NCBI GenBank assembly: GCA_016201275.1
Contig: JACQDB010000058.1
Coordinates: 1 to 63,847 of the forward strand
From: Acidobacteriota bacterium
Lineage (GTDB): Bacteria > Acidobacteriota > Blastocatellia > UBA7656
Length of the DNA stretch: 63,847 nucleotides
Reading direction: 5' to 3'
Positions 1-63,847 of this stretch are shown piece after piece. How positions within the stretch are numbered: the first letter of the stretch is position 1; every line of letters begins with the position of its first letter. The notes under the pieces were generated by a model. The model was not told the DNA's origin. It saw only the letters and a list, made by a program, of their open reading frames with translations, and searched no databases. The position numbers and the translations under genes were made by a program.

Positions 1-77
1 AGACCGCTGCTCAACGGGAATCAGGGGATTATATTTTTTCCCTTCCCTTCGCCAGCGGTCTGTGACCGCTGCTCAAC

Positions 78-297
78 GGGAATTCGTTTTTGCGCCAGAG
101 GCGCAGCGGAAATTAGCCCGTAGGAGCGCCACGGGAATTCGTTTTTGCGCCAGAGGCGCAGCGGAGAATAGCTTGTAGGAGCGCCACGGGAATTCGTTTT
201 TGCGCCAGAGGAGCACAGGAGAGTAGCCCGTAGGAGCGCCACGGGAATTCGTTTTTGCGCCAGAGGCGCAGCGGAAATTAGCCCGTGGTGAAGCCAC
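78..297. repeat. Four tandem copies of a 55-bp repeat
   Basis: Units begin at 78, 133, 188 and 243, exactly 55 bp apart, each starting with gggaattcgtttttgcgcca. Units differ by a few substitutions (the third has gagcacagg where the others have ggcgcagcg). The block sits in a non-coding stretch at the window edge, and a diverged start (gggaatcagg) lies further upstream at about 17. Reading frames that cross it are only translations of the repeat. There are no unique spacers between units, so this is not a CRISPR array. Confidence 0.9.
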
Positions 298-501
298 GGG
301 AAGGCGCAAGCGGCTTGACGGTCGCGCTCTGAAGGAGCGCCGGAGGCTGGCGGCAATTCATCTCCTGCACCCTTTCAGGGCGTGCCGCGTTTGCTCAACC
401 TGATTCCAGTGCCTACAGCACTGGCTAATTTCCTACACCCCTGCGGGGCAAAGAGGGCTGGGTAGTTTCTTTGCAACGCGGTATTACCTGCTGAAAACTG
501 A

Positions 502-579
502 CCGACATGATTTGGCGCGCTTCGCCACTCGTGAATGAAAGCTCGAAGAGCTTTTTCCTGTAGCCCTGATGGCTGAAGG
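502..579 (+). ncRNA. Candidate structured leader, copy 1
   Basis: This element lies in the spacer upstream of the secreted-protein gene that starts at 607. It resembles 2712-2781, which precedes the next secreted-protein gene. Shared blocks are ccgacatgattt, gcgcgc, cact-gtga-tgaaagc, gcttt and gatg-c-gaagg. Two hairpins can be drawn: gaaagctc/gagctttttc, then agcc/ggct. The second copy keeps the hairpin positions with different bases (gaaagc/gctttc, cggc/gccg). The rest of 298-606 shows no gene. An alternative is a degenerate dispersed repeat without regulatory function. Confidence 0.35.
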
Positions 580-606
580 AAATTCTACGAAATTAAGGTG
601 AAGAAC

Positions 607-2550
607 ATGAGAAACGATTTATCAAAAAAGCTGAGTTCAGAAATTTCGATTTCAAAAAAATATTCACTCAAGAGAATGCTCGCGCTGCTGTGCATTCTGG
701 CAACCTTCAATATGCAATGGCTGACTGCGGGAACGGCGCTGGGAGCGCAACAGGCAGAACGCTTGCGAACCATCATGGGGCAACGCCAGCAGGTCAACAT
801 CAACGAGCGCGTCAAAGAACTAGCGAAAATCAGTCCGTGGTACAAAGTGGGCGGCGGGTCTGTGGTTTCTGTGGTCACCACTTTTCCGGGAGTGCTGGAA
901 ATCTTTGGCTTGGAGTTACGTGATGGAGTTTTCTACATCACCCATAGGTCGTTAAGTGGCACCAACCTGAGCCGCCGCGAAGACCTCGGCGGCAATACCG
1001 GCTATTCGATTAAAGCCGTCTCTCTAGGCGATGGCCGTATGGCGGTCTTCGCTGTCTGGTTAGATCAAACGCTGCGTTGTAGATACTACGATGGCGGCAG
1101 TTGGGGCGAATGGCAAAACCTCGGCGGTTCGTTTATAGGAACGCCTGAAGTCGCGGTAACCGATTTTCAATTTATTATTCGCGACCGCATAGACGTTATG
1201 AATACTCCCAAGGTGTTTCAAAAAATTGCTGACCAACCGGCTGCGCCGCCAAGTCAGAGTCCGACCGCGCAACCTGTAAATCCCAACCACACCAAGATGC
1301 GCGTAATCAAAAGGGATTCGGTTCAAGCGCAGGTTGGCCAACCGGCGACGATATCAACGCAGACGCAGGCGAACCCTCGCCAAGTCAAAAAAACCGAAGT
1401 GGCGATATACGATAAAGTAAAAATTGGGCCGCTGTTGAACCCGCCAACGCGAACCCGAATCGCTCATGTCTTTGTCAAAAACATAGATGGAACTCTTTGG
1501 CACCGAGAGGGAACGGGTTTGCCCGGATCATGGCACGCCTGGCAGTCTTTGGGCGGAAAATCTTTCAATGGCATTGTGGCGACTGCCTCTACCGATAAAA
1601 AGGTTGATGTGGTGATTTGGAATAACAACGAGGTTCCCAGCTATGGCGCGTATTACTGGGACACCCGTGGCTATAAATTCAGCGGCTGGACGGGGCTGAA
1701 TATATCGGCGGGCGCTGCGCCGGTATTGTTTTCGGCGCAGGAAGATCAGTTGGACCTTTTTTGTTTGGGCAATGACCTCAAGCTTTATCATCGCCGACGA
1801 AGCGGCAGCAGTTGGTCGAATTGGGTGGTCGCGGATAATCGCGCTTATCCGCTGGCGGCCATGTCTATACGCTCCGGCATCGTAGAGTTGTTTGTTCGCA
1901 AGGCCGACTTCGAGCTTTATGAAATCGAGTGGGATGGCAAAAAATTCGTCGCCTCGAAAATCGGCGGCAGTTGCGCCTATGTCGCAGGCGTACAGGCGCT
2001 GGATAAACCGCGCTTTGATCTGTTTCTGACGGATATGAATAATGCGCCTTTTCAGAAGTGGTGGGGCGCAAGCGCGACCTTCCTGCCGGAGACCGGAGTG
2101 CAGCCTGCTACGTTTCCAACGGCTGGTGAAGGCCAACGTCCCAATGCGTTTGGCGAATGCGGCGCAGGGCTGCAAATCACCCAAGGCTTATGTCAGCGCA
2201 TACCGCCGCCGCCGCCGCCACCGCCGCCAACTCAGCAAACGCCGCCGCCCGCGCCGACACCAACGGTGCAGAAGCCTTCAATCAGCGTCGTAGTTGCCAA
2301 CGGTACATTCGCGGTAAGCGGTTCGGGATTTACGCCCAACAGCACCATCACGATTCGTGTCGCCGACGATGCCTTGGCCAATGTTTATTATCTCTATCGG
2401 TCAATGGCGGACGGGCGTCTGCAAGCGGTGGTGCCAAATATTTGCGTCAACCCCGGCAATATCTATTTTTCGGCAACCGACGGCAGGCATGATGCCAGCG
2501 ACCGCACCGGCTCGTTATGGAGCAACACCGTGCGTATGAGTTGCAACTGA
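607..2550 (+). CDS. Secreted protein with PLL-like propeller repeats and proline-rich linker
   Basis: A 647-residue protein of unknown function. A hydrophobic segment at about residues 22-45 looks like a signal peptide or N-terminal anchor. Two regions (about 75-190 and 285-480) contain recurring W-x-x-W-x-x-LGG-type and L-x-Y-R/H motifs typical of PLL-like (fucolectin-like) beta-propeller repeats. A run of nine prolines near residue 533 links to a C-terminal Ig/TIG-like domain with the motif SGSGFTPNSTITIRV. The start at 607 is preferred over an in-frame GTG at 598 because aaggtg at 595-600 then serves as ribosome binding site. Carbohydrate or surface binding is an inference from the fold. 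Together with the next two genes it forms a run of secreted proteins on the same strand. Confidence 0.75.
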   Translation: MRNDLSKKLSSEISISKKYSLKRMLALLCILATFNMQWLTAGTALGAQQAERLRTIMGQRQQVNINERVKELAKISPWYKVGGGSVVSVVTTFPGVLEIFGLELRDGVFYITHRSLSGTNLSRREDLGGNTGYSIKAVSLGDGRMAVFAVWLDQTLRCRYYDGGSWGEWQNLGGSFIGTPEVAVTDFQFIIRDRIDVMNTPKVFQKIADQPAAPPSQSPTAQPVNPNHTKMRVIKRDSVQAQVGQPATISTQTQANPRQVKKTEVAIYDKVKIGPLLNPPTRTRIAHVFVKNIDGTLWHREGTGLPGSWHAWQSLGGKSFNGIVATASTDKKVDVVIWNNNEVPSYGAYYWDTRGYKFSGWTGLNISAGAAPVLFSAQEDQLDLFCLGNDLKLYHRRRSGSSWSNWVVADNRAYPLAAMSIRSGIVELFVRKADFELYEIEWDGKKFVASKIGGSCAYVAGVQALDKPRFDLFLTDMNNAPFQKWWGASATFLPETGVQPATFPTAGEGQRPNAFGECGAGLQITQGLCQRIPPPPPPPPPTQQTPPPAPTPTVQKPSISVVVANGTFAVSGSGFTPNSTITIRVADDALANVYYLYRSMADGRLQAVVPNICVNPGNIYFSATDGRHDASDRTGSLWSNTVRMSCN

Positions 2551-2711
2551 AATAGCCGTTCCAGCTTTCACTGGTTGTCGCGGGCGATGTGTTCATCGTC
2601 CGCGACATTTTTTATGTCGGCGGGTTGATAATTTTTATGACGGGGCAAGGCCGGTCTAAAGGCTCTAATAAACTGCGCCAAGCAATTGCCGAAACTCTTT
2701 TTTCCGACGCG

Positions 2712-2781
2712 CCGACATGATTTGCGCGCCCCTCTCACTTGTGATTGAAAGCGCGCATGGCTTTCCGGCAGATGCCGAAGG
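2712..2781 (+). ncRNA. Candidate structured leader, copy 2
   Basis: This is the second copy of the element at 502-579, placed 160 nt before the ATG at 2941. Hairpins gaaagc/gctttc and cggc/gccg occupy the same positions as in copy 1 but differ in base composition. This is what a conserved RNA fold would show, although two copies cannot prove covariation. The remainder of the 390-nt spacer 2551-2940 shows no gene. Confidence 0.35.
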
Positions 2782-2940
2782 TTAAAGGCCGATGAAGCGT
2801 TATGCAAAGGACCAGCGAAGCATGAAATTTGCACCGCTCATCACGACGCGAAACCGCAAGCCTTTGATCGCGCGTCGCGCCAGTATGGATTACGACTAAA
2901 ACGATTTTTGATTGACGATGATGTAAGGAGAACAACAATT

Positions 2941-4134
2941 ATGAAAGCGAATATTATCCACACAATTTCAAAACGAATATCAATGGGACTGCTGGTTTTG
3001 GCAACTCTGCTGGCCTTGACGGCAAACCATCAGGCGGTCGCGCAATCCGGCACTGCCAATGCTCCCATACCGATCAAGGGGAATGAATTGAAAGGCGATC
3101 TGTTCGGCAGCGATGAAGAATACTTCTTTTCTTTTAGCGCCGGAGCGGGGGAAATCGGCGTCACTCTGGAGGTGAAAGCGACCAGTGTTAATGCCGGTCT
3201 TACCCTTGAACTCGCCGATAGCAATGGCAAAAGCCTTGCGCCCGTGATGTTGGTGCAAGGCTTGAATAGAGGCAGCGACAGCGCTCAACGAAAAGCCCAA
3301 ATCGCCAGTCCGCAAATGATTGTAATGCGCCTCAAAGATATTCGTTATAACCTGCCTAGCTGTCGCGGCAACTTTGTCATCCGTGTGAGCGGGGCGATCA
3401 AAGCCGAGTCCAGCCCGGCTTCCGGGGCGCTGGGTCAACCCGCAACAGGTAGCGCACCCGCAACAGGCAGCGCACCAAATACCGAGGCAACAGGTAGCGC
3501 GCCAGAGGCAACAGGCAGCGCACCAAATGCCGAGGCGAAAGAGTACCCGTACCTGCCGCAATCCACCAACGCGATGCAGCCTACGGTGTTGGAGCGGTCA
3601 TCCTTCAGCGGCGAGTTGACGGGAACGGGCAAGGAGTTTTTTTACTCGTTTGCTGTAAACCCCGGCGACTTGACGCTCACCGTAGGTGTGATTGCCGAGA
3701 CCAATCAGGCGCAAGCGATTATTGATCTGCTCGATGCCCGCGCCAATTCCTTGTTGGCCAATTTACAGGTACGCGGAACCGATCAAGGCGCGAGCGAAAG
3801 CCGAACCGTAAGATTTAACCAACGCCAGATGGTGACGTTGCGAATCACCGACACCGTGGGCAGCAAAGGGCTCTTTCTGGTGGCGCTTGATGGAGCGTTA
3901 GAGGCTGGACAGAGCAACGGCGCGCCTATGCCTGCACCACCGCAGGATGGTTCTGCCAACGGTGGTCGCGTGGATGAGCGCAGCACGCAACCTGCGCCGC
4001 CTGCGCGTGCGGACCGCTCGCAGTTTCAAATTACCTTCGGCACCAAAAGGCACGGCAACATCACCTTGAACTTTGACATCAAGGATGGGTTGTTGAAAAA
4101 GCTCTTAAACAATCGCCAGGATTTGCGCCGCTAA
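2941..4134 (+). CDS. Secreted protein with two PPC-like domains
   Basis: A 397-residue protein with an N-terminal signal peptide (cleavage probably after AVAQ near residue 34). Two internally related beta-rich domains follow, at about residues 38-150 and 205-320. Each contains a G-x-L-x-G-x-x-x-E-(Y/F)-F-(F/Y)-S-F motif and resembles bacterial pre-peptidase C-terminal (PPC) domains. They are joined by a linker built from a repeated ATGSAP/NAEA unit. The C-terminus is proline-rich and ends in a basic tail. No catalytic domain is attached, so a carbohydrate-binding or surface role is only inferred. The start is ATG 2941 with AAGGAG at 2925-2930; the longer TTG start at 2908 is unlikely because it would bury that ribosome binding site. 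Confidence 0.75.
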   Translation: MKANIIHTISKRISMGLLVLATLLALTANHQAVAQSGTANAPIPIKGNELKGDLFGSDEEYFFSFSAGAGEIGVTLEVKATSVNAGLTLELADSNGKSLAPVMLVQGLNRGSDSAQRKAQIASPQMIVMRLKDIRYNLPSCRGNFVIRVSGAIKAESSPASGALGQPATGSAPATGSAPNTEATGSAPEATGSAPNAEAKEYPYLPQSTNAMQPTVLERSSFSGELTGTGKEFFYSFAVNPGDLTLTVGVIAETNQAQAIIDLLDARANSLLANLQVRGTDQGASESRTVRFNQRQMVTLRITDTVGSKGLFLVALDGALEAGQSNGAPMPAPPQDGSANGGRVDERSTQPAPPARADRSQFQITFGTKRHGNITLNFDIKDGLLKKLLNNRQDLRR

Positions 4135-4169
4135 AGGCCAGCCGAGGTTTTACGCGGCGGCTTGCCACC

Positions 4170-4214
4170 TTCGGCGATTGCCCTTTCCGATAGTCAGAGA
4201 GGGCAATCGCCGAA
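4170..4214 (+). terminator. Hairpin, possible terminator
   Basis: A perfect 15-bp stem (ttcggcgattgccct 4170-4184 with its complement 4200-4214) and a 15-nt loop lie 35 nt after the stop of the PPC-domain gene. No U-tract follows, so it may be an attenuator or mRNA-stabilising hairpin upstream of the gene at 4248. Confidence 0.45.
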
Positions 4215-4247
4215 AGACTACGACTCGAAACGACAGGAGAAAACACC

Positions 4248-4808
4248 ATGAATCGCAAGATCAAAAAAATTTTATACGGCTTGAGTTTGTTGCTCACCCT
4301 CAGCGTTGGCGCGCTCTCGATTTCAGCGCAGACCGCAGGAGCCATCAACGGCAGGATCAAATGGAAAAAGAGCGATGGCAAACCGGAGGCGGTGCGCCCT
4401 TGCGAAGCCTTTGGCATTGCGGCGTACACGGAAGCGGGCAGCGCCGTGGGCAACGTCATTCGTTTAGGCTTTACCGAGACCGCAGACAACTACGAGTGCG
4501 CCTATTCCATCGGCAATCTGCCGGAAGGGCAGTTACTTCGTGTGGTGGTCAATGCTTTAAAAGACTATCGGTGGACTGGCAATCAACCGACAGGGCTGTT
4601 CACTTACAGGCGGACGTTCAAACCCACGGGCTGGACTGGTGAGGTGACATTGATGCGTGTGAAACCGGATCTGCCCTCGCGAGCCAGAGGCGATTTTGAC
4701 ATGGTGGTGGTCGCCAACAAACCGAACGAGAAAATTTTGCTGAATCCGAAAATTCGTTTTCCCACGGTGCAACGCTCGGCGGCGGCGAGACCTCGCAGAA
4801 GTTTTTGA
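4248..4808 (+). CDS. Small secreted protein of unknown function
   Basis: A 186-residue protein with a clear signal peptide (basic MNRKIKK, hydrophobic core to about residue 25, cleavage after ISA-Q). The mature part resembles a short carboxypeptidase-regulatory or Ig-like beta fold: a G-A-I-N-G-R-I start and a later sequence of alternating beta-type residues. It is not assigned to a named family. The ATG has a good ribosome binding site (caggag 9 nt upstream). It is the third consecutive secreted-protein gene on this strand and may be co-transcribed with the preceding one across a 113-nt spacer that holds a hairpin. Confidence 0.6.
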   Translation: MNRKIKKILYGLSLLLTLSVGALSISAQTAGAINGRIKWKKSDGKPEAVRPCEAFGIAAYTEAGSAVGNVIRLGFTETADNYECAYSIGNLPEGQLLRVVVNALKDYRWTGNQPTGLFTYRRTFKPTGWTGEVTLMRVKPDLPSRARGDFDMVVVANKPNEKILLNPKIRFPTVQRSAAARPRRSF

Positions 4809-4900
4809 GGCTGGCGAAAGGCGCTCAGACTATCGCGCTTGGAGTTTGGGCAGCGGCTGAAAAGAGCAACCTTTTCTGCCACTGGAGCGCTTTGCACCAT

Positions 4901-4937
4901 CCTATACGGGCGACCACCGCAGGGTCGCCCGTATAGG
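4901..4937. repeat. GGGCGACC palindrome, copy 1
   Basis: A perfect 15-bp stem (cctatacgggcgacc with its complement 4923-4937) and a 7-nt loop. The core gggcgaccctgcggtggtcg recurs at 30731-30752 and as two facing halves at 53928-54009, so this is a dispersed intergenic palindrome. It lies 90 nt after the stop at 4808 and may also act as a terminator. Confidence 0.75.
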
Positions 4938-5019
4938 CATTTGAAAATCACTCAAGTTTTGCAGGCTATTTCAGCCACAATCCTAAGCTCGACTTTGTAT
5001 ATATTTCAGAGGCGAACCA

Positions 5020-5325
5020 GCCTTGCTGATCCCCGACGGAAGTCGGTGGATGCTTAAAGTTCAGCCTACGCAACGCCGCGAAAGATTAACGAATCCCCCC
5101 AACGGTAGTTGGGGGATGCTTAAAGTGCAACCTACGCAACGCTGCCAACGATAAACGAATCCCCCCGATGGAAATCGGGGGATGGTTAAAGTCCAACCTT
5201 GCCCGATGCTCTGTAGGCTGGACTTTAAGCATCCCCCAACTACCGTTGGGGGGATTGCAAAAAAACTTTGCTTGCTTGGTGTAGGTAGGACTTTAAGCAT
5301 CCCCCAACTGCCGTTGGGGGGATTC
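5020..5325. repeat. 66-bp repeats, three direct and two inverted
   Basis: Three direct units end in ggatgcttaaagt-type sequence near 5060, 5126 and 5192, spaced 66 bp apart. Two further copies face the other way (5210-5262 and 5282-5325). Each unit contains a small palindrome, for example ccccccaacggtagttgggg. No gene is apparent. Confidence 0.8.
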
Positions 5326-5446
5326 AGATGAATTGCCTCACCGCCTCGGCTCTCCGTTGAGGGATTCAGATGAATTGCCTAACTGCCTCGGCTCTCCATC
5401 GGGGGATTCAGATGAATGGCCTAACGGCCTCGGCTCGCAGTTGCTA
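5321..5446. repeat. Three tandem copies of a 42-bp repeat
   Basis: The motif gattcagatgaat starts at 5321, 5363 and 5405, exactly 42 bp apart, each followed by gcct-a/c-tgcctcggctc. It directly abuts the inverted 66-bp repeats. Non-coding. Confidence 0.85.
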
Positions 5447-5495
5447 GATTTTTCAGAGGCGAAGTAGCCTGATTTCATTGGCTTTTTCAACCCTT

Positions 5496-5540
5496 GGAAT
5501 GATTGAACCTCAGCTTGTTGAGGTGAGGTTCAATCATTCC
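5496..5540. repeat. 17-bp perfect inverted repeat
   Basis: The arms are ggaatgattgaacctca (5496-5512) and its exact complement (5524-5540), with an 11-nt spacer. A shorter echo of the arm (gtggttcaatc) follows at about 5573. It lies about 170 bp before the promoter at 5708. It could be a protein-binding site or a remnant of a repeat; nothing in the sequence decides. A 77-codon frame overlapping it has no recognisable features. Confidence 0.7.
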
Positions 5541-5707
5541 AGGCGCGAACCGCAACGTCAGTTCTTGATTGGTGTGGTTCAATCTGAAATTGTACAAAGT
5601 CGAGCTAAGACCTTGGAAAACCCACGGTTCACCCGAATTTTTGTGGACAACTTGCCATTCTCACAAGCGCGCAACCTCCCTTTCGTCCCCACTGGTTTTA
5701 CCATTTC

Positions 5708-5736
5708 TTGACACTGCAAAACCGCGAACCTATACT
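5708..5736 (+). promoter_or_regulatory. Sigma-70-type promoter upstream of nusB
   Basis: TTGACA (5708-5713), a 17-nt spacer and TATACT (5731-5736) give a near-consensus promoter. The expected transcript would start near 5743 and run about 200 nt of untranslated leader before nusB. No other gene lies between. Confidence 0.65.
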
Positions 5737-5945
5737 CAGACACGGTTCATAACAACAGAGGCATGGTGAATCGGCTGCTGCGGTTTCCGAAAGCCTCGAC
5801 GCGAACAGTTTGCGCGTAGCAAGAATCGCCGGTCGCTGGTTCGATCTTTTTCATGCTTTTTTGCCCAGCGATGTACTATAAGGGCTGGCAGATTTTTTCC
5901 GGGTTTCCCGGTGGGATTAATAGTAGTTGATAAGTAGGTGACATT

Positions 5946-6398
5946 ATGGGTGCTAGACGTAAGGCAAGAGTATGCGCCTTACAAATGCTCTTTCAATTCG
6001 ATGTGACGCAACCGCGCATTGATGAACTCACACAGATGTACTGGGAAGCGTTCGGCGAAGAGTTCGGCGAAGTGGACGAGGAGTTTGCCAATCGTCTGGC
6101 TTTGGGCGCGGTGTCGCACATAGACACCATTGATGAACTGATTAAAAAACGCGCTGAGAATTGGCGCATCTCGCGCATGGCTATCGTTGACCGCAACCTG
6201 CTGCGCCTGGCGGTTTATGAATTTCTCTACGAAGCCGAAACCCCCAAGACCGTGATTATCAACGAAGCCTTGGAAATCGCTAGACGCTTTTCCACCTTTG
6301 AAGCGACACAGTTCATCAACGGTATTCTCGACGCCATCAAGCGCGATCTGGACGACCCACAAAGTGTGTCCAGCGCCACCAACGCTAAATCTACCTGA
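5946..6398 (+). CDS. nusB: Transcription antitermination factor NusB
   Basis: A 150-residue protein of the usual NusB length, starting with the typical MGARRKAR-x-x-ALQMLFQ basic helix that contacts boxA RNA. It carries the conserved internal patterns N-W-x-I-x-R-M-A-I-V-D-R-N-L-L-R-L-A-V-Y-E and P-x-x-V-I-I-N-E-A-L-E-I-A-R-x-F and ends with F-I-N-G-I-L-D. NusB with NusE (S10) forms the rRNA antitermination complex in the cytoplasm. The ATG is preceded by aggtg. The gene is followed after 67 nt by a CheA-type kinase, an unusual neighbour; nusB normally follows ribH. Confidence 0.95.
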   Translation: MGARRKARVCALQMLFQFDVTQPRIDELTQMYWEAFGEEFGEVDEEFANRLALGAVSHIDTIDELIKKRAENWRISRMAIVDRNLLRLAVYEFLYEAETPKTVIINEALEIARRFSTFEATQFINGILDAIKRDLDDPQSVSSATNAKST

Positions 6399-6465
6399 GC
6401 CATGCAGCGCAAAGCTGGATGGCTCAGAAATAAATTACCCGGCGTTGCTCACTCGTTGCTGGTCT

Positions 6466-8556
6466 ATGATTGACGATAAAGCATTACTGAGTGAATACCT
6501 CTCCGAATCCGAAGAGCTGCTGGATTCGCTGCTTGCCGACCTCGACGCGCTGGGCGCTAATGCCAATATCCATGCCATCAATCGCATCTTTCGCCAGATT
6601 CATTCTCTGAAAGGATTGTCCGGCATGATGGGACTTGCCGAAGTGCAGGCCATCGCCCACGACTTCGAGGACATCCTCGATGACATACGCCTGGGACAAC
6701 TCAAACTGGATAAAGCATCGGTAGCGGTTTTACAGGAATGCGGCGCAAGCTTGGCCTCGTTGCTGGCAGGCGCGGCGCGTGGCACCGCCAAAGACGAAGA
6801 CTTCGAGCGCCTGCGCGAACTCTTGCTCGCCATTGCCGCTCGCCCACGTTCGCAGGCCAAACGCGAAGACAACGACTTGGAGTCGCTGGGCTTTTCCGAA
6901 CGCGAGCGCCAATTGCTGACCGACTATGAAAAACATCGCATACGCGAAAACCTCAACGCCGAAAGCGATTTCTTCGCCATCAAAGTGCAGTTCGATATTA
7001 CGGACATTGATTCAAAATATCGAACCTTGACCAATCAACTCGCCGAGGTCGGCGAATTGTTGACGACCCTGCCGGATGCCGCCAAAGACGATCATCGCGT
7101 GGCCTTCAAACTGTTGCTTTCGACGCCGCTCAAAGAGAGCGAAGTCAAACAACTGGTGGCGCGTTATCAAGGGCGGGTGGCGCGGGTCGGGCGTTCCACC
7201 TGGCGACGCGCTGGCCAAGCCTTGCGAGTCGTCGGACGCAAGAAAAGCCGCAGCGAAGAAGAGGACAAGCCGCTGAGTGGATTGTTGCCGACTTCTTACG
7301 CGCAGGAATCTTTGCAATCGCTGTCGCCCAACGTGCGCGTGGATTTGTTGAAGGTTGACGAACTGTCCGGCATCGCACACGAGTTGTCCATCGAAGCGCA
7401 GAAACTTTCCGCTATGGCGAATCGCTTTTTGAATGCCGCCGGATTGGGAGCGCGTGAGCGCTTCGATTTGAAATCGAGCGTGCGCCGCATCGAGCGCGAG
7501 TTTCTGGAACTGGAAGAACGCCTGGTAGAACTTCGTATGGTGTCTTTGGCGCAGACCTTCACACGCGCTGCGCGGCTGGCCGGAAGACTGGCGCGTGAAC
7601 TGGGCAAAGCGGTGTCGGTCAAAGTGCAGGGACGCGATACGCTAGTGGATAAAATGATTGTGGATCGCATCGCCGATCCGATTTCGCACCTCTTACGCAA
7701 CGCCTTGGATCACGGTATAGAAGCGCCGCAGGAGCGCCGACTGGCGGGCAAAAGCGCACGCGGCGAAATCAAAATCGAAGCGCGCTTGGAAGGCACACGC
7801 GCCTTGATTGTCATTGCCGATGACGGGCGCGGCATCAATCCTCAAGAGGTGCGCCAACGCGCCATCGCCATCGGTGCGATTGCGGAAGACGAGTCCTTGA
7901 GCGAAGACGAGACGTTACGCTTAATCTTTCGTCCGGGCTTTTCGACGGCGGAAAAAATCTCTTCGGTGTCGGGGCGCGGCGTAGGTTTGAATGCCGCAGA
8001 GCGCACGGTGTATGAATTGGGCGGCGAGATTCGCGTCGCCTCGCAACCCGGCCAAGGCACGACTTTTGAAATCGCCGTGCCGACCACGTTGGTGATGATT
8101 TCAGCGTTCATCGTGCGCGCCGCCGAATGGCTGTATGCCGTCAATGTCGGGCAGATTGTCGAATTGATCTATGTCAACGCGGATGAAATATTCGGGCGCG
8201 ATGGCAAACGCAGCATTCAATGGCGCGGGCTGGCGATTCCTCTGGTCGAGTTGAAATATTTATTGGGACTGGGCGGCGCTAGAGTCTTGCATCAAACGCC
8301 AAGTCCGCCGCACGGCAACGGCAATGGCTACCTGGCGGCAACGCCTATGCCTGTGGTCATCAGTCGCGCCAGTGATCGCTATGCGGCAATCGCCGTCGAG
8401 CAGTTCGTCGAACAGCGCGAAATCATCGTCAAATCATTGGGGCCGCTGGGCGCGAAGATGAAGGGAATAATCGGCGCAGTGGATTTGGCAGGCGGCGAGG
8501 TGGCGTTGGTTTTGGATTTGCAGAGTCTGCTGTTGCTGCGAAGTCTGCGTTTGTGA
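6466..8556 (+). CDS. CheA-type chemosensory histidine kinase
   Basis: A 696-residue protein with the CheA layout: an N-terminal HPt domain with phospho-acceptor His46 in IHSLKG, a dimerisation segment around residues 300-390, an HATPase domain (N box LLRNALDHG, G1 box DDGRGI, G2 box SGRGVG) and a C-terminal CheW-like domain from about residue 540. The kinase would phosphorylate itself and pass phosphate to response regulators, none of which are encoded next to it. The start at 6466 (MIDDKALL) is chosen because the frame is open further upstream only inside nusB and the HPt domain begins here. A CheW-like gene follows. It differs in sequence from the operon CheA at 40319, so a separate signalling array is inferred. 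Confidence 0.88.
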   Translation: MIDDKALLSEYLSESEELLDSLLADLDALGANANIHAINRIFRQIHSLKGLSGMMGLAEVQAIAHDFEDILDDIRLGQLKLDKASVAVLQECGASLASLLAGAARGTAKDEDFERLRELLLAIAARPRSQAKREDNDLESLGFSERERQLLTDYEKHRIRENLNAESDFFAIKVQFDITDIDSKYRTLTNQLAEVGELLTTLPDAAKDDHRVAFKLLLSTPLKESEVKQLVARYQGRVARVGRSTWRRAGQALRVVGRKKSRSEEEDKPLSGLLPTSYAQESLQSLSPNVRVDLLKVDELSGIAHELSIEAQKLSAMANRFLNAAGLGARERFDLKSSVRRIEREFLELEERLVELRMVSLAQTFTRAARLAGRLARELGKAVSVKVQGRDTLVDKMIVDRIADPISHLLRNALDHGIEAPQERRLAGKSARGEIKIEARLEGTRALIVIADDGRGINPQEVRQRAIAIGAIAEDESLSEDETLRLIFRPGFSTAEKISSVSGRGVGLNAAERTVYELGGEIRVASQPGQGTTFEIAVPTTLVMISAFIVRAAEWLYAVNVGQIVELIYVNADEIFGRDGKRSIQWRGLAIPLVELKYLLGLGGARVLHQTPSPPHGNGNGYLAATPMPVVISRASDRYAAIAVEQFVEQREIIVKSLGPLGAKMKGIIGAVDLAGGEVALVLDLQSLLLLRSLRL

Positions 8557-8723
8557 AGACGATTGGCGCGGACAATGAAAAGGATAAAAACGAAAGCCCG
8601 CCGTTTTGCTGTTGCTCTCGATTCAGGTTTTGTTATTACCGTGTTGAACAATACCAAGCGGACGGATTAAAATCTTGGCGCACAAAAGACGCCGATGAAA
8701 AACGGCACAACCAAATTGCAAAG

Positions 8724-9242
8724 ATGACAAAACGGAAAGCCTCATCCACCATTCAAGCGCTGCTGCGACTGGCCTCGCTGCCGGGAAAACTCAACGCGGC
8801 GGATGACGAACCGCATACCGCCGATCAGCTTTCCGTTCTCATGCTCGATATTGGCGAAGAGGTGTTTGCGGTATCAGTAGAAACTATAGAAGGCGTAGTG
8901 GATTGCCCGAAGCTTGCGCCGCTGCCCTTTCCGCCTGAAGGCATCATCGGCGTAGCCAGCGTGCGCGGCAGAATGACGCTGGTGATGAATCTGAGCGCCA
9001 GCAACAGCAGCAGTCAGAGTGTGAACCGCCAGCGCCTGGTTTTATTGAAAGGCGAATCGCAAATGGGTTTGCTGGCCGACCGTATCGAAGACGTGGTGAC
9101 GCTGGCCAGAGATGCAGTCGAAAGCTCTGGCAAACGCCTCGGCAACAAAGAGCCGCAACCGCGTTGGCCGGTCAGTGGTTTGTTCAAAAATAAAGAAAGA
9201 CGGATTCCGATTCTGGATTGCGAGCGACTTTTGGAAACCTGA
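8724..9242 (+). CDS. CheW-like adaptor protein
   Basis: A CheW domain occupies most of this 172-residue protein: LSVLMLDIGEEVFAVSVETIEGVV, then the conserved G-V-A-S-V-R-G-x-M-x-L-V motif, and a C-terminal P-I-L-D-C-E-R-L. CheW couples chemoreceptors to CheA. It follows the CheA gene on the same strand. The frame is open back to a GTG at 8553 that overlaps the cheA stop (GTGA). The additional 57 residues contain a CCC run and no conserved pattern, so ATG 8724 is preferred, with moderate certainty. Confidence 0.8.
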   Translation: MTKRKASSTIQALLRLASLPGKLNAADDEPHTADQLSVLMLDIGEEVFAVSVETIEGVVDCPKLAPLPFPPEGIIGVASVRGRMTLVMNLSASNSSSQSVNRQRLVLLKGESQMGLLADRIEDVVTLARDAVESSGKRLGNKEPQPRWPVSGLFKNKERRIPILDCERLLET

Positions 9243-9294
9243 GCGCCTTCATCAGGTTGAAGTTTAAGCCGTCCGAATCTACACTATTTGACTT

Positions 9295-10260
9295 ATGAGT
9301 GGAATGAAATTTCGCAGAACTTGCTCGATCTGTAACGCAACCTTCTTCTCCCCGGATCGCAAAGCTCCCTATTGCCTGAAGTGCGTTAAGAAAAAGATTG
9401 TCAAGCACGTCCCCACCGCGCCTCGCGTCGTCGAAACGGTGCCGCCGGTGCGTGCTATTCAACGACCTGTTCCTCAACCGGCGCGCCCTGCCGTGGCGGT
9501 TCGCAAACAGAAGACGCCGCGTTTGCCGCGCGTCGAAGAGTTGACCCCGGAACTGCGCGGTAAAATTATTGAACTCTATCAAGCGGAATTTGCTGATAAA
9601 CCCACAGCCTTGCGCGATGTGAATTCGCAAATCGCCAATAAACTGTGGGCGAAACGCAAAATCGTTGCCGATGTTTTGCAGGAGCATCTGACTGCTAAAG
9701 CGGTGCTGACCCCTGATTTGAAACAACGCGCCATCGAAATGTACAAACGCTTTGTCGAAAGCGGTCATCGTCCCGATGGCGGCAGACGCCACGCCATCAG
9801 CATCGCGTTGGGCGTACCGTACAAACAGATCATGAAGATCATCCGCGATTGGGCGATGCAGGAGTATCAAAAATCGCCAACCCCGGAGCCGGATCGTTTG
9901 CAATTGTTTGAAATCGAAAAACTCTACTGGAGCGAAATGGATCAGCAGCGCTATCGCCTGACCGAATTACCGCAGAAGATGGCCGACCATTTGGGCTACG
10001 TAACACGCTGGCAGATTTTGCGTTGGCTGGACATTCTGCACGATGATGAACGCTCGTTTGAAAATGTTCCCGACCCGTCACCAGAAATTCAGGGAAAAAT
10101 TCTTGCAGCTTACGCGGAATATCTAGCCTCGCCTACGCCGCCTGAACACGGCCTGCATTACACCATCGCCGGCCAACTTGGCGAAGTAACGCCGCGCCAG
10201 GTTCACAAAGTTCTGCAAAGCTATCGCCACAAACGCCGCGCCGAATATCCGCTCATTTAA
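9295..10260 (+). CDS. Zinc-ribbon protein with helical repeats, possible DNA-binding regulator
   Basis: A 321-residue protein of unknown family. The N-terminus has two CxxC pairs (CSIC at about residues 10-13 and CLKC at 27-30), which should bind one zinc. A basic Pro/Val/Arg-rich linker follows. The remaining ~260 residues contain four similar helical units, each beginning with a P-E/D-x-x-x-(K/R)-I-x-E/A-x-Y pattern and ending in an I-A-x-x-L-(G) ... R/K-x-(I/V)-x-x-(V/I)-L helix-turn-helix-like stretch. This arrangement suggests repeated nucleic-acid-binding units. It is a single gene 52 nt after the CheW-like gene, with no obvious partner. Confidence 0.6.
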   Translation: MSGMKFRRTCSICNATFFSPDRKAPYCLKCVKKKIVKHVPTAPRVVETVPPVRAIQRPVPQPARPAVAVRKQKTPRLPRVEELTPELRGKIIELYQAEFADKPTALRDVNSQIANKLWAKRKIVADVLQEHLTAKAVLTPDLKQRAIEMYKRFVESGHRPDGGRRHAISIALGVPYKQIMKIIRDWAMQEYQKSPTPEPDRLQLFEIEKLYWSEMDQQRYRLTELPQKMADHLGYVTRWQILRWLDILHDDERSFENVPDPSPEIQGKILAAYAEYLASPTPPEHGLHYTIAGQLGEVTPRQVHKVLQSYRHKRRAEYPLI

Positions 10261-10364
10261 TTAGTCCTCAGTCCCTAGTCCTTAGTCCTTAGTATTGGTT
10301 CAGTGGCAAACCGCAATGAGCGAATACTAAAACTAAGGACTACGGACTAGGGACTACGGACTAC
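10261..10364. repeat. Facing tandem TAGTCCT heptamers
   Basis: The left arm (10261-10292) holds copies of ttagtcc/ctagtcc. The right arm (10327-10364) holds the complementary aggacta/gggacta units, so the two can fold into a long hairpin. The same design occurs at 19504-19613. It fills the whole gap between the stop at 10260 and the ATG at 10366, so the next gene has little room for its own promoter. Confidence 0.85.
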
Positions 10365-10365
10365 G

Positions 10366-12531
10366 ATGAAACAAGTCGTGCAAAATTTTCGCACCGGGGA
10401 ACTGGCCGTCGAAGAGTTGCCGCCCCCGGCTTTGAAAGTGGGCGGATTGCTGGTCGAGACCGCTTACTCGTTAATCAGCGCCGGAACCGAACGCTCGATA
10501 GTCGAAACCGCGCAAAGCTCACTGGTCGGCAAAGCGCGTTCGCGTCCTGACTTGGTGCGCCAAGTCCTGGATACCTTCAAACGCGAAGGGCTGCGCGCCA
10601 CTTACGAAAAAGTTCAAGCGCGCCTCAATCAAATCAAAGCGCTGGGCTATAGCGCCTCCGGCACGGTCATCGCTGTCGGCGAAGGCGTCAGCGGCTTTCA
10701 AGTTGGCGACCGTGTGGCCTGCGCCGGAGCCGGTTACGCTTCGCACGCCGAGTTTCTTTTCGTGCCGCAAAATCTGTGCTGTAAATTGCCTGCCGATGCC
10801 CATCTCGAAGCCGCCTGTTACACCACTGTCGGCGCGATTGCTCTGCAAGGCATACGTCAGGCGGATGTGCGATTGGGCGAAACCGTAGCCGTCATCGGGC
10901 TGGGTCTGGTCGGCCAATTGACGGTGCAGATGTTGAAAGCCTCTGGCTGTCGCGTCTTGGGTTTTGATATTGATGCGGCGGCCTGTGAACTGGCGAAACA
11001 AGCGGGCGCGGATGGGATTGCCAATAACCCGGAAGCGGCGCGTCAATATTGCGCGGCGATGACCGAAGGGCGCGGCGCGGATTCCATATTGATTACCGCC
11101 AGCACGACATCGGATGAGCCTGTAGAACTGGCCAGCGAATTGGCGCGTGACCGTGCGCGCATCACTGCGGTCGGCATGATCGGCATGAATATTCCGCGCA
11201 ATGCTTATTACCTGAAAGAACTGGAAATTCGTTTGTCGCGGTCGTATGGGCCAGGGCGTTACGACCCGGTGTATGAAGAGCAGGGCGTTGATTATCCGCT
11301 TGGTTATGTGCGCTGGACCGAGAAGCGCAATATGGAAGCCTTTCTGCAATTGATCGCCGCTGGCAAAGTCAACACCGATTTGTTGACCACGCATCGCTTC
11401 CAGGTGAAGCAGGCGACCGAGGCTTATCGAATGATAACCGGCAAAGCCGAACGCTATTGCGGCATCGTGTTGGCGTACCCGCACGACGAACAAGCGGTTG
11501 TCAACTTTGTCAAAACCACGCATCAAAAACCACCGGCGAAAAATGCTTTGGGCGTCAGTTTTATTGGCGCGGGAAATTTTGCGCGCGGCGTCTTGTTGCC
11601 GCTTGTCAAACGCACGGCGCAACTCAACCTTGAAGGCATAGCCACTGCCACCGGCATCAGCGCCAAAAATACCGCCGAAATGTTTGGCTTTCGCTATTCA
11701 ACGACCGACACCGAACAGATATTCGGCAATGAAAAAAGTGATTGCGTATTCATCGCTACGCGCCACGACAATCACGCCGCGTTGAGCGCCGAAGCCTTGC
11801 GTCGCGGCAAAAATGTCTTCGTTGAAAAACCGCTGGCGACAACTCTGGAAGGCTTGCGCGAAGTCATCGGCGCAGCACGCGAGTCAAATCATACCTTGAT
11901 GGTCGGCTATAACCGTCGCTTTGCGCCGCTGGCCGTAGAGTTGAAAAAAGCGTTTGCCAATCGCGTCGGAGCGTTGACCATTTTGTATCGCGTCAATGCC
12001 GGACAATTAGCTGCCGAACATTGGTCGCACGACCAACGGGAAGGCGGCGGGCGCATCATCGGCGAGGTCTGTCACTTCATAGACTTCGCGCAATTTTTAA
12101 CCGACGCGCTGCCTGTGCAAGTGTCGGCGGTGGCCGTGCCTGTATCGCGCAAGGCCGGTTTCGTTGACGACAGCGTAAGCGCTTCGATGAGCTTTGCCGA
12201 TGGTTCTATAGCGACGATTGTTTATACAGCGAGCGGCAATAACGCTGTCGCCAAAGAGCGCGTAGAGATTTTCGGTGATCGTGTGGTTGCGGTGCTGGAT
12301 GATTTCAAGAGCGCCGAAATTCATAATGGCAAAAAGACTGTGAAACTGGGCGGCGGCGCGCAGCAGAAAGGCCACGCCGAAGAGATCGCGGCGTTCTTGG
12401 CGGCGGCCAGCGGCAAACAGGATGCGCCCATCGCTTTGGCGTCTTTGGCGGCTACCAGTCTGGCTTGTCTGGCGATTATCGAAAGCGCCAAAACCGGTAC
12501 GGCTTGCGCGATTGATTTGAATTTGCTTTGA
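10366..12531 (+). CDS. Bi-domain oxidoreductase (MDR dehydrogenase fused to Gfo/Idh/MocA)
   Basis: A 721-residue fusion. Residues 1-370 form a medium-chain dehydrogenase fold with the conserved SAGTE-R segment, the G-D-R-V-A-C-A-G segment and a nucleotide-binding V-I-G-L-G-L-V-G. Residues 385-721 form a Gfo/Idh/MocA oxidoreductase with a Rossmann motif F-I-G-A-G-N-F-A, the E-K-P-L-A-T-T motif and a G-Y-N-R-R-F-A-P segment. Such fusions are common in polysaccharide and sugar-acid gene clusters, and a glycosylphosphotransferase gene lies 700 bp downstream. The substrate is unknown. The ATG at 10366 directly follows the heptamer repeat block. Confidence 0.88.
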   Translation: MKQVVQNFRTGELAVEELPPPALKVGGLLVETAYSLISAGTERSIVETAQSSLVGKARSRPDLVRQVLDTFKREGLRATYEKVQARLNQIKALGYSASGTVIAVGEGVSGFQVGDRVACAGAGYASHAEFLFVPQNLCCKLPADAHLEAACYTTVGAIALQGIRQADVRLGETVAVIGLGLVGQLTVQMLKASGCRVLGFDIDAAACELAKQAGADGIANNPEAARQYCAAMTEGRGADSILITASTTSDEPVELASELARDRARITAVGMIGMNIPRNAYYLKELEIRLSRSYGPGRYDPVYEEQGVDYPLGYVRWTEKRNMEAFLQLIAAGKVNTDLLTTHRFQVKQATEAYRMITGKAERYCGIVLAYPHDEQAVVNFVKTTHQKPPAKNALGVSFIGAGNFARGVLLPLVKRTAQLNLEGIATATGISAKNTAEMFGFRYSTTDTEQIFGNEKSDCVFIATRHDNHAALSAEALRRGKNVFVEKPLATTLEGLREVIGAARESNHTLMVGYNRRFAPLAVELKKAFANRVGALTILYRVNAGQLAAEHWSHDQREGGGRIIGEVCHFIDFAQFLTDALPVQVSAVAVPVSRKAGFVDDSVSASMSFADGSIATIVYTASGNNAVAKERVEIFGDRVVAVLDDFKSAEIHNGKKTVKLGGGAQQKGHAEEIAAFLAAASGKQDAPIALASLAATSLACLAIIESAKTGTACAIDLNLL

Positions 12532-12565
12532 TAAAACCTCGGACGATGCAAAGAACAGGACTTTT

Positions 12566-13036
12566 ATGCAGATGAAAAAACTATTATTTTTGTTAGCCAT
12601 TTTCAGTTTGTCGGGTGCTGCGGCGCTGGCGCAAGGGTCGGCAGGCGTAGTCAAAGTTTCCGCTGCGACGGTCAAAGTGAAGAAGGGCGCAGCGGCCACA
12701 GGAGTTGTGACGCTCAACATTGACGGCGGTTATCACATCAATTCCAACCGCCCTTCGGAATCGTTTTTAATTGCCACGGCCTTAAAGATTCAGCCGCAAG
12801 CGGGCTTCACTGTTGGCGGCGTGGTCTATCCGAGAGCGAAGTTGCAGAAGTTTTCGTTTTCGTCAAAGCCGCTGTCCGTGTATGCCGGCAACGTGGCTTT
12901 GAAGTTCACTGTGCGCGCTGCGGCCTCGGCAAGTAATCAAACTTTGAAAGGGAAGTTGACCATACAGGCGTGCAATGATCAACAATGCCTGCGTCCGCAA
13001 ACCGTGGATGTCAATATCCCCATTGAAGTGAATTGA
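12566..13036 (+). CDS. Secreted DsbD N-terminal-domain-like protein
   Basis: A 156-residue protein with a signal peptide (hydrophobic residues 5-22, cleavage after ALAQ). The mature part is a single Ig-like domain ending in the pattern A-C-N-D-Q-Q-C-L-R-P-Q, which matches the cysteine pair of the periplasmic N-terminal domain of DsbD. The membrane and thioredoxin domains of full DsbD are absent, so it may accept or donate electrons with another thiol carrier. Starts at 12566 and 12572 are both possible. A strong terminator hairpin follows. Confidence 0.75.
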   Translation: MQMKKLLFLLAIFSLSGAAALAQGSAGVVKVSAATVKVKKGAAATGVVTLNIDGGYHINSNRPSESFLIATALKIQPQAGFTVGGVVYPRAKLQKFSFSSKPLSVYAGNVALKFTVRAAASASNQTLKGKLTIQACNDQQCLRPQTVDVNIPIEVN

Positions 13037-13051
13037 AACGGTTTTTTTCTA

Positions 13052-13107
13052 GCGCTTCGTCAGCCTCTCTATCGCCTGATAAAGGGTTGGTGAGGCTGAC
13101 GAAGCGC
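13052..13107 (+). terminator. Rho-independent-type terminator
   Basis: A perfect 16-bp stem (gcgcttcgtcagcctc 13052-13067 with its complement 13092-13107) follows the stop at 13036 by 15 nt. A T-rich tail (tatttattttttc) begins about 5 nt after the stem. Confidence 0.8.
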
Positions 13108-13219
13108 CCAATATTTATTTTTTCTCCCTCACAGAAAATTTCTCTATAGCCTGTCATTGTGATATTTTTTATCACTATTATTTGAATCTGTAACTCTTCC
13201 AAAGATTCGACAGATACTC

Positions 13220-14794
13220 ATGGTGCAACACGCAGCCACAGTTCAATCGGTACGTGCGAAAGCAATCCGGCACAGCATTGCTTGGCGTGTCGCCTCCATC
13301 ACCCTGCTGCTCTTGGTGGATGTCTGTTTGGCGGCGCTGGCTTTTATATTGGCGTATGAAATTCGTCAAGACGCGCCTATTCTAATGTGGTCGCCTTGGC
13401 AGAGTTGGCCTATCGGCATTGCTACAGATTTTCAGCCCTATTTGAGCATTTTGCTGGTTGCGCCGGTGGTCAACATACTGGCTTTGCGGCGCTACGGCTT
13501 TTATAAACTGCGCGGCGAGTTTTCTTTTTCCGGCGATCTGTTTCGCCTCATCAAAGCCTCTACCTGGTCGTTGCTCATACTGGTTTTTTTCGCTTTCATC
13601 TTTCGTCAGGGCTTTTCGATACGCAACGGCGAACTGATCAAAAACGATTTTTCGTATTCGCGTCTGGTCTTCTTTTATGACTGGGTATTTTCGCTGGCCT
13701 TCTTCTGGGCGACGCGAGTTATCGTCCGTCTGGCGCAAATCTTTTTCCGCAATCATGAACGCAATTTGATTCGCACCGTGGTGGTTGGCTGCGGCGAAAT
13801 GGCCGATGTCTGCATCGCCGAGATGTCGGAAAAACCGCGCCTCGGTTACAAACTCGTAGGCGTGGTGACGGCGCGGCGCAACGAAGACGCTTCGTCCATA
13901 GAAAAATTGGGGGTGAGAAAACTCGGCTCTTTCGACCACCTGCCCGATCTGGTCAAACGCCACGGCATCGAAGAAGTGTTAATCACCGACTCGCGCATCA
14001 GCCCCGGCAGAATGTTTCATACCTTGATGGAGTGCGGACGCAATCATCACATCAAATATCGCGTCATTCCCGATCTGTTCGATTGTCTGCCGGGTAAAAC
14101 CGAAATCGCCACCATCGGTTCGCTGCCCATGATTAAGCTCTATGAAGAGCCGCTGCGTGGTTCGCAGAAGGCTTTGAAACGCAGCCTCGATGTGCTTGTG
14201 GCGCTGATTGTGTTGCTGCTCACCTGGCCGATTTGGCTGGTGCTGGCGATGTTAATCAAACGCGAATCGCCGGGGCCAGCGTTTTTGAAACAAGAGCGCG
14301 TTGGCATGGATGGCAAGATGTTTTTGATGATCAAGTTTCGCTCCATGCACGATGGCGTGGATGACCAGGCGCACCGCGACTTGATGAAGAAGATGATCAA
14401 TGGCGAAGATGTGAATCAAGGCACCGATCATGAACCGCTGTACGGCAAGCTCAAAGACGACCCGCGCTTGACGAAGATCGGCAGTTGGATGCGGCGTTAT
14501 TCGATAGACGAATTGCCGCAGATGTTGAACGTCTTGATGGGACAGATGAGCATTGTTGGGCCGCGTCCGCCGATTCCTTACGAGGTGCGGCATTATCAAG
14601 ACTGGCATCGCTCGCGTTTTCATGTGAAGCCGGGCATCACCGGCTTGTGGCAGGTCAGTGGACGCAATCGCCTGCACTTTGAAGAGATGGTGCGACTCGA
14701 TATTTTCTACATTGAAAATTGGTCGGTGTGGCTGGACTTGAAGATTATGTTCAAGACCTTGCCGGTGATGCTGCGCGGCGATAACACCTATTGA
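13220..14794 (+). CDS. Polyprenyl-phosphate glycosylphosphotransferase (exopolysaccharide initiation)
   Basis: A 524-residue membrane protein of the WbaP/WcaJ type. Four to five hydrophobic segments lie in residues 25-175. A cytoplasmic Rossmann-like CoA-binding-3 domain follows (VVVGCGEMAD at about 190). After a further membrane helix comes the bacterial sugar transferase domain: K-R-S-L-D, SPGPAFLKQERVG, FRSM, the D-D-P-R-L-T-K-I-G block, D-E-L-P-Q-M-L-N-V-L, G-P-R-P and KPGITGLWQVSGRN. It would transfer a sugar-1-phosphate to undecaprenyl phosphate to start repeat-unit synthesis. The start is ATG 13220. No other glycan genes follow in the window, which suggests a dispersed pathway. Confidence 0.9.
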   Translation: MVQHAATVQSVRAKAIRHSIAWRVASITLLLLVDVCLAALAFILAYEIRQDAPILMWSPWQSWPIGIATDFQPYLSILLVAPVVNILALRRYGFYKLRGEFSFSGDLFRLIKASTWSLLILVFFAFIFRQGFSIRNGELIKNDFSYSRLVFFYDWVFSLAFFWATRVIVRLAQIFFRNHERNLIRTVVVGCGEMADVCIAEMSEKPRLGYKLVGVVTARRNEDASSIEKLGVRKLGSFDHLPDLVKRHGIEEVLITDSRISPGRMFHTLMECGRNHHIKYRVIPDLFDCLPGKTEIATIGSLPMIKLYEEPLRGSQKALKRSLDVLVALIVLLLTWPIWLVLAMLIKRESPGPAFLKQERVGMDGKMFLMIKFRSMHDGVDDQAHRDLMKKMINGEDVNQGTDHEPLYGKLKDDPRLTKIGSWMRRYSIDELPQMLNVLMGQMSIVGPRPPIPYEVRHYQDWHRSRFHVKPGITGLWQVSGRNRLHFEEMVRLDIFYIENWSVWLDLKIMFKTLPVMLRGDNTY

Positions 14795-14842
14795 AAAACG
14801 GTGTGCGCTTTTGAGACTCTAGCTTCAGAAGGAGCGCGAGCG

Positions 14843-15085
14843 ATGAGTAAGATTTCACCGCTACGATTCCCGAAACCAAAATCGAAAAATTCAAAACCTT
14901 GCTACAGGCTATCAATGATGAACTGAAAAAGATGGCCAAAGAGCATTCGCTTGCGAAGGCGAAAACCAAGCTCTGCAATTGGAAAACATTTTATTGAAAG
15001 CCGGTATCAAACCCGAAGCCGAACCTCAACCGAAAAAATTGCCTGCCAAACGCACCGGGAAGAAACCCAGCAAAGACAGCAAGTG
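14843..15085 (+). pseudogene. Frameshifted remnant of a small coiled-coil, lysine-rich protein
   Basis: ATG 14843 follows a good ribosome binding site (aaggagcgcgagcg) and begins MSKI. The meaningful reading then jumps frames: one frame gives IPETKIEKFKTLLQAI, and the next gives EGENQALQLENILLKAG and a lysine-rich tail ending in a stop at 15085. Two single-base shifts would restore one ~80-codon gene. A second diverged copy of the lysine-rich tail lies at about 15826-15872. The parent family is not recognised. The rest of the 14795-15311 spacer contains no other gene. Confidence 0.45.
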
Positions 15086-15311
15086 AAAGAACTCTTGCTG
15101 ATTGAGATCATCAATCTTCTAAAACCTGCCGGTGAGACGGCGCGATAATACTACCTTTTGCCGAAAAGAGGGGCGCGAAACACCTGTAAAAACTGTTCGC
15201 AGCATTGTCCGAAAAAAATCCCTGAAATGCTTTTTTCTCTCCAGCACTAAGTGGTGTAGAGCGAAACGCTCGACAAAATTTTAAGAGATAACTTTAAAGG
15301 AGAGATTTAAC

Positions 15312-15722
15312 ATGACAAGCATTAACATTTTGACAATGGTTCGCCGTCTGGCCGGAAAAACTGTAGCTATCACTTTGGTTGCCGGGATTATGGCCGTGGC
15401 ATCTTATGCCCAATCCAATAACCTCTATTACCAAAACGGCGGTCAATATTACGGGCGCGTCACCGTGATACCGGGATCACACTTCGAGATTGAAACGAAC
15501 GGCACAGTCATCAAGACCTTTCGCAATTCGTGCCGACAGGTCAACAGCAACGGCGTTGCCGGGGTTCTCTGTACCTTCGGGCAATTCCGAGACGGGCGGC
15601 ATCTGTATTCCGGGCAAGGCTATTTTTTCCAGAACGGATTGGTGTATCTGAACTGGACGAACGAAAATATCGGCGGCACCTGGCGGCAAATCAACACTGG
15701 CTGGTATGGCTTCCGACCTTAA
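15312..15722 (+). CDS. Small secreted protein of unknown function
   Basis: A 136-residue protein preceded by a strong ribosome binding site (aaaggagag) at ATG 15312. It has a signal peptide (hydrophobic residues 18-33, cleavage after SYAQ). The mature part is rich in Tyr, Asn and Gly (LYYQNGGQYYGRV near its start) and has two cysteines about 13 residues apart that could form a disulfide. No family is recognised. A hairpin terminator follows 40 nt after the stop. Confidence 0.6.
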   Translation: MTSINILTMVRRLAGKTVAITLVAGIMAVASYAQSNNLYYQNGGQYYGRVTVIPGSHFEIETNGTVIKTFRNSCRQVNSNGVAGVLCTFGQFRDGRHLYSGQGYFFQNGLVYLNWTNENIGGTWRQINTGWYGFRP

Positions 15723-15762
15723 CCCCAAGATACTCGATTCGATAGTTGCCAAAATGATTGTG

Positions 15763-15792
15763 GGCGTTTCCAGTGATGATACTGGAAACGCC
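15763..15792 (+). terminator. Hairpin, probable terminator
   Basis: A perfect 12-bp stem (ggcgtttccagt 15763-15774 with actggaaacgcc 15781-15792) and a 6-nt loop lie 40 nt past the stop at 15722. The following sequence is not T-rich. Confidence 0.55.
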
Positions 15793-15873
15793 CGTGGTGT
15801 TTATGGAATATCCGCAATTCCTCTCAAAAAAATCGGCTGGCAAACGTGCCGGGAAGAAAGCCCACAAGCAACA

Positions 15874-15969
15874 TATAGCGGGTTGCAGAGGTGTGCGATT
15901 GGTTGAGAGGCGGTCAGCGACCGCCTTTCAACCAAGTGTTGTGGTCGTGGGCAAATGCAATTCGCTATA
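15874..15969. repeat. Small palindromic mobile-like element, copy 1
   Basis: A 96-bp element bounded by imperfect 14-bp terminal inverted repeats (tatagcgggttgca and the complement of tgcaattcgctata). The same element occurs in opposite orientation at 30842-30910, 27 bp shorter because this copy carries an extra internal hairpin (aggcggtcagcgaccgcctt). No coding capacity, so it is MITE- or REP-like. The neighbouring stretches 15793-15873 and 15970-16087 hold no gene. Confidence 0.7.
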
Positions 15970-16087
15970 AATGATAGAATGGGCGTTGATAGCGATAACG
16001 CGCAGCCGGCGGAAGCCTGACGCAGATGCGATGTGGCGACAATTTTTCTGGATTGGTCTTGCCGGATGCCTGATGCGGCAAAATAGT

Positions 16088-17563
16088 TTAGGTGTTGAGT
16101 ACAGCCAATCTATCTCGACATAGGTCTGGATATGCAAGTTTTTGTTCATCGTTGAACCAGCAAAGACATATCTCTCTATCGCAGCAAATATACTCCGTTA
16201 TCCAAGAGAGTTCTGTCGGTTCCTTTGCGAGTACGAGGCACAAGGTTAGATCAGGATCAAGAATCTCCCGGTATCTGAACCTGTATTCATAAAGTTGACT
16301 AATGCCTTTTCTAATTTGCTCAAGTATATTCTCTCCTCCACTTTTCATTTCAAACAGGAACGATCCATCGTCAGGAATCTTGGCATACAAATCTATGTGG
16401 GGCGTTTCCTTTGGGTCTGCGCCTAATTCTTTTAGCCATCGGTCCATTAAATCAACGAGAACTTTATGGGCAAGATTTCTTCGTTGTCGCTTAATTCTTG
16501 TTACTTCCGGGTCTGCGAATTCTCTACGCTTATCAGCTTTCTTTTCGGCTGATGGTTTCTTCTGTCTGCTTCGGAAAGGATAGGCGAGTAACTCTTCAAT
16601 TGGCGTTTCAGGAATACTCTCACGGATGTCTTGGGCGATAAAATCAGTTGCTAATTTCTCAATAACTTCCCCCGACAAGGTTTTCATGCCATCGAAGTAT
16701 TGTCCCCATTTCCCGTTGGAAATTATTTCCCGCAGTTGGTCGCCATCTTTTACAGTATCAAATTGGTCGAAATAGATTTGTGTTTGAGCAAGCGTAAATA
16801 CTTTTGAAATCAGATCGGTTTGATCAGCTTGATGTGCTGCGGGTCTCAGGCTTATGCCCTGCCTATTGAGCGTAAACATTTCTGTGTGTTTTAAGATATG
16901 AAATCTTTTTTCAAACTTCTTGGGTGGTAATAGTTTGTTGGCTCTGACTTTCTCAAGAGCCTGAATCATAGCGTTAATTTCAGGTGAAATATTGATATTA
17001 ATTTCAGGCGCATTAGCCAGAGCATAGATATCTTGGTAGCTTACAAAGGCTTGGTGTAACTCGACCTCTCTCAATTGAGAATCGGCGATCAGTGCGCTAC
17101 AAATAATTCGCAGGGGAGACAGTCGAATATGGTTTGAAATAAATTCTAGGGATTTAGCTCTGGCATTAGCCTGAATTCTAAAAGCTGGCCAATAGGAAGC
17201 TCCCATGCCGTTGGGATATTGAAACAGCAGTAGCTGAAGTCGTAAGAATGCACTCACGTTGGGCTCTTCTCTTATCAGAAAAGCCTTGGTTGTTTCACTC
17301 AACCTGATGAGCCAACCAGCTTGAGAAGCCTCTAATCTATACAGACCCAAATAAGATGGATAAGCACTAATTTCATCTCTATATTTCGCCGGGTCTCTCA
17401 CATATTCTGAACGAGGACTGATCTCAAGTAATTTTTTTTCTATGGCATCACGGTTAAATATTTTTCCATCGAATTCAGCAAATAGAAAAGCCAATTCCAC
17501 CAACTTATTTGGCCACTCGTCACTGCTTGAATGAATTTTATGACTGAAAAAATCCGTTATCAT
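16088..17563 (-). CDS. Putative restriction endonuclease, PD-(D/E)XK type
   Basis: A 491-residue protein that starts 15 nt after a DNA cytosine-5 methyltransferase stop, in the usual layout of a type II restriction-modification operon. The C-terminal part has a nuclease-like core: H-I-D391-L-Y, then FLF-E405-M-K407-SGG and a downstream Q-I-R-K-G-I-S-Q423-L-Y-E-Y helix, matching D...E-x-K with a Q/E-containing alpha helix. The N-terminal ~330 residues contain winged-helix-like segments that probably read DNA. The recognition site cannot be predicted. The gene is visibly richer in A and T than its neighbours, consistent with transfer. A known restriction family was not recognised. Confidence 0.7.
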   Translation of the reverse strand: MITDFFSHKIHSSSDEWPNKLVELAFLFAEFDGKIFNRDAIEKKLLEISPRSEYVRDPAKYRDEISAYPSYLGLYRLEASQAGWLIRLSETTKAFLIREEPNVSAFLRLQLLLFQYPNGMGASYWPAFRIQANARAKSLEFISNHIRLSPLRIICSALIADSQLREVELHQAFVSYQDIYALANAPEININISPEINAMIQALEKVRANKLLPPKKFEKRFHILKHTEMFTLNRQGISLRPAAHQADQTDLISKVFTLAQTQIYFDQFDTVKDGDQLREIISNGKWGQYFDGMKTLSGEVIEKLATDFIAQDIRESIPETPIEELLAYPFRSRQKKPSAEKKADKRREFADPEVTRIKRQRRNLAHKVLVDLMDRWLKELGADPKETPHIDLYAKIPDDGSFLFEMKSGGENILEQIRKGISQLYEYRFRYREILDPDLTLCLVLAKEPTELSWITEYICCDREICLCWFNDEQKLAYPDLCRDRLAVLNT

Positions 17564-17578
17564 AAATTTTCTGAAGAT

Positions 17579-18763
17579 TTACCCAGCTAAACTATAAAGC
17601 TTCTCATTATACTGAGGTGTTAGCGCTAGACCTGATGACCAACCCTCTTCTTCAAATAGGTGAGACTGATCTAAAAGATGGAGGATTTCAATAAAATCTT
17701 TTTTCTCAAGTCCAAAGATTTGACTTCGGATCTCATTGCCAATGGCCGCCGCTAGTAATGGCGGTACGGCATTGCCAATTTGACGAATAGGATGTCGTGA
17801 GGTTCCTGAAAATGCCCACCAGTCTGGGAAGGTTTGTATTCTCGCGCTTTCACGCGGAGTTACTTCTCTAGGCTCTGTTGGGTGAACGTGACCTTTCCCT
17901 CCCCCTTTGTCTGAGCCAACAATGATGGTGAAACTCGGACGCTCAGGATTCAGCTTATTGATTCGAGTATGCGGATCACGCTCTCCATAAGACAATCCTG
18001 CATAGCGATTGATGATTCTCTCACTGTGTACTCTGCCGGTGTGATTGGCTGGAAAGGAAGAACCAATCGGAGGGAGCCCACGAAAAGCATCGCTGACTGT
18101 GCGCCATCGGGGTAAGTATAAAGTTCCGGTCTCCTTGGCAGTGATTTTAGGAATGTCAGATACTGTTCCTCCTTCAATATGTCCGATGAGAAAAATACGA
18201 TCTCGAAATTGAGGAACCCCATAGCTCACCGCATCCAGTCTGTGCTGCGAAATTTCATAATATAAACCTTTGGCGGGGTTTGAGAGTCTTTCGCATAGTT
18301 CTCGAAAAATTTGCCCCTGCTCAATTGTGAGCAGTCCATATACGTTCTCGAAAATAAAGGCATTGGGTCGTAGCCCTGCTAAAATTCGTAGGTAATCAAA
18401 GGCTAGAAGCCCTCTAGGATCATTACGGCCTAACCGCTTACCAAAAACGCTAAAGGCTTGACAAGGTGGGCCACCAGCTAATAGATCAATCTCGCCTGAT
18501 TTGCACCCTACGCATTGAAGAAGAAAATCTACCTCAAGTTCACAGATGTCAGTTTGTAAAGTTACGGCGTGCTGAAGGAAGGGTTTCTTTCTTTTCCTTG
18601 CTGAGGCTTTGCCTCCGTTCAAGGTAATACAACTATGCTCATCTTTGTCAGTCGCAAGCAGAGTAGAAAATCCAACGGCTTCTAAGCCTAAGTCAAGCCC
18701 TCCTCCCCCAGAGAATAGAGAGATTGCCGTTAGCTCAGGTTTTTTACTTCCGTTTCTTCTCAT
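17579..18763 (-). CDS. DNA (cytosine-5-)-methyltransferase
   Basis: A 394-residue C5 methyltransferase. Motif I is SLFSGGGGLD (residues 15-24), which binds S-adenosylmethionine. The catalytic motif IV is GGPPCQAFS with Cys101, motif VI is FENV (138-141), motif VIII is YGVPQFRDR and motif X is QIGNAVPP near the C-terminus. It methylates cosubstrate-specific cytosines on DNA and would protect the host from the neighbouring endonuclease. Base composition is AT-richer than the flanking genes. The start is ATG 18763, downstream of a TATAAT box. Confidence 0.92.
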   Translation of the reverse strand: MRRNGSKKPELTAISLFSGGGGLDLGLEAVGFSTLLATDKDEHSCITLNGGKASARKRKKPFLQHAVTLQTDICELEVDFLLQCVGCKSGEIDLLAGGPPCQAFSVFGKRLGRNDPRGLLAFDYLRILAGLRPNAFIFENVYGLLTIEQGQIFRELCERLSNPAKGLYYEISQHRLDAVSYGVPQFRDRIFLIGHIEGGTVSDIPKITAKETGTLYLPRWRTVSDAFRGLPPIGSSFPANHTGRVHSERIINRYAGLSYGERDPHTRINKLNPERPSFTIIVGSDKGGGKGHVHPTEPREVTPRESARIQTFPDWWAFSGTSRHPIRQIGNAVPPLLAAAIGNEIRSQIFGLEKKDFIEILHLLDQSHLFEEEGWSSGLALTPQYNEKLYSLAG

Positions 18764-18817
18764 TACTTTGAATGCTCCCGCTTAATAGTTTGTATTTCGA
18801 CAATTCAATCGTGCGGC

Positions 18818-18823
18818 ATTATA
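18818..18823 (-). promoter_or_regulatory. -10 box for the restriction-modification operon
   Basis: Reading the minus strand, TATAAT occurs 54 nt before the methyltransferase ATG. The -35 candidate 17 nt further up (TTTCAA) is weak, so activation or control by an additional factor is possible. No separate controller gene is seen. Confidence 0.45.
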
Positions 18824-18902
18824 ACCGGGTTGCTTCTCCTTTGAAAAATTGAAAGGTCAAAAGAAAAGGCTATTCACCAAAAATATCAATGCGATGAACT
18901 TT

Positions 18903-19502
<600 letters not shown>

Positions 19503-19503
19503 T

Positions 19504-19613
19504 CTGTAGTCCTTAGTCCTTAGTCCTTAGTCCTTAGTCCTTTGCTTTTCATCACGACTATCGCATTGTGCGAGTCAGTAGCTAAGGACTAGGGACTAGG
19601 GACTAAGGACTAA
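19504..19613. repeat. Facing tandem TAGTCCT heptamers
   Basis: About five tagtcct units (19506-19541) face complementary aggacta/gggacta units (19583-19611). The block is the entire spacer between ybaB and recR and could fold into one long hairpin in the shared transcript. The unit is the same as at 10261-10364. Confidence 0.88.
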
Positions 19614-19943
19614 TTAAATCATTCCGTCGGGCAAGCCCAGGCCGCCGAGTTTGGAGCCGAGGCTGCCTTTGATTTTTTCATCGGCTTTGCGCGAGGCTTC
19701 GTTAAAGGCCGCGAGAATCAAATCCTGCAACATCTCTACGTCGCCGCTCTTGACGGTTTCAGGGTCGAGCTTGATGTCGAGGACTTCTTTCGCGCCGTTC
19801 ATGGCAATGGTGACGATGCCGCCGCCGACGCTGGCTTCGACGCGCACCTGCTGCAATTCGCGCTGCATCTCTTCCTGCATCTGCTGCGCCTGTTTCATCA
19901 TCTCCTGTATGTTTCCTAAATCGAGTCCGCCCGGTAATTTCAT
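19614..19943 (-). CDS. YbaB/EbfC family nucleoid-associated protein
   Basis: A 109-residue protein with the family pattern: an N-terminal helix [13 protein letters not shown], then [16 protein letters not shown] and [10 protein letters not shown]. These small homodimers bind DNA and usually sit between dnaX and recR, as here. The start at 19943 is preferred because an AGGAG lies 8-9 nt upstream; the open frame extends 25 codons further without conserved sequence. Confidence 0.92.
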
Positions 19944-20018
19944 TTCTGCATCTCCTAAAAAAAATATGTGAAAGCCATTGCCTGACAGTGGCGAGCTATG
20001 AGGACGAGCCAACGCCAA

Positions 20019-22088
20019 TCAATCTTCAGGTTTGACGATTTCAATAAGCTGGCCTTGAAATTTCTCCGTCACAGCGCGCACCGCCGGATGATCTTCGGCG
20101 CGCTCTTTGACCAAGGATGCGGCTTGCGGCCTGGTCGTGGTGGCGGTTGCTTCAAGGCTTGGCTCGCCGTCCACTTTGACCGACAGGGTGATTTTACGTC
20201 CGGCCAATTCCTTGCAGGCGTCTTCAATCGCCCGACGATTATTGGACGATTCGACGAGGCTTTTATTGCGCCCGTTGTCGCCTGCGTAAACGATGCGTAA
20301 ATAATTGCCATCCAGCCGCACGCTTGCCGCCTGGTTGAGGTACGAAAGCACCATCATTTTGCGATTCGCCTGTAGCTGTTCTTTCAACTTGGCGAGGAAA
20401 TTTTGCGCGCTTGCCGGAGCCGCGAAATTGTCGGCAGGCAAAGCCGGTTCCGCTTCATACGCATCATTCCACATCGGCGGTTCCTCAGCCCACGGCGGCG
20501 GCGCTGTCGAAGTTGTTCGCGTTGCGGCAGGGGCTGGCGCAGCCGGAAGCGTAGCCGTTCGCGGCGAAGATAGCGCCTCAACTTTTGCTTGCGGTGAAGC
20601 GAACGGACTGGCCGTTTGATTCGCAAACGGATTTTCGATGTGCAGTGCTTCGTCCGCGCTGGAACCCTCGCGCAAAGCTTCGCGGTTGGCCGTTGGTATT
20701 TCAAAATTGCTTGGGCGATTGGTCGCAGGGCTGGCCACATTGCTCGCACGAACTGATGTTGAAGCATTCGGCGTTCTGGCTTTGGATTCGCTCAAGGCTT
20801 TTTGCAGAGGGCTTGCTTCAGTGGTCGCTTTCAGGCTGCTGAACGACGAAGGCTTGCCGGAAACCTCCGCGCTGCGTGTGGGCGCAGGCGAGCCGCCCTG
20901 TCCGCGTTGTGTTGCGCTGCCCGTCAAACCCGCCATGCCCAATTGCGAAGCCAGCTCTGACAGTTGTTTCAAAGCGTCTTCGAGCAAATACAAGCGGCGC
21001 GCTTGCAGCAATTTCATCAAGCCGATTTCCAGGTGAAAGCGCGGCTGCGTGGACAGGCGTATGTCCTGTTCGGTCTTGGTCAACACGCCGAAAAACCGTA
21101 TCAAATCCTGTTCGGAAAACAACTCGGCAAGGCGCACGAGGGCTTCGCCTTCACCGGCTGGCAACTGCACCAACTCGGCATCAAAGCCCGTAACTTTGGT
21201 GACCAGAATGGCACGTATGTGAGTCATCAATTCGCGGCAGAAATTTCTCAAGTCATAACCGCGAGTGACGATTGCATCCACCAGTTTCAGCAAGCTTGCC
21301 GCGTCCTGTTCGCCTATGGCGCGCATGGTGGTGTTGAGCGTTTCAAGATCAACCAGGCCGAGCGCCGCCGACACATCTTCGTTGGAAACCTCGTTGCCTG
21401 CGAAACTGATGACCTGATCGAGCGCCGATTGCGCGTCGCGCATGGAGCCTTCACCGGCGCGGGCGATGGACAGCAAAGCGGCTTCGCTGATTTGCACGCC
21501 CAAATCCGCAGCGATGTGCTGCAACTGGTCAAAGATTTTTTTCAGCGTGATGGTGCGAAACTCGAAGACTTGGCAGCGCGACAAAATGGTTTCGGGAACC
21601 TTGTGCAGTTCTGTGGTCGCCATAATGAAGGCGACACGCGGCGGCGGCTCTTCAAGGGTTTTCAACAGCGCATTGAAGGCGGCGTTCGACAGCATATGCA
21701 CTTCGTCTATGATGAAAATTTTGTAGCGATCACGCGCAGGAGCAATCTGTACAGTGTTGATGATGACATCGCGCACATTATCAACGCCGGTGTTGGAAGC
21801 GGCGTCAATCTCCATCACATCTATCGAACGCGAAGCCGAAATTTCGACGCACGAAGCGCAGACGCCGCACGGTTCAACGGTGGCCCCTTGCACGCAGTTT
21901 AAGGCTTTGGCGAGGATGCGCGCCGTCGTGGTTTTGCCGACGCCGCGTGCGCCGGCAAACAGGTAAGCGTGATGTATGCGATTCGCCTTGATCGAGTTTT
22001 CGATGGTGCGGCGAATGGCGTCCTGACCAACCATCTGGTCGAAGGTTTGTGGGCGAAATTTTCTGGCGATGACTTGCGAATCAGACAT
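20019..22088 (-). CDS. dnaX: DNA polymerase III subunit gamma/tau
   Basis: A 689-residue protein. The AAA+ clamp-loader module (residues 1-370) has the P-loop GARGVGKTT, a four-cysteine zinc motif (CVQGA...C-x-x-C-x-x-C), DEVHML as Walker B and a sensor-1 region ending in LSRCQVFEF. A low-complexity Ala/Ser/Pro/Thr linker (about 400-560) joins a C-terminal tau-like domain. DnaX loads the beta clamp and couples the polymerases. No obvious programmed frameshift site is apparent by eye. The ybaB gene starts 75 nt downstream. Confidence 0.96.
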   Translation of the reverse strand: MSDSQVIARKFRPQTFDQMVGQDAIRRTIENSIKANRIHHAYLFAGARGVGKTTTARILAKALNCVQGATVEPCGVCASCVEISASRSIDVMEIDAASNTGVDNVRDVIINTVQIAPARDRYKIFIIDEVHMLSNAAFNALLKTLEEPPPRVAFIMATTELHKVPETILSRCQVFEFRTITLKKIFDQLQHIAADLGVQISEAALLSIARAGEGSMRDAQSALDQVISFAGNEVSNEDVSAALGLVDLETLNTTMRAIGEQDAASLLKLVDAIVTRGYDLRNFCRELMTHIRAILVTKVTGFDAELVQLPAGEGEALVRLAELFSEQDLIRFFGVLTKTEQDIRLSTQPRFHLEIGLMKLLQARRLYLLEDALKQLSELASQLGMAGLTGSATQRGQGGSPAPTRSAEVSGKPSSFSSLKATTEASPLQKALSESKARTPNASTSVRASNVASPATNRPSNFEIPTANREALREGSSADEALHIENPFANQTASPFASPQAKVEALSSPRTATLPAAPAPAATRTTSTAPPPWAEEPPMWNDAYEAEPALPADNFAAPASAQNFLAKLKEQLQANRKMMVLSYLNQAASVRLDGNYLRIVYAGDNGRNKSLVESSNNRRAIEDACKELAGRKITLSVKVDGEPSLEATATTTRPQAASLVKERAEDHPAVRAVTEKFQGQLIEIVKPED

Positions 22089-22258
22089 GGCGTTTCACGG
22101 TGAATGTATGTTGTCAGCGACGGTGCGCCTGCGGTCAGCCGCTTTCTTAGTCTAAGGGCTGGCATCTTGGCTTGCAAGAAGAACCGCGTGACGGATGAGA
22201 ATTCTGAAACCCAACCGGAGTTCGTGTTGCGCCAGAGGGCGCTATGGCCATGAAAAAA

Positions 22259-22385
22259 GGTTTGAATGGTCAGGCTCCGGAGAGACCGCGGCACATCTGT
22301 GAAATGCTACCGTTGCTCCGTTCCCGGCCTGGCGGGGTTCGCACCCACACGATTGCACGGCGTCCGGAACCTGACCATTCAAACC
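22259..22385 (-). ncRNA. ffs: Bacterial small signal recognition particle RNA (4.5S type)
   Basis: Read on the minus strand, the segment contains the conserved SRP apical domain: aaccccgccaggccgggaac followed by ggagcaacggtagc. The ends pair over about 20 bp (gtttgaatggtcaggctccgg 22260-22280 with its complement 22364-22384, with one mismatch), closing the long hairpin. The RNA binds Ffh for co-translational membrane targeting. It lies upstream of dnaX on the same strand, a common bacterial order. Confidence 0.88.
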
Positions 22386-22475
22386 CCTGTCAATTGCGGA
22401 ATTCAGATTGCAGATTCAAAAAAAGATTCACGGTTTCATCCGCCTTCCGCAATCTACTAGCCGCAATGTTGTGAA

Positions 22476-22566
<91 letters not shown>

Positions 22567-22634
22567 TTGAATTGCGGATTGCGGATTTAGCTATTCATTG
22601 GTTTTCAATCCGCCTTCTGCCTTCTGCAATAAAA

Positions 22635-22725
<91 letters not shown>

Positions 22726-22850
22726 GCTTCAGTAAGTAAAAAGTAAAACCGGCAAAAGTAAAACCGGAAAATACTGCTCGCTGCTGGAATCTCAATTGAT
22801 GAGCAATAGGCGCAGCCAAAATACTTTTGCCTGTTTACTTGTGCCTTCGC

Positions 22851-23312
22851 TTACCGCTTTTCCCGCTTTTTGCGAAAGAAGGATTGTAGCATCTGACGGC
22901 AGTCCGCCTCAAGGACGCCTTTTTCAATGCCCACGCGATGATTCAAAAAATCAGTCGAGCAAATGCCGAAATGGGTTTCGACGGCTCCGGCTTTCTCGTC
23001 GGTCGCGCCATAAACCAGACGCCCTATGCGTGCGTGGATCATGGCTCCGGCGCACATCGCGCACGGCTCTATCGTGGAATAGACCACCGCATCGGTCAAA
23101 CGATAGTTGCCGATGGTTGCCGCTGCCTCCCTGAGCGCCATAATTTCGGCGTGCGCTGTCGGGTCGTGCAATTGAATGACGGCGTTGTGACCGCGACCTT
23201 TGATGTCGCCATCAAGGACGACTATCGCGCCGATAGGCACTTCGCCTTCTGCACCTGCGACGCGGGCTTCGTCTAGTGCCAGCCGCATCAACTCTTCGTC
23301 AGTGAAACTCAT
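22851..23312 (-). CDS. tadA: tRNA-specific adenosine deaminase TadA
   Basis: A 153-residue cytidine-deaminase-fold enzyme. The zinc site is formed by H54-A-E56 (PTAHAEI) and P-C84-A-M-C87, with Glu56 as proton donor. TadA converts A34 to inosine in tRNA-Arg(ACG). The ending QSFFRKKR is typical. The start ATG 23312 (MSFTDEELM) fits family starts; an in-frame ATG three codons earlier (23321) is also possible. It lies near tRNA and SRP RNA genes on the same strand. Confidence 0.93.
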
Positions 23313-23438
23313 AGGCCACATTCACCCGGACAAAAGAAGCCGAATGTTACGATTTACTCAGGAAGGCTGTCAAGAAATTCAGCAAAGCAAAACTGCCGTT
23401 GGCCTTCTCTGCTTGACCAAAGGAAACGGCGCAGCTTA

Positions 23439-24311
23439 ATGTTTTTGCCGTATATTGGAGACGACAAAAGCGCGAACGGCTACATGATTTTACCGACGAA
23501 CAACGGACCGCTGTATTACGAAGTGTTGGGCGAAGGGCAGCCGCTGGTGTTGATCAGCGGCTGGGCGATGTCTTGCGAGTGTTGGCGACCGGCGGTTGAA
23601 TTCCTTGCTGCCGGTCATCGTTGTTTGCTTTATGACGCACGCGGCATGGCGCGGTCGCAACCGGCAGACGCTACGGCCAGCTTTACTATCGAAGACCACG
23701 CCGAAGATTTGCACGCCGTAATGGACGCGGCAGGAATGTTTGACGCCGTGTTCATCGCTCACGAAATGGGCGCGTTGATGGCCGCCGCCTGCGCCGACGC
23801 TCACCCGCAAGACGTGCGCTCGCTGGTTCTGGTCAGTCCGCGTGCCAGTTTCTCGAAAGATGAAATTAAAAGTCTGTCGGTGTTTACGCCTGCGTCGCTG
23901 GCCTTGCGCGAAATCGCGTCGTTTCCTCTGATTCGCAACCTGGTGGCGCTACGCTTTCGTCACGCGCCGCAGCCGTATCGAGACACGCTGTTTGATGACT
24001 TTGCCGAATTGAGTCCACGCGCCGCATATGAAACGGCGCTTGCGGCTGCGGAATATTACGAAAGCCGACCGCTGGAAAAAATTGTCAAAGCTTCATCAAC
24101 TCCCTTGCTATTGGTGTGCGGTGAAAAAGACAAGGCGGGATTGACGCAGGCGCGCCAGCTCTTTTCATTAGCCAAGTCTGGCAAATTCGCACGGATGAAG
24201 GACTGTGGCTTTTTGCCGATGCTGGAATACGCCCGACAATTCGCCCGTTTGATAGACGATTTCACTGATGCTTTAATCACAGAGGGAAATACCATCATCC
24301 CGATTGAATAA
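23439..24311 (+). CDS. Alpha/beta-hydrolase-fold protein with altered catalytic residues
   Basis: A 290-residue protein with a full alpha/beta hydrolase pattern: oxyanion region L-I-S-G-W, Y-D-A-R-G-M-A-R-S after strand 4, then the nucleophile elbow, R-S-L-V-L-V-S-P-R and the C-terminal acid loop C-G-E-K-D. The elbow reads A-H-E-M-G-A, so Glu replaces the catalytic Ser. The C-terminal G-H-x-P-M-L-E is G-F-L-P-M-L-E, so the His is lost. The Glu codon gaa cannot arise from a Ser codon by one error. The protein is therefore unlikely to be an ordinary esterase and may bind a ligand or act by another mechanism. The start may instead be ATG 23484. Confidence 0.8.
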   Translation: MFLPYIGDDKSANGYMILPTNNGPLYYEVLGEGQPLVLISGWAMSCECWRPAVEFLAAGHRCLLYDARGMARSQPADATASFTIEDHAEDLHAVMDAAGMFDAVFIAHEMGALMAAACADAHPQDVRSLVLVSPRASFSKDEIKSLSVFTPASLALREIASFPLIRNLVALRFRHAPQPYRDTLFDDFAELSPRAAYETALAAAEYYESRPLEKIVKASSTPLLLVCGEKDKAGLTQARQLFSLAKSGKFARMKDCGFLPMLEYARQFARLIDDFTDALITEGNTIIPIE

Positions 24312-24373
24312 ATATTTTTTTGAGCAATCAAACAATGATGAAGGAACGCAGCAAACCACACCGCGAGGAAATT

Positions 24374-24931
24374 ATGCAGACACCACTTGATGCAGCGTTT
24401 GATGCTGCGCCGGAAGTTGCGCCCTTGGCAAGCATCGAAGCGACCACGCAGCGCACGCAACGAGAGTTGTGGACGAAGCGTGCGGCGTGGATTTTTTTGC
24501 TTGGCATGAGCGCAGTGATTTTGACGAGCATCATTTATAAGCCCACGCCGGTCAATGCCGGTGACGAATATTTCACCATCTGCGGCTTTAAGAATTTGAC
24601 CGGGTTGCCGTGTCCGGGTTGCGGCTTGACGCATTCGTTTTGCGAAATCGGCAAAGGTCATTTGGCAAGCGCCCTCAATTGGAATTGGCTAGGATTGCCG
24701 CTTTTCATACTGATGGTGTTGGTGTGGTTGCAATCGCTGTTTATTTTGACCAATCGAGTGAAACCGGCGTGGGCGCTCGACCGACTGGCGGCGCGTGTGC
24801 GACCCATGCGCTGGTTCGCCATCGTCTTTGCGCTGTACGGCATTGGGCGCATCGTCTATATCTTGCTTTATAATCCGGCGGCGCAAGTCAGCACGCCGTT
24901 GTCAAAGTTATTAAAACTCATAGGTGGATAA
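24374..24931 (+). CDS. DUF2752 membrane protein
   Basis: A 185-residue protein. After a hydrophobic helix (residues ~42-60) comes the DUF2752 signature C-x-F-K-x-L-T-G-L-P-C-P-G-C-G-L-T-H-S-F. Two further helices follow (about 105-125 and 150-170). The cysteine cluster is conserved in the family, but its role is unknown. The start at ATG 24374 follows gaggaaatt; the open frame extends 18 codons upstream through other ATGs. It is followed after 6 nt by a methyltransferase gene. Confidence 0.8.
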   Translation: MQTPLDAAFDAAPEVAPLASIEATTQRTQRELWTKRAAWIFLLGMSAVILTSIIYKPTPVNAGDEYFTICGFKNLTGLPCPGCGLTHSFCEIGKGHLASALNWNWLGLPLFILMVLVWLQSLFILTNRVKPAWALDRLAARVRPMRWFAIVFALYGIGRIVYILLYNPAAQVSTPLSKLLKLIGG

Positions 24932-24937
24932 TCAATT

Positions 24938-25744
24938 ATGACCGATCAAAACACCGCTTTCGTAGGTTCCATTCCGGAAAATTATGATCGCTTTTTAGCG
25001 CCGCTCTTTGAAGCGTATTCAGAAGATTTTTCGCAACGCCTCAAACTGCCGGAGCAGGCCGCGTTGCTGGAACTGGCTTGTGGCACGGGGCTTATGACCT
25101 GGCGCTTGCGCGAAGTGTTACCGGCAAGCGTGAAGATTATCGCGACCGACCTCAACGAAGCGATGCTCGATTATGCGCGGCGGAAATTTCCGGCGGCGGA
25201 AAATCTGGAGTGGCAACAGGCTGATGCGACGGCCTTGCCGTTTTCCGAACAGGCGTTTGACGCGGTGGCTTGTCAATTCGGCTGGATGTTTTTTCCCGAT
25301 AAACTGGCGGCCATGCGCCAGGCGCACCGCGTATTGAAAGATGATGGAATCTTTCTTTTCAATGTCTGGGACAAGTTGGCGAATAATCCTTTGCCGCAAC
25401 TGGCTATGGAAACCGTCAACGAGATTTTTCAAAACGACCCGCCGAAGTTTTATGAAATTCCATTCGGCTTTTATGACGCGGAAGAGATCACCGCTATGCT
25501 CAAAGCGGTGGGCTTTCGTGACCTTCAGGTTGAGGTGTTGAGCAAGTCTTGCGTCAGTCCTACGGCCAGCGCGATGGCAAAAGGTTTGGTGGAAGGCAAT
25601 CCGATTATCGGTGCGATTCAAGAGCGCGGCACGCCGAGCGTCGCGGAAGTCGAAGCCATGTTGGCAGCCCGGATTGCCGCAAAGTTTGGCGACCGACCAA
25701 TGCAGACGACCATGCAGGCGCTGGTCTTTGAATGTCGGCGTTGA
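24938..25744 (+). CDS. Class I SAM-dependent methyltransferase
   Basis: A 268-residue protein of the UbiE/COQ5-like type. Motif I is LLELACGTGLM (about residues 46-56), the acidic residue after strand 2 is in IIATDLNEAML, motif II is V-A-C-Q-F-G-W-M-F-F-P-D, and motif III is L-K-D-D-G-I-F-L-F-N-V-W-D. Substrate unknown. It is 6 nt downstream of the DUF2752 gene, so the two are probably co-transcribed. Confidence 0.85.
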   Translation: MTDQNTAFVGSIPENYDRFLAPLFEAYSEDFSQRLKLPEQAALLELACGTGLMTWRLREVLPASVKIIATDLNEAMLDYARRKFPAAENLEWQQADATALPFSEQAFDAVACQFGWMFFPDKLAAMRQAHRVLKDDGIFLFNVWDKLANNPLPQLAMETVNEIFQNDPPKFYEIPFGFYDAEEITAMLKAVGFRDLQVEVLSKSCVSPTASAMAKGLVEGNPIIGAIQERGTPSVAEVEAMLAARIAAKFGDRPMQTTMQALVFECRR

Positions 25745-25803
25745 GGCTTTACCAGCGGCCCCCTCTCAAATTATTCAATCTGATAAGCGGTTAAGCGAAA
25801 CGC

Positions 25804-26385
25804 TTATAAATCATTTGCTGTATCTATCCAAAGAATCTTTGTCTCACCATTTTTGTTATTAGAAAATTCAACGATAAATTTGGTTTGCGTTGTATCAAGT
25901 ACAAAGAGAGGTTCTTCTATGTCGAAAGGGATTGTTGTCCAAAAGTATTTGATTTCGGGAGCTGTCGCTTTTCTAATAACGTAAGGTTTGTCTGTGATAA
26001 ATTTTTGAAGGAAGATTCTCCAAAATAATCGCACTTGTTCTTTAATTTGGAAAAATCTTCCTTCTTCTTTTATCATCGCGTAGATTTCTCCCTTCGCATT
26101 TCGTAGCGGCCTGTTATTGATTAGCTTTTTGCCTTCTAGTTTTTTTTCATTAGCAAGATATTGCCATAAACCTGGCGCACAAATAATCGCATCGTTAAAG
26201 AGCCTGTCAATCTCTGCATCGGATACTTTGGCAGAAAGTAGGCTCTCAAGTTTAGCTTTTGTTTGCTGATTTAACTCATCGGATGCAGGCTTGTATCTTA
26301 CTCCTTCTGGTATTTTGATGTCTTGAACAGCAAAATTTTGAAAAGGGAGTATAAAGATAAAAAAAATAAAAGTGATAGCCTTCAC
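25804..26385 (-). CDS. Secreted protein of unknown function, AT-rich
   Basis: A 193-residue protein with an N-terminal signal peptide (MKAITFIFFIFILPF, cleavage near Phe-Ala-Val). The mature region is rich in Lys, Ile and Phe and has no recognisable motif; a short helix-rich N-terminal part precedes a mixed region. The gene is clearly more A/T-rich than the genes on both sides, a sign of recent acquisition or weak selection. The start ATG is in a plausible context. No family can be named. Confidence 0.55.
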   Translation of the reverse strand: MKAITFIFFIFILPFQNFAVQDIKIPEGVRYKPASDELNQQTKAKLESLLSAKVSDAEIDRLFNDAIICAPGLWQYLANEKKLEGKKLINNRPLRNAKGEIYAMIKEEGRFFQIKEQVRLFWRIFLQKFITDKPYVIRKATAPEIKYFWTTIPFDIEEPLFVLDTTQTKFIVEFSNNKNGETKILWIDTANDL

Positions 26386-26424
26386 TGCGATTCCTTTTCT
26401 TCGTCAGTAACTCAGATTTTCAAT

Positions 26425-26721
26425 CTACCAGCGGCGGCGCTGTTCGCTGCGTATGACTTTTTCTAAATCCAGATCGCGCAGTTTCTGGCGGTCGCTGTGA
26501 CGCTCTTCTTCTTCGCTTTTGCCGGAAGCGCGGCGCAATAAATTCAAGGCCGAGTCTTTGACCTTTTTCACCTCTTTGCGTCCGTCTTCAAAGTGAATTT
26601 CGATAGCGCCTGATTCGCTGGCGTCCACGATTTTGATGACTTCGCCGTAAAGCATACCCGAAGGTTGCGCGTAGCTGACTTCATCGCCGACATTGAATTT
26701 GGTAGTTTTGCTTTTGTTCAT
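26425..26721 (-). CDS. Small SH3/Tudor-like protein
   Basis: A 98-residue protein. Residues ~8-55 match an SH3/Tudor-like beta barrel: F-N-V-G-D-E-V-S-Y with later G-x-V-x-K-I-V and I-E-I-H-F-E-D-G-R-K-E-V-K. The C-terminal 40 residues are charged and helical. It lies immediately downstream of the frameshifted zinc-ribbon ORF and the phospholipase-D-like gene on the same strand. Function unknown. Confidence 0.6.
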   Translation of the reverse strand: MNKSKTTKFNVGDEVSYAQPSGMLYGEVIKIVDASESGAIEIHFEDGRKEVKKVKDSALNLLRRASGKSEEEERHSDRQKLRDLDLEKVIRSEQRRRW

Positions 26722-26725
26722 GAGT

Positions 26726-26870
26726 TCACTCGCCTTGGTCTTTTTTCTGGTGGCGCGGCTTGGGCATCTGCATACGCGCCTTGCCGCATTGAGGGCAAAT
26801 CCATTTGCGTTGTTTATGAAAGCTGCGCTTCTGCTCTGCCATTTTAATTTTGCAACGCCGACAGGTCAAA
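26726..26870 (-). pseudogene. Frameshifted small zinc-ribbon protein
   Basis: Starting at TTG 26870, the minus strand reads M-T-C-R-R-C-K-I-K-M-A-E-Q-K-R-S-F. After a TTTT run near 26819, the frame must shift by one base to continue H-K-Q-R-K-W-I-C-P-Q-C-G-K and on to a stop at 26726-26728. The two CxxC pairs (CRRC, CPQC) together would make a ~46-residue zinc ribbon. It fits exactly between the phospholipase-D-like gene and the SH3-like gene. A sequencing error in the homopolymer, a real pseudogene or a slippage site are all possible. Confidence 0.45.
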
Positions 26871-26875
26871 ATGCT

Positions 26876-27793
26876 TCAGCCTTTCGCTTCGTTCGCTTCG
26901 TTTGCTCGTTCCGTGGCCGTCGTCCAGTCTTCGTCAAAGACGCGCTCGATGCGTTGCGCCAGCGCAAAGTCTTCGATGATGATGCCGACTTCGCGGCGTT
27001 GATCCATTGCCACTTCGCGCAGATTCTGACTGCCGACGAAAAAACAGCGCCCGTCCACGACTATGCACTTGGCGTGCAGTTTATAACGCGCCAGTTTGCG
27101 GAAATGCAAGTTGGCTGAAACCCCTTCAAAGTCAGTGGCGCGGGTAATGATTTTGATGTCGCAACCTTCGGCAGCTTTTTTTAACAACACGCCGATGGCC
27201 TGTTGATCTTCGACTTTGGCATCGAGTATGCGAATGGTATGACGGGCCGAGCGTAACAATTCCATAATCTTTTCCCGCGTGTTGTAGGGGCTGATGACTA
27301 GCGGCGAAGCTTGCGGTTGAAATTTGACGCCTTCCCAATCGGCATCAAACAACCGATTCAATTCCGTGACAATCTCCTGATCGTGGATCAGCACACCGAA
27401 GTCGCGGGCGTAATGCAGATTCCTCTGCGTCGGATTGAAGGTCAAAATCAAGGCGCGCACTTCATCCACAGTCATCATCTTGTAGTGATAGCGTTTGATC
27501 TTTTCTTTGGCGCGTTGAGCTTTGACCTCGACGCCGAGTCTGGTCAATTCCTCGCTCAATTTTTTATTGCGCTTGATCCAGCCTTTCGAGTCCACCGCCA
27601 CCAGCGTCTGCACGCGGACGCCGCGCACGACGGCATTTTTCAGCGCGTCTTTGACAATCGGATCGTCCATACGAAAGACCGTCATCTTGAGGGAATGCTG
27701 GGCGCTGTCAATGGCGTCAACGATGGGGAAAAAACTGTCGCCGGGTTGCACGATGAGCGAAAGGTTGTGACTGTGCCGATAAAATTCAAGCAT
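26876..27793 (-). CDS. Phospholipase-D-like domain protein
   Basis: A 305-residue protein with two HKD motifs: H103-Y-K105-M-M-T-V-D110 and H240-A-K242-C-I-V-V-D247. Each is followed by the expected N or S-Q-N segment (FNPTQRN, GSQN). Two such motifs form one active site, as in cardiolipin synthases and PLD-type nucleases. There is no clear membrane helix, so a soluble phosphodiesterase or nuclease is at least as likely as lipid synthesis. The predicted C-terminus is Glu/Ala-rich. Confidence 0.82.
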   Translation of the reverse strand: MLEFYRHSHNLSLIVQPGDSFFPIVDAIDSAQHSLKMTVFRMDDPIVKDALKNAVVRGVRVQTLVAVDSKGWIKRNKKLSEELTRLGVEVKAQRAKEKIKRYHYKMMTVDEVRALILTFNPTQRNLHYARDFGVLIHDQEIVTELNRLFDADWEGVKFQPQASPLVISPYNTREKIMELLRSARHTIRILDAKVEDQQAIGVLLKKAAEGCDIKIITRATDFEGVSANLHFRKLARYKLHAKCIVVDGRCFFVGSQNLREVAMDQRREVGIIIEDFALAQRIERVFDEDWTTATERANEANEAKG

Positions 27794-27975
27794 TCGTGTT
27801 TATCCCGATTATCGAATGTACCAGTTGTACAATTGGATTTCTCTTTCACAAAACCGGATGGAGATAAAACCACTAGACGTTTAACACAGGCCAACAGACA
27901 AGTCCAGTCAGCAGGATTTTCCTTCGTGTTTTGAGGCGCGACCGCTTTTCGCTATAATCGCCGTGTGAGGAGACT

Positions 27976-29391
27976 ATGACTGCAAAACAGATTGTCAGCG
28001 CCGATGGCGAACGCTTGTTTCAACGTCTTGAACAAGGCGAACGCTTAACCATGGAAGAATGGCAGGTCATCGAAGACACTGCCGCGACCGTTGAACTGGG
28101 CCGACTCGCCGATGCGCTGCGCCACAAATTGCACCCCGAAAACGAAGTCACCTATGTGATTGACCGCAACATTAATTACTCCAATGTCTGTGTATCGGTG
28201 TGCAACTTCTGCGCCTTTTATCGCAAGCCCGGTTCCGCCGAAGGCTATGTTCACGACTATGCAACCATCTACGAAAAAGTCGAAGAGATGCTCGAACTCG
28301 GCGGCAGCGGCGTGTTGATGCAAGGCGGTCTGCATCCCGACTTGCCGCTCGCTTGGTACACCGGCTTGCTGCGCGAGTTGAAGACGCGCTATCAAATTCA
28401 CCTGCATTGTTTTTCGCCGCCGGAGATTGACAATCTGGCGAAGGTCACGGGGTTGGGCGTCGAAGGCGTGTTGAAAGAGTTGAAAGCGGCAGGCTTGGAT
28501 TCGATACCGGGCGGCGGCGGCGAAATACTGGTGGACGAAATTCGTCGCAAACGGCGCACCCATTGCAACAGCGAAGAGTGGTTGAACGTCATGGACGCGG
28601 CGCATTCATTAGGCCTTGCGACCACCGCGACGATGATGTTTGGTATGGGTGAAACCCGCGACCAGCGTTTATTGCACTTGGAAAAACTGCGTGCTTTGCA
28701 GGAGCGCAACCCGGGGTTTGTCTCCTTCATTCCGTGGACGCTGCAACCGGATAACACGGCTATTGGCAAACTCTTTCCCGACAGAGTGCCGGGTGACGAG
28801 TATCTGCGTTGGCTGGCAATCGGGCGGCTGTATTTGAGCAGCATTGCCAACGAGCAGGTGTCTTGGTTGACGCAAGGTTTGGATATCGGGCGACAGGGGT
28901 TGCATTACGGCGCGAACGACATCGGCAGCACGATGATTGAAGAGAACGTCATCTCGAAAGCCGGAGCGCATCATCAGGCGACCGAGCGAATGTTATGCGA
29001 AGCCATCCTTGCCGAAGGCTTCACGCCGCGCAAACGCAAAGCCGATTACACCAAACTCGCGCCCCTCGTTGTTATGGCGATGCCCACAAAATACATCAAC
29101 GAGATTCAGGCGCGTGCCTGCGTGAATCGCTTTTTACTGGCGCAAGCGGGCAGCCTGTTCTGTGCCGGAGAACCAGAGTTGGAGGTCAACCAACAACATT
29201 GGCGCGTGCCTGTGTTGATGGTCACACCCGGTTTTGTGGTTGGTCAAGTTGGCGAAGCGCTGGTTGACTGGCAGACCCGTGAAATACTTTCTCACACCCG
29301 TATTGCAGAGATGCAGGAGCGCGCCGCATACTTGAGGACGCAAAACCATGCGGCGATTAAGACCGCCTTTTTACGCACAAGAAAAGGATAG
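27976..29391 (+). CDS. mqnC: MqnC-type radical SAM enzyme with a C-terminal fusion
   Basis: A 471-residue protein. Residues 1-364 match cyclic dehypoxanthinyl futalosine synthase: a radical SAM CX3CX2C cluster (C72, C76, C79 in V-C-V-S-V-C-N-F-C), [15 protein letters not shown] and M-M-F-G-M-G-E-T. It catalyses a step of the futalosine menaquinone pathway. The normal end would be about residue 365. Residues 365-471 are extra and belong to a second conserved unit ([10 protein letters not shown] ... [13 protein letters not shown]). The last 141 nt before the junction recur 866 bp downstream. Whether the fused protein is active is unknown. Confidence 0.85.
28928..29068 (+). repeat. 141-bp direct repeat, left copy (mqnC 3' end)
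   Basis: This segment and 29794-29934 are identical over 141 bp, beginning gcacgatgattgaagag and ending gcgcccctcg. They bound 725 bp of unrelated sequence holding the extra C-terminal domain and a C39-like gene. The pair is consistent with an insertion or recombination event in the 3' end of mqnC. Confidence 0.92.
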
Positions 29392-29791
29392 TTCGTGTTT
29401 GCCTGCCTGTTTGCGAATGGTGCTTGCAGCAAAAGGCGTGGCGGTATCCGAGAAACGCTTACGCGACTTGTGCGAGTGGAAGGCCAACGCCGGGTGTCTG
29501 TCTGCCAATGTGGTTGCCGCAGCGCGGGCACTGGGCTTTGTGCATTCGCAGGAAGATTATGGATTGCGCCTGTATGATTTGCGCGACGCTTTGCGCGTAG
29601 GGATTTTTCCCATCGTTGGTATTGATCTATTGGCATATGGACGAATGGGACAACACGCCCAAGTGGTGGCTTCGGTAACCACACGCGGAGTCAGCGTGCA
29701 AGACCCTTTGCTCGGACAATTCGTCAGCCGTCTGATGGTTTTTGAAGAAGCTTGGAGGTACAGCGATTTTCTGACTATCCTCATTGGATAG
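29348..29791 (+). CDS. C39-like (papain-like) peptidase domain protein
   Basis: A 147-residue stand-alone protein. The N-terminus carries the peptidase C39 pattern Q11-E-K-D-S-S-C17-L-P-A-C-L-R-M with Gln11 as oxyanion-hole candidate and Cys17 as nucleophile. His103 (G-Q-H-A-Q-V-V) and Asp119 (V-Q-D-P-L) complete the catalytic set. Most C39 domains process bacteriocin leaders within transporters, but none is attached here. It overlaps the mqnC fusion ORF by 44 nt, so the two are probably translationally coupled. It lies inside the repeat-bounded cassette. Confidence 0.78.
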
Positions 29792-29793
29792 CC

Positions 29794-29977
29794 GCACGAT
29801 GATTGAAGAGAACGTCATCTCGAAAGCCGGAGCGCATCATCAGGCGACCGAGCGAATGTTATGCGAAGCCATCCTTGCCGAAGGCTTCACGCCGCGCAAA
29901 CGCAAAGCCGATTACACCAAACTCGCGCCCCTCGCGCAAACGCAAAGCCGATTACACCAAACTCGCGCCCCTCGCTT
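29794..29977 (+). pseudogene. Duplicated mqnC 3' end
   Basis: This stretch is the right copy of the 141-bp repeat (29794-29934). A further 40-bp tandem duplication (units 29895-29934 and 29935-29974) follows, then ctTGA. Without the 40-bp duplication, the frame would end A-P-L-A-stop, which is the natural mqnC terminus. The segment has no start region or radical SAM core and cannot be a functional gene alone. Confidence 0.85.
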
Positions 29978-30048
29978 GAAGCGTTGGTGAGGTGAATTTT
30001 GTGTTAGGCCGATGGCCTTATCCCACCCTACAACAGAAAGAGGTTGAT

Positions 30049-30573
30049 ATGTTCGACAATCAAAGAGTTGTTCCCGCTGATAGCAATAGCGTCAGGAGTA
30101 GCGCTTTCTCCTCATCACCCTTATTCAATGAGGCTGTCAATGTCTCTCGATTCGTCAAAGGCTTCGGGCTTACGGCCTTGGCTTACTCGCTCGTCTCAGC
30201 CATAGGCTTGAATTTGCTTGGCGGCGCAATCGGTATCGGAATCGGGTTGTTCGTGCTTCGATATGACGAGACCAGGTTCTATCGGATTCTGGGCGGCGTG
30301 ATCATCGTCTTCGCCATCGTCGGGGTGGGAGCGGTTTTTCCTTTTCTCGGTTCTGGGGCTTTATCCGGGACGATTATGGTGCGCGGCATTCAGGTTTTGG
30401 GGCTTCTAGCGAAAGAAGGTCGTGAAGATGAGGAATGGAAACCCACTCGCCAACGGACAATGATTGGGACGATAGCGAGTGGAGCAGGTCTGGCAATTTC
30501 AATAGCGCTAATGTTGCTCTTTGTAGTCAAATTGCTTGTGTTGATAATGGCTCAACAAAAGCTACAGCGATAA
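30049..30573 (+). CDS. Small membrane protein of unknown function
   Basis: A 174-residue protein with a polar Ser-rich N-terminus and about four hydrophobic segments (residues ~40-72, 84-105, 110-130 and 148-168) rich in Gly, Ile and Val. No family motif is seen. The start ATG 30049 has an agaggttg ribosome binding site; the open frame runs a further 19 codons upstream. It follows the mqnC cassette region on the same strand, but no functional link is evident. Confidence 0.55.
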   Translation: MFDNQRVVPADSNSVRSSAFSSSPLFNEAVNVSRFVKGFGLTALAYSLVSAIGLNLLGGAIGIGIGLFVLRYDETRFYRILGGVIIVFAIVGVGAVFPFLGSGALSGTIMVRGIQVLGLLAKEGREDEEWKPTRQRTMIGTIASGAGLAISIALMLLFVVKLLVLIMAQQKLQR

Positions 30574-30666
30574 ATAAAAGCAGAGCCTGAGCGCTATCTT
30601 GAAAGGACGCCCCTCGGTGATCGTTTGGAAGCGGTCGAAACACCAACTTATCAGGAGGTGCGTTCT

Positions 30667-30801
30667 ATGACTAACCATAAAAATTCTGGAGGAAAGAACC
30701 TGCAAAACGCGAGTGATTTTCCAATGCCTTGTACGGGCGACCCTGCGATGGTCGCACTTTATTTCATCCACAAGCCTGGGTATGTCGCCTTTACTATCTA
30801 G
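30667..30801 (+). CDS. Possible 44-codon small protein
   Basis: ATG 30667 has an excellent ribosome binding site (AGGAGG at 30653-30658, 8 nt spacing). The frame reads MTNHKNSGGKNLQNASDF and then crosses a GGGCGACC-type palindrome to a TAG at 30801. The repeat inside the frame argues that the 3' half is not original coding sequence, so this may be a truncated gene. Unknown function. The rest of the 30574-31120 spacer contains only the palindromic element at 30842. Confidence 0.3.
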   Translation: MTNHKNSGGKNLQNASDFPMPCTGDPAMVALYFIHKPGYVAFTI

Positions 30802-30841
30802 GCGGCAATCCTTGTGGTGGTTGTTCATGAAAAATTCATGA

Positions 30842-30910
30842 CTGATAGCGAATCGCATTTGCCCACGACCGCCGCTCAACCAATCGCGCACCTCTGCAAC
30901 TCGCTATCAG
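30842..30910. repeat. Small palindromic mobile-like element, copy 2
   Basis: A 69-bp element with 10-bp perfect terminal inverted repeats (ctgatagcga and tcgctatcag). Its complement matches 15874-15969 over both halves, differing by a few bases and lacking the 35-bp internal hairpin of that copy. No coding capacity. Confidence 0.7.
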
Positions 30911-31120
30911 GCGGCGCAGTTGATTGCCGGTTGAATTTTATTTTTTTAGCACTACTAAAAATAGATGAAAAAAACTCTATGGAGGCAAAGGTAAATCTTG
31001 GTAAACTCCCCGATAAGTGCCAGCAGCGGAACACGGGCAATGGATTTTTTTCATCCTTCCCCCCAAGCCCTTGACCGCCGTTAAGCAAAGCATCAAGAAA
31101 AAACCATATATCGGAGGGCT

Positions 31121-31858
31121 ATGAAAAGCATAATGATCATCATCGGAATGCTCCTTGTGACTACCTTGCAGGGATGCCAACAATTGAACAACTCTACGGG
31201 CGCATCCTCGTCCGGACTGGTGCAGCCGTGGCCGCCGGTTATCGGTCAAGCCTATCCAGACTTGACGTTGACCGATACCCGTGGTGAAAAAGTTAAATTG
31301 AGCAAGTTTAAAGGCGCGGTTTTGCTCATTGAACCCATAGGGATGTCTTGCGCTGCCTGCAATGCGTTTTCCGGCGCTGGCGATGGCTATATCAAAGGGT
31401 TCAAAGGCACGGAGCCACAGCCCGGACTGCTCTCCATCGAATCGTATCTGCCCAAATACAGTCAAGGCGTCAGGCTCGACGATCCCCATATCATCTATAT
31501 TTCCTTGATCCTGTATAACGCTTCCCTGCAACCTCCTACGCTTGCCGAAGCGCAGGACTGGAGCCAGCATTTTCAGCATTCGGCCAAGCCCAATCGCGTG
31601 GTGCTGTTTGCCGATGCAAGCTTCATCGGCCCAGCGAGTTTCGCTATGATTCCCGGATTCCATCTGGTTGACGCCAATTTCGTTTTACGGTCAGACGCCA
31701 GCGGACATAATCCCCGGAACGATCTTTTCAGAGACCTGTTGCCTATGCTCGGTGACTTGGTGCGACAAAAACGCTTGACCAGTCATAACCAGACCACCGC
31801 TGATGGCGTTGCCTCGGCGGATTTGGCATATGACACATCGTATGGCGTTACGCAGTAG
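31121..31858 (+). CDS. Thioredoxin-fold lipoprotein
   Basis: A 245-residue protein. A lipobox L-Q-G-C19 follows a hydrophobic signal, so it is probably anchored by lipid at a membrane surface facing the periplasm. Residues ~40-200 follow a redoxin/TlpA-like pattern: L-T-L-T-D-T-R-G-E-K-V-K-L-S-K-F-K-G, then a CxxC (C77-A-A-C80). It may reduce or oxidise exported thiol proteins. A good ribosome binding site (cggagggct) precedes the ATG. Confidence 0.72.
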   Translation: MKSIMIIIGMLLVTTLQGCQQLNNSTGASSSGLVQPWPPVIGQAYPDLTLTDTRGEKVKLSKFKGAVLLIEPIGMSCAACNAFSGAGDGYIKGFKGTEPQPGLLSIESYLPKYSQGVRLDDPHIIYISLILYNASLQPPTLAEAQDWSQHFQHSAKPNRVVLFADASFIGPASFAMIPGFHLVDANFVLRSDASGHNPRNDLFRDLLPMLGDLVRQKRLTSHNQTTADGVASADLAYDTSYGVTQ

Positions 31859-32079
31859 TCGTAAAGCCCTGCCGCAACCCTGAAAGTGGCTACAGGAGCC
31901 AGTTTCAAGGCGACCGGCAAAATCATAGCGAGGCCAGAGCGCGATCAGGCGAGGCGCGGAATCGCTTCGGCAGATGGAATCGGAATGTTTTTTGCACCGC
32001 GAAGATCACGAAGCTCACGCGGGTGAAAGAAAAACGGCGTGGGCGTTGTGGGCTTCGTGGTTGATTGATTGGAGATAAA

Positions 32080-33573
32080 ATGGAGAACGCGAAAGAACCA
32101 GGCGCACTCGGCGATATGAGCGCCGAAGAGTTTCGCCAGTACGGTTATCAAGTGGTGGATTGGATCGCCGATTATCTGGCGCATCCCGAACGGCACGCGG
32201 TCTTGTCGCAGGTCGAGCCGGGGTATTTGAAAAACGCTCTGCCGCAAAGCGCTCCCGTCAACGGCGAAGCGATGGACAAAGTGCTTGCCGATGTGGATGA
32301 AAAAATTGTGCCGGGGGTGACGCATTGGAATCACCCGGCGTTCTTTGCTTATTTTTCCATCAGCGCTTCGGCTCCCGGCATTCTCGGCGAAATGTTTGCG
32401 GCGGCCTTTAACGTCAACGCCATGTTGTGGCGCACTTCGCCTGCGGCCACCGAACTGGAAGAAGTGACGTTGAACTGGTTGCGGCAAATGCTTGAGTTGC
32501 CGGAAAGTTTCGGCGGTGTGATTTACGATACCGCTTCGATTTCCAGCCTCTGCGCCATTGCCGCAGCGCGTGAAGCGGTGCCGCATTTGCACGTCCGCGA
32601 AAAAGGTTTGTACGGCGCGGCGGCCAAACTGCGGCTCTACTGTTCGGAACAGGCGCACTCTTCGATTGATAAAGCGGCTATCGTGTTAGGGCTTGGGCAA
32701 CAGGGCATACGGAAAATCGCTTGCGACGCGGAGTTTCGCCTGAAGCCCGAATTGCTGGACGCGGCGATTGCCGAAGACCGCGCCAATGGCTGGATACCGT
32801 TTTGCGTTGTGGCGACGACCGGAACGACTTCGACGACCAGCGTTGACCCCGTAGCGGCGATAGCCGATATTTGCGAGCGCGAAAATTTATGGCTGCACGT
32901 AGATGCGGCTTACGGCGGCGCGGCGGCGATATTGCCGGAAATGCGCCAACTGTTTCTGGGTTGCGAACGCGCCGATTCGTTGGTGATGAATCCGCACAAA
33001 TGGATGTTTGTGCCGGTGGATTTAAGCGTCTTGTTTTGTCGGCGCATGGAGGTGTTGCGGCAAGCCTTCAGCCTAGTGCCAGAATATCTCCGAAGCTCTG
33101 AAACCGACGAGGTAAAAAATTTTATGGAATACGGGCCGCAGCTTGGGCGGCGGTTTCGCGCCATCAAATTGTGGTTCGTGATGCGCTACTTCGGCGTCGA
33201 AGGCATCACGGCGCGCTTGCGCCAACACCTCGAATTGGCGCGACAGTTTGCCGCTTGGGTGGATGCGAGTGCAGAGTTTGAGCGCCTTGCGCCTACGCCG
33301 TTCAGCACCGTCTGTTTTCGGGCGTTTCCTGCAACCCTGCGTCAGCGTCAGGATTGGTCAGAGGCCGAACGGGAAGCCGCTCTCGAAACATTGAATGAGC
33401 AAATCATGGAGCGCGTCAATCAACGCGGCAAAGTTTTTTTATCGCACACCAAACTCAACGGCACTTTCACCATACGTCTGGCGATAGGCAATCTACGCAC
33501 GGCCACAGCGCATATCCAACTGGCGTGGGATGAATTGAATGCGGTGTTGAAAGAATGGCAAAGCGCCTCTTAG
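32080..33573 (+). CDS. PLP-dependent amino-acid decarboxylase (group II)
   Basis: A 497-residue protein of the aromatic-L-amino-acid/tryptophan decarboxylase family. The PLP lysine is in N-P-H-K307-W, the pyridine-nitrogen aspartate is D275 in H-V-D-A-A-Y-G-G, and the stacking histidine is H193. The N-terminus has the family start G-Y-Q-V-V-D-W-I-A-D-Y and the H-P-x-F-F-A-Y-F segment. It removes CO2 from an amino acid to give an amine; the substrate cannot be read from the sequence. The ATG at 32080 has a ggag 6 nt upstream. It is a single gene. Confidence 0.88.
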   Translation: MENAKEPGALGDMSAEEFRQYGYQVVDWIADYLAHPERHAVLSQVEPGYLKNALPQSAPVNGEAMDKVLADVDEKIVPGVTHWNHPAFFAYFSISASAPGILGEMFAAAFNVNAMLWRTSPAATELEEVTLNWLRQMLELPESFGGVIYDTASISSLCAIAAAREAVPHLHVREKGLYGAAAKLRLYCSEQAHSSIDKAAIVLGLGQQGIRKIACDAEFRLKPELLDAAIAEDRANGWIPFCVVATTGTTSTTSVDPVAAIADICERENLWLHVDAAYGGAAAILPEMRQLFLGCERADSLVMNPHKWMFVPVDLSVLFCRRMEVLRQAFSLVPEYLRSSETDEVKNFMEYGPQLGRRFRAIKLWFVMRYFGVEGITARLRQHLELARQFAAWVDASAEFERLAPTPFSTVCFRAFPATLRQRQDWSEAEREAALETLNEQIMERVNQRGKVFLSHTKLNGTFTIRLAIGNLRTATAHIQLAWDELNAVLKEWQSAS

Positions 33574-33814
33574 GATGGCAAATAAAAGTAGCTAGAGCGT
33601 GTCGCAGAAATGAATTTTCTGTCCAGATATTGTGTGTGATGGTTTGACTATCTACAACATATGGACGATTTCTGGGATTCTGCGACTCCCCCTAGTTGCC
33701 CATACAATCCGTTTCCCCATCACCAAGCAGATCAGAAATGCGAAGGCGCTAGAGCGCTGCATTGGCTTCGTGAGCTTGGTGGTCTTCGTAGCGAGGTGAG
33801 GTCGTGGTTGATTT

Positions 33815-34222
33815 TTAGCCGTTGAAGCTGATCGAGGCGATCTCGTCCCAGCGCACTTCTAGGTGGCTGGCGGTTCCCAGTTTGATGGTCACGGTGTCGC
33901 CGTTTAAGGAAAACTCTTTGCATTTCACTTCGCTGCCGCCCAGCAATTTGATGCGAATGGATTCGCTGTCGGAAGACGAAGCGCGAATGGATTCGGCGTC
34001 TTCCATAGCGATGACGGCATAGCTTTTGGCTTCGCCGCTGCTGGTTTCGGTCATCGCCACGCGCAGCCGACCGGAGGCTTCGTCGCGCACCAAGGTGCGT
34101 CCGCGCACGGCGCTGCCGTTCTTTAACAGGATGACAAAACCCGCTGGCTCGTTTTGCGCCGCCGTCATGGAAGTCAATAAGAAAAGGATGAGCGTAGCAA
34201 GAAAGATGGATTTGATGTTCAT
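33815..34222 (-). CDS. Small secreted protein of unknown function
   Basis: A 135-residue protein with a signal peptide (IKSIFLATLILFLLTSMTA-AQ). The mature part reads as an all-beta protein with a G-S-A-V-R-G-R-T-L-V-R-D-E segment and a second L-L-G-G-S-E-V-K-C unit, suggesting two similar beta hairpins or LSM-like strands. No family assigned. The start at 34222 is chosen for the signal peptide. The same-strand gene upstream ends 10 nt before it, so they may be an operon. Confidence 0.6.
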   Translation of the reverse strand: MNIKSIFLATLILFLLTSMTAAQNEPAGFVILLKNGSAVRGRTLVRDEASGRLRVAMTETSSGEAKSYAVIAMEDAESIRASSSDSESIRIKLLGGSEVKCKEFSLNGDTVTIKLGTASHLEVRWDEIASISFNG

Positions 34223-34232
34223 GTTGTTCGTG

Positions 34233-35114
34233 CTATTCCGTATAGCTTTTATAAATGCTGTTGAGCCGCTGCAAATAATCTCTGCGGTCAACGGCATAGT
34301 ACACCGCCAGTGGGCTATAGGCAACCAGAGCGGCAACCGCTTGCTCGAAGTTGGTCTGGTCATCGTTGCTTGCGCTGCTGCTGCTTTTGAAAAAGCCGGT
34401 GTCTTCCAGGCGCTTGAGAAATTCCGGCAACGATAAGCGGCGCTCGCGGCGACGGTTTTCGTTGGGCAAAGCGCGTGCGATCAAATGATCAACGAGGAGC
34501 GCCTTGCCATAAAGAGTTGGCGATAGCTGCAAGACGCCATCCGCATAAAACCAGTCGCTGGCGAGCGCGCCTTTGACGGTGATGCGGCGAATCAGCGATT
34601 GTGAAATCTCGTCCCACTCCCGCGACGGGTGAAAAAAACTGATGGTCGCAGTAACCGTGTCTTGCCACCAGTCGGGATTCTGCTTGCCGACGCGATGTTT
34701 CAATTCCTCCAACCAGGCGAAGAAAATTTCTTGACGCGAAAGCGTCGAACTTGACAGCGCAAAGCGTATGCCTTGGCGTTCCAACTTCGCCCAGACGCTG
34801 GCGCGGAATGGTTCAAAGGCGGAATGCGCGTAGATTTGATAAGCGCGAAAGACCGCAAACCAACGCTTAGAGGCATGGCAATACGGGCAATTGGTCTGGT
34901 GAGCCGTGCTATGGAAATGCGGTCGGCTGGTTGCGGCACCGCTGAAGTCGGCGGCTTCCGGCGTGTGACTCTGCAACTCCGCGTAAGTCTCACTGGAAGA
35001 CAGATGCAACTCTTCGAGGAAAAAATCGAAGGCGCATTTCAGACAGATGGTCAGCGCCTTGGCGGTAATGGCCGAGCGCGGGAGGTTGGCAAAGTTGAGA
35101 ACTCGATCCGGCAT
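34233..35114 (-). CDS. Protein of unknown function with a CxxC-type motif
   Basis: A 293-residue protein if started at ATG 35114 (M-P-D-R-V-L-N-F); the frame is open 53 codons further, to ATG 35273, but with low-complexity sequence. A single C-P-Y-C-H motif (near residue 75) is preceded by a His-rich stretch and could bind metal. The middle is helical and aromatic-rich (W-W-Q-D-T-V, F-F-H-P-S-R-E-W-D-E). No family recognised. It precedes the small secreted-protein gene on the same strand by 10 nt. Confidence 0.5.
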   Translation of the reverse strand: MPDRVLNFANLPRSAITAKALTICLKCAFDFFLEELHLSSSETYAELQSHTPEAADFSGAATSRPHFHSTAHQTNCPYCHASKRWFAVFRAYQIYAHSAFEPFRASVWAKLERQGIRFALSSSTLSRQEIFFAWLEELKHRVGKQNPDWWQDTVTATISFFHPSREWDEISQSLIRRITVKGALASDWFYADGVLQLSPTLYGKALLVDHLIARALPNENRRRERRLSLPEFLKRLEDTGFFKSSSSASNDDQTNFEQAVAALVAYSPLAVYYAVDRRDYLQRLNSIYKSYTE

Positions 35115-35391
35115 AAAGCTTATGCAAACGGCAGACAGGTGCAGCGCCTTCCTTGGATTTGCAGAGGACAAGAGGGGCGATGGGCAAGCGCCGCATTCCC
35201 CATTTGTGCCACGACATTCGCCTCTGTAAACGTGCGTCATTCTAGCCTTCGCCTGTCGCAGCGTCAACGACAAGGCGTCTGCAAGGGCGGCGACACAAGC
35301 GCAAAAAGGGCGTAAATACAGGGGATTTTGGCGCTTTCGATGGTCTGGCGAAAGGCGGAATGTGGGTGAAAAAATTGTTACAAAATTATTA

Positions 35392-35419
35392 TTGACTCTC
35401 AGTAGGTTGTGTACATAAT
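35392..35419 (+). promoter_or_regulatory. Sigma-70-type promoter of the chemosensory operon
   Basis: TTGACT (35392-35397), a 16-nt spacer and CATAAT (35414-35419) lie about 390 nt before the MCP start. Transcription from here would yield a ~380-nt leader. The preceding 35115-35391 stretch has no gene on the plus strand. Confidence 0.5.
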
Positions 35420-35460
35420 GGGATTGAGCATCGGATAGATAACGAGTGGGAAATTTTAGG

Positions 35461-35524
35461 GTTGGCCAGTCTCGCCGGTGAAAAGGAGAAAGCAGCAGCC
35501 CGGTGCTGGCGGCCTCTGACCAAC
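35461..35524 (+). promoter_or_regulatory. Possible structured leader RNA before the MCP gene
   Basis: Three nested pairings can be drawn: gttggccag with ctgaccaac (eight of nine pairs), gccg with cggc, and cagca with tgctg. They sit 40 nt after the predicted promoter. No known riboswitch consensus was recognised. The remaining leader to 35805 has no gene and ends with a ribosome binding site (ggagag). Confidence 0.3.
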
Positions 35525-35805
35525 ATCAATGTGGAAACGTATGAACGTCCCTGAAAGAAAAATTATCTCCACCCTAGAAACTGCTGTCGTGATTTTCGTG
35601 TCGTGCTTGTCGCTTGAAAACGCTGTGTTTGCCTCTTCGCTCTGATCCTTTGACCAAGATGAAGAACTTCCCCCGTATCGCACCTCTCACAAAGACTCCC
35701 TCTTTGTGGTGGATGGCTCTGCTTAATTTGTCATAACGGGTAATCGGGGAAGGTGTTTTCGTCAGGAATCAACATTCCGGTCACAGATAAATTGGAGAGA
35801 ATCGT

Positions 35806-38800
35806 ATGAACTTTGATGCTTTGAGTTTGTTAAAAAAGTTTGGCCTGAAGAGTGTCAGACAGAAACTGGTGACCAGCGCACTGCTTTTGACCGGGCTATC
35901 CATTCTTTTAGCCTGCGTGATCGCCTATCTGAGCTTTCTGAAAATCATTGATTCCAATGACAACCTGCGAAAGACTTCACAGAATATTTCAGAGACCGTT
36001 GACCTGCTGATTCTGGAAAATATTCAATATGCGCGTTCCCTCGCCAATGATCCTTTCGTGAAAGAGAAAGTCGAACAGGCAGCCTTGACTGCCGAAAAAC
36101 TGGGTATTACAGAGGTTCCTTCGGTCGCCCAGATTCCGCTGCTCGAAGAGCGCTATAAACAGACGCACACGCTGGATGACAAAAGCTGGGAAACCACCGA
36201 ATTTCTGGAGTCCAAGCGCCATTTGAAAGGCGTCTTCGAACGCATCTTCTTTACCGACCGCTACGGTTTGACGGTGGGCATGACGAGCATGACCGATGAC
36301 TTCGTGCAAAGCGATGAGGGCTGGTGGCAGAAAGCTTTCAAGACCGGACTCTCCATCAGCGATGTCGAGTTTGACAAACAGACCAACACTTGGACGATGG
36401 AAATTTGTGTGGCGATTGTCAGCCCGAAGACCGGTCAACCCAACGGCGTCATGAAGATCACCTACAATCTACAGGACGCTCAAGATTATATCGCTCGCTT
36501 CAAACAATACGACAGCGGCTTTGCCTACGCCGTGAAAAAGGATGGCACGGTTGTGCTGCATCCTGATATGGCCAAACGCAATGAGCCGGTTGATGACGCG
36601 GTGAAAAAATCCGGCATCTTGGAAAGCAATGGCAAAAACGATTCCGGCACCTTCGCCTATGATCGCAGCGATAAAAATCACAAGGGCGGCGAAAGTCGTA
36701 TGCTGTTTTATCAACGCTCTACAGGGGCAACCGCCAATGGCTTCCATTATCTGGGCTTTGGCTGGGTCTTCGTGTTAGACAACAGCAAGGATGAACTCTA
36801 TGCCCCGGCCAATAGTATGCTCAAAACCATATTGCTGTGGGGCGCGGTATTATTTCTGGTTTTTGGCGTGCTGGCTTATCTGTCGGCGGAAAGTTTTTCC
36901 GCGACCTTGCAACAACTACAGGACGCCGCCGAGCAGGTTTGCGATGGCAATTTGCGGGCGCGGGTGGAAATTGCTACCGGCGATGAATTTGAACGAGTCG
37001 GCGACGGCTTCAATCAGATGTTGAACCGTCTCGAAGATATGATGACGTTGGAGCGCGAACAGAAACTCTCGCTACTCAGTATCAGCAAAGCTATCGAAAG
37101 TTGCGGCGATGCCATCAGCATCTCTGACTTGGCACGCGATAGCTATTACACCAACAAACGCTTTCAAGAATTATTCGGCTACGATGCGGAAGAGATGCGT
37201 AGCCAAGGCGGTCTGGCACTGTTGTGCCGTGACCCGCAGCACGTTCAGGAAGTTTACGCCACGATCAGTGAAGGCGGCTCGTGGACCGGCGAATTGGAAA
37301 TGCAGACCAAAGAAGGCTACACCGTGTTGGTTGAAGTGCGCGCCGATGGCATACGCGATGACGAAGGCGAAATCATTGGCCGCATCGGCGTCTATACTGA
37401 CGTGACCGAAAAGAAACGCGCCGAAAAAGAGTTGCGCGCTTCCGAAGAACGCTTCTTCAAGACTTTCAATTTAAGTCCGCAAATCATCGCGCTGCACGAT
37501 ATGACCGATGGGCGTTATATCGAGGTCAACGAAACCTTTTTGCGTACTCTGGGCTATCAACGCGAAGAGGTTATTAATCAAACCGCTAAAAAGAAAAATA
37601 TCTGGTCGGAAGAAGACCGCGAAAAAGTCCATATGCTGCTCCAGACTTCCGGGGCTTTCCGCAATCTGGAAATTATTTTGCAAGCCAAGTCCGGCGATAA
37701 GCGCGTCGTGCTGTTATCGGCAGAGGTGATTGAACTGGGCGAAGAGAGTTGCGTGTTATGCGTCGGCACGGATGTCACCGAACGCAAACGCCTGGAAGAG
37801 ATCAATGAGCAGAACCTGAACGAATTTTTGCAACTGGCCAGCACGGTCTCGGAAGGCGATCTGACCAAACGCGGCAGCGAAGGGGATGATGCCGTGGGTC
37901 GCGTCGTCGCCTTGGTCAACAAGATGCTGGAACATTTCAGCATCATGGTCACGCAAGTCAAACATATAGGCTTGTCGGTGTCGTCAAGCGCCACGGAAAT
38001 TCTGGCGGCGGCAGAACAGATGGCGGTCGGGTCGCAACGTCAGGCCGATGAAATCACCAATACTTCGAGCGCTGTCGAAGAGATGGCGGCTTCGATGACC
38101 CAGGTTTCGCGCAACGCCGAAGCCTCAGCCGATTCCTCCAAGCGTACTTTGTATCTGGCCGAACGCGGCGATGAAAATGTGCGCTTCACCGTCGAAGCCA
38201 TGGAACGCATACACGCGGCGGTGCAGCAGACTTCGGAAAAGATGCGTCTGTTGGGCAAACGCAGTTCCGAGATTTCCGAAATCATTGACCTCATCGAAGA
38301 CATAGCGGTGCAGACCAATCTGTTGTCTTTGAACGCCGCCATCGAAGCGGCGCACGCCGGACAGGCCGGCGTCGGCTTCAGCGTCGTGGCCGATGAAATT
38401 CGCAAACTGGCCGAACGCTCAGGACGCGCCACTAAAGATGTTGCCAACCTGATTAAAGGCGTGCAACAGGAGACCACCGAAGCCTTGTCGGCGATGGAAA
38501 ACGGGATGCGCGAAGTGACCTATGGCAAAGACGTGGCTGAACAAGCACGCGATTCGCTCAAGGATATTTCTTCGGCAATCAGCAAGTCTTCCGATTTGAT
38601 CGAAGAGATTTCCACGGCTGCCGATGAACAGGCGCGGGTGACTATGAATCTGGCCAGCGCCATGCAGACCATATCCAGCATCACCATAGAGACCTCTGCC
38701 GGGGCGCACGAAACCGCGCAAACCATTCGCGGCATGGTGATGTTATCGGAGCAACTCAACGATGCCATCTCGAAGTTCAAAGTGCAAAACGAGTATGGCC

Positions 38801-38886
38801 GGCAAATATCGTACAATCCCCCGATGGTGCCGCCAGCCAATGGCCGTATGCCGGTAACCTCGGCGAATTACCCGCAAGGCGATTGA
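35806..38886 (+). CDS. Methyl-accepting chemotaxis protein with Cache and two PAS domains
   Basis: A 1026-residue receptor. One membrane helix (about residues 22-45), a double-Cache extracellular domain (about 50-335), a second helix (about 340-360), HAMP (about 362-415), two PAS domains (about 425-545 and 550-670) each ending in D-V-T-E, a second HAMP-like helix pair, then the signalling domain. The hairpin tip is D-I-A-V-Q-T-N-L-L-S-L-N-A-A-I-E-A-A-H-A-G. Both an external ligand and a cytoplasmic signal (redox, light or small molecule through PAS) could be sensed. No C-terminal CheR-binding pentapeptide is seen. It is the first gene of the operon. Confidence 0.93.
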   Translation: MNFDALSLLKKFGLKSVRQKLVTSALLLTGLSILLACVIAYLSFLKIIDSNDNLRKTSQNISETVDLLILENIQYARSLANDPFVKEKVEQAALTAEKLGITEVPSVAQIPLLEERYKQTHTLDDKSWETTEFLESKRHLKGVFERIFFTDRYGLTVGMTSMTDDFVQSDEGWWQKAFKTGLSISDVEFDKQTNTWTMEICVAIVSPKTGQPNGVMKITYNLQDAQDYIARFKQYDSGFAYAVKKDGTVVLHPDMAKRNEPVDDAVKKSGILESNGKNDSGTFAYDRSDKNHKGGESRMLFYQRSTGATANGFHYLGFGWVFVLDNSKDELYAPANSMLKTILLWGAVLFLVFGVLAYLSAESFSATLQQLQDAAEQVCDGNLRARVEIATGDEFERVGDGFNQMLNRLEDMMTLEREQKLSLLSISKAIESCGDAISISDLARDSYYTNKRFQELFGYDAEEMRSQGGLALLCRDPQHVQEVYATISEGGSWTGELEMQTKEGYTVLVEVRADGIRDDEGEIIGRIGVYTDVTEKKRAEKELRASEERFFKTFNLSPQIIALHDMTDGRYIEVNETFLRTLGYQREEVINQTAKKKNIWSEEDREKVHMLLQTSGAFRNLEIILQAKSGDKRVVLLSAEVIELGEESCVLCVGTDVTERKRLEEINEQNLNEFLQLASTVSEGDLTKRGSEGDDAVGRVVALVNKMLEHFSIMVTQVKHIGLSVSSSATEILAAAEQMAVGSQRQADEITNTSSAVEEMAASMTQVSRNAEASADSSKRTLYLAERGDENVRFTVEAMERIHAAVQQTSEKMRLLGKRSSEISEIIDLIEDIAVQTNLLSLNAAIEAAHAGQAGVGFSVVADEIRKLAERSGRATKDVANLIKGVQQETTEALSAMENGMREVTYGKDVAEQARDSLKDISSAISKSSDLIEEISTAADEQARVTMNLASAMQTISSITIETSAGAHETAQTIRGMVMLSEQLNDAISKFKVQNEYGRQISYNPPMVPPANGRMPVTSANYPQGD

Positions 38887-38926
38887 CGCAAGTTACAGGG
38901 ATGAGGAAAAGCTTAGGAGGCGGAGT

Positions 38927-39409
38927 ATGAATCGTCAGAAAATTGTCTTCAAAGTAGGCAGAGAAGATTTTGCCATAGACATCTTGTTGACCAAAGAGAT
39001 CGTCGTGATGAGCGAAATCACGCCGGTTCCCGAAACCGAAGAGTATGTCGAAGGCATCATGAATTTGCGCGGCAATCTGATTCCGGTGCTGGATTTGCGA
39101 AAGCGTTTACGCACCGCCGCCGTCAGTGAATTGAATGAACAGCGCATCATCATTGCCAATTTCGATGGTCGCCTGGTCGGGTTGATTGTGGATGGTGCCA
39201 CCGAAGTCATACGGGTCAGCGAGGCGATGATCGAACCGCCGCCCGATGTGATTGCGGAAATGGGCATTGGCTATATTATCGGCGTGGTCAAACATAAGGA
39301 CGCCTTCATCACTTTGATTGATTTGCAGAAAGTCTTGACCGAAGAGATTCTAGTCGGTTTGGATGAGGTGATGGAGTTAATCGCGGTGCGGACGGAGACA
39401 GCGGCTTGA
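38927..39409 (+). CDS. cheW: CheW coupling protein
   Basis: A 160-residue CheW domain: F-K-V-G-R-E-D-F-A-I-D-I-L, the V-E-G-I-M-N-L-R-G-N-L-I-P-V-L-D-L-R core and G-L-I-V-D-G-A. It links the receptor to CheA. It begins 40 nt after the MCP and its end overlaps the region before cheR, in keeping with one operon. A ribosome binding site (aggaggcggagt) precedes the ATG. Confidence 0.93.
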   Translation: MNRQKIVFKVGREDFAIDILLTKEIVVMSEITPVPETEEYVEGIMNLRGNLIPVLDLRKRLRTAAVSELNEQRIIIANFDGRLVGLIVDGATEVIRVSEAMIEPPPDVIAEMGIGYIIGVVKHKDAFITLIDLQKVLTEEILVGLDEVMELIAVRTETAA

Positions 39410-39423
39410 TTGAGGTAGGCGGT

Positions 39424-40299
39424 ATGCAGACGACGGAAGTGACTCACAATACGGTGATCAATTACGGGCAGACGCGAATTTTGTCCGACCAGGAGTTTAA
39501 ACAATTCACCGATCTGATCTATGACGAGTGCGGCGTCAGTCTCAGTGTGGATAAACGCCTGTTTCTGGAATCGCGCTTGAAAAAGCGCATGGACGAATTG
39601 GGCATCAAAAACGGCCAAGAGTATTTTGCCTTCGTCACCGGCGTCAAAAGCAAGTATCACGAATTGCCGACCTTGCTGGACGCCTTGATGATTTGCGAAA
39701 CCTCTTTCTTTCGCAATGCGCCGCAATTCGATCTGTTCAGCCAGACCGTGTTGCCGGAAGTGATTGCCCGAAAAGAGCAGGTCGGTTCGCGTTTGCTGCG
39801 CGTCTGGAGCGCCGGTTGTTCGACCGGACAGGAACCTTACAGCGCTGCCATTTCGATGTTGGAAGCGGTGCGCTATCAACCGGACTGGACGTTGCGGGTG
39901 TTTGCTTCCGATTTATCGTTTACGGCGTTGGAACGCGCTCAAAACGGCATCTACAGAGCTGACCAGATGAAGAGCGTCGCGCCGCATCTGACGCGCAAAT
40001 ATTTTCATCAGGAGAATAGCAACTTCGTGGTCAACGACGAAGTGAAGCGGCGCGTCACTTTCGATTATCACAATCTGAAAAATGACAACGGCTTACGCAA
40101 TCTTGATGTCATCTTCTGTCGCAACGTGATGATCTATTTCGACCGGGAAGAACAGCAACGCCTGGTCAACCGCTTTGCCAATTGTCTGATGCCGGGCGGC
40201 TATTTATTTATTGGTCATGCGGAAAGCCTGCAATGGCTCTCGGACCGCTTCACCATGATTCACAAAGACAAAGGCATCGCCTACAAATTAGTTGCGTAA
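39424..40299 (+). CDS. cheR: CheR protein-glutamate methyltransferase
   Basis: A 291-residue protein with the CheR two-domain layout: an N-terminal helical domain (E-F-K-Q-F-T-D-L-I-Y-D, then R-L-F-L-E-S-R-L) and a SAM-binding domain (V-W-S-A-G-C-S-T-G-Q-E-P-Y-S, then F-C-R-N-V-M-I-Y-F). It methylates glutamates of chemoreceptors. ATG 39424 has a taggcgg ribosome binding site, so it is preferred to the TTG at 39406 that would overlap cheW. Confidence 0.93.
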   Translation: MQTTEVTHNTVINYGQTRILSDQEFKQFTDLIYDECGVSLSVDKRLFLESRLKKRMDELGIKNGQEYFAFVTGVKSKYHELPTLLDALMICETSFFRNAPQFDLFSQTVLPEVIARKEQVGSRLLRVWSAGCSTGQEPYSAAISMLEAVRYQPDWTLRVFASDLSFTALERAQNGIYRADQMKSVAPHLTRKYFHQENSNFVVNDEVKRRVTFDYHNLKNDNGLRNLDVIFCRNVMIYFDREEQQRLVNRFANCLMPGGYLFIGHAESLQWLSDRFTMIHKDKGIAYKLVA

Positions 40300-40318
40300 G
40301 GGAGTCTGAGGAACGGCT

Positions 40319-42508
40319 ATGGAAGATTTCGGTGAAGATTTCAGTTTGGATGAATTGAATACCTTGCTGAATATGTTCCGCGATCAATCTCTGCAAATTC
40401 TTGACGAGATGACGCAAGACTTGTTTGTGCTGGAATCGAAAGGCGCGGACAGCGATTGCCTGGGACGTTTACGCCGAGGAGCGCACACCATCAAAGGCGA
40501 TTCGGCTTGTGTCGGCTTGGATGGCATCACGGCAGTGGCGCACCGCTTGGAAGATTTCATGGAAGCGCTGGTTTCCGGCGGCATGAAATTCGACGCACGT
40601 TCGGTGGATGCGATCCTCGAAGGGCTGGATGAAATTCGCGCCGCGCTGGACCAAGACCCCGTAGGCGACATTGCCGCAGAGCGCGCCCAACGGCTGATTG
40701 AAAAGATTGAAGAAGCGGCTATGGACGCGGCTGAAGCTGCCGTCAGTCAAGCGTTGCCATCAGACGCGCCAGCGCAAGAGGCGGACGCCGAGCCTAAACC
40801 CAGTGGCGTAGTCGCGCCGCCAAGGGCTGGCAAAAAAGCACGGCAAAGCGTTGTCGAAGGGATTGCCAACCCGTCGAAGAAGAGCAAAACCGCGTCGGCA
40901 AAATCGCGTCGCAAAACTTCCAGCGCCGACGCGAAAGTGGGGGGCGAGAAGCCTGCGCCGCGTGCTGCCAGAGGGCGTCGAAAAAATAGTGTTGAAGCCG
41001 AGCGCACAATCGGCGAGACTGCCAATAGCCACGACCTGATAAAAAATTCGCTTACCGAAGCAGCGCCCGCGCTGCCTTTGGTGCAAATGCCTACACCCCC
41101 TTCTTTACTGGATGCGCCTATTGCTCAGGCGCTGCAATCGGAGGTCGTGGCCAAGCCGACGGGCGAAGCGAAAACCGCGATTGCCGAACCGGGCAAAGAG
41201 GAAACGCCAGCCTTGCCCGAATCGGCGGCAGCCGCAACTTCGACGGCGCGCAAAACCGGCGGCGAGTTTGTGCGTGTCGAAGCCGGGAAAATAGATGCGT
41301 TGTTGAATCTGGCTGGCGAGATGGTGATTGCGCGTTCCGTCCTCTCGCAACTGGAGCCGGAGTTGGAAGCGATTTTAGAGCGCCACGATATTGTCGAACG
41401 CTTTGGCAGAGCCAGAGCCCAGATGGACAAGTTGATTGCCGAACTGCACAAGAGCGTAGTCAAAATCCGCATGGTGACGATTGACAATGTTTTCAAGCGC
41501 TTCAACCGACCGATGCGCGAATTGGCGCAGGAGTCCGGCAAGCAGGTCGAGTTGGAGATGAGCGGCGGCGAAACCGAATTGGATCGGGCGCTGGTGGATT
41601 TGATTTATGAACCGATTCTGCACCTCTTGCGAAACGCTGTGGATCACGGTTTGGAAGCAACCGCAGAGCGCCTGCGCTTGGGCAAACCCGAAGTTGGCAA
41701 GATTCAAATGCGCGCCTATCACGAAGGCAATCAGGTGCTTGTCGAAATCAGTGATGACGGCAGAGGCATTGATAAAGAGGTATTGAAACGCAAGGCGGTT
41801 GAGAATGGCTTGATCACCTTAGAAGAAGCCACCCAGATGAGCGATGATGAAGCGATGGAGATCATCTTCATACCGGGCTTTTCAACCGCCCGTGCCGTGA
41901 CCCTGGTATCAGGCCGAGGCATCGGCATGGACGCGGTTAAAAACGCTATCGAACAGATGCGCGGCAGCGTCAGTCTGCGAAGCGAGGTCGGGGTTGGCAC
42001 GGTCTTTACTTTGCGTATGCCGTTGACGCTGGCAATCATACGGGCGTTGTTGTTCACCACCAGCGGTCAGATGTTTGCGTTGCCGTTGTTATCGGTACGC
42101 GAGATCGTGCGCGTGAAGTTGGCGGAGGTGACCAACCTTGATGGCTTTGAAAATTTTCGCCTGCGCGAGCAGTTCATCTCGGTAGTCAGACCGGGCGTGG
42201 TGTTGGGCATCGAGCGGCGCAAAGGCGGCAGCGGCGCACCGCTACGCAGCAGCAACGAGGAAGTCTATTTAATTATCGTCACCGTGGGCAGTAAAAAATA
42301 TGGCGTCGTCGCCGAATCACTTTTCGGCGATCAGGAATTGGTAATTAAACCGCTCGACATACGCTGGGTGCATAACGATGCGCTGGCCGGGGCGTCGGTC
42401 TTGGGCGATGGGCGCGTGGTGTTAATCATGGATGCGGAGATGATGTTCCGCAAGGCCGTCCGGCACGAACGAACCAGAGGGATCGAAAAGAGGCAATATG
42501 CAGTCTAA
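40319..42508 (+). CDS. cheA: CheA chemotaxis histidine kinase
   Basis: A 729-residue kinase. HPt domain with phospho-acceptor His56 in A-H-T-I-K-G-D-S. A long Ala/Pro/Lys-rich linker (about residues 135-325) replaces the usual P2 CheY-binding domain. The dimerisation helices begin at about 325 (V-R-V-E-A-G-K-I-D-A-L-L-N-L-A-G-E-M-V). The HATPase has L-L-R-N-A-V-D-H-G, D-D-G-R-G-I and S-G-R-G-I-G, and a CheW-like domain ends the protein. CheA passes phosphate to CheY and CheB, both encoded next to it. Its last 11 nt overlap cheB. Confidence 0.94.
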   Translation: MEDFGEDFSLDELNTLLNMFRDQSLQILDEMTQDLFVLESKGADSDCLGRLRRGAHTIKGDSACVGLDGITAVAHRLEDFMEALVSGGMKFDARSVDAILEGLDEIRAALDQDPVGDIAAERAQRLIEKIEEAAMDAAEAAVSQALPSDAPAQEADAEPKPSGVVAPPRAGKKARQSVVEGIANPSKKSKTASAKSRRKTSSADAKVGGEKPAPRAARGRRKNSVEAERTIGETANSHDLIKNSLTEAAPALPLVQMPTPPSLLDAPIAQALQSEVVAKPTGEAKTAIAEPGKEETPALPESAAAATSTARKTGGEFVRVEAGKIDALLNLAGEMVIARSVLSQLEPELEAILERHDIVERFGRARAQMDKLIAELHKSVVKIRMVTIDNVFKRFNRPMRELAQESGKQVELEMSGGETELDRALVDLIYEPILHLLRNAVDHGLEATAERLRLGKPEVGKIQMRAYHEGNQVLVEISDDGRGIDKEVLKRKAVENGLITLEEATQMSDDEAMEIIFIPGFSTARAVTLVSGRGIGMDAVKNAIEQMRGSVSLRSEVGVGTVFTLRMPLTLAIIRALLFTTSGQMFALPLLSVREIVRVKLAEVTNLDGFENFRLREQFISVVRPGVVLGIERRKGGSGAPLRSSNEEVYLIIVTVGSKKYGVVAESLFGDQELVIKPLDIRWVHNDALAGASVLGDGRVVLIMDAEMMFRKAVRHERTRGIEKRQYAV

Positions 42509-43610
42509 AGAGCAGAAGATAAGAGTCCTGGTGGTGGATGATTCCGCAGTGATGCGGAAACTTATATCGAATTTGCTCGAACGTGATCCGAATATCGAAG
42601 TGGTGGCGACGGCCATTGACGGCGATTTCGCGCTCAACAAAGTAGAGGCGGTAAAGCCCGATGTGGTGACTCTGGATGTGGATATGCCGCGCATGGACGG
42701 CCTGACCACGTTGCGACACATCGTCACCAATTTCAAAGTGCCGGTGGTGATGTTGAGTTCGCTCACCTCCAGAGGCGCGATGTTGACCATGCAGGCGTTG
42801 GAAATCGGCGCGTTTGATTTTGTCTGTAAGCCGAAAAGCGCGGCGCAAATCGGCGAGATGTTTGAAGAGTTAATTCAGAAGGTGAAAGGCGCGGCGCGCA
42901 GTCGGACGATCTTGTTTCCGCTGGCGGCGCAACTGGAACCTAAAGAGAAGAAGCGCAGCGTCGGCTCGGAGGTGCGACGCAAAGTGCCGAGCCGTATCCT
43001 GCGGCGCAACACGAAAAAAGTGGTGGTGATAGGCGCTTCTTCCGGTGGGCCGCACGCCTTGCGCTATCTGTTGCCCAAGATTCCGACGGATCTGGATGCC
43101 GGGATTTTAATTGTGCAGCACATGATGGAAAGCTTCACCTCGTCGTTCGTGCGCTGGCTGGACGAGATTTGTGAAATGGAAGTATTGGAAGCCCGCGATG
43201 GCGATTTGATTTTACCGGGGCGAATTTTGGTGGCCCCCGGACCGACGCATATGAAGGTGCGGCGGACGGCTACGGGAGGCGAGATCGTTTTGGAACCGGG
43301 AGAGCCGGTCAGCGGTCATCGGCCTTCGGTGGATGTGTTATTTCAATCGGTCGCCACAGAGTACGGTTCGCAAGCCGTCGCCTTGATTATGACCGGCATG
43401 GGCAGCGACGGGGCGCAGGGCATCGGTGCGATTCGTCGGGCCAGCGGTCATACCCTGGCGCAGGACAAAGAGAGTTGTTCGGTTTTCGGTATGCCCCGTG
43501 TGGCGATTGAAAACGGACATATAGACACGGTTCTGCCGTTAAAGGATATCGCCGGGTATTTAATTTCGGTTGTAGGACAGCAGACTCGCAGAGAGGAATG
43601 TTATGTTTGA
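42498..43610 (+). CDS. cheB: CheB protein-glutamate methylesterase
   Basis: A 370-residue protein: a receiver domain with phospho-acceptor Asp60 (L-D-V-D-M-P-R-M-D-G), a linker (about 125-170), then the methylesterase with nucleophile Ser181 in G-A-S-S-G-G-P, His208 in V-Q-H-M and a C-terminal G-M-G-S-D-G. It removes methyl groups from receptors and resets signalling. Overlap with cheA by 11 nt and with the next gene by 8 nt implies tight coupling. Confidence 0.94.
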   Translation: MQSKEQKIRVLVVDDSAVMRKLISNLLERDPNIEVVATAIDGDFALNKVEAVKPDVVTLDVDMPRMDGLTTLRHIVTNFKVPVVMLSSLTSRGAMLTMQALEIGAFDFVCKPKSAAQIGEMFEELIQKVKGAARSRTILFPLAAQLEPKEKKRSVGSEVRRKVPSRILRRNTKKVVVIGASSGGPHALRYLLPKIPTDLDAGILIVQHMMESFTSSFVRWLDEICEMEVLEARDGDLILPGRILVAPGPTHMKVRRTATGGEIVLEPGEPVSGHRPSVDVLFQSVATEYGSQAVALIMTGMGSDGAQGIGAIRRASGHTLAQDKESCSVFGMPRVAIENGHIDTVLPLKDIAGYLISVVGQQTRREECYV

Positions 43611-44010
43611 AACACTTGACAGCTTTAATTCTAATTCATCCCCTATGACGTGTTTGGTGGTTGATGATTCTGCGTTCATGCGGTTTCATCTCAAGCGCTT
43701 GATTCGTTCGTTTAAGAATATCACCGCCAGCGAAGCGACCAACGGCGACGAAGCGATTACCGAGTACCAGCGGTTGCACCCCGATTTCGTCTTGATGGAC
43801 ATCATTATGCCGGGCATACAAGGCGTCGAAACGGTGAAGAAAATCCGCGAATTCGACCCCTCGGCGCGCGTCATCATGGTCAGCAGCGTGGCCTACAAAG
43901 AGATGGTCGAAGAGGCCTTTGACGCCGGGGCGAAATATTTTATTCCCAAGCCCGTAACCACCGAAGCGTTACGCAAAGCTATTGAATGCGTGTTGGGCGC
44001 GGCAGCCTGA
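43603..44010 (+). CDS. CheY-like response regulator
   Basis: A 135-residue single receiver domain. Acid pair D21-D22, phospho-acceptor D66 (V-L-M-D-I-I-M-P), conserved Ser in V-S-S-V and Lys in P-K-P. No output domain. It would relay the CheA signal to a partner protein, classically the flagellar switch; its true target here is unknown. The ATG overlaps the cheB stop by 8 nt. Confidence 0.92.
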   Translation: MFETLDSFNSNSSPMTCLVVDDSAFMRFHLKRLIRSFKNITASEATNGDEAITEYQRLHPDFVLMDIIMPGIQGVETVKKIREFDPSARVIMVSSVAYKEMVEEAFDAGAKYFIPKPVTTEALRKAIECVLGAAA

Positions 44011-44033
44011 AGCAGAGAACAAAGGAACCACCT

Positions 44034-44498
44034 ATGAGGCTCGAATTCGTAAAAGCATTCGTTAATTCAACCACTGAAATTCTTGGCGACCTGTTGGGTT
44101 CGGAAGTCGCTGTGCGGTCAATGGCCATGCAGGCCAACCCGTCGGCAGACCGCGAAGTGATTACCATCATCGGGTTGATGGGAGAAGTGCAGGGCGATGT
44201 CATTATAGACCTGGATCAGGAAACCGCCGAACAACTGGGCGGGTTTTTGACCGGCGAAGTCGCCCACGGCATGACGCCCTTGATGAAGAGTTCCATCGCC
44301 GAGATGGCTTCGATGGCCATCGGGCGCGCCATCTCGCAGATCAACGATAACGGCACGCGCTTGACCATGACGCCGCCAAACATCTTTACTGAATCGCATC
44401 TGCGCCATCACGACAAACAGTTCGAGACCCTGGTGGCACCGATTACCACTGCCTATGGCGAGGTTCGCATCAGCGTCGCCATCCAAGATTTGAATTGA
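44034..44498 (+). CDS. CheX/CheC-like chemotaxis phosphatase-fold protein
   Basis: A 154-residue CheX-like domain: V-K-A-F-V-N-S-T-T-E-I-L-G, then V-I-T-I-I-G-L-M-G-E-V-Q-G-D-V-I and the active-site helix S-S-I-A-E-M-A-S-M-A-I-G. The Glu of the CheX/CheC E-x-x-N motif is present but the Asn position is Ser, so phosphatase activity is doubtful. It may instead bind CheY-P or sense another signal. Starts at ATG 44034 after aaaggaac. Confidence 0.8.
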   Translation: MRLEFVKAFVNSTTEILGDLLGSEVAVRSMAMQANPSADREVITIIGLMGEVQGDVIIDLDQETAEQLGGFLTGEVAHGMTPLMKSSIAEMASMAIGRAISQINDNGTRLTMTPPNIFTESHLRHHDKQFETLVAPITTAYGEVRISVAIQDLN

Positions 44499-44509
44499 AG
44501 GAGAAGGAC

Positions 44510-45331
44510 ATGGGACAAAAGAGCGAAGACATTTTATCCCTTTTTACCAAGAGTGAAGAAATACTGGAAATGTTCCGCAAGGGCAAAGCTTTTACCGAAG
44601 AGTTGATGGCGGAAAATGAGCGCCTGCGCTATCGCATGGTGCATATGGAAGCCGACAAGATGGGCTTGGCCGACACCTTGCAGAAAGAGGTCGAGCGCTT
44701 GCGCCTGGAAAACAGCCAGCTCAGTCAGAAGCTGGATTTCATGGATAATCGCTTCGAGCAGATTGAATCGGAGAACAAAGATTTTGTGCAACGCTATATC
44801 GAAGTCGAAGAGCAGAATGAAAGCCTGGCGAATCTCTATGTCGCCAGCCATCATCTGCATTCGACGCTCGACCCCGAAGAAGTTATGCAGTGTATCAAAG
44901 AGATTCTGATCAACATGGTGGGATCGGAAGAGTTCGGCATCTTTATCGTGGACGACGAGACCAACGAATTGTTATTGGCCGGATCGGAAGGCGAGATCGC
45001 GCAACTCTTTGATAAACGCAACGTCAAGTTTGGCGATGGTCTGGAAGGCATGGTGGCGCAAAGCGGCGAACCGTTCTTTACCGATGATGAAGGCGAAGAT
45101 GGCAATACCTGCGCCTGCATTCCGTTGAAGGTCAAAGAGCGCGTCATTGGCGTCATCTCCATCTATCGCCTGTTGGAGCATAAACGCGGCTTGACGACTT
45201 TGGATTACAAGCTGCTCGAACTGCTGGCCGGTCACGCGGCAACCGCGCTGGTCAGTTCCAAGCTTTATGCCATGACCGATAGAAAATTGAAAACCATCGA
45301 AGGATTTATGAACTTGTTGCGAGTTCGCTAG
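44510..45331 (+). CDS. Coiled-coil GAF-domain protein
   Basis: A 273-residue protein. Residues ~10-110 form a long heptad-rich coiled coil; residues ~125-260 are a GAF domain (L-H-S-T-L-D-P-E-E-V-M-Q-C, with a C-A-C-I-P-L-K segment). No enzymatic output is visible, so it probably senses a small ligand or scaffolds signalling proteins. ATG 44510 follows gaaggagaagg; a TTG 15 nt earlier is also in frame. It overlaps the end of the CheX-like gene region by nothing and is spaced 11 nt. Confidence 0.8.
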   Translation: MGQKSEDILSLFTKSEEILEMFRKGKAFTEELMAENERLRYRMVHMEADKMGLADTLQKEVERLRLENSQLSQKLDFMDNRFEQIESENKDFVQRYIEVEEQNESLANLYVASHHLHSTLDPEEVMQCIKEILINMVGSEEFGIFIVDDETNELLLAGSEGEIAQLFDKRNVKFGDGLEGMVAQSGEPFFTDDEGEDGNTCACIPLKVKERVIGVISIYRLLEHKRGLTTLDYKLLELLAGHAATALVSSKLYAMTDRKLKTIEGFMNLLRVR

Positions 45332-45342
45332 AGGAGGAAGGA

Positions 45343-45726
45343 ATGAGTAATACGTCTTTATTGGTAGTAGATGATTCGGCAACCTTTCGCCAGTTGCTGT
45401 GCATGAGTTTGACCCGCGTCGAAGGCATCACGCAGGCCAATATCACACAGGCAGCGGATGGCGAAGAGGCGTTGAAAAAAGTCGAGGAAGGCAATTTCGA
45501 CCTGGTTTTGACCGACATCAATATGCCGCGCATGACGGGGCTGGAATTCGTTCGCAAAGTGCGGACGGAATTGAAACGCGACACTCTGCCGATCATCATC
45601 ATCAGCACCAAAGGATCGGAACAGGAGATCGAAACGGGAATGCAGATGGGGGCCAGCGGCTATCTTTCCAAGCCGATTTCCACGACCCAGTTGCGTGACC
45701 TTTTACGTACTTTCATAGGCAAATAA
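45343..45726 (+). CDS. CheY-like response regulator
   Basis: A 127-residue receiver domain: D-D-S pair at residues 10-12, phospho-acceptor D58 (L-T-D-I-N-M-P-R-M-T-G), S/T in I-I-S-T-K and Lys in L-S-K-P. It is the second stand-alone receiver of the operon, only distantly similar to the first, so the two probably serve different partners. An aggaggaagga ribosome binding site lies 5 nt before the ATG. Confidence 0.92.
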   Translation: MSNTSLLVVDDSATFRQLLCMSLTRVEGITQANITQAADGEEALKKVEEGNFDLVLTDINMPRMTGLEFVRKVRTELKRDTLPIIIISTKGSEQEIETGMQMGASGYLSKPISTTQLRDLLRTFIGK

Positions 45727-45777
45727 TCGAACAGCAGGGTGAGCTTATTTGTACGTTCTTGAGTAAAGAGAGCCAAC

Positions 45778-47283
45778 ATGGAGCTGACAGGCAAACTCAG
45801 TGATTTTGGATTGACCGACATTCTCCAAATCCTGGCACTGAGCAAAAAGACCGGCACGCTGTCCATCAGCAATCACACGTATGAAGGACAGATTGTCATC
45901 GAGGAAGGTCGCATCACCTTTTCCTATATGCGACCCGGCGAGAGCTTTGCCACCTACCTGCAACAGGAAGGCGTGTTGAGCGACGCGGTGTTGCAGGAGT
46001 TGCTCGAACAGGTGACGCGCAATCATCAGGAGTGGGATTTTGCCCGCTTGCTGATTGAAAAAGATGTCGTCTCGCCTGCCGCCTTAACCGAGTATGTGCA
46101 TGGGTATCTGCTGAAAGTCATAGGGAATCTGCTGCGTTTGGAAAAAGGCCATTTCGGCATTGTGCTGGGCGAAATCGGCTTGCCGGGCTTTTTTGATGAA
46201 GTGAAATACGCCGAAGGCTTGGGCATTGAAGAAGTCCTGCTGCGCGATGCCAAAGAGTACGACGAGTTGAGCCGTCAGCAGGAACGCCTGTTTAGTCCGC
46301 TTCTCAATTTTGCCAAGAGCCATCATCCTCAGGAAGCGAACCTTCCGCGTCTCAATAATGAATCGCCTACGCCCCGGCATACGGCGGAACCTTCACCGCC
46401 GCGACAAACCAGCGAACAACATCATCCGCGACCAACCAGCGAACAACATCATCACCGGCATACCGGCAATCTTGAATACGGCATACGCAATACCGGCAAT
46501 CTTGATGCGTCGCTGCTCAACACCAACGGTTATCCGGGCAGCAATGCCAACAGCGATGCTCAGAGAAGCCATAGCCTGGTTTCGGCGGTCGCCATCAGCA
46601 ACGGCTTTCCGCATCCGTCCGAAGCGGCGACCGACAGCTACACGGCAGCCGCTCGCCGCGAGTTCAGCAAACCATTGTTGCCAGAGGTTGACGATGACGA
46701 GCGCTTGCATCTGTGGGATGAGAGCGAGGCCGAAGCCGAAGAAAAGAACAAAGCCAACAACTCGAACATCCTCTGTTCGCTGCTTGCCGAATTGCGCTCA
46801 TTGTCGTTTGAAGCCGAAGTCAGTCTTTCGGTGATGCGTTATGCCAGCGAAGTCGCAAGCCGTGGCATTCTCTTTGTGGTCAAGAATGAAGAGTTGTGCG
46901 GGTTGGGGCAATTCGGGGTTGACCGCCAGGTAAACGGCGGCAGCGTGGACGACCAGGTGCGCGCCATACGCATACCGATCAAGGTGCAGAGCATCTTTAC
47001 TAATGTCGTCAAGACCGGCATTCCTTACGTTGGCCCGATGTCGAACGGCTACTGGAATCTCGATGTCGTCACGCGCTTGGGCGAAGCGGTTGATGAATTG
47101 AACGCCTTTGTGTTGCCGCTCTTTTGTCTGGAAAAAGTGATGTTCGTGATTTACGGCGACAACTATCCGGGCGGCAAAGATTTTGAAGGCTTCGAGGAAT
47201 TTCTGGTCTTCGTCAATCAGGCAAGCGTCATTCTGGAAAACATCGTGCTGGAAAGAAAACTCTTATTTATGCAGGAAGCTTGA
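45778..47283 (+). CDS. DUF4388 (PATAN) domain protein of the chemosensory operon
   Basis: A 501-residue protein. The N-terminal region (about residues 1-150) is a DUF4388/PATAN domain: M-E-L-T-G-K-L-S-D-F-G-L-T-D-I-L-Q-I-L-A-L-S-K-K-T-G-T-L, the marker of signalling proteins that bind response regulators in surface motility and development. Residues ~175-280 are a low-complexity His/Pro/Thr/Asn-rich linker built from short repeats (R-P-T-S-E-Q-H-H twice; N-T-G-N-L). The C-terminal ~165 residues resemble a GAF-like domain. It closes the operon and probably delivers its output. Confidence 0.85.
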   Translation: MELTGKLSDFGLTDILQILALSKKTGTLSISNHTYEGQIVIEEGRITFSYMRPGESFATYLQQEGVLSDAVLQELLEQVTRNHQEWDFARLLIEKDVVSPAALTEYVHGYLLKVIGNLLRLEKGHFGIVLGEIGLPGFFDEVKYAEGLGIEEVLLRDAKEYDELSRQQERLFSPLLNFAKSHHPQEANLPRLNNESPTPRHTAEPSPPRQTSEQHHPRPTSEQHHHRHTGNLEYGIRNTGNLDASLLNTNGYPGSNANSDAQRSHSLVSAVAISNGFPHPSEAATDSYTAAARREFSKPLLPEVDDDERLHLWDESEAEAEEKNKANNSNILCSLLAELRSLSFEAEVSLSVMRYASEVASRGILFVVKNEELCGLGQFGVDRQVNGGSVDDQVRAIRIPIKVQSIFTNVVKTGIPYVGPMSNGYWNLDVVTRLGEAVDELNAFVLPLFCLEKVMFVIYGDNYPGGKDFEGFEEFLVFVNQASVILENIVLERKLLFMQEA

Positions 47284-47470
47284 GCGCCATAGTCGAGTGG
47301 CGGGTTTCAACTTCAACCATGAAAATCTGTGAGGGCGGTCTTCGTGCCGCCATTTTTTTTGGTCAACGCGCCATCGGCGCTTTTCTCACTGACCGCGCAA
47401 ACCCTTTCAGGTATCGGCAAAAACCGAAGAGCCGCAGATGGATTAGCCGTCTGCGGCTCTTGAGGGTTGA

Positions 47471-47555
47471 TGGGGAGGGTGGGACTCGAACCCACACTGG
47501 AGTTAATCCAAATGGTTTTTGAGACCATCGCGTCTACCTGTTCCGCCACTTCCCC
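47471..47555 (-). tRNA. tRNA-Leu (anticodon CAA)
   Basis: An 85-nt class II tRNA. Acceptor ggggaag pairs with cctcccc (one G-T), discriminator A, anticodon arm atggt-ctCAAaa-accat, a long variable arm and T loop gttcgagtc. CCA is not encoded. Confidence 0.9.
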
Positions 47556-47757
47556 GTACTGCAATGGCATTGTCAACGAACCGACATTCTAGCTTTCCTA
47601 TGAAAGGCGCGTCAACTTGTGATTGATGATTCTAGGTGCGGCGGGAGCAATTAAAAGTGAGACTCTATCAAAAAGAAACTTCCTGCTCGTAGCCCTGAAA
47701 GGACGAAATTCTAAAGTCTGGTGCCTCGCACTAGGAAAGCGACCGTCCCAAAGACTA

Positions 47758-47881
47758 GCCCTGCAAGGGCGCAATACTACTTCACGCGGTCAACGATTGC
47801 GCCCTTGCAGGGCTTGGGCATTGCTGGCTCGTGCCTACCCAGCCCGTGGGATTGGGCTATTGAATTGCGCCCTTGCAGGGC
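47758..47881. repeat. Three copies of a GCCCTGCAAGGGCGCAAT palindromic repeat
   Basis: One copy lies at 47758-47775 and two inverted copies at 47796-47813 and 47864-47881. The first two form a hairpin. A diverged copy (tagccctgaaaggacgaaat) lies at about 47690. The spacer 47556-48131 has no gene. Confidence 0.75.
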
Positions 47882-48131
47882 GGCGAACTCTCACCGACGA
47901 AAACGACTGATCAAACCAATGGTCGAAACCGAGTCTCACTTTTACTTGCACCCAGGTATAGCGGTCGGAAAACGTAGAGAGATTCGGCTCTCGTAAGGAA
48001 ACTATTCTGACTTTTATTACAATACCTTATATTGCGGTCGCCTAACGCACTAACCACAATATATAGTAACGAAAATTGCCTCAAAATTTTTTGGCGAAGG
48101 TATTGTTATTAACACCATGAAAACGCCGATG

Positions 48132-48176
48132 GAGAAAAGCGGCAGGTAAAATTTTTTTGCCTGCCGCTTTTCTCCG
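48132..48176. terminator. Terminator hairpin
   Basis: A perfect 16-bp stem (ggagaaaagcggcagg with its complement 48161-48176) with a loop containing a T run. It directly follows the end of the permease gene at 48190, read on the minus strand. Confidence 0.75.
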
Positions 48177-48189
48177 TTTATTTTATGAG

Positions 48190-49755
48190 TTAGGGTTTGG
48201 GAAACTGTTCGTCTTTTTCCTTGATCTCGTCAATCAGTTGACCCGCTGGCGATATGCCATGAGCCGAGATTTCGTGAGCCAGATACTTCTTCATAAAACT
48301 GTGATGGCGGCTGTAGAAAAAGTAGATGGCCAGTCCAATTATCATCCAGCCAATCAGCCGCACCCAGTTTTCCCACGGCAGCGAAAACATCAGCAGCAGG
48401 CACATCATGATGCCGAGTATAGGAACCACCGGAACCATAGGGCAACGGAAAGGGCGCTCGGCGTTCGGGTTGGTCTTTCGCATAATCAACACTGCGATGC
48501 AGACCACCGTGAAGGCGAAGAGCGTGCCGATGTTGGTCATCTCCAGCAATGCCTTAATCGGCAAAAGTCCCGCTCCAATCGCTACGAAAGTGCCGACGAG
48601 AATCGTGCTTTTCCAGGGCGTTTTGAAGCGATCATGAACAGCCGCAAAAAAGCTTGGCGGCACCAGTCCGTCACGCGCCATCGCCAGAAAGACGCGCGGC
48701 GCAGACAACATCATCACCAGCAACACCGAAGTGATGCCAGCGACACCTGCTGCGGCGATAATAACCTGCGCCCATCCCAGCCTGACGCTCTTGAAAGCTT
48801 CCGATACTCCTGCGCCGGTGTCTATCTGGTTATATTTCACCATTCCTGTAAGCACGAAGACCACCAGCACGTACAACACCGTGCAGATGAGCAGCGAGGC
48901 GACGATGGCAATTGGCACATCGCGGTTTGGCCGCTTGGCTTCTTCGGCGTGGGTTGAAACCGAATCGAAGCCAATGTAGGCAAAGAAAATGATGGCGCTA
49001 CCGGCAAGCATCCCCACCGGTTTACCGCCGACGGTCTCGCCCCACACGGTTTTTCCGAAGAGATTCAAACCGCCCCAGCCATAGGGCGCGTACGGCGTAT
49101 AGTTTTCGCCTTTGATATAAAAGACGCCCACCAATATGACAAACAACACGGCGGCGACCTTGATGCCGACCATCAAGGCATTGAAACTGGCGCTTTCCCG
49201 TATGCCTTTGACCAAAACGGCGGTGACAATCAACACGATAATCACGGCAGGCAGGTTTATGATGCTACCGGTTTTGACGAACTGATGGGCAGCGTCGTCG
49301 TAAATAATGGGCGCACGGGTCAGCACATGAGGAATCAGCCCATCGGGCAAAAGACTTTGAAAAAAGCTCGACCAGCCATTGGCCACAGTCGCCGAGCCGA
49401 CAGCGTATTCCAGCACCAAATCCCAGCCGATGATCCAGCCGAATAATTCGCCCATCGTAGCATAAGCATAGGTATAAGCCGAACCGGCAACCGGTGCCAT
49501 AGAGGCAAACTCGGCGTAACACAAAGCCGCAAACACGCAGGTGATCCCCGCGACGATATACGAAATCATCAAGGCCGGACCGCCGACGTTATGAGCGGCT
49601 TCGCCGGTGGCAACGAAGATGCCCGCACCAATGACCGCGCCAACGCCCAGAGCGGTAAGTTGCACGGGACCCAGCACCCGCCGCAGCCGATGCTCACCCT
49701 TCATTTCAGCGAGCAATACTTCGAGCGGTTTTCTTGCAAACAATTGACTACCCAT
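48190..49755 (-). CDS. APC-family amino-acid permease (cationic amino-acid transporter type)
   Basis: A 521-residue membrane protein with about twelve hydrophobic segments. The APC signature lies in helix 1 (G-V-G-A-V-I-G-A-G-I-F-V) and helix 3 (A-S-M-A-P-V-A-G-S-A-Y-T-Y-A-Y). Helix 6 has I-I-F-F-A-Y-I-G-F-D-S-V. It resembles YfnA/CAT-type transporters, so uptake of basic or other amino acids is the best guess. ATG 49755 follows a ggaggtcatt ribosome binding site. Confidence 0.88.
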   Translation of the reverse strand: MGSQLFARKPLEVLLAEMKGEHRLRRVLGPVQLTALGVGAVIGAGIFVATGEAAHNVGGPALMISYIVAGITCVFAALCYAEFASMAPVAGSAYTYAYATMGELFGWIIGWDLVLEYAVGSATVANGWSSFFQSLLPDGLIPHVLTRAPIIYDDAAHQFVKTGSIINLPAVIIVLIVTAVLVKGIRESASFNALMVGIKVAAVLFVILVGVFYIKGENYTPYAPYGWGGLNLFGKTVWGETVGGKPVGMLAGSAIIFFAYIGFDSVSTHAEEAKRPNRDVPIAIVASLLICTVLYVLVVFVLTGMVKYNQIDTGAGVSEAFKSVRLGWAQVIIAAAGVAGITSVLLVMMLSAPRVFLAMARDGLVPPSFFAAVHDRFKTPWKSTILVGTFVAIGAGLLPIKALLEMTNIGTLFAFTVVCIAVLIMRKTNPNAERPFRCPMVPVVPILGIMMCLLLMFSLPWENWVRLIGWMIIGLAIYFFYSRHHSFMKKYLAHEISAHGISPAGQLIDEIKEKDEQFPKP

Positions 49756-49866
49756 TCAATGACCTCCAAAAGGATATAGGATTCGGGATTCAGCATTCAG
49801 GGTGACATCACCCCTTGGCTTTTGCTGCCTGAATCCCTATGGCTATTTCGGTTCTATAGATGATAA

Positions 49867-49950
49867 GAAAAAGTTTCGCAGTCCGGTCTTCAGGCGGAAG
49901 CTGGTGTCGCCAATCAATCCCACCTGAAGGCGGGGCTACGAAACTTTTTC
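49867..49950. terminator. Hairpin between the two permease genes, probable terminator
   Basis: A 12-bp outer stem (gaaaaagtttcg 49867-49878 with cgaaactttttc 49939-49950) and a weaker inner stem around cttcaggc/acctgaag. On the minus strand it follows the second permease stop by 19 nt. Confidence 0.6.
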
Positions 49951-49969
49951 ACCGGAAAACATTTTCTGC

Positions 49970-51484
49970 TTACGAATCCGTAGCGGCAGTGCCGAATTTT
50001 CGCCAGATGAAATAGACTGGCACTCCCGTCAACACGATAATTAAACCCGGCCACGTCGTGCTGGTCTGATAGATAAATAAAATCACCAGCACCACCGCTG
50101 CGCCGAGGATGTATAAAGCCGGGATGAACGGATAACCGAAGGCTTTATACGGGCGTTCCGCGTCGGGTCGTTTGGCGCGCAACACAAAGATACCCAGAAT
50201 CGTCAGGATGTAAAATATCAACGCGGCAGAGATGACATAATCCAACAGATTGCCATACAGATTGCCGTATGAAGTAACGCCGGTTGCCGAGTCTGTGCCT
50301 TTGATGGTGCGCGGCAGCACCAATAAAACCGACCAGATGCCTTGAATCAACAAGCCCCAGGCCGGCACTTGATTTTTGTTCAAGGTGCCGGAGGATTTGA
50401 AAAACAGACCGTCACGCGCCATCGCGTAATAGGCGCGCGACCCGGCGAGAATCAAACCGTTATTACAACCGAAGGTCGAAATCATGATGGCAATCGCCAT
50501 AATCGTTGCGCCGCTGTTGCCGAAGATGGTTTGCGCGGTGGCGGTCGCTACGCGGTCGCTCGGCACGCTTTGAATCGTTTCAATTGGCAGAGTGACCAGA
50601 TAAGCCACATTGGCCAGCATATACAACGTGATGACCAATAGAGTCCCGAAGGCCAGCGACAAAGGAATATTACGTTTCGGGTTTTTGACTTCGCCAGCCG
50701 TAAAGGTGATGTTGTTCCAGGCATCCGCTGAAAACAGCGATTGCGTTTGCGTCACGCAGATGCCGACGAACAAGCCAAATGCCGAGGTCGCCATCAAGCC
50801 GCCGCCGACGCTTTCGAGCGTGCCGCGAGGCTGCCACAGATTGCCGAAATTGCCGCTCGTTGCCAAGGCGTTGCGACCGACAATCACGCCCAGCACAATC
50901 AACGCAATCAGCGCCCCGGTCTTGGCCGTGGTGAAAATATTCTGCACCAGCTTACCGAGTTTCAAGCCGCGCGTGTTCATCCACGTCAATAGCGCAATCA
51001 TCAAGACGCCGACCAGTTGCGCGGTCGAAAGCGAGATGGCATAACCGGAAGTCAGGTGAAGCGGTTTGATGAGATAATTGCTTTCGGAAATCGCCGGAAA
51101 CAACACCCCTGTAAAGCGCGCAAAGCCTACGGCGACAGCAGCGATGGTGCCGCTTTGAATCACCAGAAAAAGTGTCCAGCCGTAAAGGAATCCCCACAGT
51201 GGCGAAAAGGCTTCGCGCAGATAGACATATTGCCCACCGGCTTTGGGCATCATCGCCGCGAGTTCGCCGTAACTGAGAGCGGCCATAATGGTCAGCACGC
51301 CGGTCACCAGCCAAGCGACCAGCAACCAGCCCGGCGAGCCTAATTGTCTGGACATCAACGCCGAGACAATAAAAATGCCGGAGCCAATCATGGAACCGGC
51401 AACGATCATAGTTGAATCCAGCAAGCCTAAGCCGCGTACAAAGCCTTCGCTCTTTTCTTCGGTTATGGTAACCGCTTCCGCCAT
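49970..51484 (-). CDS. APC-family amino-acid permease
   Basis: A 504-residue membrane protein with about twelve hydrophobic segments. Helix 1 carries V-A-G-S-M-I-G-S-G-I-F-I-V and helix 3 has A-A-M-M-P-K-A-G-G-Q-Y-V-Y-L. It resembles LAT/AdiC-like permeases and clearly differs from the permease at 48190, so the substrates are probably different. Both lie on the same strand next to an S9 peptidase, a context that suggests amino-acid scavenging from peptides. Confidence 0.88.
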   Translation of the reverse strand: MAEAVTITEEKSEGFVRGLGLLDSTMIVAGSMIGSGIFIVSALMSRQLGSPGWLLVAWLVTGVLTIMAALSYGELAAMMPKAGGQYVYLREAFSPLWGFLYGWTLFLVIQSGTIAAVAVGFARFTGVLFPAISESNYLIKPLHLTSGYAISLSTAQLVGVLMIALLTWMNTRGLKLGKLVQNIFTTAKTGALIALIVLGVIVGRNALATSGNFGNLWQPRGTLESVGGGLMATSAFGLFVGICVTQTQSLFSADAWNNITFTAGEVKNPKRNIPLSLAFGTLLVITLYMLANVAYLVTLPIETIQSVPSDRVATATAQTIFGNSGATIMAIAIMISTFGCNNGLILAGSRAYYAMARDGLFFKSSGTLNKNQVPAWGLLIQGIWSVLLVLPRTIKGTDSATGVTSYGNLYGNLLDYVISAALIFYILTILGIFVLRAKRPDAERPYKAFGYPFIPALYILGAAVVLVILFIYQTSTTWPGLIIVLTGVPVYFIWRKFGTAATDS

Positions 51485-51680
51485 AGTGACTCCTCTTTAT
51501 TAATCGCCGTGTTGCCGCCTCATATTGATGCTTGAGTGGCTCACACTTCCACTGAGAATTTCGCGCTACGGAATTTCAAGATTTCAGATTAAAGATAAAC
51601 CTTGCTGCTATGGACTAATGGGCGGTCGTATAGTACACACTGACAGAACGGCTAGTCAACAAACTGCGGTCTAAAAAACT

Positions 51681-51725
51681 GCGTTGGCAAAGTCGCTTGG
51701 TTGAATCGCCGGACTTTGCCAACGC
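51681..51725. terminator. Hairpin after the S9 peptidase gene, probable terminator
   Basis: A perfect 14-bp stem (gcgttggcaaagtc 51681-51694 with its complement 51712-51725) ends 11 nt past the peptidase stop, read on the minus strand. Confidence 0.65.
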
Positions 51726-51735
51726 TCGGATGCAC

Positions 51736-53838
51736 TCAATTCTGCGATGCCGGTTTTATCACCAGATTTTCAATGAAGAATTCCATCATGCGATCATGGC
51801 GAAGTTCCGAATGACCGGCATCAGGGCCGACCTGTACCTCGAAACTCTTACCGGCGCGCTGCAAAGCGGCGATTAACTGCATGGCATTCGACGGATGCAC
51901 GTTGTTATCCGCCGTGCCGTAATAAATCATCAAGCGGCCTTGCAACTTGTCGGCATAGGTCATGGCGCTGCCCACTTCGTAGCCCACTTTGTTCTCCTGC
52001 GGAATCCACATATAACGCTCGGTGTAGATGGTGTCGTAATGATTCCAGGCGGTCACCGCCGAGGCCGCCGAAGCTGCCGCAAAGACCTCCGGGTGACGCA
52101 GCAAACACATGGCCGCAGCATAGCCGCCATACGAAGTCCCGAAAATGCCTACACGACTTTTATCAATATAAGCACGATTCCACAGCGATTTCACGCCTGC
52201 CGCCTGATCGTCCATTTCGACGACGCCCAACTTTTCATAGATGGCATCGAGGAAGCGTTTGCCGCGTCCTGCGGCGCTGCGCGAATCCAGCGACGCGACC
52301 AGAAAACCATATTCGGTCAACGGCGTCGGCATGGTGAAATTCTCGCGTGCGCCGTTGGTCTCTGGCCCCGCATAAACCGTCACCAGCAACGGGTATTTTT
52401 TATTCGCGTCAAAATTGGAAGGGAAGTGCAGCATACCGTAAAGGTCGGTCGCGCCATCGGCGGCTTTGTATTTGATCAGTTCGACACGCTTCAAACCAAG
52501 TTGGTCGAATTTCGTCGTATCGCTTTTGGCCAACTCCTCTAAGACTTTGCCTTCGCCGTCCAGCAAGCGCGTTACTGGCGGCGTGTCGTGAGTCTGCGCG
52601 ATGTCCAAGAAGTGTTCGCCATCGGGCGCAACATTGACGGTGTGCAGAAACGCCGGGTCGGTTAAACGCCGGTCGCCTTTGCCGTCCAGACCGACGCGGT
52701 GCAGTTGCAGCTTCATGTGATTGTCGCCATCACGCGCCATGTAAAACAATCTTCCGGCGCGCTCGTCTATCTTGATGATACCGGCAACTTCAAACGCATG
52801 ATTGGTCAGGGTCGCCAGCAATTTGCCGCTCAAATCGTAGAGGTAATAATTCTTGAAGCCCGTGCGTTCGGAGTTCCATATAAAGCGTCGGTTGTCGCTC
52901 AGAAAACGCATCTCTGGATTATTCTCTGTCCAACTGGGCAGCCATTCGTCATGAACGATTACGCGGCATTTGCCGGTTTCAGGATTGGCGGCGACAAATT
53001 CCAGAATGTTCTGGCGGCGGTTGGTGCGATGAAATAATAATTCGCTGCTGTCCGCCGCCCACGAAACGCGATAAGCATAATGCCCGACCACACTGTTATC
53101 GAACGGCTTGCCATCGCGCACCTCAACCTTGATGGTCTGTTTGGTGTCGAGGTCGTAAACGTACAACTCGACAATCGGGTTGGGCACTCCGGCTTTCGGG
53201 TAGGCTTCGATGTCCATGCGGCTCTGCAATTTGGTCTGGTCGAGTTGCAGAAAATAGTCCGGCACAGGGCTTTCATCGAAGCGATAGAAGGCCAGTTTTT
53301 TGCTGTTGGGCGACCACCACATAGCGGTGATCTGATCTAACTCTTCGCCATAAACCCAGCTTGCGCTGCCGTACTTGATGCGCGTCTTGTCGTTGCCTTG
53401 CGTCGTGATGGCCATTTCATTTGCGCCGTTGGATGCGCTCAACCACAGATTGCGATTGCGATAAAAGGCTTTCCATTTGCCATCGGGCGAAGTGGCGGAA
53501 TCGAATTGCCGTCCGCGTTCGGGGCCGCCGCGAAATCTGCCGCCTTGCCCAGCGCCTTCGGTGATGGTGGCCGGATCAATTTCGGCAATCTGTCGCGTCG
53601 CAAAGTCGTAGCGATACGCCTTGCCGTCTTTTTTATAAGCGAAGGCTTTGCCGTCATTCTGCCAGTTGAATTGCACGATGGCGGGTTTATAAGCCGAAGC
53701 GATTTGGCCGCTCATCTTTTGATACTGCTCATAACCCGGCATGGTCTTGAGCCGGTCTTGCGCCTGGGCAGTAAACGGCGCGGCGATGACATAGAGAATC
53801 AGCGCAAGAGTCAGCGATTTGATAAATTGTTTTTTCAT
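51736..53838 (-). CDS. S9-family prolyl oligopeptidase / dipeptidyl-peptidase IV-like protein
   Basis: A 700-residue exported enzyme. Signal peptide (residues ~1-26, ending T-A-Q-A-Q), a DPP-IV-type beta propeller domain (about 40-440), then an alpha/beta hydrolase domain with catalytic Ser569 (G-T-S-Y-G-G-Y), Asp644 (Y-G-T-A-D-N-N-V-H) and His676 (D-A-G-H-S-E). It cleaves short peptides, often after proline. The start at 53838 gives the signal peptide; the open frame extends 63 codons upstream. It has no obvious partner beyond the two permeases. Confidence 0.88.
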   Translation of the reverse strand: MKKQFIKSLTLALILYVIAAPFTAQAQDRLKTMPGYEQYQKMSGQIASAYKPAIVQFNWQNDGKAFAYKKDGKAYRYDFATRQIAEIDPATITEGAGQGGRFRGGPERGRQFDSATSPDGKWKAFYRNRNLWLSASNGANEMAITTQGNDKTRIKYGSASWVYGEELDQITAMWWSPNSKKLAFYRFDESPVPDYFLQLDQTKLQSRMDIEAYPKAGVPNPIVELYVYDLDTKQTIKVEVRDGKPFDNSVVGHYAYRVSWAADSSELLFHRTNRRQNILEFVAANPETGKCRVIVHDEWLPSWTENNPEMRFLSDNRRFIWNSERTGFKNYYLYDLSGKLLATLTNHAFEVAGIIKIDERAGRLFYMARDGDNHMKLQLHRVGLDGKGDRRLTDPAFLHTVNVAPDGEHFLDIAQTHDTPPVTRLLDGEGKVLEELAKSDTTKFDQLGLKRVELIKYKAADGATDLYGMLHFPSNFDANKKYPLLVTVYAGPETNGARENFTMPTPLTEYGFLVASLDSRSAAGRGKRFLDAIYEKLGVVEMDDQAAGVKSLWNRAYIDKSRVGIFGTSYGGYAAAMCLLRHPEVFAAASAASAVTAWNHYDTIYTERYMWIPQENKVGYEVGSAMTYADKLQGRLMIYYGTADNNVHPSNAMQLIAALQRAGKSFEVQVGPDAGHSELRHDRMMEFFIENLVIKPASQN

Positions 53839-53927
53839 GATTTCAGAATCCTTTTGGTCTTCATGATTTTCCAATGGTGAAGCAAAGAAAAAGATTTCGG
53901 CAAACCAGATAACAGCGATGACCTGTA

Positions 53928-54009
53928 CGAGCGACCCTGCGGTGGTCGCCCCTTCCTCAAGACACAGGGATTTCAAGAAGAGGCGATCACCGCAGGGTCG
54001 CCCGTACAA
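53928..54009. repeat. GGGCGACC palindrome, facing halves
   Basis: Tgtacgagcgaccctgcggt (53928-53947) and its complement (tcaccgcagggtcgcccgtaca, ending 54009) are separated by about 40 nt. The core recurs at 4901-4937 and 30731-30752. Confidence 0.75.
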
Positions 54010-54130
54010 GGCTGCTGTTGGGTTCACCCGAAAACCATTTTCTTAAAAGCTACATCATTCAACTTCGTGTGCTGGGCCGTTGCTGAATGATTGCCTGATT
54101 GGAAATACTGCTCCGCAGCAGTTTTCGTTA

Positions 54131-54916
54131 TTACGGATTGGCTTCGCTGTGGGCAGCTTGGTGACGTTGATAAATCAGCCGCAAGCCTTCGAGGGTTAAA
54201 TCCTGATCTACGGCTTCGACAAAGCGCGAGCCTTTGCCTATCAACGGCGCAAGTCCGCCCGTAGCAATCACGCGCACAGGGTCGCCCAATTCGGCAAGCA
54301 TCTTTTCCAATATGCCGTCCACTAAACCAATCGTTCCCCAATACAATCCCGATTGTACGCACGCTGTGGTATTCGTGCCGATGACGTTTTCGGGATGGCG
54401 TATGTCCACGCGATACAGACGCGCCGCTCGTTGAAACAAAGCGTCGGCGGAAATCTGCACGCCGGGACAAATGACGCCGCCCATATATTCGCCGTGCTTC
54501 GAGATAACATCGAAATTGGTCGCTGTACCGAAATCCACGATGATCGCCGCGCCGCCATATTTTTCATACGCCGCCACTGCATTCACCACGCGGTCGGAAC
54601 CGACTTCCGCCGGATTATCAATCAACAGCGGCATACCGGAATTGGCAGCGTTGACAAACAGCGGCTTCACTTTGAAATAAATTTCCGCCATCTTGAACAA
54701 AGTGAAATCAAGCGGCGGCACTACCGAAGACACTGCTATGTCGGTGACGGAATCGGAATTCAAATTGCACAGGTGCAATAATGAGCGGCACATCATGCCG
54801 TATTCATCCACGGTGCGCTGGCGTTCGCTGGTCAAGCGCCAACTGTGCGTCAAGCGGTCGTCATCGTACAGACCAAGCGTCGTATTGCTGTTGCCTACAT
54901 CAAGAACCAGTAGCAT
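54131..54916 (-). CDS. coaX: Type III pantothenate kinase
   Basis: A 261-residue protein of the type III family: phosphate-binding M-L-L-V-L-D-V-G-N-S-N-T-T-L-G, the substrate segment G-S-D-R-V-V-N-A, V-D-F-G-T-A-T-N and a C-terminal A-T-G-G-L-A. It carries out the first step of coenzyme A synthesis and does not respond to CoA feedback. ATG 54916 follows a ggaggggtc ribosome binding site. It is downstream of birA on the same strand, a frequent pairing. Confidence 0.95.
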   Translation of the reverse strand: MLLVLDVGNSNTTLGLYDDDRLTHSWRLTSERQRTVDEYGMMCRSLLHLCNLNSDSVTDIAVSSVVPPLDFTLFKMAEIYFKVKPLFVNAANSGMPLLIDNPAEVGSDRVVNAVAAYEKYGGAAIIVDFGTATNFDVISKHGEYMGGVICPGVQISADALFQRAARLYRVDIRHPENVIGTNTTACVQSGLYWGTIGLVDGILEKMLAELGDPVRVIATGGLAPLIGKGSRFVEAVDQDLTLEGLRLIYQRHQAAHSEANP

Positions 54917-54939
54917 TGACCCCTCCAATAGTCCAGCAG

Positions 54940-55100
54940 TCTGATGTCCAGCGTCCGGTGTCCGAACTTAGCCCACTCTGTAAGGCGCGATTATGGTGTG
55001 CCAATTATTCAATCAATTTTGTCATTCGCCGCTCTGCCAATTGAGACTCTGTCAAGCTGTCCAATTGCAGACGCCGGGCACCGGACGTGGGACTCAAGAC
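54940..55100. repeat. Facing GTCCGGT-type repeats between coaX and birA
   Basis: The left part (54941-54966) holds gtccagcagtctgatgtcc and gtccggtgtccg. The right part (55067-55100) holds gacgccgggcaccggacgtg and ggactcaagacg. The two face each other. The right part enters the birA 3' end. The unit is similar to the one around 57272-57746. Confidence 0.55.
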
Positions 55101-55897
55101 GTTTTTCGTAAACTAACTTCACCGGCGACGATGTCGCGCCATTCGCCGTTGGCTAATTCCAGCCGCAACGCGCCGCTTGCCGTCAAGCCTCGCGTTATGC
55201 CTTCAAGGGTCGCATCGCCGGAAACGATACGCACCGCGCAATCATGGGCGAAACTGGAAAGTTGCTGCCAGCGTTCGATGACTTGATCGGGACGACGCAG
55301 CGCCGCCGGATACCATTGATTGAGCCGCGCCAATAGCGGCGGCAAAACCTCATCGGGCGCAAAGGCTTGGCCGGTTTCGAGGTAGAGCGAAGTGGCTACG
55401 TCGTGCAATTCATCAGGGAAATTTTGCTGCGCGATGTTGATGCCGATGCCGAGAATCGCAGATTGCAGCAGGCCGTTTTCAATTGATGACTCAACCAGTA
55501 TGCCGCAAATTTTACGCTCGTTGATTCGCACATCGTTCGGCCATTTGATGTCGGCGGCAGTGTGAAAATCGAAACTCAACATTTCGGCTACGGCGATGGC
55601 GGCGGCCAACGGCATCAAGGAAGCCTGCGGCGCGGGAAGCTGTGGTCTGAGAATGATGGAGAGATAGAGTCCTTCGTCCGCAGGTGAAGACCACACCCGA
55701 CCTTGACGGCCTTTGCCAGCGGTCTGGCGACGAGCGAGAATCGCGGTGCCTTCGCTATGGCCTGCGGCGGCAAGTTCGCGTGCCGTGTCGTTGGTCGAAG
55801 CGAGTTCGTCAAAACGCAACAGCGGGATGCCTAAACTTGGCGTATGCGCCGAAGCGGTTTCGTGCTGCAAAGGGGAAGACGGAGGCGGCATATTCAT
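55094..55897 (-). CDS. birA: Biotin-[acetyl-CoA carboxylase] ligase
   Basis: A 267-residue protein of the BPL/LplA fold: D-E-L-A-S-T-N-D-T-A-R-E-L, the biotinyl-AMP loop T-A-G-K-G-R-Q-G-R-V-W, I-K-W-P-N-D-V and K-I-C-G-I-L-V-E, G-I-G-I-N-I. It attaches biotin to acetyl-CoA carboxylase. The N-terminal DNA-binding domain of E. coli BirA is absent, so it is a monofunctional ligase. The start is uncertain between 55897 and 55891. Confidence 0.93.
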   Translation of the reverse strand: MNMPPPSSPLQHETASAHTPSLGIPLLRFDELASTNDTARELAAAGHSEGTAILARRQTAGKGRQGRVWSSPADEGLYLSIILRPQLPAPQASLMPLAAAIAVAEMLSFDFHTAADIKWPNDVRINERKICGILVESSIENGLLQSAILGIGINIAQQNFPDELHDVATSLYLETGQAFAPDEVLPPLLARLNQWYPAALRRPDQVIERWQQLSSFAHDCAVRIVSGDATLEGITRGLTASGALRLELANGEWRDIVAGEVSLRKTS

Positions 55898-55927
55898 GAG
55901 CCTTGTATCAACTGCATGAAGGTGGCA

Positions 55928-56335
55928 TCAACTGCGACTCGACAACTCGACGAAGCGATTGGTGGCGTTGAGCGCGGCTTTGACTGCCGCATCCAGTTCG
56001 GTGTTGACAATCGGGCAACTGCCGAAGACCTGTATATCTTTGCCCTCGAAGGTGATGTCAACCAATACCGCGATTAAATTTTTGCCCAGCGCGTTGACGT
56101 GATCGAGATCGGCCAACGAACATTCGAAGTGATGATCAACGGCTTGCCTGACCGCCTCCAAAGTGGCTACTGCAGCCGCTTTCAGCCTGCCGGTCTCGCT
56201 GGCTTCGCCCTTGGCGGATTTTTGAATGGCGCGACCGGCGAAACTGAGCGACACCTCGACGGTGCATTCTCCGGCCTCTTCTTCAATCACGCGGGCAGCA
56301 TCAAAGAGCGGTCGTTCATATCGGTTTTCCATCAT
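55928..56335 (-). CDS. Small LeuA-dimer-domain-like protein
   Basis: A 135-residue protein between birA and nadC. Its beta-alpha pattern is A-x-A-V-A-T-L-E-A-V-R-Q-A, then N-L-I-A-V-L-V-D-I-T-F-E-G-K and A-A-L-N-A-T-N-R, with G-E-A-S-E-T-G-R-L-K. It resembles the regulatory C-terminal domain of isopropylmalate synthases but has no catalytic domain. Function unknown. ATG 56335 with gagaaaat upstream is preferred; 56374 is the longest open start. Confidence 0.6.
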   Translation of the reverse strand: MMENRYERPLFDAARVIEEEAGECTVEVSLSFAGRAIQKSAKGEASETGRLKAAAVATLEAVRQAVDHHFECSLADLDHVNALGKNLIAVLVDITFEGKDIQVFGSCPIVNTELDAAVKAALNATNRFVELSSRS

Positions 56336-56411
56336 ATTTTCTCTATCCAAGGTGGGCAGCGCTTGGCTCGCCACGTTCGCGGCCCACCCTTTACCTATAG
56401 CAAGCGGTTGA

Positions 56412-57263
56412 TTAAATCGGGGCTATTTTCAAGCTGATGTCAATAGCCGTAGCCGAATGCGTAATCGCGCCTACGGAAATCAAATCCACTTCGCATTCAG
56501 CAAGCTCTCTGACCGTTGACAAGGTGACGCCGCCGGAGGCTTCGATCAGCGTATTGGGCGCGGCCTCGCGAATCATCTTCACGCACTCGCGGACGGCTTC
56601 AGGCTTCAGGTTGTCGAGCATAATCACATCGGCTTTGGCGGTCAGCGCCTCGCGCAGTTGCGCTTGATTGGCGACCTCGACTTCAATCTTCAACAGGTGA
56701 TGCGCGGTTTGTCGCGCCAATTCTATCGCCCGCCGCACGCCACCGGCCAGGGCGATGTGATTATCCTTGATTAACACGCCATCGTCCAAACCGAAACGGT
56801 GATTGACGCCGCCGCCGACGCTGACGGCATATTTTTCCAGCATACGCAGACCGGGCGTGGTCTTGCGCGTGTCTATGATTTTTGCCCGCGTGCCTTCCAC
56901 TTTGTCGGCAAAGGCTTTGGTCAAGGTCGCTATGCCGGAGAGGCGTTGCACCAGATTCAAGGCGGTGCGTTCACCGGCAAGCAGCGTGGTCGCCAGCCCT
57001 TCGATATTGGCGAACACCGTGCCGGAAGATAGATTGTCGCCATCGTAATGATAGGCTTCCATGCGTATGTCTGGGTCGAGAACGACAAACACCGCTTCGG
57101 CGATTTCCAGACCGCACAGCACGCAATCCTGTTTGATCAGAAATTTGCCGCGTCCGCGTGTGCCGCCGCGCACCGTCGCTTGTGAAGTGATGTCGCCGCG
57201 CCCTAAATCTTCGCGCAGGAAATCGGCAACCGCAGAATAAATAGTTGATTGATCTAATTGCAT
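56412..57263 (-). CDS. nadC: Nicotinate-nucleotide diphosphorylase (quinolinate phosphoribosyltransferase)
   Basis: A 283-residue NadC protein: [11 protein letters not shown] near the start, [29 protein letters not shown] and I-K-D-N-H, then V-E-V-x-N-Q-x-Q-L-R and E-A-S-G-G-V-T-L. It forms nicotinate mononucleotide from quinolinate in NAD synthesis. The ATG follows a repeat-derived spacer. Confidence 0.95.
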
Positions 57264-57271
57264 AACAGTCT

Positions 57272-57743
57272 TTCAGTCTAAAGTCCGGTGTCCGGTGTCC
57301 GTAATTGTTATCTTCGTAAATATGAAGTAAAGCCGCCAATGAGTGAAGCCGTGTCGTCGGTTAGTTGATAAAGCTTCTCGAATTTTTCTTGGTTCATATA
57401 GCCGACATCCAGTGCCACGTAGAGCAACGATTGTACTTCATAAGCGGAGCCTCTTGATATATCCAGAAAGTGCGCGAAATCTTTATCACTCTTTCTGGCA
57501 AACCCTTCTGCGATGTTGCTCATAGATGAAACCGCAGCGCGACAAATCTGATCTTTGAAGCCGAAGTCTCTGCTGACCTGCCCCCTCGTGCAGGCTTGAT
57601 AAACCTCCCTGGTTAACTCTCTGGCTTTTTGCCATGCCTTAATATCTTCGAAGCGTCTTATCGTGGACATACGATCTTCCTCACAAATGTTTGAGATTGA
57701 TTTGCGAATAAGACCTCGAATACCAGACACCGGACTCCAGACT

Positions 57744-57746
<3 letters not shown>
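57272..57746. repeat. Inverted repeats flanking the four-helix-bundle gene
   Basis: The left repeat (57272-57300) reads gtctttcagtctaaagtccg and continues with gtccggtgtccg units. The right repeat (57719-57746) is its degenerate complement (accagacaccggactccaga then cttcagacc). Together they enclose the four-helix-bundle gene at 57308-57670 almost exactly. Confidence 0.7.
57308..57670 (-). CDS. Four-helix-bundle protein (S23 / intervening-sequence type)
   Basis: A 120-residue protein of the four-helix-bundle family named for proteins encoded in 23S rRNA intervening sequences. Characteristic segments are F-E-D-I-K-A-W-Q-K-A-R-E-L, F-G-F-K-D-Q-I-C-R-A-A-V-S-S-M-S-N-I-A-E-G-F-A-R and F-L-D-I-S-R-G-S-A-Y-E-V-Q-S. 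The family is linked to reverse-transcriptase diversity-generating elements (avd) and rRNA insertions. Here it lies alone between nadC and valS, flanked by inverted repeats, suggesting a mobile unit. ATG 57670 has a gaggaagat ribosome binding site. Confidence 0.85.
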   Translation of the reverse strand: MSTIRRFEDIKAWQKARELTREVYQACTRGQVSRDFGFKDQICRAAVSSMSNIAEGFARKSDKDFAHFLDISRGSAYEVQSLLYVALDVGYMNQEKFEKLYQLTDDTASLIGGFTSYLRR

Positions 57747-60419
<2,673 letters not shown>

Positions 60420-60555
60420 AAATGTTGCAACGCTTTCTTTGATTAAACAGTTCTTAAAAGTAAGCTAATCATTAAACAAGGACGAAGCAAGTATGGTCAA
60501 CCTTGTGCGATTCTCGATAATGGATGAATTGAGTGTTGAAGAGAGAAAAACTTTC

Positions 60556-60633
60556 TGCCACCAAAACACCAGGGACACCAAGTTACACCAAGATACCTTC
60601 GTGAACCTTGGGGTTCTTGGTGTCTTGGTGGCA
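60556..60633. repeat. Facing acaccaag/cttggtgt repeats
   Basis: Direct copies of acaccaag-type units (60556-60593) face complementary cttggtgt units (60615-60633). The structure lies in the 354-nt spacer 60420-60773 between divergent genes valS and the DUF3500 gene. No gene is seen in the rest of the spacer. Confidence 0.65.
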
Positions 60634-60773
60634 AAACCCTGATGCTCAACTTGCCATTCTCGATTGCTCTCACGACAACCTCTTCACTCCCGGTTGAGCA
60701 TCAGGCGCGTTAGACGTAGGCGGCGAAAGCGTGTACTATCGGGCCATTTACCGATGAAAGGGGAACTGTGAAG

Positions 60774-61946
60774 ATGTGCGACAACAAAAAAACACACACC
60801 ACCGTGAGTCGTAGAACCATGCTGGGCGGTTTGTCCGCCGCAGGCTTGAGCGCTTACAACCGGGAAACCTTGGCCGATAATCGCAAGCCGCAAGCGGGCG
60901 GACAAAAACTGAACCCCGGTTTGCAGCAGATGATGGAAGCCGCGCAGGCGTTTTTGAATCTTTTAAGCAAAGACCTGCAACGTCAGGCGGTCTTTCCCCT
61001 CAGCAGCGATGAAGTTTCCAACTGGCACTATATTCCGACTTATATTGCGGCGCTGCCCAATGCCGCGCAAATGATTATGCATAAACGCAACGGCGTCAGT
61101 ATCAAAGAGATGTCACTCGAACAACGCCTCGCCGCTCATGCTTTGCTACGCAGCGCGCTTGGCACGCAAGGCTATCTGAAAGCCACGGCGATTATGCACC
61201 TTGAATTGGTGTTGCGCGAAATCGAAATCACTTTGGGGCGCAACGTCAAAGAAGCCACAGCGATACGCGACCCGGAGCTATATTTCTTTACGGTTTTCGG
61301 CACTCCGTCAAAAGAAGACGCCTGGGGCTGGCGCGTCGAAGGGCATCATTTATCGCTGCATTTTGCGCTGCTGGGCAATCGCTTCATTGCGCCTGTACCG
61401 GCGTTTATGGGCAGCAATCCGGCGATTGTCAAACACGGCTCTCATGCAGGCTCGCGCCTCTTCGCTGCTGAAGAGACGCTGGCGCGGGAACTTCTGCAAA
61501 GCTTCAACGCGCCGCAATCTTCACAAGTCATGATTGATACGGCTGCGCCCAATGACATCATCACCAAAAACCATCGCCGCGCCGAATTGGGCAAGCCCAC
61601 CGGCCTGAGTGTCGCCAAAATGAGCGGCGCGCAACGCGAGGTGTTAATGCGTTTGATTCAGGAGTACGTAGGCAATTTCACCGCTGACTTGGCGGCTTCG
61701 GAATTCAACCGCATCAAGGCCGAGGGCATCGAAAAGATTCATTTCGCTTGGGCGGGTAGCAGCGCAGTCGGCAAAGCGCATTACTATCGCATACACAGTC
61801 CGAAATTGTTGATTGAATATGACAACACGCAAAATGACGCCAATCATATACACACGGTCTATCGCCAGCCGGATAACGATTTCGGACTAGATATGCTGCG
61901 CCAGCATTATGACAAAAGCAGCCATCACCGGGGAGTGGGGGAGTAG
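60774..61946 (+). CDS. Tat-exported DUF3500 protein
   Basis: A 390-residue protein. The N-terminus has a twin-arginine signal (S-R-R-T-M-L-G-G-L-S-A-A-G-L-S-A), so it is likely folded before export. The body matches DUF3500: F-P-L-S-S-D-E-V-S-N-W-H-Y-I-P, then E-L-Y-F-F-T-V-F-G-x-P, W-G-W-R-V-E-G-H-H-L-S-L-H-F and F-A-W-A-G with H-Y-Y-R-I-H-S-P. Conserved His and acidic residues suggest metal binding, but its reaction is unknown. The ATG at 60774 is spaced 9 nt from aagggga; GTG 60768 is also in frame. The stop lies inside the downstream octamer repeat. Confidence 0.82.
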   Translation: MCDNKKTHTTVSRRTMLGGLSAAGLSAYNRETLADNRKPQAGGQKLNPGLQQMMEAAQAFLNLLSKDLQRQAVFPLSSDEVSNWHYIPTYIAALPNAAQMIMHKRNGVSIKEMSLEQRLAAHALLRSALGTQGYLKATAIMHLELVLREIEITLGRNVKEATAIRDPELYFFTVFGTPSKEDAWGWRVEGHHLSLHFALLGNRFIAPVPAFMGSNPAIVKHGSHAGSRLFAAEETLARELLQSFNAPQSSQVMIDTAAPNDIITKNHRRAELGKPTGLSVAKMSGAQREVLMRLIQEYVGNFTADLAASEFNRIKAEGIEKIHFAWAGSSAVGKAHYYRIHSPKLLIEYDNTQNDANHIHTVYRQPDNDFGLDMLRQHYDKSSHHRGVGE

Positions 61947-62090
61947 GGGAGAAAGGGAGACGGGGAGACAGGGAGTAGGAAAGAAAGGGAGATTTTTTAT
62001 CAGTCGAAAAATTCTCCATCGCATCTTTTTCCCACCTCTCCATCGCACCGTCTCCCCGTCTCCCCGTCTCCCCGTCTCCCCACTCCCTGT
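61929..62090. repeat. Facing GGGGAGAC/GTCTCCCC repeats
   Basis: A purine-rich array with gggagac and ggggaga units (61929-61991) faces a pyrimidine-rich array with four tandem gtctcccc octamers (62050-62081). It fills the spacer of two convergent genes and overlaps the 3' end of the DUF3500 gene. It could fold into a long hairpin acting as a bidirectional terminator. Confidence 0.85.
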
Positions 62091-62105
62091 CGCGCTGCTT
62101 TCTCA

Positions 62106-63260
62106 TCAGCGCGGCATCATGGATTCGATCAAAATCTGCGCGACTTCGGGGCGCGAAAATTCTTTCGGCGGCATCTGGCCGTTGGCTAACATCTCGCGCA
62201 CTTTGGTGCCCGACAACGTGACGTGCTGGCTGGAATCATGCGGGCAGGTTTTATTCGAGGCCATCGCATCGCAGACGCTGCAATAGAACGAATGATCGAA
62301 GAACATCGGCGTGATGCCCAATAAATCGGCATCGAATTCATTGAAGATATAATGCGCGTCATACGTGCCATAATAATTTCCTACGCCGGCATGGTCGCGC
62401 CCGACGATGAAATGTGTACAGCCATAGTTTTTGCGGATGAGCGCGTGAAAGACCGCTTCGCGTGGCCCCGCGTAACGCATCGCCGCAGGGTTCACCGCTA
62501 AGAAGGTGCGGCTTTTGGGGAAGTAATTTTCCAGCATCACTTCATAACATTTCATACGCACGTCGGCGGGGATGTCGTCGGATTTGGTTTCGCCTACGAG
62601 TGGATGCAGCAGCAAACCGTCAACGGTTTCCAAGGCGCACTTGATGATGTATTCGTGAGCGCGATGAATCGGGTTGCGGGTTTGAAAGGCAACGACGCGA
62701 TGCCAGCCTTTCTTCTTGAAGGCGTCGCGGGTTTGCTGCGGGTCTAAGCGAAATTCCGGAAACGCCGGATGACGCGGACGATTGAGCAAACTGATTTTGC
62801 CGCCCAATAACCAGTCGCCTTGTTCGTAAAGCGCCGCGACGCCGGGGTGCGCGGTTTCCGTAGTCAGATACACGCGCTCGGCTTCGCGCTGTTTGTCGTA
62901 GCGATATTTTTCTTCCAGATGCAAAACGCCTAATAAATGGTCGTCGGCAAACAGCGCTACATCATCGCCCGCTTGCAAGGTCGCAGCACCATCGTCAGTA
63001 GTTGAAAGCGTGACCGGAATCGTCCACGGCAACCCCGTGGCCAGATGTTTATTGCCGCGCACGGCCATGTAATCGGCTTCGCACATAAAGCCTTCGAGCG
63101 GACTGAAAGCGCCATTGGCAATCATCTCCAAGTCAGCAATTTCGCGCGGTCGTAATTTCATCTTAGGCATCGCGGAGGTCTGTTCCAAAAGCGTCTCGCG
63201 CTCGACTCCTGTGAGTTCGCGGTTGATTAGCTTGCCGCCATGCGCTGCTATGGTTTCCAT
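62106..63260 (-). CDS. sat: Sulfate adenylyltransferase (ATP sulfurylase)
   Basis: A 384-residue single-domain ATP sulfurylase: [13 protein letters not shown] (nucleotide-binding), [26 protein letters not shown] and a C-terminal S-G-T-K-V-R-E-M-L. It activates sulfate to adenylyl sulfate for assimilation or works in the reverse direction. No APS kinase or reductase is encoded nearby. The gene starts at ATG 63260 with gaggag upstream. Confidence 0.95.
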
Positions 63261-63446
63261 GTTCTAAAACTCCTCAGTGTTCAAAAAGTATGCGTTAAAC
63301 AAACTTCAAACGATACGCGACCCGTCCCTTGATGTCAAAGATAGCGGCTTTGAAAAACGCGAACGGGCGACCTCATAAACAGTCGCCCGTTGTCATTCTC
63401 TCTATTTCGATTGTGCTATCGTTAGCTCAGGGAAAACAGCAAATCC

Positions 63447-63698
63447 TCACACCCACCAGCGGCGCGTAAACAGACTCAGCAACGCGACAAACAATGCCGA
63501 GCCGATGATAGACCAGATAATCGGAAAGGACCTGCCATCCACATTGACCGGCAATATCTCCGGCAATCCAATCAGTCTGGCCAGCCAGGTTCCCAATAAT
63601 GCGCCGATGAACCCCAAGGCTATTGAAACCAGAATGCCACCGCGTCCGCTGCCCGCTATGGCTTGTCCTAAAGCGCCGCATACTCCGGCTATCAACAA
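63447..63698 (-). CDS. GlsB/YeaQ-type small membrane protein
   Basis: An 83-residue protein. The pattern G-G-I-L-V-S-I-A-L-G-F-I-G-A-L-L-G-T-W-L-A-R-L-I-G-L-P-E and I-I-W-S-I-I-G-S-A-L-F-V-A-L-L-S-L-F marks the family; three hydrophobic segments. A stress-response role is family knowledge only. The frame continues upstream as hydrophobic residues (F-A-L-L-I-L-L) to a TGA, without ATG or GTG. Start by TTG at 63698 is therefore uncertain, and a lost start or small frameshift is possible. Confidence 0.7.
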   Translation of the reverse strand: MLIAGVCGALGQAIAGSGRGGILVSIALGFIGALLGTWLARLIGLPEILPVNVDGRSFPIIWSIIGSALFVALLSLFTRRWWV

Positions 63699-63847
63699 TA
63701 AAATTAATAATGCGAATCAAGAGTTGAACAGAAGGCGAAAACAACAAACCGTCAATTTGCCGTAACAATGAACCAGCAAGCCTTTGGTTGAACGAACTTT
63801 GCTGGCCTCTTGAATTCCTGATCTTTGCATCAACCAATTGAACAACG

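Follow-up and report, generated by a model that had tools for sequence, protein, structure and literature searches.

The window, i.e. the entire 63,847-nt stretch of Acidobacteriota DNA analyzed here, carries a gene for the menaquinone-pathway enzyme MqnC that is interrupted just before its last codon by a 725-bp insert, which separates two copies of the 3' end of that gene (Table 1). The mqnC product, which is 83% identical to the MqnC of the genome G002, matches TIGR03699 with an E-value of 2.7e-128, its score of 427.6 bits lying slightly below the model cut-off of 428.1. Repeat comparison within the window gives 141 bp as the maximal exact repeat, with a spacing of 866 bp between the two copies, and the duplicated segment is the stretch that precedes the last codon of mqnC, give or take one base of that codon. 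MqnC is read in frame into the insert, acquiring a fusion tail of 107 residues, and a second ORF coding for a C39-like peptidase overlaps the fusion ORF by 44 nt. An earlier note on this DNA had described the 141-bp direct repeats, the two overlapping ORFs between them and a ~100-residue domain in frame with MqnC, and was correct in this to the base. It had also held that the left junction removes the end of MqnC and that the right copy restores the terminus of the gene. Neither of these claims is supported: the left copy falls short of the natural protein, which ends in ...TKLAPLA*, by its last residue only, and the right copy is a remnant. As just this residue is dropped, the MqnC enzyme is probably retained as a fusion that carries the second domain, a putative inhibitor, as its tail.

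Table 1. Features of the mqnC locus (positions in the window)
Feature	Position	Strand	Family match or remark
mqnC, cyclic dehypoxanthinyl futalosine synthase, all but last residue	27976..29068	+	TIGR03699, PF04055, PF19288
Fusion ORF, MqnC read in frame into the insert, 471 aa	27976..29391	+
Left copy of 141-bp mqnC 3' end	28928..29068	+	exact maximal repeat
Inserted 725-bp cassette	29069..29793	+	single copy in genome
PepSY/cystatin-like partner ('dom', by predicted fold), 105 aa from ATG 29074	29074..29391	+	fusion residues 367-471, in frame with mqnC
Stand-alone C39-like cysteine peptidase, 147 aa, Q11, C17, H103, D119	29348..29791	+	PF03412, E 4.5e-8
Right copy of 141-bp mqnC 3' end	29794..29934	+	identical to left copy; begins 2 bp past C39 stop
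Second copy of last 40 bp, then natural mqnC terminus (A, TGA 29977-29979)	29935..29979	+	40-bp tandem identity, 29895-29934 = 29935-29974

Directly after the right copy there is an extra tandem copy of 40 bp, beyond which the natural mqnC end, GCT-TGA, is reached. In both of these rearrangements, of 141 bp and of 40 bp, mqnC is left after the same base, ...CGCCCCTCG|, and the strand structure predicted at this shared breakpoint does not exceed that of shuffled sequences (z 0.49). The insert has only 5 bp ahead of its first ATG and 2 bp past the C39 stop codon, and hence no promoter of its own. The pair is thus probably expressed from the transcript of mqnC, most of the inhibitor being produced as the tail of MqnC. 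The cassette is found once in the source genome, a draft of 162 contigs, and only at mqnC. The mqnC genes of all nine relatives examined, which represent other genera with 50-83% identity rather than sister strains (a 37%-identity second match in G007 is left out, and G005 gave no mqnC match), stop at their own stop codon and have neither tail nor cassette; the domain attached to MqnC in the absence of repeats, which the earlier note had named as one observation that would speak against its reading, is thus absent from these loci. The first 302 bases of the window lie within a dispersed, partly tandem repeat with 55 matches in the genome, some of them at the ends of other contigs.

The C39 peptidase of the window scores above the PF03412 cut-off (33.4 bits versus 22). 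Its Gln, Cys, His and Asp, which we take to be the active-site residues, are invariant across all 21 aligned sequences, and a profile of its relatives, with the window's own sequence left out, matches the peptidase domains of ComA and PCAT. The partner domain, in contrast to the peptidase, has no family model in Pfam, NCBIfam, PADLOC or PHROGs, in keeping with the earlier suggestion that the two-gene module might be undescribed, and no PepSY match was recovered from Pfam at E-values up to 1 for either the window's domain or that of the locus L061. Its AlphaFold2 model is nevertheless a confident one (pLDDT 91.4, pTM 0.80). A Foldseek search of the PDB with this model returned nothing at an E-value of 0.001 or better. 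Near the top of the matches listed by a structural aligner are CD1622, which is presumably PepSY-like (Z 8.1 over 62 residues at 3.4 A), YpmB (Z 7.6 over 60 residues at 2.5 A) and YpeB (Z 7.4 over 96 residues at 5.6 A), along with two designed cystatin-type or beta-sheet proteins (Z 7.6-7.9) and, further down the list, a papain-bound cystatin (Z 5.4); Z-scores of 7-8 fall in a range that the aligner itself calls common and are hence not decisive. The predicted fold is no more than suggestive of a PepSY/cystatin-like domain. A passage of PMC6393860, citing Yeats 2004, describes PepSY-type proteins as likely inhibitors of proteases. The window's partner and most others carry no recognized DNA-binding domain; a MazE/AbrB-like N-terminal segment is present on the partner in two loci of a single KSB1 genome (G107), namely L140, where PF04014 is matched at E 1.5e-4, under the cut-off, and L132, where it was seen by eye.

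The partner is also found in other architectural contexts. In L049, L052, L056, L060 and L071 a ~400-490-residue protein with no Pfam family above the cut-off carries it at its C-terminal end or close to it, and a C39 gene follows in four of these five. G004 has three partner domains with no whole C39 gene alongside (L045 11417-11719, L046 6481-6780 and L047 6024-6329).

Of 98 genomes searched, including the window's own, 12 contain the partner at E 0.01, and 13 contain the peptidase at E 1e-6. A collection of named genomes yielded 27 loci, including several contigs already seen and one ABC transporter (L114), in metagenome-assembled genomes (MAGs) of Acidobacteria/Blastocatellia, in cyanobacteria, in KSB1 and in Chloroflexi. 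When 60 loci including the window were scanned with profiles of both proteins, every one of the 51 stand-alone C39 matches (at least 118 of 146 profile positions in a frame of less than 300 aa) had the partner encoded no more than 200 bp away and in the same orientation; these loci were chosen by homology to either protein and are not a random draw, though many were found through the C39 domain alone, and the partner threshold of E 0.01 was set for 500 sequences, with a few matches, such as that of L140, being weak. C39 domains in long frames had the partner beside them in only one of 12 cases. The partner lies upstream of the peptidase in 47 loci and downstream in four, one of which (L063) also has an upstream copy, so that the gene order is truly reversed in three (L131, L148 and L156). 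The association of the domain with C39 thus extends to every stand-alone C39 match examined, and the two-gene module surmised by the earlier note is present at many other sites. The toxin-antitoxin-like company of the module is in line with one of the functions that the same note had proposed.

Several leads in these neighborhoods did not hold up. A HicB- or PHD-like upstream gene considered as the partner in L131 gave way to the partner domain located downstream, and a PhD/PIN pair beside the C39 gene of L133 lies on the other strand. A broken C39 gene with a whole partner is commoner than the converse, yet we give little weight to a strict asymmetry in which the antitoxin is kept and the toxin lost, because C39 is the longer gene and many of the genomes are draft MAGs. 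Wide presence in cyanobacteria was likewise discarded: one of 386 sampled genomes passed E 1e-25, and this was the query's own center, suggesting that the module is rare there. Searches of plasmids recovered no match to the window region as DNA or to the two proteins of L061 or L140, and with the C39 protein of L131 retrieved two ABC-transporter peptidases only; a single scan of viral contigs gave 69 pattern matches and no relative. Another small two-gene unit, which combines a DUF5678 protein with an LDTGS-motif protein (aspartyl-protease-like by eye and without Pfam support), occurs twice in G003 (L043 6390-7884 and L044 6914-7378) and in decayed form in G002, with an additional fragment of the M14 peptidase gene discussed below coming after it.

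The duplication seen at mqnC recurs round other C39 modules. Flanking repeats scoring at least 60 were found at five of 35 modules (one of which has a short right flank) as against none of 300 random 725-bp cores drawn from G000 (the source genome), G002 and G004 (Fisher 9.5e-6), with the remaining 30 modules having no flanking repeat that reaches this score. In all five, the similarity between the left and right flanks exceeds that of 99.8% of the mismatched pairs of flanks, which numbered 1190. The enrichment persists when only the modules of G000, G002 and G004 are considered (3/7, 7.3e-6) and when the two modules of the cyanobacterium Vasconcelosia are set aside (3/33, 9e-4). The duplicated stretch is the 3' end of the preceding gene at the window's mqnC, at a gene for an M14 peptidase in G002 and at the Vasconcelosia hsdM; that of a fourth module, from G004, lies within no long frame. 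The two copies are no longer identical at the M14 gene (97%) and at hsdM (89%), a divergence that speaks against an assembly error at those two sites. The C39 pair with the fifth repeat is a second copy of the module in Vasconcelosia, where it belongs to an array (L096, NZ_JADEXG010000043.1, 596-5052) that also includes a PIN module, HEPN-MNT and ParDE, with copies of one fragment separating the members.

Modules of other types display the same layout. A scan for repeat pairs of 40-400 bp lying 300-2500 bp apart, with no choice of genes, covered the window and 20 stretches of three genomes (463,847 bases) and yielded eight pairs: two represent the mqnC site, one, at 93.8%, encloses a BrnT-type module, and the other five have a lower identity of 73-84%. 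The sites at 88% identity or better are hence two, the window's mqnC and the BrnT-type module in the same genome. The latter (L205, contig C162 of G000, 12070-12697) lies behind a ThiS-ThiF-rhodanese gene and is bordered on either side by a 48-bp copy of that gene's 3' end. Similarly, a HigB-type module of G004 lies between ~143-bp copies (117 of 144 positions identical) of the 3' end of a dihydrouridine synthase gene. The PIN loci of G000, G002 and G004, of which the best 30 of 60 matches were tested, have flanking repeats in six cases as against five of 300 random cores (1.2e-4), with the threshold fixed after the scores had been seen, the control consisting of random cores rather than matched gene pairs, and the five random positives coming from two sites. 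Where the partner reaches the cut-off of no Pfam model, as with BrnT, HigB and two of the PIN toxins, the module is named by its toxin.

PIN loci with flanking repeats in the window's genome include L173 (C134, 104 bp), L190 (C59, 91 bp) and L172 (C19, 44 bp); in L172 and L173 the duplicated stretch resembles, by eye, the 5' rather than the 3' end of the neighboring gene. A PIN locus of G004 (L194, C12) is enclosed by a repeat of at least 324 bp, the two copies of which are nearly identical.

The ends of several inserts share a geometry. Across 11 measured sites, the right copy begins 1-12 bp past the stop codon of the module's last gene in six: 2 bp at mqnC, 5 bp at the M14 gene, 12 bp at hsdM, 1 bp at the BrnT-type module, 8 bp at a PIN module beside an M19 gene and 4 bp at another beside a YdjC gene. 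At the same six sites the copy ends at or within ~10 bp of the neighboring gene's stop, the natural stop coming at the window only after the extra 40 bp. Four further sites have the right copy 42-215 bp past the stop, and L172 gave no repeat in the measured geometry. The duplication measures 141 bp at the window and 44-143 bp at the nine other sites that give a repeat. As the presumed antitoxin gene comes last in the BrnT-type and HigB-type modules, the end of the insert is set by the module and not by the toxin.

As to how the insert may have arrived, the scanned ORFs on both of its strands include no member of a recombinase, transposase or integrase family, and six junctions compared by eye share no common motif. 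With differing target genes as well, we set aside a transposon or a site-specific integrase. The likeness to integration into the 3' end of a housekeeping gene, drawn at the outset, therefore holds in one part: duplication of the gene end is real and recurs, whereas site-specific integration fits less well, and an insertion with a long target duplication, bounded by direct target copies of variable length, fits better, given the absence of a recombinase match, the differing targets and the varying duplication length. In outline, incoming DNA ending just past the protease stop would have been joined into mqnC, and the last 141 bp before the final codon copied to the far side of the insert. That mqnC is left twice at a single base suggests template switching by a stalled or broken replication end. 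On this route, which is likely but unproven, the end would have departed from mqnC at ...CCCCTCG, acquired the module by copying it from another place, re-entered mqnC 141 bp upstream and finally, again at that base, slipped back by 40 bp. The final layout would be no different if a circle with the gene end on it had integrated, or if DNA had been taken up and joined by one-sided homologous recombination. mqnC would survive because nearly the whole gene sits to the left of the insert, and the bias toward gene ends needs no site-specific enzyme, as insertions that keep the gene whole are those that survive.

By their co-occurrence and layout, the two genes form a module, and such modules often sit between gene-end duplications. 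Type II toxin-antitoxin (TA) systems typically consist of two small co-oriented, overlapping or adjacent genes, and this is what is seen in 51 of 51 cases. We consider it rather probable that the cassette is a TA-like module, in which an inhibitor gene overlaps the gene for a papain-fold C39 protease, inserted at mqnC with a long target duplication. From the pairing, the predicted fold, the MazE-like fusions and the company of the module, we infer that the protease would be the toxin and the partner its inhibitor: the free protease would harm the cell, the partner would bind and silence it, and the modules would persist because loss of the inhibitor is costly. Neither protein of the window matches a known TA family in Pfam, NCBIfam, PADLOC or PHROG. 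Two loci (L100 and L102) have kept the protease with a damaged partner, which counts against a strict antitoxin, though both come from draft MAGs. TA modules abound on plasmids, and that no plasmid copy was recovered with the queries tried also counts against the TA reading.

Since the exact identity of the two mqnC copies rests on a draft assembly, it must be asked whether mqnC and a separate cassette were brought together in short-read assembly by a shared 141-mer, which would thereby have been duplicated, 141 being a familiar largest k-mer of a common assembler. The exact identity over exactly 141 bp and the draft state of the genome, with its 162 contigs, would fit such a misjoin. Yet, the cassette occurs once, at mqnC only; diverged copies (82-97% identity) in the same layout are present at other genes and in other genomes; a BrnT-type and a PIN module show this layout in the window's own genome; and, by reasoning, a graph at k=141 should break at a 141-bp repeat rather than traverse it twice. 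We therefore judge an artefact to be highly improbable. Sharing of k-mers between contig ends was tried as an assembler's mark and dropped: both ends of the contig fall within dispersed repeats, and neither is matched exactly over its full length.

The recurrence of the layout at several unrelated genes, for the C39 pair and for other two-gene TA modules alike, speaks equally against the idea of a one-off template-switching accident, in which a passive gene pair without mobility was copied into mqnC; this could account for the single base from which both rearrangements depart, as would be expected of a stalled fork, and for the want of a transposase or integrase family match among the ORFs of the insert, but in the face of that recurrence it is an unlikely explanation. 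A different function for the same genes is conceivable, given that C39 relatives with solved structures are mostly peptidases of ComA/PCAT-type transporters: the C39 enzyme might trim a double-glycine leader, with the partner as its substrate or chaperone, as in bacteriocin export. However, the C39 domain stands alone in this enzyme, its partner is conserved and confidently folded in prediction with no variable core peptide in the alignments, and one such pair sits among TA modules, so that we see little likelihood in a peptide-processing unit.

A toxin-antitoxin-like module with a long target duplication hence remains our preferred reading of the locus. Beyond it, we tentatively advance a broader proposal, in which our confidence falls somewhat short of even: that the C39/PepSY-like pairs constitute an undescribed protease-inhibitor class of TA systems, and that TA-type modules as a whole, in Blastocatellia as well as in at least one cyanobacterium, spread by one mechanism that duplicates ~44-141 bp of the neighboring gene's end, with the far end of the insert directly past the module's last stop. 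In the literature surveyed, mainly titles and abstracts with few subscription papers, we found no description of a C39 or PepSY toxin-antitoxin module and, among the papers listed, none of TA insertion with partial gene duplication. The sections of Makarova 2009 (PMC2701414) that were available stress TA mobility and TA islands and name no gene-end scar. The scar, a copy of the neighboring gene's end, is common to several module types that are unrelated to one another, in one bacterial family and in one cyanobacterium, so that their route of entry can be sought in any genome and put to the test in the laboratory. How transposase-free TA modules enter chromosomes is, to our knowledge, an old open question. 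If the proposal is true, the pair would add proteolysis checked by a cystatin-like inhibitor to the TA modes of action.

The peptidase shares with Peptidase C39 (PF03412) of ComA and PCAT both the sequence match and the Q-C-H-D residues, but differs in having no fused ABC transporter and in being adjoined by the partner domain in all 51 stand-alone matches. The partner may, by its predicted fold, resemble PepSY-containing proteins such as YpmB and YpeB, but shows no PepSY sequence match and is encoded as a separate gene overlapping that of its protease. With type II TA modules of the PIN/VapC, BrnT, HigB, ParDE and HEPN-MNT types the pair has in common the two small overlapping or adjacent genes, a patchy distribution, decayed copies and, in some relatives, several copies per genome, as well as the insertion layout and the common array in Vasconcelosia; it is set apart by a putative cysteine protease toxin and a putative PepSY/cystatin-like antitoxin that usually has no recognized DNA-binding domain. 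Finally, some restriction-modification (RM) systems insert with long, variable target duplications of ~100 bp, according to the passage of PMC3874152 that cites Nobusato 2000 and Furuta 2010. By analogy, the window's case looks like this RM mode of insertion used by toxin-antitoxin-type modules: both would involve selfish host-attacking genes and show a long variable target duplication, here of 44-143 bp, but here the cargo consists of TA-type modules and a protease pair, the duplications fall on gene ends, and the insert ends 1-12 bp past the module's last stop at six of 11 sites.
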